Below, piece by piece: positions 1 through 16,501 of a DNA stretch of 16,501 nt (position 1 is the first letter of the stretch; each line of letters opens with the position of its first letter). This DNA is from a bacterium (GTDB lineage: Bacteria; CSSED10-310; JAJRTK01). The stretch covers positions 1 through 16,501 of the forward strand of contig JAJRTK010000426.1 of NCBI GenBank assembly GCA_024278345.1, in the 5' to 3' direction. A program made the translations under genes and the position numbers. A model generated the notes under the pieces. It did not search any database, was not told the DNA's origin, and was given only the letters and a program-made list of their open reading frames with translations.

Positions 1-1689
1 ACCGCCCCTGGTCGAGCCGGTCCCTCGGGAGGGTCGCCCCCGGCTATCCCTGGAGCCTCGAGAGTTTCTGCCACCCCTGGCTCCGGTGTCACCTCTTTGG
101 CCGGTTCCTCGTCCCTGGCCGCCTCCCGCCGTGGAGGATCCGCCGCTGCTCCCCGTCGTCGAGGTCTCCGCGCCGTAAATGGTCGACAGCGTCGACGCGA
201 TGTCGCTGGCCTGCGCGTTTTCCACCGGATAGACATAAATCCGCTCCGAAACCACGATCTCCTGGTCCAAGAGATCGATAATCTTCTCGATGAACTCCAG
301 CTCCTTGCGGGGAGCGAAGACGATGAGCCGGTTGGAGCGGGTTTCGGCGATGATGATGGGCTGGTTGCCACCGGACGTCGATTTTTGCTCTTTCTTGCGG
401 CCCCGCCTCCGGGATTCGGTGTACCGCTCCACGAAATCGCCCTGGCCGATGATCGTCTCGATGGACGACTTCAGCTCCTCGGCGGTGCTGTGGTAGAGCT
501 GGTAAACCCTCAATTCTTCCCGGCTCGTACCCACGTCCACCAAGCGAAGAAGCTGCAAGATCCGCTTGATCCGGGACGCGTAACCGTTGAGGAAGAGCAG
601 GTTTCCCGCCGGGTAGGGGATCACCTCCACCTTTCCCTGGTCCATGAAGTTCCCGATGAACTCCTGTGCCTGATCCGTGGAGAGGTAGTCCAGGGGAACG
701 ACCACGGTCACCACCTTGTCCAGAGGCTCCACGGCGGCTGGATCGTTGGTCACATAGGTTTCGATGAAATGGGACTTCGCCTTGTCCGACTGGACGATCC
801 GGAAGTACTTCCCCGACTTGACGATGGTGAGCCCGTTCGCCTCCAGCATCGTCAGCACCACGGTGAAGACGTCCCGGGGCGAGATGGGGTCGATGGTGCG
901 GATGGTGATGGTTCCCTGCACGTCGGCGTCCAGGATATAGTTGAACGGCAGCCACCCCGACTGGTGCAATTCCTCGATGAGATCCCGGATCTCCACGTTC
1001 TCCAGGTTCAGGTAGACGCCTCGCTCATCGGTGAGCGTAATGGTCCCCTCGTCATATTCGTCGTCCGCCGGCCCCTTTTCTTCCACCATTTCGTCAATGC
1101 GGTGGAAGATATCCTGAAGATCGTCCGCTCGTGGCTTGGTCCGCCGGAGCGGCTCCAACCGATCGACGATCTCCTCCCTGTCTTCTTCATCCGTGGTCTC
1201 GTCACTAAGACCCTCGACGGTCACTCTCCGGGATTTCTTCTTCTTGGGTTTCTTCCCGGTCTCGGCGGTTTTCTTGGTTCCCCCATCATCGCTTTGAACC
1301 GCCGCGGCGCTGGCCGTTTTTGAGTCTCCGGCCGGGGCTGTTGTGGTCCCACCTTTTTTCGCTTCCTTTTCCGCGCCTTCCGCCGCATCCCGCTTTTCTT
1401 CGGCAACCCGTTCCTTCTTCGTCACCGGCAGCTCGATCTCGATAACGCCATCCTTCCGATCCACCGGGGGCTGTTCTCCGCCAGTGACCCGGATTCGCCG
1501 CTTTGTCTCCCGCGGTTGGCGGTCACTTTGATCCGCCGGCGGGCGCGTACCGCCACAGGCCGCTTGGAATAGCAGCAGCCAGGCCAGAATCCACGAACCG
1601 AAAAACTTACGGTTCAGGATTTTACCATCCGACAATCGCGCTCCACACCCCTCGGCGCATCGAACAACCAGAGCTTCGGGCACCATCAT
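1..1689 (-). CDS. gspD: Type II secretion secretin GspD, N-terminal 563 residues (3' end outside window)
   Basis: Outer-membrane secretin that forms the T2SS exit channel; only the periplasmic part is in the window. The frame stays open to base 1. Visible parts: hydrophobic signal segment (about residues 29-44) ending in QAAC, with Cys45 a possible but imperfect lipidation site; a Lys/Glu-rich stretch (about 60-205); N0 domain (about 213-297, including LPFNYILDADVQG); N1 (about 327-385, VVPLDYLSTDQAQEFI); N2 (about 393-472, LRVYQLYHSTAEELKS and NRLIVFAPRKELEFI); start of N3 (about 480-504, IYVYPVENAQASDIASTL); then a Gly/Ser/Arg-rich loop (505-563). The pore domain must lie beyond base 1. ATG at 1689 follows GAGGAG closely. 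An in-frame TTG at 1635, preceded by GGAG, would give a more typical signal peptide and is a real alternative. It is 135 bp downstream of the GspC-like gene and in the same frame. The domain pattern and the gene order make the identification firm. Confidence 0.93.
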   Translation of the reverse strand, partial: MMVPEALVVRCAEGCGARLSDGKILNRKFFGSWILAWLLLFQAACGGTRPPADQSDRQPRETKRRIRVTGGEQPPVDRKDGVIEIELPVTKKERVAEEKRDAAEGAEKEAKKGGTTTAPAGDSKTASAAAVQSDDGGTKKTAETGKKPKKKKSRRVTVEGLSDETTDEEDREEIVDRLEPLRRTKPRADDLQDIFHRIDEMVEEKGPADDEYDEGTITLTDERGVYLNLENVEIRDLIEELHQSGWLPFNYILDADVQGTITIRTIDPISPRDVFTVVLTMLEANGLTIVKSGKYFRIVQSDKAKSHFIETYVTNDPAAVEPLDKVVTVVVPLDYLSTDQAQEFIGNFMDQGKVEVIPYPAGNLLFLNGYASRIKRILQLLRLVDVGTSREELRVYQLYHSTAEELKSSIETIIGQGDFVERYTESRRRGRKKEQKSTSGGNQPIIIAETRSNRLIVFAPRKELEFIEKIIDLLDQEIVVSERIYVYPVENAQASDIASTLSTIYGAETSTTGSSGGSSTAGGGQGRGTGQRGDTGARGGRNSRGSRDSRGRPSRGTGSTRGG

Positions 1690-1824
1690 TCTCCTCAATC
1701 CTTCACTTGCGGCTCGAACAGTCGCTGACACTCCACCATGGGTTATCACAAAATCCCCTTGGACGCTTGAGCAAAAGAAGCGTGAGCGCCGCTCGGCGGA
1801 ACCGGTTCCTGAGAGCCTTTCCCG

Positions 1825-2766
1825 TCAGCTCCCTTCGTAACCTGCCGGAGAGCGCCCGCGCTGCCCCGCGCGGGGCGTTCTTCCCCTTTCTCCTCCGGGC
1901 CTTCGAGCCTCACCCGGCCGGTAGCCCCGTGGAGGCGTCGAGGGAACGGGAGGTCCTTGCCTTCTTCCACCGGGCGCCCCCGGTCGTGGCTGGCCGCCGG
2001 GAGCCCGCCTTCCAGTCTTGCCACCGGCCGCTTTTTTGGTCCTGGCCGCAAGGAGCTGGGGCTCTTCGGTGAGGAAGATTTCGGCTGTCTGGTTCCCTTT
2101 GCGGAGAATGACCTTCTGTGCCTCAATCGTATCCACGACCAGCCCTTGAACTTCGTCACCCACCTTGTAGCCATGTTTCGGCTTGGCTTTTTTTTCTTCG
2201 TCGGCTTTGGCTTCTTCCCCCTTGGAGCCAGCTCGTCCCTTCCCGGGCTTGCCCGCCCTTCCTCTTTTCTTCCGGATCTCCTCCAGCCGTTGCTGGAGCC
2301 TTCCCCGGTCGGGCCTGCCCGGAGTTCGCCGTCCGCCTCGGCCGCCGCCCCGAGCCGAAGCGGAGAAGAAGGCGATCCGGGTTTTTCCGGCGATGAAAAC
2401 GCCGGTGAGCTTGAGGCTGGACGGAATCTCCAGATCGTTCGTGGGCTCCGCCCCCTCGGCCAAGGCATCGTCCATGATCTCTTCCGAATCGGCGGCGATT
2501 TCCGGTAGGGAGATCCGATCTTTGGTGAAGAGGTTTTCGTCCCAGACATTCCGGTATTCAGCGCTGCTGTCGGCGACTCTGGTCTGTGCGCCAGGCGGCT
2601 TGAGCCCCATTTCTTCCGGCGCCAGCTCCCGCTCGTCGCTCTCCTCCGCAATGGTTGGAGTCGGGATCGGTTCCGGCGGCTTCGCGATCCGGCCAAGGAT
2701 GACGAAGACAAGCAGCCCGAAAATGGCACCGAGTCCGATGTTGACAAGCTTGTAGAGACCAGACAT
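1825..2766 (-). CDS. gspC: GspC/GspN(XpsN)-type inner-membrane protein linking platform and secretin
   Basis: Probable T2SS clamp protein: one N-terminal membrane helix (about residues 7-25, LGAIFGLLVFVILG), a short periplasmic linker with VWDENLFTKDR (GspC proteins often have an NLF-type motif here), then a homology region (HR). In GspC the HR binds the N0 domain of GspD. The HR appears in two halves: LKLTGVFIAGKTRIAFFS, and after about 60 residues of Gly/Arg/Lys-rich sequence, HGYKVGDEVQGLVV through ILRKGNQTAEIFL. No PDZ domain is seen; the last 75 or so residues are Gly/Pro/Arg-rich. Length 313 aa is normal for GspC although the content differs. It sits between gspM and gspD, the place of xpsN in Xanthomonas, whose product joins XpsL/M to XpsD. 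The start has AGGAAA about 8 bases upstream. The family is inferred from architecture plus position, so the name gspN would be equally defensible. Confidence 0.78.
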   Translation of the reverse strand: MSGLYKLVNIGLGAIFGLLVFVILGRIAKPPEPIPTPTIAEESDERELAPEEMGLKPPGAQTRVADSSAEYRNVWDENLFTKDRISLPEIAADSEEIMDDALAEGAEPTNDLEIPSSLKLTGVFIAGKTRIAFFSASARGGGRGGRRTPGRPDRGRLQQRLEEIRKKRGRAGKPGKGRAGSKGEEAKADEEKKAKPKHGYKVGDEVQGLVVDTIEAQKVILRKGNQTAEIFLTEEPQLLAARTKKAAGGKTGRRAPGGQPRPGAPGGRRQGPPVPSTPPRGYRPGEARRPGGERGRTPRAGQRGRSPAGYEGS

Positions 2767-2836
2767 GCAGCGGTTTCCTGGCGGGCGGGGCCCTGGCTTC
2801 GGTCACCCGAAACGGTGGCTACCCTCCCTTGTGGAG

Positions 2837-3433
2837 TTAGCTAGTTTCTTGGGGTTTCCGGATGATCCCAGACACGTTGATGGTGATGTCCGCTTGCCGA
2901 GCCAGCTTCCGGCTCCTGCTGGGGCGGATGGAAAGCTGGCTGACGGTGAGTGGAAGGTTGTGGGCCTCGATGAGGTACAAGAACTGTGCCCACCGGCGCG
3001 TCGTGGCCCGAAGGCGTGCCTGGACCTCGATGATTTGGTAGTGATCCCCGGCATCGCGCACGGGCCGCGGCTGCCGGTTCTTGAGCTCCACTCCCGCTTG
3101 CAGGGCGAGCTGCTGGAGTCGCTGGATGATATGGTTTTGCGCGTTGAGGGCTGTGTCGAAGGGCAAGAGCAGATCGGATTCCCGGTTGATGCGCTTGCTC
3201 AGCCGCTGGAAATCCCGCCGGAGATCCCCGTGTCGAGCCACTTTCCGGTTCATGTGCTCTAGCTGGAACTCCAACTGCCCGATCTCCTCGCCCAGCTGTT
3301 TTTCCATTCCCGACAGAGTGTCCCACACAGTGGTTTTTAGTCCAAAGAGGATGGCAATGGCCAGTGCCACAAGAAGGAGCTTCTGTTCCCTCTTTTTCCG
3401 GCTCTTGTAGAAGCTTCGAAGCTTCTCCAACAT
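2837..3433 (-). CDS. gspM: Type II secretion platform protein GspM (PilO-like)
   Basis: Bitopic inner-membrane protein of the assembly platform, expected to pair with GspL. The 198-aa sequence has a basic cytoplasmic N-terminus (SRKKREQK), one membrane helix at about 19-36 (LLLVALAIAILFGLKT), a coiled-coil-like stretch at about 40-90, and a C-terminal periplasmic domain (about 95-195) of the ferredoxin-like kind expected in GspM/PilO. Sequence identity in this family is low, so the call leans on size, topology and position directly after gspL. The start codon lies 3 bases after the gspL stop codon, suggesting coupled translation. 70 bp separate it from the GspC-like gene. Confidence 0.85.
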   Translation of the reverse strand: MLEKLRSFYKSRKKREQKLLLVALAIAILFGLKTTVWDTLSGMEKQLGEEIGQLEFQLEHMNRKVARHGDLRRDFQRLSKRINRESDLLLPFDTALNAQNHIIQRLQQLALQAGVELKNRQPRPVRDAGDHYQIIEVQARLRATTRRWAQFLYLIEAHNLPLTVSQLSIRPSRSRKLARQADITINVSGIIRKPQETS

Positions 3434-3436
3434 CGG

Positions 3437-4891
3437 CTACTCCTCCTCTTCCGGGGAGAGCTCTTCAGCGGAGCCCGGAGCCACGACGGTGGCTTCAAGG
3501 TTGACCTGTTGTTCGGTGGAGGAGCGAAGTTTCAGGTCAGCCAGGAAAGGAGATTGCTCCAAAATGACCGGAAGGTTCAACCCCGGATCTCCTTGGAGGC
3601 GTAGCGTGAGCTTCTTGCCTCGCAATTGAAGGCTTTGAAGCCACGCATCGGTGGGGATTCTTTGGGTCAAATCCTTGAGGAGCGCAATCCGGGGGGAACT
3701 CCCCTTGTCGATCTCTTTCATTTCGTCCACGCGCTTTTCCAGCTCTTCCACTTTTTCTTCCAGCTCCACGACCTTTTCCACCTGTGGCTTGAGCTGTTCG
3801 ATGGTCGCTTCCAGTGCGTCCCTCCGGAGTTGTTGGGAATAAAAATGATGGGAATAGAGAAGCCCCATCTGGAGCAAAATGAGCAGAGCGAGTCCGGCCG
3901 CCAGGTAGGGGCCATAATCCCTGCGCACCGCCCGAAGCTTTGGCGGCAAGAGGTTCAGCCCTTTGCCTTGGCGGGCAAGGCCTCGGAGGGCCAGGCAGGT
4001 GGAGCGCGCCATATCGGCGGCTTCCTCGGGGCGGATCTCCGCCTGCTCGCTCATGGGCGCGAAGAGCAAGGCCGTCAGGCCCATCCGTTCCTCCAGCCGT
4101 TCCACCAGCTCCGCGCTCGCCGTCCCAGGCCCTGTCACCACCAATTCGTCGATGTCGCGCATTCCCGGCTCGGCGATGGAGGATTGAGTCAGAACCCAGA
4201 TCTCGTGGGAGATTCCCTCGGCCAGCGCCTCCGCGGAAGAGCGATCCCTCGTGGCACCGATCTCCATGAGCTGAGCAATAGAAAAGGTCCGCGTGTACTT
4301 GAGGTTCGTGGGCCCAAGAAGGGAGATCACCGCCGTCGCTTCCCCGATCTCCACGAAGGCCGTCTGTTCTTCATTCCTTTTTTCGGCTTGGAGATAGGCC
4401 GTGGCGGCGGCAAACGTCGAAGAATCCACCACCGCCGGTTGCAGCTCCGCCAGGCGAATCGGCTCCAGAAGATCGCTCAACACCTCTTTCTTCACCGCTA
4501 CAAAGAGGATTTCCATGGCGCCCGCCGCCGGGATCACGGGCGGGGCAATGGTGTCGAAGTAAACGTCGTCAATGTTCCAGGGAATGTGCTGATCCGCCTC
4601 GAAGTGCATGATCCGGTTCACGTCTTCGTGGCTCACGGTGGGGACCATCATGTGGCGCATCAGGAAATAACGGCGCGGAAGACCCACGATGACCACGGCT
4701 CGTCGGGCGTCGTTTTCCTTGATGAATTGCCGCACCTTCTCCGCGCAATACTGGCGGCGCTCATCCAGTGTTCCGGCCCCCTGGGGCAAGTAGAACCTGG
4801 CCTTCGCTTTGAGCAAGGGACTGCGGAAGGTCTCACGCAGCAACGTGAGATCCACCCGGTCCTCGCTCAGATCAATCCCCAAAGATAGCAT
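3437..4891 (-). CDS. gspL: Type II secretion platform protein GspL (PilM-like plus PilN-like)
   Basis: Inner-membrane platform protein that recruits the ATPase GspE. Residues 1-310 form an actin-like cytoplasmic domain of the PilM/GspL type: it opens with LGIDLSEDRVDL, and HFEADQHIPW is typical of PilM/GspL proteins. GLNLLPPKLR (311-320) precedes a membrane helix at about 329-347. A strong heptad coiled coil follows (about 355-397, VVELEEKVEELEKRVDEM), then a small periplasmic domain (about 400-470) like PilN/GspL. The acidic tail ends in EEEE. The 484-aa length is somewhat longer than enterobacterial GspL. ATG at 4891 follows GAGGCGAGGG. The gspK-gspL gap (about 96 bp) is the most AT-rich spacer here, but I see no convincing promoter in it. 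The stop is TAG. Confidence 0.92.
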   Translation of the reverse strand: MLSLGIDLSEDRVDLTLLRETFRSPLLKAKARFYLPQGAGTLDERRQYCAEKVRQFIKENDARRAVVIVGLPRRYFLMRHMMVPTVSHEDVNRIMHFEADQHIPWNIDDVYFDTIAPPVIPAAGAMEILFVAVKKEVLSDLLEPIRLAELQPAVVDSSTFAAATAYLQAEKRNEEQTAFVEIGEATAVISLLGPTNLKYTRTFSIAQLMEIGATRDRSSAEALAEGISHEIWVLTQSSIAEPGMRDIDELVVTGPGTASAELVERLEERMGLTALLFAPMSEQAEIRPEEAADMARSTCLALRGLARQGKGLNLLPPKLRAVRRDYGPYLAAGLALLILLQMGLLYSHHFYSQQLRRDALEATIEQLKPQVEKVVELEEKVEELEKRVDEMKEIDKGSSPRIALLKDLTQRIPTDAWLQSLQLRGKKLTLRLQGDPGLNLPVILEQSPFLADLKLRSSTEQQVNLEATVVAPGSAEELSPEEEE

Positions 4892-4987
4892 CGTCCCTCG
4901 CCTCGTCGCAGATCAGCTCCACCTTTTAAACATCACGTAGACAACACAATAGCACAAAACACAGATCGCGGATCCACTCTTCACTCT

Positions 4988-6118
4988 CTACGGAGCTTCT
5001 GGAAAGTTCCCTTGGGCTTCAGGGCCACCTGACGCCGCGGTTTGCGCCAAGTCGTTATCGTTCCAGTAGACCATGCGGAGCAATTGGCGTTGCCGGCGGA
5101 CCACCGCCCGAACCGTCCGTTGGGCGTCACCCGAGGCCGACGTTCCCGTGGAGACGATGGAAAAGGTCTGCGATACCTTGCTCCCCGCAACTGGTGCGCC
5201 CGAGGCTCGGACCTCCATGATCTGGTCGAATTCATCGGGAAAGAGCGCAGCGACGACCGCGGGGGCGGCAGTCAGCTTGTTGGCGGGCATCGCCCGGCGA
5301 CTAAAGACCGTCATGTACTCGTAAATCCCCATGTAACCGCCGCCCGCAGCCGCGGTATCCATTTCGGCGCCCACGATGGATGCGGTCTGGAGCGCGGCGC
5401 TCCCAAAAAGGATTTCCGGCGTCATGCCCCGGATCAGCAGAAGCTCCTCTACGGTGTCCAGGGGCCGGTTCTTTGCTTCGTACGGATAGGGCATCCCCTG
5501 GTCCGCGTAATTCCTTTCGTAATAGTCGTCTTCGGCCCCGTTGAGAAGATGCTCGGTCCCGCGGTCCACCCAGTCTACCAGCGAATCCAGGATCGTGTCG
5601 AGCTCCACCTCGTCCCCGACGCCGCTGGCCCGGAGAATCTCCTTGAAGGCGGCTGCCTGGCGTGTGTTCCGGTTCTGGACCCGCGCCAGGGGAAACTTTC
5701 CATCCTCGTCCTCGATCCGATACTGGCAGATGCCCGTTTCCAGCTCGATCTGGCGGCTTGGCGGGGCCGAAGCCTCCAGGTCCTCCACCAGCCCGGCACT
5801 GAAGGCGAGGTTTCCCTGGGCATCCACATACTGGAGATCAATAGGCTGCATCAGCTCCACCGCCGCCGCGTTGAAACAGGCCACGGCCAGGTAGTAGGCC
5901 TCCGCCTCGTCGATGACGCTGGAGGTGATCTTGAGATCGGTTCTCATGCTCAGGGAAAACTCCGCGGCCAACGCCGTGAGCAGCACCACCATCATCAGGA
6001 CCAGAAGAAGCGCGATCCCCTTCTCATCGGACCCGCCCGCCATTGCGCCCCGCTCTCTTCCTGCCCATGCGGTCCGAGGGATTCTTCCGAAGAACGACTT
6101 TTTGCCCGCTCCGTTCAT
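4988..6118 (-). CDS. gspK: Minor pseudopilin GspK
   Basis: Tip pseudopilin that caps the T2SS pseudopilus with GspI and GspJ. A prepilin signal is visible: DEKG34 followed by I35ALLLVLMMVVLLTALAAEF. As is normal for GspK there is no Glu at mature position 5. The large globular insert typical of GspK follows, including DGKFPLARVQNRN, LVDWVDRGTEHLLNGAEDDYY and PLDTVEELLLIRGMTPEI. Length 376 aa is within the family range. ATG at 6118 overlaps the gspJ stop codon as ATGA. A second in-frame ATG at 6043 (Met26), with AGGAAGAGAG upstream, would give a standard short leader, so the true start may be either. The stop is TAG. Confidence 0.92.
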   Translation of the reverse strand: MNGAGKKSFFGRIPRTAWAGRERGAMAGGSDEKGIALLLVLMMVVLLTALAAEFSLSMRTDLKITSSVIDEAEAYYLAVACFNAAAVELMQPIDLQYVDAQGNLAFSAGLVEDLEASAPPSRQIELETGICQYRIEDEDGKFPLARVQNRNTRQAAAFKEILRASGVGDEVELDTILDSLVDWVDRGTEHLLNGAEDDYYERNYADQGMPYPYEAKNRPLDTVEELLLIRGMTPEILFGSAALQTASIVGAEMDTAAAGGGYMGIYEYMTVFSRRAMPANKLTAAPAVVAALFPDEFDQIMEVRASGAPVAGSKVSQTFSIVSTGTSASGDAQRTVRAVVRRQRQLLRMVYWNDNDLAQTAASGGPEAQGNFPEAP

Positions 6119-7041
6119 CGCGGCCTCGTCGGTTGGAAAGTCTGTCCCGCCATGATGGGAACCACCACGGGGCCCAGCTCTTTCGATTTCTTCATCCCGT
6201 TGGGAAAAACTTCTTCGTAGCGGAGCGTCATGCGAACCGCCCGGGGAATGCGGCGAATGGAATAGCGCCGCACGTTCTCGTCCATGAAGTGGAGCGATGC
6301 GCGAACTCCCGTGGCCTCCGACAGCTCATCCAATGCGCCCCAACTTTCGCTCCACTCGCTTTCGATGCTCCCCGTGAGCCGCGAGCGCTCCTGGTACAGG
6401 TATTCAAGCTGGATCGCCCGGATATCCGGGGCCACCACCAGTGTCACACCTCGCTCTTCGTCGAACAGATCCGAGTGGAGCAGCGGCGCCTCCCGCAGCA
6501 TCAACCCCGTGGCCGGGTCCACCCAGTAGCTTGTCTCCTTCAGCCCCGTGAAGACCATTCCCGACGTCAGCGGAGGCGACGTGCTGATGAAGTTCAACCG
6601 ATCCTTGTCCCCAAAGAAGGCCGAGAAGAGCCTTTCCTCCACCTTCGTCCGGTAGCTGTAGGCGCCCCGGATGTCTTCAGCGATGAAATCCAGGAGATGC
6701 CGGATCTTTTCCACCCGTTCGATTCTGCCTTCTCCCCGTTCCCAAGTTTGCATCGTCACGTGGAGGGCTCCCGCAAGAATCCCCGTCAACATCGCGATGA
6801 TGGCCACGGAAAGAAGAACCTCCAGCAAGGTGAAGCCTGCCCTAACCGCGTGATTCCCAACCCGGGATTGCCGATTGCCCATGATGATTGGACACCCTTT
6901 TTTCGTCTTTGGGTTGTGTCTGCTCCCGTCGCTGGCCGTCCGGCCATCGCCAGTCGCCTTTTTGCTACCCGTGATCATCCCGGGAATGCTCAACTCGACT
7001 TCGGGAAGAGCGTGCGAAGCCATGGTTCCCGGGCTTTTCAT
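6115..7041 (-). CDS. gspJ: Minor pseudopilin GspJ with long repeat-bearing leader
   Basis: Minor pseudopilin of the GspI-J-K tip complex. The class III signal is RAG69 followed by FTLLEVLLSVAIIAML, with Glu at mature position 5 (E74). The remaining sequence (RHLLDFIAEDIRGAYS, FGDKDRLNFISTSPP) fits GspJ. Read from the ATG at 7041, which overlaps the gspI stop as ATGA, the leader is 69 residues, far above the usual 5-25. An internal ATG at 6882 (Met54) gives a 16-residue leader (GNRQSRVGNHAVRAG after Met) but has only a weak ribosome site (GGGTGT). Bases 6957-6878 of the leader are a copy of a dispersed hairpin repeat; the ATG at 6882 is inside its end. The true start is therefore uncertain, while the mature protein is not. 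Confidence 0.9.
   Translation of the reverse strand: MKSPGTMASHALPEVELSIPGMITGSKKATGDGRTASDGSRHNPKTKKGCPIIMGNRQSRVGNHAVRAGFTLLEVLLSVAIIAMLTGILAGALHVTMQTWERGEGRIERVEKIRHLLDFIAEDIRGAYSYRTKVEERLFSAFFGDKDRLNFISTSPPLTSGMVFTGLKETSYWVDPATGLMLREAPLLHSDLFDEERGVTLVVAPDIRAIQLEYLYQERSRLTGSIESEWSESWGALDELSEATGVRASLHFMDENVRRYSIRRIPRAVRMTLRYEEVFPNGMKKSKELGPVVVPIMAGQTFQPTRPR
6878..6957 (-). repeat. Dispersed hairpin repeat, copy C, inside the gspJ leader
   Basis: On the minus strand it starts GCGACTGGCG like copy A, has the hairpin TGGCC-GGAC-GGCCA, then GGGAGCAGACACAACCC, an AAAGGGTG segment and ends ATCATGGG as copy A does. In the gspJ frame it reads GDGRTASDGSRHNPKTKKG, clearly parallel to the phrase encoded by copy B. 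The candidate start ATG at 6882 is part of the repeat end. Confidence 0.7.
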
Positions 7042-7679
7042 CGTGACTCCGGGAAGATCGTGCGGATGGTTTGCAGATGGAGGACCCGTTTTTGCCGCGG
7101 CATGGAGACAAAGACCTCCACCAGATAGGTTTGCGGCGCTGGCCCGGCGGCTTGGAACCCTTCTCCGGCGGTCTGCTCCAGCCCCTCGATCTCGTATTCG
7201 GAGACCCGGCTCTCGTACGCGTAGCCGTCGTCGAAGCGCCCCGTCTTTTCCCCTTCTTCCAGAGGCTCTTGGGCCATGAGCTCCCCCATGACGCTCTGCC
7301 CGTAAAAAAGGGCCTAGGAATAGCTCTCGGACGCTTCGGTGGTCAGAAGTCCCGCCTTGAGCAGATCGAAAATGGAGGCAACCGCCAAAGCCAGGATCGC
7401 CATGGCGATGGTGACCTCCAAAAGTGTGAAACCTCTTGCTCCGGAAATATGGACGCGGAAATCCCCTTGGGAACGATTATCGAAAACCGCTTTCTTCCCT
7501 TTGGGTTGAGTTCCGTTCGCGTCGGCGGCAGTCCGTCCGCCGCCACTCACATCTTGAGCGCCCTCAACCCAAGCTTGGGCTCCTGAAAACCAAATCCCAT
7601 CGGAATCCTCTCCAAAACGACGCCAATCCCGTGACCCCGGCGGCGCCTCAAGAACTATAGCCCGCAGTGGACCAGTCAT
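7038..7679 (-). pseudogene. gspI: Minor pseudopilin GspI, interrupted by one in-frame TAG
   Basis: Minor pseudopilin that nucleates the tip complex. Upstream part: ARG83 followed by FTLLEVTIAMAILALAVASI, Glu at mature position 5, ending TTEASESYS. Then TAG at 7316-7314 (codon 122), and in the same frame ALFYGQSVMGELMAQEPLEE to FDDGYAYESRVSEYEIE and YLVEVFVSMPRQ, which looks like the ordinary GspI second half. Without the stop the mature chain would be about 130 residues, normal for GspI. The ATG at 7679 overlaps the gspH stop as ATGA and gives an 83-residue leader holding a repeat copy (7550-7495); the only nearer start is a GTG (codon 44). As read, the product would end inside the N-terminal helix region. 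Explanations: sequencing error, recent nonsense mutation, or suppression of the stop. A separate product from ATG 7289 would lack the prepilin helix. Confidence 0.85.
7495..7550 (-). repeat. Dispersed hairpin repeat, copy B, inside the gspI leader
   Basis: On the minus strand the stem GGCGGC / GCCGCC (7544-7539 with 7529-7524) encloses a 9-base loop, GGACGGACT, one base different from the copy A loop GGACGGATT. The tail is GCGAACGGAACTCAACCCAA. Translated in the gspI frame it reads SGGGRTAADANGTQPKGKK. Similarity to the other copies ends shortly after the tail. Confidence 0.7.
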
Positions 7680-8263
7680 CGCCGATCCTCCTTTTCCAGG
7701 TGGACCCGGCCCGTCACCGGTTCCACAAGAAGGATCATGGCGGGGCCGCCGCTCTTGTGGCGGAGCTGCATCCGGCCCCCCGTGGAGTTGCCCCTTGGAT
7801 AGAACAGAATGTAAGAGACGCCCGATTCCCGCTCGTTTTCCTTGGGACCGAAGGAGAAATAGTCGATGGGGTTCTCTTCGCGGCCCAAAAAGAGCGCCTC
7901 GATCTGGTCCGCAATCCCCTGCTCGATGGCGCCGGCCATGGCGGCGAGGCTCCCCGCCTCCACCCGGTTCGCGCTGTCGTTGTCCAGGTCGATCCGGAGA
8001 CCGTGGACCTTCTTGGAGTTTACCGCCGCCACCCGGGCCAGGCGCAGATCACTGATGAGCTGGGCTGTCTGGCTCCGGAGCTCCCAATTGCGGAGCGAGG
8101 CCGAGATCGACGGGATCACCAGCGAAAGAAGGAGCACGAAGATCGTGAGGACGACCAGGAGCTCAATGAGGGTGAACCCGGCCCCAGCCATCGGTCTGGA
8201 TGGCATCCGATCCCCGTCCATGGCTCTGGATGGAGTCCCGGCCTTTGGAGCGCGGGAGGTCAT
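7676..8263 (-). CDS. gspH: Minor pseudopilin GspH
   Basis: Minor pseudopilin of the T2SS pseudopilus. The prepilin motif is AGAG29 followed by FTLIELLVVLTIFVLLLSLV, with Glu at mature position 5. Downstream are SQTAQLISDLRLARVAAVNS, a helix pattern shared by GspH/FimT proteins, and a C-terminal segment GRMQLRHKSGGPAMILL. ATG at 8263 overlaps the gspG stop as ATGA, so I prefer it to the ATG at 8290, which would overlap gspG by about 30 bases. In-frame Met20 or Met25 could also serve and would give short leaders. The leader contains two near-copies of one phrase (PSRAMDG, PSRPMAG), a small internal duplication. From the chosen start the protein is 195 aa, with a mature chain of about 166 residues. 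Confidence 0.9.
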   Translation of the reverse strand: MTSRAPKAGTPSRAMDGDRMPSRPMAGAGFTLIELLVVLTIFVLLLSLVIPSISASLRNWELRSQTAQLISDLRLARVAAVNSKKVHGLRIDLDNDSANRVEAGSLAAMAGAIEQGIADQIEALFLGREENPIDYFSFGPKENERESGVSYILFYPRGNSTGGRMQLRHKSGGPAMILLVEPVTGRVHLEKEDRR

Positions 8264-8691
8264 TTGTACCGCAATTCTTCGCCGTCGCAACGGCAGCTCA
8301 AGGCGTAGTTGCGGCCTCCATCCTTGGGGCTATAGATGTAAGGCTCGTCCCAGGGGTCCTTGGGAACGTCCGTGACATCCCGGAGGTAAGGGCCGTTCCA
8401 CTTGGAACCGGTGCTTTTGACCAGTCCTTCCAAGCTGTCGGGATAGCGTTTCATGTCGAGCTTGTACATGTCCAGGGCCATGGACATTCCCTTCAACTGG
8501 GCTTTGGCGGTGTCCCTTTGAGCGCCTTGAAGGCGTCTGATAAGGGAGGGACCCACCAAGCTGGCCACCAGGCCGATGATCGCCACGACGATGAGCATTT
8601 CGATAAGGGTGAAGCCGCGTTGGCTCCGGGACTCGGACGCCAGGTTGCCAAGGAGTCCTTGGGGTCTGTTTTGGCGGAACTCTTGGGTCAT
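8260..8691 (-). CDS. gspG: Major pseudopilin GspG
   Basis: Main subunit of the periplasmic pseudopilus. The 143-aa precursor has leader ending SQRG26, then FTLIEMLIVVAIIGLVASLVGPSL with Glu at mature position 5. The family signature follows: ALDMYKLDMKRYPDSLEGL, NGPYLRDVTDVPKDPWDEPY, YALSC. The start at 8691 has GGAG eight bases upstream; the longer open frame reaching 8982 runs through repeats and is not used. The C-terminus (NYALSCRCDGEELRYK) is short: the loop with clustered Asp residues that binds calcium in PulG-type GspG is absent, and two cysteines are present instead. It is the first gene after a 399-bp spacer that contains strong inverted repeats, which could separate its expression from that of gspEF. 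Confidence 0.93.
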   Translation of the reverse strand: MTQEFRQNRPQGLLGNLASESRSQRGFTLIEMLIVVAIIGLVASLVGPSLIRRLQGAQRDTAKAQLKGMSMALDMYKLDMKRYPDSLEGLVKSTGSKWNGPYLRDVTDVPKDPWDEPYIYSPKDGGRNYALSCRCDGEELRYK

Positions 8692-8796
8692 TTTCTGTTC
8701 TCCGGTGGAAGTTGATCTGGCCGAGTTTCTTGGAGCGGCGTTCTTGGCGGGAATCGCGGTTATTGCGGCTTGAGGCCAGGTTTTCCCGCGGACTTG

Positions 8797-8882
8797 GCGA
8801 CTGGCGGCGGACGGATTGCCGCCGCGGGGAGCGGAACGCAACAAAAAAAGTTGAAGGGTGGAATGGATTGTCCCATCATGGG
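8797..8882 (+). repeat. Dispersed hairpin repeat, copy A
   Basis: Begins GCGACTGGCG; the stem GGCGGC (8803-8808) pairs with GCCGCC (8818-8823) around a 9-base loop. Then GGGAGCGGAACGCAAC (8827-8842), an A-rich run, AAGGGTGGAATGG and CCATCATGGG. It shares the start, hairpin, tail and end with copy C. It matches 15 of 16 tail bases with copy D. It lies on the strand opposite to the gsp genes, about 105 bp ahead of the gspG start. Confidence 0.7.
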
Positions 8883-8908
8883 TGTCATGGCTGTGGAAAA
8901 TGTTCCAT

Positions 8909-9083
8909 CCCGGATTTCTCATCAAATCCCGTCGCGAGGCAGCGCGGACGCGCAGCCAGCGAGTCCGACGACAGGCAGGCACCGGAGGCGTAGTAGAACT
9001 ACGTTGAGGATGCCTGACCGAGGAGGGCGCTGTTGGCTGCGATGATTGCGTTGACGCAGCAGGGATTTGATGAGATTTCCGGG
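8909..9083. repeat. 175-bp long palindrome between gspF and gspG
   Basis: The outer arms, 8909-8930 and 9062-9083, are 22-base inverted repeats with two mismatches. Further nested pairs: CGCAGCCA (8951-8958) with TGGCTGCG (9034-9041), CAGGCA (8976-8981) with TGCCTG (9011-9016), and CGTAGT-AGA-ACTACG (8989-9003) at the tip. The whole can fold into one long imperfect hairpin in RNA or a cruciform in DNA. It begins 7 bp after the gspF stop codon on the transcript. It resembles long imperfect palindromes found as intergenic repeats in many bacterial genomes, though I cannot name the family. Confidence 0.8.
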
Positions 9084-9090
9084 CATGAGG

Positions 9091-10314
9091 TTAGGGGGAC
9101 ATGTTGCTGAATTGGAAGACCGCCAGCATGATGGAGGCGACGATGAACCCGACGATAATGCCCATGAGCACGATCATTGCCGGCTCCACTAATGCCAGAA
9201 GGCGTTTGATGGTGGACTGGACTTCATATTCGTAAGTCTTGGCCACTTTCTCCAACATCGCTTCCAGGCGTCCGGTTTCTTCTCCCACGCGGATCATGTG
9301 GATGGCCAGGGGCGGGAAGACGCCACTCTCCTTGAGGGGATCGGAGATGCCCTCGCCCTTTTTGATGCCGCCATGCACCGAGATCAGGGCGGCGGAGATC
9401 ACTTCGTTCGTCAGGGTGTCCTTGACGATGGAGAGCGCTTGAAGGATGGGGACGCCACTGGAGACCAGCGTCGAAAGGGTTCGGGCGAAACGGGCGATTT
9501 CGATCTTTCGGATAAGATCGCCCAGGAGCGGGATTTTGAGCTTCGCGCCGTCCCAACCGGTCCGGCCTTCAGGCGTGGCCACCCACCGCCGAAAAGCCGT
9601 GACTCCCAGAATCACGACGCCAAGGATCGCCCACCAATAACCGCGGAGGAAATCCGACAGCATGATGAGCATCTGGGTGGAGAGGGGGAGGGCTTCGCCG
9701 AGATCCCTGAAGATTGCCTGGAATTTGGGGAGTACCAGCGTCACTAGAAGAAGGACGCTCGTTCCGCCGATGCCCGTCAGGATCGCCGGATAGACCATCG
9801 CGGAGACGACGGAGTCGCGCATCTCCTGGGCACGCTCCAAAAAATCGGCCAGCCGCGTGAAAATCAGCTCCAGTACGCCGCCGGCTTCGCCCGCTCGCAC
9901 CATGTTGATATAGAGGCGGCTGAAGAGGCGTGGGTTCCTGGCCAGGGCGTCGGCCAGGGAACTTCCCGACTGGATGGAGCGGCGGATTTGCGTCAGGATG
10001 TTCTTGAAAACGGGTTTTTCTTCCAGCTCGCCAAGAATCCCCAAGGCGCGGTCGATGGGCAGGCCCGCGTCCACCAGCGTCGAAAGCTGGTGGGTGAAGG
10101 TCATGATGTCCCGCTTCTTGACGCGATTGAAGAAGACCGACACCGAGATGTCCGCCGTGAGCGGGTTCTTGTTTTCCCCGACTTCCGAGATTTTCACCGG
10201 GAAGAGCTTGCGGCTCCGGAGAATCTGGAGCAAAGCCTCTTGGTTGCGCGCTTCGATGACGCCCGTGTTGACCTTGCCAGTGAGGTCGGTGGCCTGGTAG
10301 CTGAACTTTGGCAA
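9091..10314 (-). CDS. gspF: Type II secretion inner-membrane protein GspF
   Basis: Polytopic core of the assembly platform, next to the ATPase GspE. It has the family's two repeated GspF domains: the first from MTFTHQLSTLVDAGLPIDRAL through FSRLYINMVRAGEAGG, the second from FARTLSTLVSSGVPILQAL through MIRVGEETGRLEAML. Membrane segments are YPAILTGIGGTSVLLLVTLV, the WWAILGVVILGV region and the C-terminal PAMIVLMGIIVGFIVASIML. Length 407 aa is standard. The start is TTG at 10314, giving the typical PKFSYQA opening; an in-frame TGA lies two codons upstream, so no longer start exists in this frame. The nearby ATG at 10324 is in another frame. The gap to gspE is 124 bp with no promoter I can defend. 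Confidence 0.95.
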   Translation of the reverse strand: MPKFSYQATDLTGKVNTGVIEARNQEALLQILRSRKLFPVKISEVGENKNPLTADISVSVFFNRVKKRDIMTFTHQLSTLVDAGLPIDRALGILGELEEKPVFKNILTQIRRSIQSGSSLADALARNPRLFSRLYINMVRAGEAGGVLELIFTRLADFLERAQEMRDSVVSAMVYPAILTGIGGTSVLLLVTLVLPKFQAIFRDLGEALPLSTQMLIMLSDFLRGYWWAILGVVILGVTAFRRWVATPEGRTGWDGAKLKIPLLGDLIRKIEIARFARTLSTLVSSGVPILQALSIVKDTLTNEVISAALISVHGGIKKGEGISDPLKESGVFPPLAIHMIRVGEETGRLEAMLEKVAKTYEYEVQSTIKRLLALVEPAMIVLMGIIVGFIVASIMLAVFQFSNMSP

Positions 10315-10438
10315 TCTCTTTCATCCCCGCGGGAGGTGATCCGGGCACGAGATTCCGTGGCGGCGCGGTTTCACGATCCCGGTTGCCCGCTTTCTGGGGC
10401 TTTGCAAACTGCCGGATCTCTCAATGGTTCCCTTCCCG

Positions 10439-12157
10439 CTAGATGATGACGAATTCATCTTCCTGCGTGACCCGGACCACCTCTTCCACGGTGGTTTCGT
10501 GGCGGATCACTTTGAGCCAGCCATCTTCGCGGAGAGTCCGCATTCCGGCGCGGCGGGCGGCCTTTCGGAGATCGCCCACCGGCGAGTTCTGGTTGATGAG
10601 AGACCGGATTTCTTCGTTGATGACCAGAAGCTCGAAAATCCCCTTCCGCCCCATGTATCCCGTGCCGCCGCATTCGTCGCAGCCCTGGCCCTGCCTGGGC
10701 CGGAAGCTGTCGGGAAGGTCCGGAATGACGGTCCGGAGGTCCCGGAGAAGGCCGGGATCAGAATCGATGTACCGCGAGCAATGGTCGCAGAGAAGGCGGA
10801 CCAGCCGCTGCGCCAGGATCCCCTCGATCACCGACGAGACCAGGAAGCTTTCCACGTTCATATCCGTCAGTCGCGTGATGGAGCTGGGCGCGTCGTTGGT
10901 GTGGAGGGTGGAGAAGACCAGGTGCCCCGTGAGCGCCGACTGAATGGCGATCTCCGCCGTCTCCGTGTCCCGGATCTCCCCCACGAGGATCACGTCGGGG
11001 TCCTGGCGCACGATGGAGCGGAGGCCGCTCGAGAAGGTCAGGCCGATCTTGGGGTTCACCTGAATCTGGTTGACCCCCGGGAGCTGGTATTCCACGGGGT
11101 CTTCCACGGTGATAATCTTCTTGTCCGCCGTGTTGATCTGGTTGAGGGCCGCGTAGAGCGTCGTGGTCTTGCCGCTTCCCGTGGGCCCCGTCACCAGGAA
11201 AATGCCGTGGGGCAGGTGGATCATCTTCAGGAAGATCTTCTGAAAGTCTTCGGGGAAACCCAGATCCTCGATGGAGAGCAGGATGCTGGATCGGTCGAGG
11301 ATCCGCATGACGACACTTTCGCCGAACTGCGTGGGAATGCTGGAAACCCGGAGGTCGATCTTCTTTCCCGCCACCCGCATCTTGATCCGACCGTCCTGGG
11401 GAAGCCGCCGCTCGGCGATGTTAAGGTTGGCCATAATCTTGACGCGGCTGATAATTGCCGCCTGAAGACGCTTTGGCGGCGTCTCCGCCTCGTGAAGGAT
11501 GCCATCCACGCGGTACCGGATGCGGAGGTCCCGCTCGAACGGCTCGATGTGGATGTCTGAGGCACGCTTCTCAATCGCCTGGGAAATCAACAGGTTGACC
11601 AGGCGGATGACCGGTGCCTCCGAGGCCATGTCCCGGAGCTGGTTGATGTCTTCCTCGTCATCGCCTCCCAGGATTTCCAGCTCGTCTTCATCCATGCCAT
11701 CGACGATGGAGTCCACGCTGAGGGATTCATGCCCATAATAGGTGTCCAGCCACTTGTCGATCCGCTGTTTCGGGGCGATGCAGAGATCGAAATCCTCGAC
11801 GCCCATCGCCAGCTTGATGCTGTCCAGCGTGGGAAGATCAAGAGGATCCGCCACCACGAGCCGCACACCCTGCCGCGTTCGCTCCAGGGGCAGAACGTGG
11901 TAGTTCCGCATGAAGAGCGTCCAATTTTCCTGGCCAAGACTCATGGGGGCTTCGGGAAAGTTCTCGTCCGTCAGCACCGGATGACCCAGTTGCTCCGAGA
12001 GGGCCTTGTACAGGTTTTCTTCCGAAAGCAGCCCAAGATCAACCAAAAGCTGACCGACCCGCGATTTCGTGCGCTTTTGGAGCTTGACGGCCTGGTCCAG
12101 TTCCTCCGGACTCACATAACTCGCCAGATAGTGCCCAAGAGGATAGCGTTGGCGCAT
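10439..12157 (-). CDS. gspE: Type II secretion ATPase GspE
   Basis: Cytoplasmic hexameric AAA-type ATPase that powers pseudopilus assembly. Residues 1-145 form an N1/MshEN-like domain with two motif-like repeats, PLGHYLASYVSPEELDQAV and RVGQLLVDLGLLSEENLYKA. Then SDIHIEPFERDLRIRYRVDG (about 200-219), Walker A GPTGSGKT (324-331), the Asp box VEDPVEY (351-357), Walker B DVILVGEIRD (388-397), the His box GHLVFSTLHTNDA, and a four-cysteine zinc site (C457, C460, C493, C496) typical of GspE. Length 572 aa. ATG at 12157 has AAGGAG five bases upstream. It lies 27 bp after the DUF151 gene, so the two are likely co-transcribed from the promoter at 12754-12782. The stop is TAG. Confidence 0.97.
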   Translation of the reverse strand: MRQRYPLGHYLASYVSPEELDQAVKLQKRTKSRVGQLLVDLGLLSEENLYKALSEQLGHPVLTDENFPEAPMSLGQENWTLFMRNYHVLPLERTRQGVRLVVADPLDLPTLDSIKLAMGVEDFDLCIAPKQRIDKWLDTYYGHESLSVDSIVDGMDEDELEILGGDDEEDINQLRDMASEAPVIRLVNLLISQAIEKRASDIHIEPFERDLRIRYRVDGILHEAETPPKRLQAAIISRVKIMANLNIAERRLPQDGRIKMRVAGKKIDLRVSSIPTQFGESVVMRILDRSSILLSIEDLGFPEDFQKIFLKMIHLPHGIFLVTGPTGSGKTTTLYAALNQINTADKKIITVEDPVEYQLPGVNQIQVNPKIGLTFSSGLRSIVRQDPDVILVGEIRDTETAEIAIQSALTGHLVFSTLHTNDAPSSITRLTDMNVESFLVSSVIEGILAQRLVRLLCDHCSRYIDSDPGLLRDLRTVIPDLPDSFRPRQGQGCDECGGTGYMGRKGIFELLVINEEIRSLINQNSPVGDLRKAARRAGMRTLREDGWLKVIRHETTVEEVVRVTQEDEFVII

Positions 12158-12184
12158 CGGATCTCCTTGCGGCTGGATCTTTCC

Positions 12185-12679
12185 TCAAGGGGAGACGAAA
12201 TCGTCCGGAGATACTTCCGAAAGCCACTGTTCCAAACGCTCCTCATCACTGGAAGAGCGCTCCGGAGCGATGCGGCTTACGTCTCGGCAACGCGACTTCT
12301 CGATCACCTGCTCATCGACGAAGATGGGGGAATTGGTCCGGAGTGCCAAGGCGATGGCGTCAGAGGTGCGAGAATCCACCGACACCACCTCCCCCTGGTG
12401 CGTCAGCTCGATGACCGCATAGTAGGTGTCATCCCTGAGATCGCTCACCACGACTTTCCTGACTTTCGCGTTCATTGTGCTGAGCAGATTTTTCATCAAA
12501 TCGTGGGTCATGGGTCTTGGAGTCGGAATCTGTTCGAGCTCCAACATGATGGCGTTGGCTTCGTAGGGACCGACCCAGATGGGCAGGGCAATCTCTTTGT
12601 CGTGGTCCTTCAAGACCAGAATGGGAGATCGCGTGATCGGATCGACGGTTAACCCAGCGACTTGCATTTCATACAGCAT
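12185..12679 (-). CDS. Bifunctional nuclease (DUF151) domain protein
   Basis: A 164-aa protein of the BFN/DUF151 family. Members have reported nuclease activity, but the cellular role in most bacteria is unclear. Family marks: ILVLKDHDKEIALPIWVGPY (20-39), EANAI, PRPMTHDLMKNLL (55-66), YYAVIEL, and SVDSRTSDAIALALRTNSPI (100-119). The acidic C-terminal tail carries no clear UVR motif. ATG at 12679 has a near-perfect ribosome-binding site, AGGAGGT, seven bases upstream; the longer open frame to 12769 would start upstream of the predicted transcript start and is rejected. It is the first gene after the promoter and directly precedes gspE, so it may be the leading cistron of the T2SS operon. No catalytic role in secretion is known or implied. 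Confidence 0.92.
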   Translation of the reverse strand: MLYEMQVAGLTVDPITRSPILVLKDHDKEIALPIWVGPYEANAIMLELEQIPTPRPMTHDLMKNLLSTMNAKVRKVVVSDLRDDTYYAVIELTHQGEVVSVDSRTSDAIALALRTNSPIFVDEQVIEKSRCRDVSRIAPERSSSDEERLEQWLSEVSPDDFVSP

Positions 12680-12724
12680 CCCACGGACCTCCTGACGGAA
12701 CGAAGGGCAAAGCCGTGAAGGGAA

Positions 12725-12743
12725 GGGAATCCAACCCATTCCC
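12725..12743 (-). promoter_or_regulatory. Stem-loop in the 5' leader of the DUF151-gspE transcript
   Basis: GGGAAT (12743-12738) pairs perfectly with ATTCCC (12730-12725) around a 7-base loop. It would sit a few bases from the predicted 5' end, so it could stabilise the transcript. There is no U-run after it and it is not a terminator. Confidence 0.35.
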
Positions 12744-12753
12744 GGACAAAGAA

Positions 12754-12782
12754 AATATACTATCGTCACTGGTGAATGGCAA
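12754..12782 (-). promoter_or_regulatory. Sigma70-like promoter for the DUF151-gspE locus
   Basis: On the minus strand: TTGCCA (12782-12777), a 17-base spacer, and TATATT (12759-12754); each box has one mismatch to consensus. It lies in the gap after miaB. Transcription would begin near 12747, leaving a leader of about 68 bases. It is the best promoter match I found in the window. Confidence 0.65.
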
Positions 12783-12852
12783 GTCTTTTCCCCATGAAAC
12801 CTCCCCGGGACGGCTTCGAGTTTCCCGATTTCCCAGTGCTTTCTTACCTATT

Positions 12853-14277
12853 TCAAGTAATCTGGAGCAAGCTTGGGTCATCGTTGGGCGGGCCTTTTCC
12901 CGCGTCCGATCCCGCTCCCCTTCCCAGGTTGAGTGGAGCTCTTCCAGCCAGATTGGAGCCGCCGGACACGAGATCCACCAGCTCGCCGCGGAAAGAATGG
13001 GCAGCCGCCCGCGTCAACCTCACCCTCACAAGATCTCCAACCGCCGAACCGCCCTCGAAGTTCACGATTTTGTTTTGCCGCGTTCGCCCGGTGAGCTGCC
13101 GCGGGTCGCGCACCGACGGCCCCTCCACAAGCACTTCCATCACGCGGCCCACCAACGCCTCGTTCCGGCGCTTGCCAATCTTCTCCTGAAGCGCAAAAAG
13201 GCGGTGCAGCCTCGCACGCTTTTCAGCCTCAGGCAGATCGTCCGCAAGCCTCGAAGCCCCGGTCCCCTCCCGTTCGCTGTACTGAAAGGCGAAAACGTGG
13301 TCGAACTCCACTTCCTCCAAAAGCGAAAGCGTCTCCCGAAACTCCGCCTCCGTCTCCGAAGGGAAACCCACGATGATATCCGTGCTCAAGGCTACCTCCG
13401 GCATCGCACGCCGGATCATGGCCACCTTCTCCAGGTAATCCTCCCGGCCATACTTCCGGCGCATCTTTCGCAACACCCGCGTCGAACCGGACTGCACCGG
13501 CGCATGGACGTGCTCGCAGACAGTCCCGAGCTCCGCCATCGTCCACGCCAGCTCTTCGTCAAAATCATTGGGGTGCGGCGACGCGAAACGAAGGCGCTCC
13601 AGGCCTTCCACCCCATCCAGCCGCCGCAAAAGCTCCGCGAACGTCACATCCCCATACCGGTATTTGTTCACCGTCTGCCCAAGCAGGCAGATCTCTCGCC
13701 ACCCATTGCCACAGAGCCACCGCACCTCCTCCACGATCTCTTCCGGCGTCCTGTTCCTTTCGCGGCCACGGACATAGGGCACGATGCAAAACGAGCAAAG
13801 GTAATCGCACCCCTCCATGATGGTCACCCAAGCCTTCACTGGCGAGCTTCTGGCCACCGACTCGTATTCAATCGGCTGCACCAGATCACGTTCTCCCGTC
13901 TCCACTTGCTTGCCCCTGCCGCTCCGCACCTCTTCCACAAGCTCCGGCACACGATAGGCGTTGTGCGTCCCCACAACCAGATCGAGCTCCGGCACCTGAC
14001 GAAGCAGCGAGCGCCCGTGCTCTTGGGCCATGCAACCGGCGATCCCAAGCACCAGACGGGGATTTCGCGCCTTGAATTTCAGGAACCGACCAAGCTGAGA
14101 AAATACCTTGTGCTCCGCCTTCTCGCGGATGGAGCAGGTATTGAGCAGGATCACGTCCGCCTTGGACGGGTCGGACTCCGCAATGTAGCCCCGAGCCGTC
14201 AGCAGCCCGCTCATCCGCTGACTATCGAAATCGTTCATTTGACAGCCAAAAGTAACCAGATGGAACTTGACTCGCAT
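12853..14277 (-). CDS. miaB: tRNA-2-methylthio-N6-dimethylallyladenosine synthase MiaB
   Basis: Radical-SAM methylthiotransferase that modifies i6A37 of tRNAs reading UNN codons to ms2i6A. All six cluster ligands are visible: N-terminal domain C12, C48, C82 (FGCQMND, NTCSIREKAE, GIAGCMAQ) and radical-SAM C157, C161, C164 (GCDYLCSFCIVPYVRGRE). A TRAM domain covers about residues 375-440. The NTCSIREKAE and IVPYVRGRE motifs favour MiaB over MtaB and RimO. The start is ATG at 14277, where the family begins (MRVKFHLVTFGCQ), with AGGTG about ten bases upstream. The open frame continues to 14397 but that extension is not MiaB-like. Length is 474 aa. The last 30 or so residues beyond TRAM are low-complexity. 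Confidence 0.95.
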   Translation of the reverse strand: MRVKFHLVTFGCQMNDFDSQRMSGLLTARGYIAESDPSKADVILLNTCSIREKAEHKVFSQLGRFLKFKARNPRLVLGIAGCMAQEHGRSLLRQVPELDLVVGTHNAYRVPELVEEVRSGRGKQVETGERDLVQPIEYESVARSSPVKAWVTIMEGCDYLCSFCIVPYVRGRERNRTPEEIVEEVRWLCGNGWREICLLGQTVNKYRYGDVTFAELLRRLDGVEGLERLRFASPHPNDFDEELAWTMAELGTVCEHVHAPVQSGSTRVLRKMRRKYGREDYLEKVAMIRRAMPEVALSTDIIVGFPSETEAEFRETLSLLEEVEFDHVFAFQYSEREGTGASRLADDLPEAEKRARLHRLFALQEKIGKRRNEALVGRVMEVLVEGPSVRDPRQLTGRTRQNKIVNFEGGSAVGDLVRVRLTRAAAHSFRGELVDLVSGGSNLAGRAPLNLGRGAGSDAGKGPPNDDPSLLQIT

Positions 14278-14440
14278 TTCGTCCAGCACCTGCAGAAAGG
14301 GAAAATTGAACGCCAGGGTCCTCGGGAAACGGGAAGGCCTGCTTCTTCCCCCTTGGCTCCACGAGATTCCTCTCCGGCTATGTACCCCGAACGACACGGC
14401 CTGTCATCCGTAGGAAGGGAACAAAGCCACCATTGGGTTG

Positions 14441-14495
14441 TCTCAGGGTTGTGTTCCGCTCCCATCGGTCGCAGCCGCTCCCGCTGCTCGCACAC
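14441..14495 (-). repeat. Dispersed hairpin repeat, copy D, upstream of miaB
   Basis: On the minus strand: stem GCAGC / GCTGC (the palindrome occupies 14471-14487, 7-base loop), then GGGAGCGGAACACAACCC (14463-14446). The first 16 tail bases match copy A at all but one position. The hairpin stem sequence differs from copies A and B while pairing is kept. It is about 165 bp ahead of the miaB start codon, in the miaB sense direction. Confidence 0.6.
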
Positions 14496-14585
14496 TTCTT
14501 CAGTCTGCCCGGGCAACGGGTCCGCGAGCAAACACTCTTGAATCCAGGGCCACCCAAGAGCCGCCTGGCAAACCGTCCTATCTGT

Positions 14586-14614
14586 TTGCCTCTGCCGCCC
14601 AGGGACTGTAAACT
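14586..14614 (+). promoter_or_regulatory. Candidate promoter for the zinc-ribbon membrane protein gene
   Basis: TTGCCT (14586-14591), a 17-base spacer and TAAACT (14609-14614): four of six matches to consensus in each box. The predicted start near 14621 would be about 34 bases ahead of the ATG. Matches of this quality also occur by chance. Confidence 0.35.
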
Positions 14615-14654
14615 CGGTTTTGAATCCGCGAATCATGTTATTTGAGGAAATCCC

Positions 14655-15293
14655 ATGAGCTTCCCCATTCAGGCCTGTTCCAATTGTGCGGACCAGACGG
14701 AGAACGGATACTGCCCCACCTGCCGCCGCCGCCTGGCCCGAGCCGAGATCAAGGTTTTTTGGAACGAAGACTCCTGGACGCAGTTCCGGGTGACCGTCCG
14801 GGATTTCAGGGATTTTTCCAGCTCCCTCCCCCACGAGGAAACTCGCCTCTTGATGTTTGACGATCTCCCCGAAGAAGAAGAGCGCCAGGCCGGTCGACTT
14901 GGCCTTTTAGTTGGCGTGGTGGGGTTGGTTCTCGTCTGTTGCGTCATCATCGCCCTCGTCTTGAGCAGGATGAGCCAGCAGCCAGGAGAGGTCCCCGATC
15001 TAGCCGTTCCCAACATGACCGAACCCGAACTGGCCGACGCCGGCAACGTCCCATCCCTCCGCAGCCGAAAGAAACGGCCCACCCCAAGGATCCGAAGAAA
15101 GCGGCCCCGCCCCTCCGCGGGCTTCTCCGAGGCCGTGTGTGGCGTCCCTCCGGGAGCCGCGCCAGCGCCCGTGGAGTCAGTCTCCGGTGCGCCGCCCCAG
15201 CCTCTTTCCCAACCACCGGAGGCCCTCTGCGGAGCCCAGCCACCCCAAGACCAGACGACCCCCGAAGAGGACATCTCCGCGGTCTTTCAATAG
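14655..15293 (+). CDS. Zinc-ribbon, single-pass membrane protein of unknown function
   Basis: I do not recognise this 212-aa protein. The N-terminus has four cysteines in zinc-ribbon spacing (C8, C11, C20, C23: CSNCADQTENGYCPTC). A short soluble stretch follows (about 30-80: a weak β-like segment EIKVFWNEDSWTQF and an acidic LPEEEERQ). One strong membrane helix covers about 82-104 (LGLLVGVVGLVLVCCVIIAL). The rest is Pro/Arg/Ala-rich and looks disordered (about 110-212). The N-terminus is probably cytoplasmic, since metal ribbons ahead of a helix usually are. ATG at 14655 has GAGGA about seven bases upstream. It is the only plus-strand gene in the window and its stop codon directly abuts the folB stop codon. 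The frame in the low-complexity tail is less certain than in the first 105 residues. Confidence 0.7.
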   Translation: MSFPIQACSNCADQTENGYCPTCRRRLARAEIKVFWNEDSWTQFRVTVRDFRDFSSSLPHEETRLLMFDDLPEEEERQAGRLGLLVGVVGLVLVCCVIIALVLSRMSQQPGEVPDLAVPNMTEPELADAGNVPSLRSRKKRPTPRIRRKRPRPSAGFSEAVCGVPPGAAPAPVESVSGAPPQPLSQPPEALCGAQPPQDQTTPEEDISAVFQ

Positions 15294-15659
15294 TCATGGG
15301 GCCCGGCGGCGGTAAATCTCGATGCCAACCGCCGCCACGAGCCCTTGGAGCCTGGGCGCCAGCTTCCGGATCTTCAGGCGAACCGAATGGACGTCGAACC
15401 GTTGCAGCAGCTCGTCCGCCAGGCTCGTCGCCATGGTTTCCAGGAGCTTGAAGCTCTTCTTTTCGATCCAATCGACCACGCGGCGGTGGACCTTTCGGTA
15501 GTCTACCGCATCCTTGATTCCGTCGGAGGCCGCGGCCTTTTCCACATCGACTTCCAGGACGACATCGATCTGGAAGCGGTTTCCCACACGCCTCTCGGCG
15601 CCGGTCACGCCGTGGTATCCGTAACACTCGATGCCGCTGATGAAGATCTTGTCATCCAT
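15294..15659 (-). CDS. folB: Dihydroneopterin aldolase FolB
   Basis: Cytoplasmic enzyme of folate synthesis: splits 7,8-dihydroneopterin to 6-hydroxymethyl-7,8-dihydropterin and glycolaldehyde. Family marks in the 121 aa: FISGIECYGYHGVTGAERR with the conserved Gly-Tyr-His-Gly, the catalytic-region Glu22, VDYRKVHRRVVDWIE, and KLLETMATSLADELL. The conserved C-terminal lysine is in KIRKLAPRLQG. Length is typical. The start at 15659 has AAGGA roughly 12 bases upstream. It follows the TonB-like gene by 27 bp on the same strand, so the two may share a transcript, although their functions are unrelated. No other folate genes are in the window. Confidence 0.93.
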   Translation of the reverse strand: MDDKIFISGIECYGYHGVTGAERRVGNRFQIDVVLEVDVEKAAASDGIKDAVDYRKVHRRVVDWIEKKSFKLLETMATSLADELLQRFDVHSVRLKIRKLAPRLQGLVAAVGIEIYRRRAP

Positions 15660-15686
15660 GGGCTCGTTTTTCCTTCGTTTGAAAAA

Positions 15687-16499
15687 TCAATGGGCTTCGA
15701 AGCGAATGGTGATTTCGCCCCACTGTTGCTTGGTTTTCTCCGTGGGAAGAGGATTGAATCGCCAGTTCCGGATGTAGTCGGCTGCCACACGCTCCAGACG
15801 GGCATCCCCTTTTTCCACCGGAAAAACCCGGCCTACCGAACCGTCGGGAAGCACCCAGAAACGGATGCGGATGGCGATGCTCTCCGCCACATCGAGGGCC
15901 GGAAGGCCGGGCCGTTCCAAGAGCTGGCGTTTTGCCGCCGGCCCCGTGAGGGCCTCGCCCTGCCGTGGCGCACGGATGCCGTCAAGAACACTTTCCGACG
16001 TCTCCTCCCCCAGATGGCGCCGAAACCCCGGCCGGTGGATGGGGCTCCCGGCGAGCTCGGACAGAAGACTCGAAGGTGATTCTTCGCCTCGGAACCCTTC
16101 CTGAAGCAGATCTTCTTGCGGGGGCGATTCGTCCAGAAGCGGGGCCTGAAACGGATCGAGCTTGAGGATCGGTTGGTCGGAACGGGCCGCCAGGGGCAGT
16201 CGAACATCAAGGTTCGGCAGCGGTTTTGTCAGGCCTCTTGTCAGCAGTTCGGCACGGCCGAGGATCGGCTCCAGGCTAGCTGGCCGATAGGGCGCTTCTT
16301 CATCTCGTGGCCGCTCCATGGCTGGCGGCTCGGGTACGGAGCGCAGGACCACTTCGGTGTAGGGCTCCGGAGGCTCGGGAGCGGTAGGGGTTGCGGGCTT
16401 CGGAAAGAGCGGAGCCACGGCGACGTGGAGCGCCAGGGAAACTGCCAGGAAAGGGAACAATCCTGTCCCATTCCTTCTCCGTTCCGGCCTTCCCAGCAT
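15687..16499 (-). CDS. TonB-family energy-transducing protein
   Basis: Periplasm-spanning protein expected to carry proton-motive energy from an ExbB/ExbD-type motor to outer-membrane transporters, or to serve as a TolA-like partner. The 270-aa sequence has an N-terminal membrane helix (about 13-30) with SLALHVAVAP, matching the Ser/His-containing helix of TonB. A Pro/Glu-rich spacer follows (about 34-190), then a C-terminal TonB-like domain (about 195-270: SIAIRIRFWVLPDGSVGRVF and ADYIRNWRFNPLP). The start codon at 16499 overlaps a TGA that ends at 16501, so an upstream gene, quite possibly an ExbD/TolR-like one, seems to end there; this is inference because the window stops. It differs enough from E. 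coli TonB that I leave the symbol blank. Confidence 0.85.
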   Translation of the reverse strand: MLGRPERRRNGTGLFPFLAVSLALHVAVAPLFPKPATPTAPEPPEPYTEVVLRSVPEPPAMERPRDEEAPYRPASLEPILGRAELLTRGLTKPLPNLDVRLPLAARSDQPILKLDPFQAPLLDESPPQEDLLQEGFRGEESPSSLLSELAGSPIHRPGFRRHLGEETSESVLDGIRAPRQGEALTGPAAKRQLLERPGLPALDVAESIAIRIRFWVLPDGSVGRVFPVEKGDARLERVAADYIRNWRFNPLPTEKTKQQWGEITIRFEAH

Positions 16500-16501
16500 C
16501 A

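Follow-up and report, generated by a model that had tools for sequence, protein, structure and literature searches.

A new MITE family in a bacterium of the CSSED10-310 lineage, most of whose copies appear to retain only a hairpin-and-tail core

The window analysed here, a stretch of 16,501 nucleotides (contig JAJRTK010000426.1 of assembly GCA_024278345.1, GTDB lineage CSSED10-310), carries a gsp operon and a miaB gene with short repeats in the gaps beside them. The genes neighbouring these repeats were identified with Pfam, and gspI and gspJ were named by their pilin-type N terminus and operon position. A preliminary description of this DNA had proposed four related hairpin-plus-tail segments, and all four match one covariance model, trained on 41 copies, with 58.7 to 66.9 bits (E of about 1e-12 to 1e-14, with 1.1 Mb searched). 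The core copies are as follows:

8796-8847, plus strand: core copy A, in the gspF-gspG gap, antisense to the gsp operon (hairpin 8803-8826; tail 8827-8842, an exact match to the tail pattern); covariance model 66.9 bits
7500-7551, minus strand: core copy B, in sense orientation at the gspH-gspI boundary, ahead of the pilin-type gspI start (hairpin 7521-7544; tail 7505-7520); covariance model 61.4 bits
6908-6958, minus strand: core copy C, in the gspI-gspJ gap, sense (hairpin 6928-6951; tail 6913-6927); covariance model 58.7 bits
14443-14492, minus strand: core copy D, upstream of miaB, where the gap is divergent (hairpin 14464-14485, with a stem of the tandem G.A type; tail 14448-14463, an exact match to the pattern); covariance model 60.9 bits

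Copy B falls inside an extended gspI ORF. MITE arms were not detectable at any of the four window copies, and no intrinsic terminator pattern coincides with them. Midway through gspI there is an in-frame TAG stop (7314-7316, minus strand: GAG AGC TAT TCC TAG GCC) with the frame open on both sides, for which a nonsense change, an assembly error or recoding are the options. In addition, a second repeat family adjoins copy A at 8909-9083 (about 175 bp, inverted ends CCCGGATTTCTCATCAAATC); it has 11 matches in the 1.74 Mb, several of its copies are flanked by 5-bp duplications (CTAGA, TCAAA and, in two cases, TTAGA), and it looks like another MITE.

Copy numbers of the hairpin-plus-tail family were based on 1.74 Mb of sequence and on whole-genome searches in an assembly of 550 contigs that is 87.9% complete. 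The host genome of 6.06 Mb holds about 600 core copies, the four segments among them. In 0.43 Mb of blindly chosen contigs, the core HMM gave a density of 98 copies per Mb, and in the 1.74 Mb it gave 223 matches, versus 0 in the same length of reversed sequence. The tail GGGAGCGGAACRCAAC, allowing up to two mismatches, was found 626 times genome-wide versus 5 times for the reversed pattern. The preliminary description had placed the family in a cluster at pseudopilin genes; no other three copies lie as close together (within 2.1 kb) anywhere in the 1.74 Mb, yet the clustering is local, with copies spread genome-wide at a median spacing of 4.4 kb.

Beyond the host, the covariance model had no match in seven other genomes of the same phylum, and among 117 genomes, 109 of them from other phyla, tail enrichment is limited to the host's own. 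No homologues of the element were found in plasmids, and in Rfam the window had no match at the gathering score, nor did two full-length loci at E <= 1. Matches in IMG/VR came from four contigs with one identical phage sequence, which has a different hairpin and scores 22 bits, and were taken as chance. For the gsp loci, a comparison with 17 other genomes yielded distant GspF relatives only (<=43% identity), with no core match in those searched. The family is abundant, belongs to a poorly sampled phylum, and had no match in the other genomes covered or in Rfam.

The 52-nt core starts with GGCGAGYRGC, continues into a G+C-rich hairpin whose loop is of the GGAC/GGAU type, and ends in the unpaired tail GGGAGCGGAACRCAAC, downstream of which the sequence is A-rich. 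Several stem types exist, one of which, as read from the sequences, presents two stem steps as tandem G.A mismatches. That pairing is kept while the stems differ, as had been noticed in the four segments, holds across the family: standard pairs make up 75.6% of the stem versus 59.8% in shuffled sequence, and the covariation score is 0.366 versus 0.147 (reached by 0 of 500 shuffles; 0.04-0.09 for shifted partners), the stem changes not being independent events and the covariation being partly inherited between subfamilies. Among 147 distinct copies, both sides have changed in nine of the ten stem pairs, and the basal pair is A-U in 72, G-C in 70, G-U in 3 and unpaired in 2. The tag 5' of the stem varies as well (GTGG in 51, GCAG in 29, GTAG in 28 and others in the rest of 177 copies), and the base at its third position is paired across to the other side of the stem. 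In one core variant the hairpin is longer by 20-25 nt (GGGGAACTCGCGCC...), which gives full-length elements of about 170 bp (variant loci L051:162-236 and L114:4492-4663).

A minority of the core copies have flanks that resemble one another. Using the longest shared unit as query, 40 matches were obtained, most of them full-length. These full-length copies, about 40 in number and 145-148 bp long, have inverted ends GGTGGTGCTC/GAGCACGACC and consist of a 45-nt left arm starting GGTGGTGCTC, the 52-nt core and a 49-nt right arm ending GAGCACGACC, the whole forming one long imperfect hairpin with the core at its centre; several lie at contig ends. Exact 8-bp target duplications flank 13 of the 28 scorable full-length copies and two more have one mismatch, a count whose cross-pair table is inflated at zero mismatches by one empty-flank copy; no exact duplications of other lengths (5-7 or 9-11 bp) were found in these 28. 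Independently of that table, own flank pairs beat cross pairs for the full copies in the genome sample (p = 2e-6). The duplicated sites tend to have a palindromic, GAATTC-like core.

Comparison of filled and empty sites gave two cases, both paralogous and neither orthologous, there being no close relative among the genomes compared: L105:6193-6281 matches the two flanks of the L188 copy put together, with AAAATCCG present once, and next to the L187 copy lies a tandem unit in which AGGATTCC likewise occurs once. The former site sits in a tandem, self-complementary G+C-rich array (GGAGGCCTTCCGGCCTCC, L105:6119-6342). Given the length below 500 bp, the inverted ends, the 8-bp duplications and the two paralogous empty sites, the family is a true MITE, and it is certain that the full-length form represents a new MITE family. 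The suggestion of a small non-autonomous element is therefore borne out by these copies elsewhere in the genome. The ends proposed for it are not: the outer sequence shared by copies A and C, which had been read as the ends of a mobile unit, includes ATCATGGG, present in 3 of 177 copies and not a family end, and their likeness may hint at a shared right arm only.

The core is found far more often than the arms. A single alignment of 29 full-length copies supplied profiles of near-equal length and information content; with these, the core had 170 matches in 1.74 Mb, 130 of them without an arm; the left arm had 33, six without a core, and the right arm 33, two without a core. Cores without arms thus number 130 versus eight arms without cores, several of the arm-only matches lying at the ends of the sequence stretches searched. 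Pairs of arm-less copies share 82% identity in the tail versus 27-32% in the arms, and young pairs with similar arms show no extra tail conservation. Around the arm-less cores a weak consensus extends over 40 nt on each side (0.15-0.18 bits per position versus 0.02 beyond); compared with the MITE arms, it beats 500 of 500 shuffles for the right arm and 489 of 500 for the left, where 11 of 500 were as good. No target duplications above chance were found in arm-less copies, and in an arm-complementarity duplex test the arm-less copies did not score, nor did the full-length positive controls. The simplest reading is that the core-only copies would be old members of the same element and not independent core insertions. 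The window copies, too, likely descend from the full-length MITE, a membership based on the shared core and the weak arm consensus.

Among assignable copies, 155 are intergenic versus 12 genic, in sequence that is 82% coding (the coding fraction and the genic or intergenic calls come from a simple gene caller). In tandem gaps, arm-less cores run with the genes in 57 cases versus 21 against (p = 6e-5). Arm-bearing copies in tandem gaps are oriented 10:8 and the full-length set 5:5, and several young copies lie inside called genes; the young copies being few, their difference from the old ones does not reach significance (Fisher p = 0.16). Where the flanking genes oppose their neighbourhood, core orientation tracks the flanking genes in 15 of 20 cases. 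A replication-strand cause of the bias was considered and is not supported, with GC skew agreeing in 41 of 78 cases. Copy A, antisense to its operon, runs against the apparent trend. As a statistical argument, the orientation bias favours an effect at the RNA level. The other option of the preliminary description, a repeated RNA motif, is likewise upheld by the covarying hairpin and, in old copies, by an orientation bias of the kind typical for RNA-level elements, and both options are supported because each fits a different stage.

Taking these observations together, we consider it probable that the core of this new MITE family has been retained as an element acting in RNA, and that the four window segments are old, arm-less members. 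An intact element of 145-148 bp would be inserted by a DDE-type transposase making 8-bp target duplications. After insertion the arms decay while the hairpin and tail stay. At the RNA level the core could then work as a folded structure between cistrons or in a 5' UTR, binding a protein or an RNase or altering how stable the transcript is. Selection would thereby preserve the cores that face the transcribed direction, in a way comparable to the action of ERIC and NEMIS elements on transcripts. Since most old copies keep the core only, usually facing with the surrounding genes, a present use of the core by the host is suggested, and such a putative role is plausible. A further step is tentative and, in our judgement, rather doubtful: the MITE may have been domesticated genome-wide, hundreds of copies having shed their arms and kept the 52-nt RNA module with its GGGAGCGGAACRCAAC tail in transcribed orientation, to form a regulon-like set of elements in leaders or between cistrons, with a single RNA-binding factor as their probable reader.

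The large excess of core-only over full copies could also mean that the 52-nt core travels on its own, as a REP-like unit mobilised by a RAYT, and that the 146-bp MITE simply captured one. A tag such as GTGG, GTAG or GCAG 5' of the stem fits this, and the genome's only Y1/RAYT-like gene (G000:C390:22510-23235 = L031:1012-1737; NF047646, E 1.4e-18, under the cut-off) has a diverged core copy (36.6 bits) at its 3' end only, where the copy overlaps the stop codon. However, this gene holds two in-frame copies of its own GTAG palindrome, GTAGGGGCGGGTTCCGAACCCGCC, as a protein insertion, GTAG-tagged palindromes being the repeats known alongside RAYTs (PMC3733652). The cores are singletons with rare inverted pairing (1 of 109 neighbouring copy pairs under 300 bp), and their tag is variable, with its third base paired across the stem. 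The arm-less flanks, moreover, retain a consensus matching the MITE arms, and full-length copies carry 8-bp duplications. We thus regard a REP-like core as unlikely. The RAYT is not a likely driver, given its own different palindromes, the unpaired copies and the 8-bp duplications. A DDE-type transposase is the more likely mover because full-length copies leave 8-bp duplications, from which its class is deduced. As for a driving transposase, which the preliminary description had proposed to look for besides a RAYT, or an autonomous parent element, neither was found: no end pair of insertion-sequence length with matching ends is present in the fragmented 550-contig assembly, in which such an absence weighs little. 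Old MITE families do not require an autonomous partner.

It is also conceivable, if improbable, that this is an ordinary MITE without host function, the core being easier to detect or slower to mutate and the bias arising by chance or from an insertion effect. Young copies do insert both ways, several of them within called genes, and the old/young contrast falls short of significance. Against this, the matched profiles still gave 130 core-only versus eight arm-only matches, structure-preserving changes are frequent, and the bias (p = 6e-5) tracks local genes and not skew. A conserved family of cis-regulatory RNAs, of attenuator or riboswitch-like type and without any tie to mobile elements, would account for a covarying hairpin with a conserved unpaired tail in intergenic and mostly sense positions, but we find it hardly credible: about 600 copies lie beside unrelated genes and are absent from relatives, copies come without terminator or Rfam match, and the full-length transposed forms with their duplications contradict it.

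The case for domestication of MITEs in bacteria usually rests on single loci. Here, the presence of young full-length copies together with hundreds of old remnants of the same element in one genome makes post-insertion selection on an RNA module directly measurable, namely which part of the element survives and in which direction.

Among known systems, ERIC/IRU, a 127-bp MITE, is of similar size, forms one long hairpin over the whole element, is intergenic and reaches up to hundreds of copies, and its orientation has been reported as crucial for the effect on transcripts (PMC2229807, PMC10969869). The present family is unrelated to it in sequence and differs in being G+C-rich, with GG ends, 8-bp duplications and most copies reduced to the central core. 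Correia/NEMIS of Neisseria, likewise a MITE, has terminal inverted repeats, and its stem-loops, once transcribed, act on the mRNAs next to them (PMC2229807); its ends and target are different, and the functional part reported there is the long stem and not a central hairpin with an unpaired tail. With REP/REPIN and RAYT systems the family shares a short, G+C-rich extragenic hairpin, a short tag, hundreds of copies and lineage specificity (PMC3733652, PMC3116915), but here the copies are singletons, the tag is variable and partly paired, the conserved 3' tail is long, the full-length copies have 8-bp duplications, and the RAYT of this genome carries other palindromes. The Chunjie MITE also has full-length copies with ends and duplications beside many partial copies lacking both; those partial copies have been described as presumably inactive, whereas the remnant core here is conserved and oriented (PMC10969869). 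By analogy, it is plausible that the family works most like ERIC and NEMIS, as mobile intergenic stem-loops able to affect neighbouring mRNAs. What is distinctive is the scale at which, and the direction in which, the hairpin and tail alone survive.
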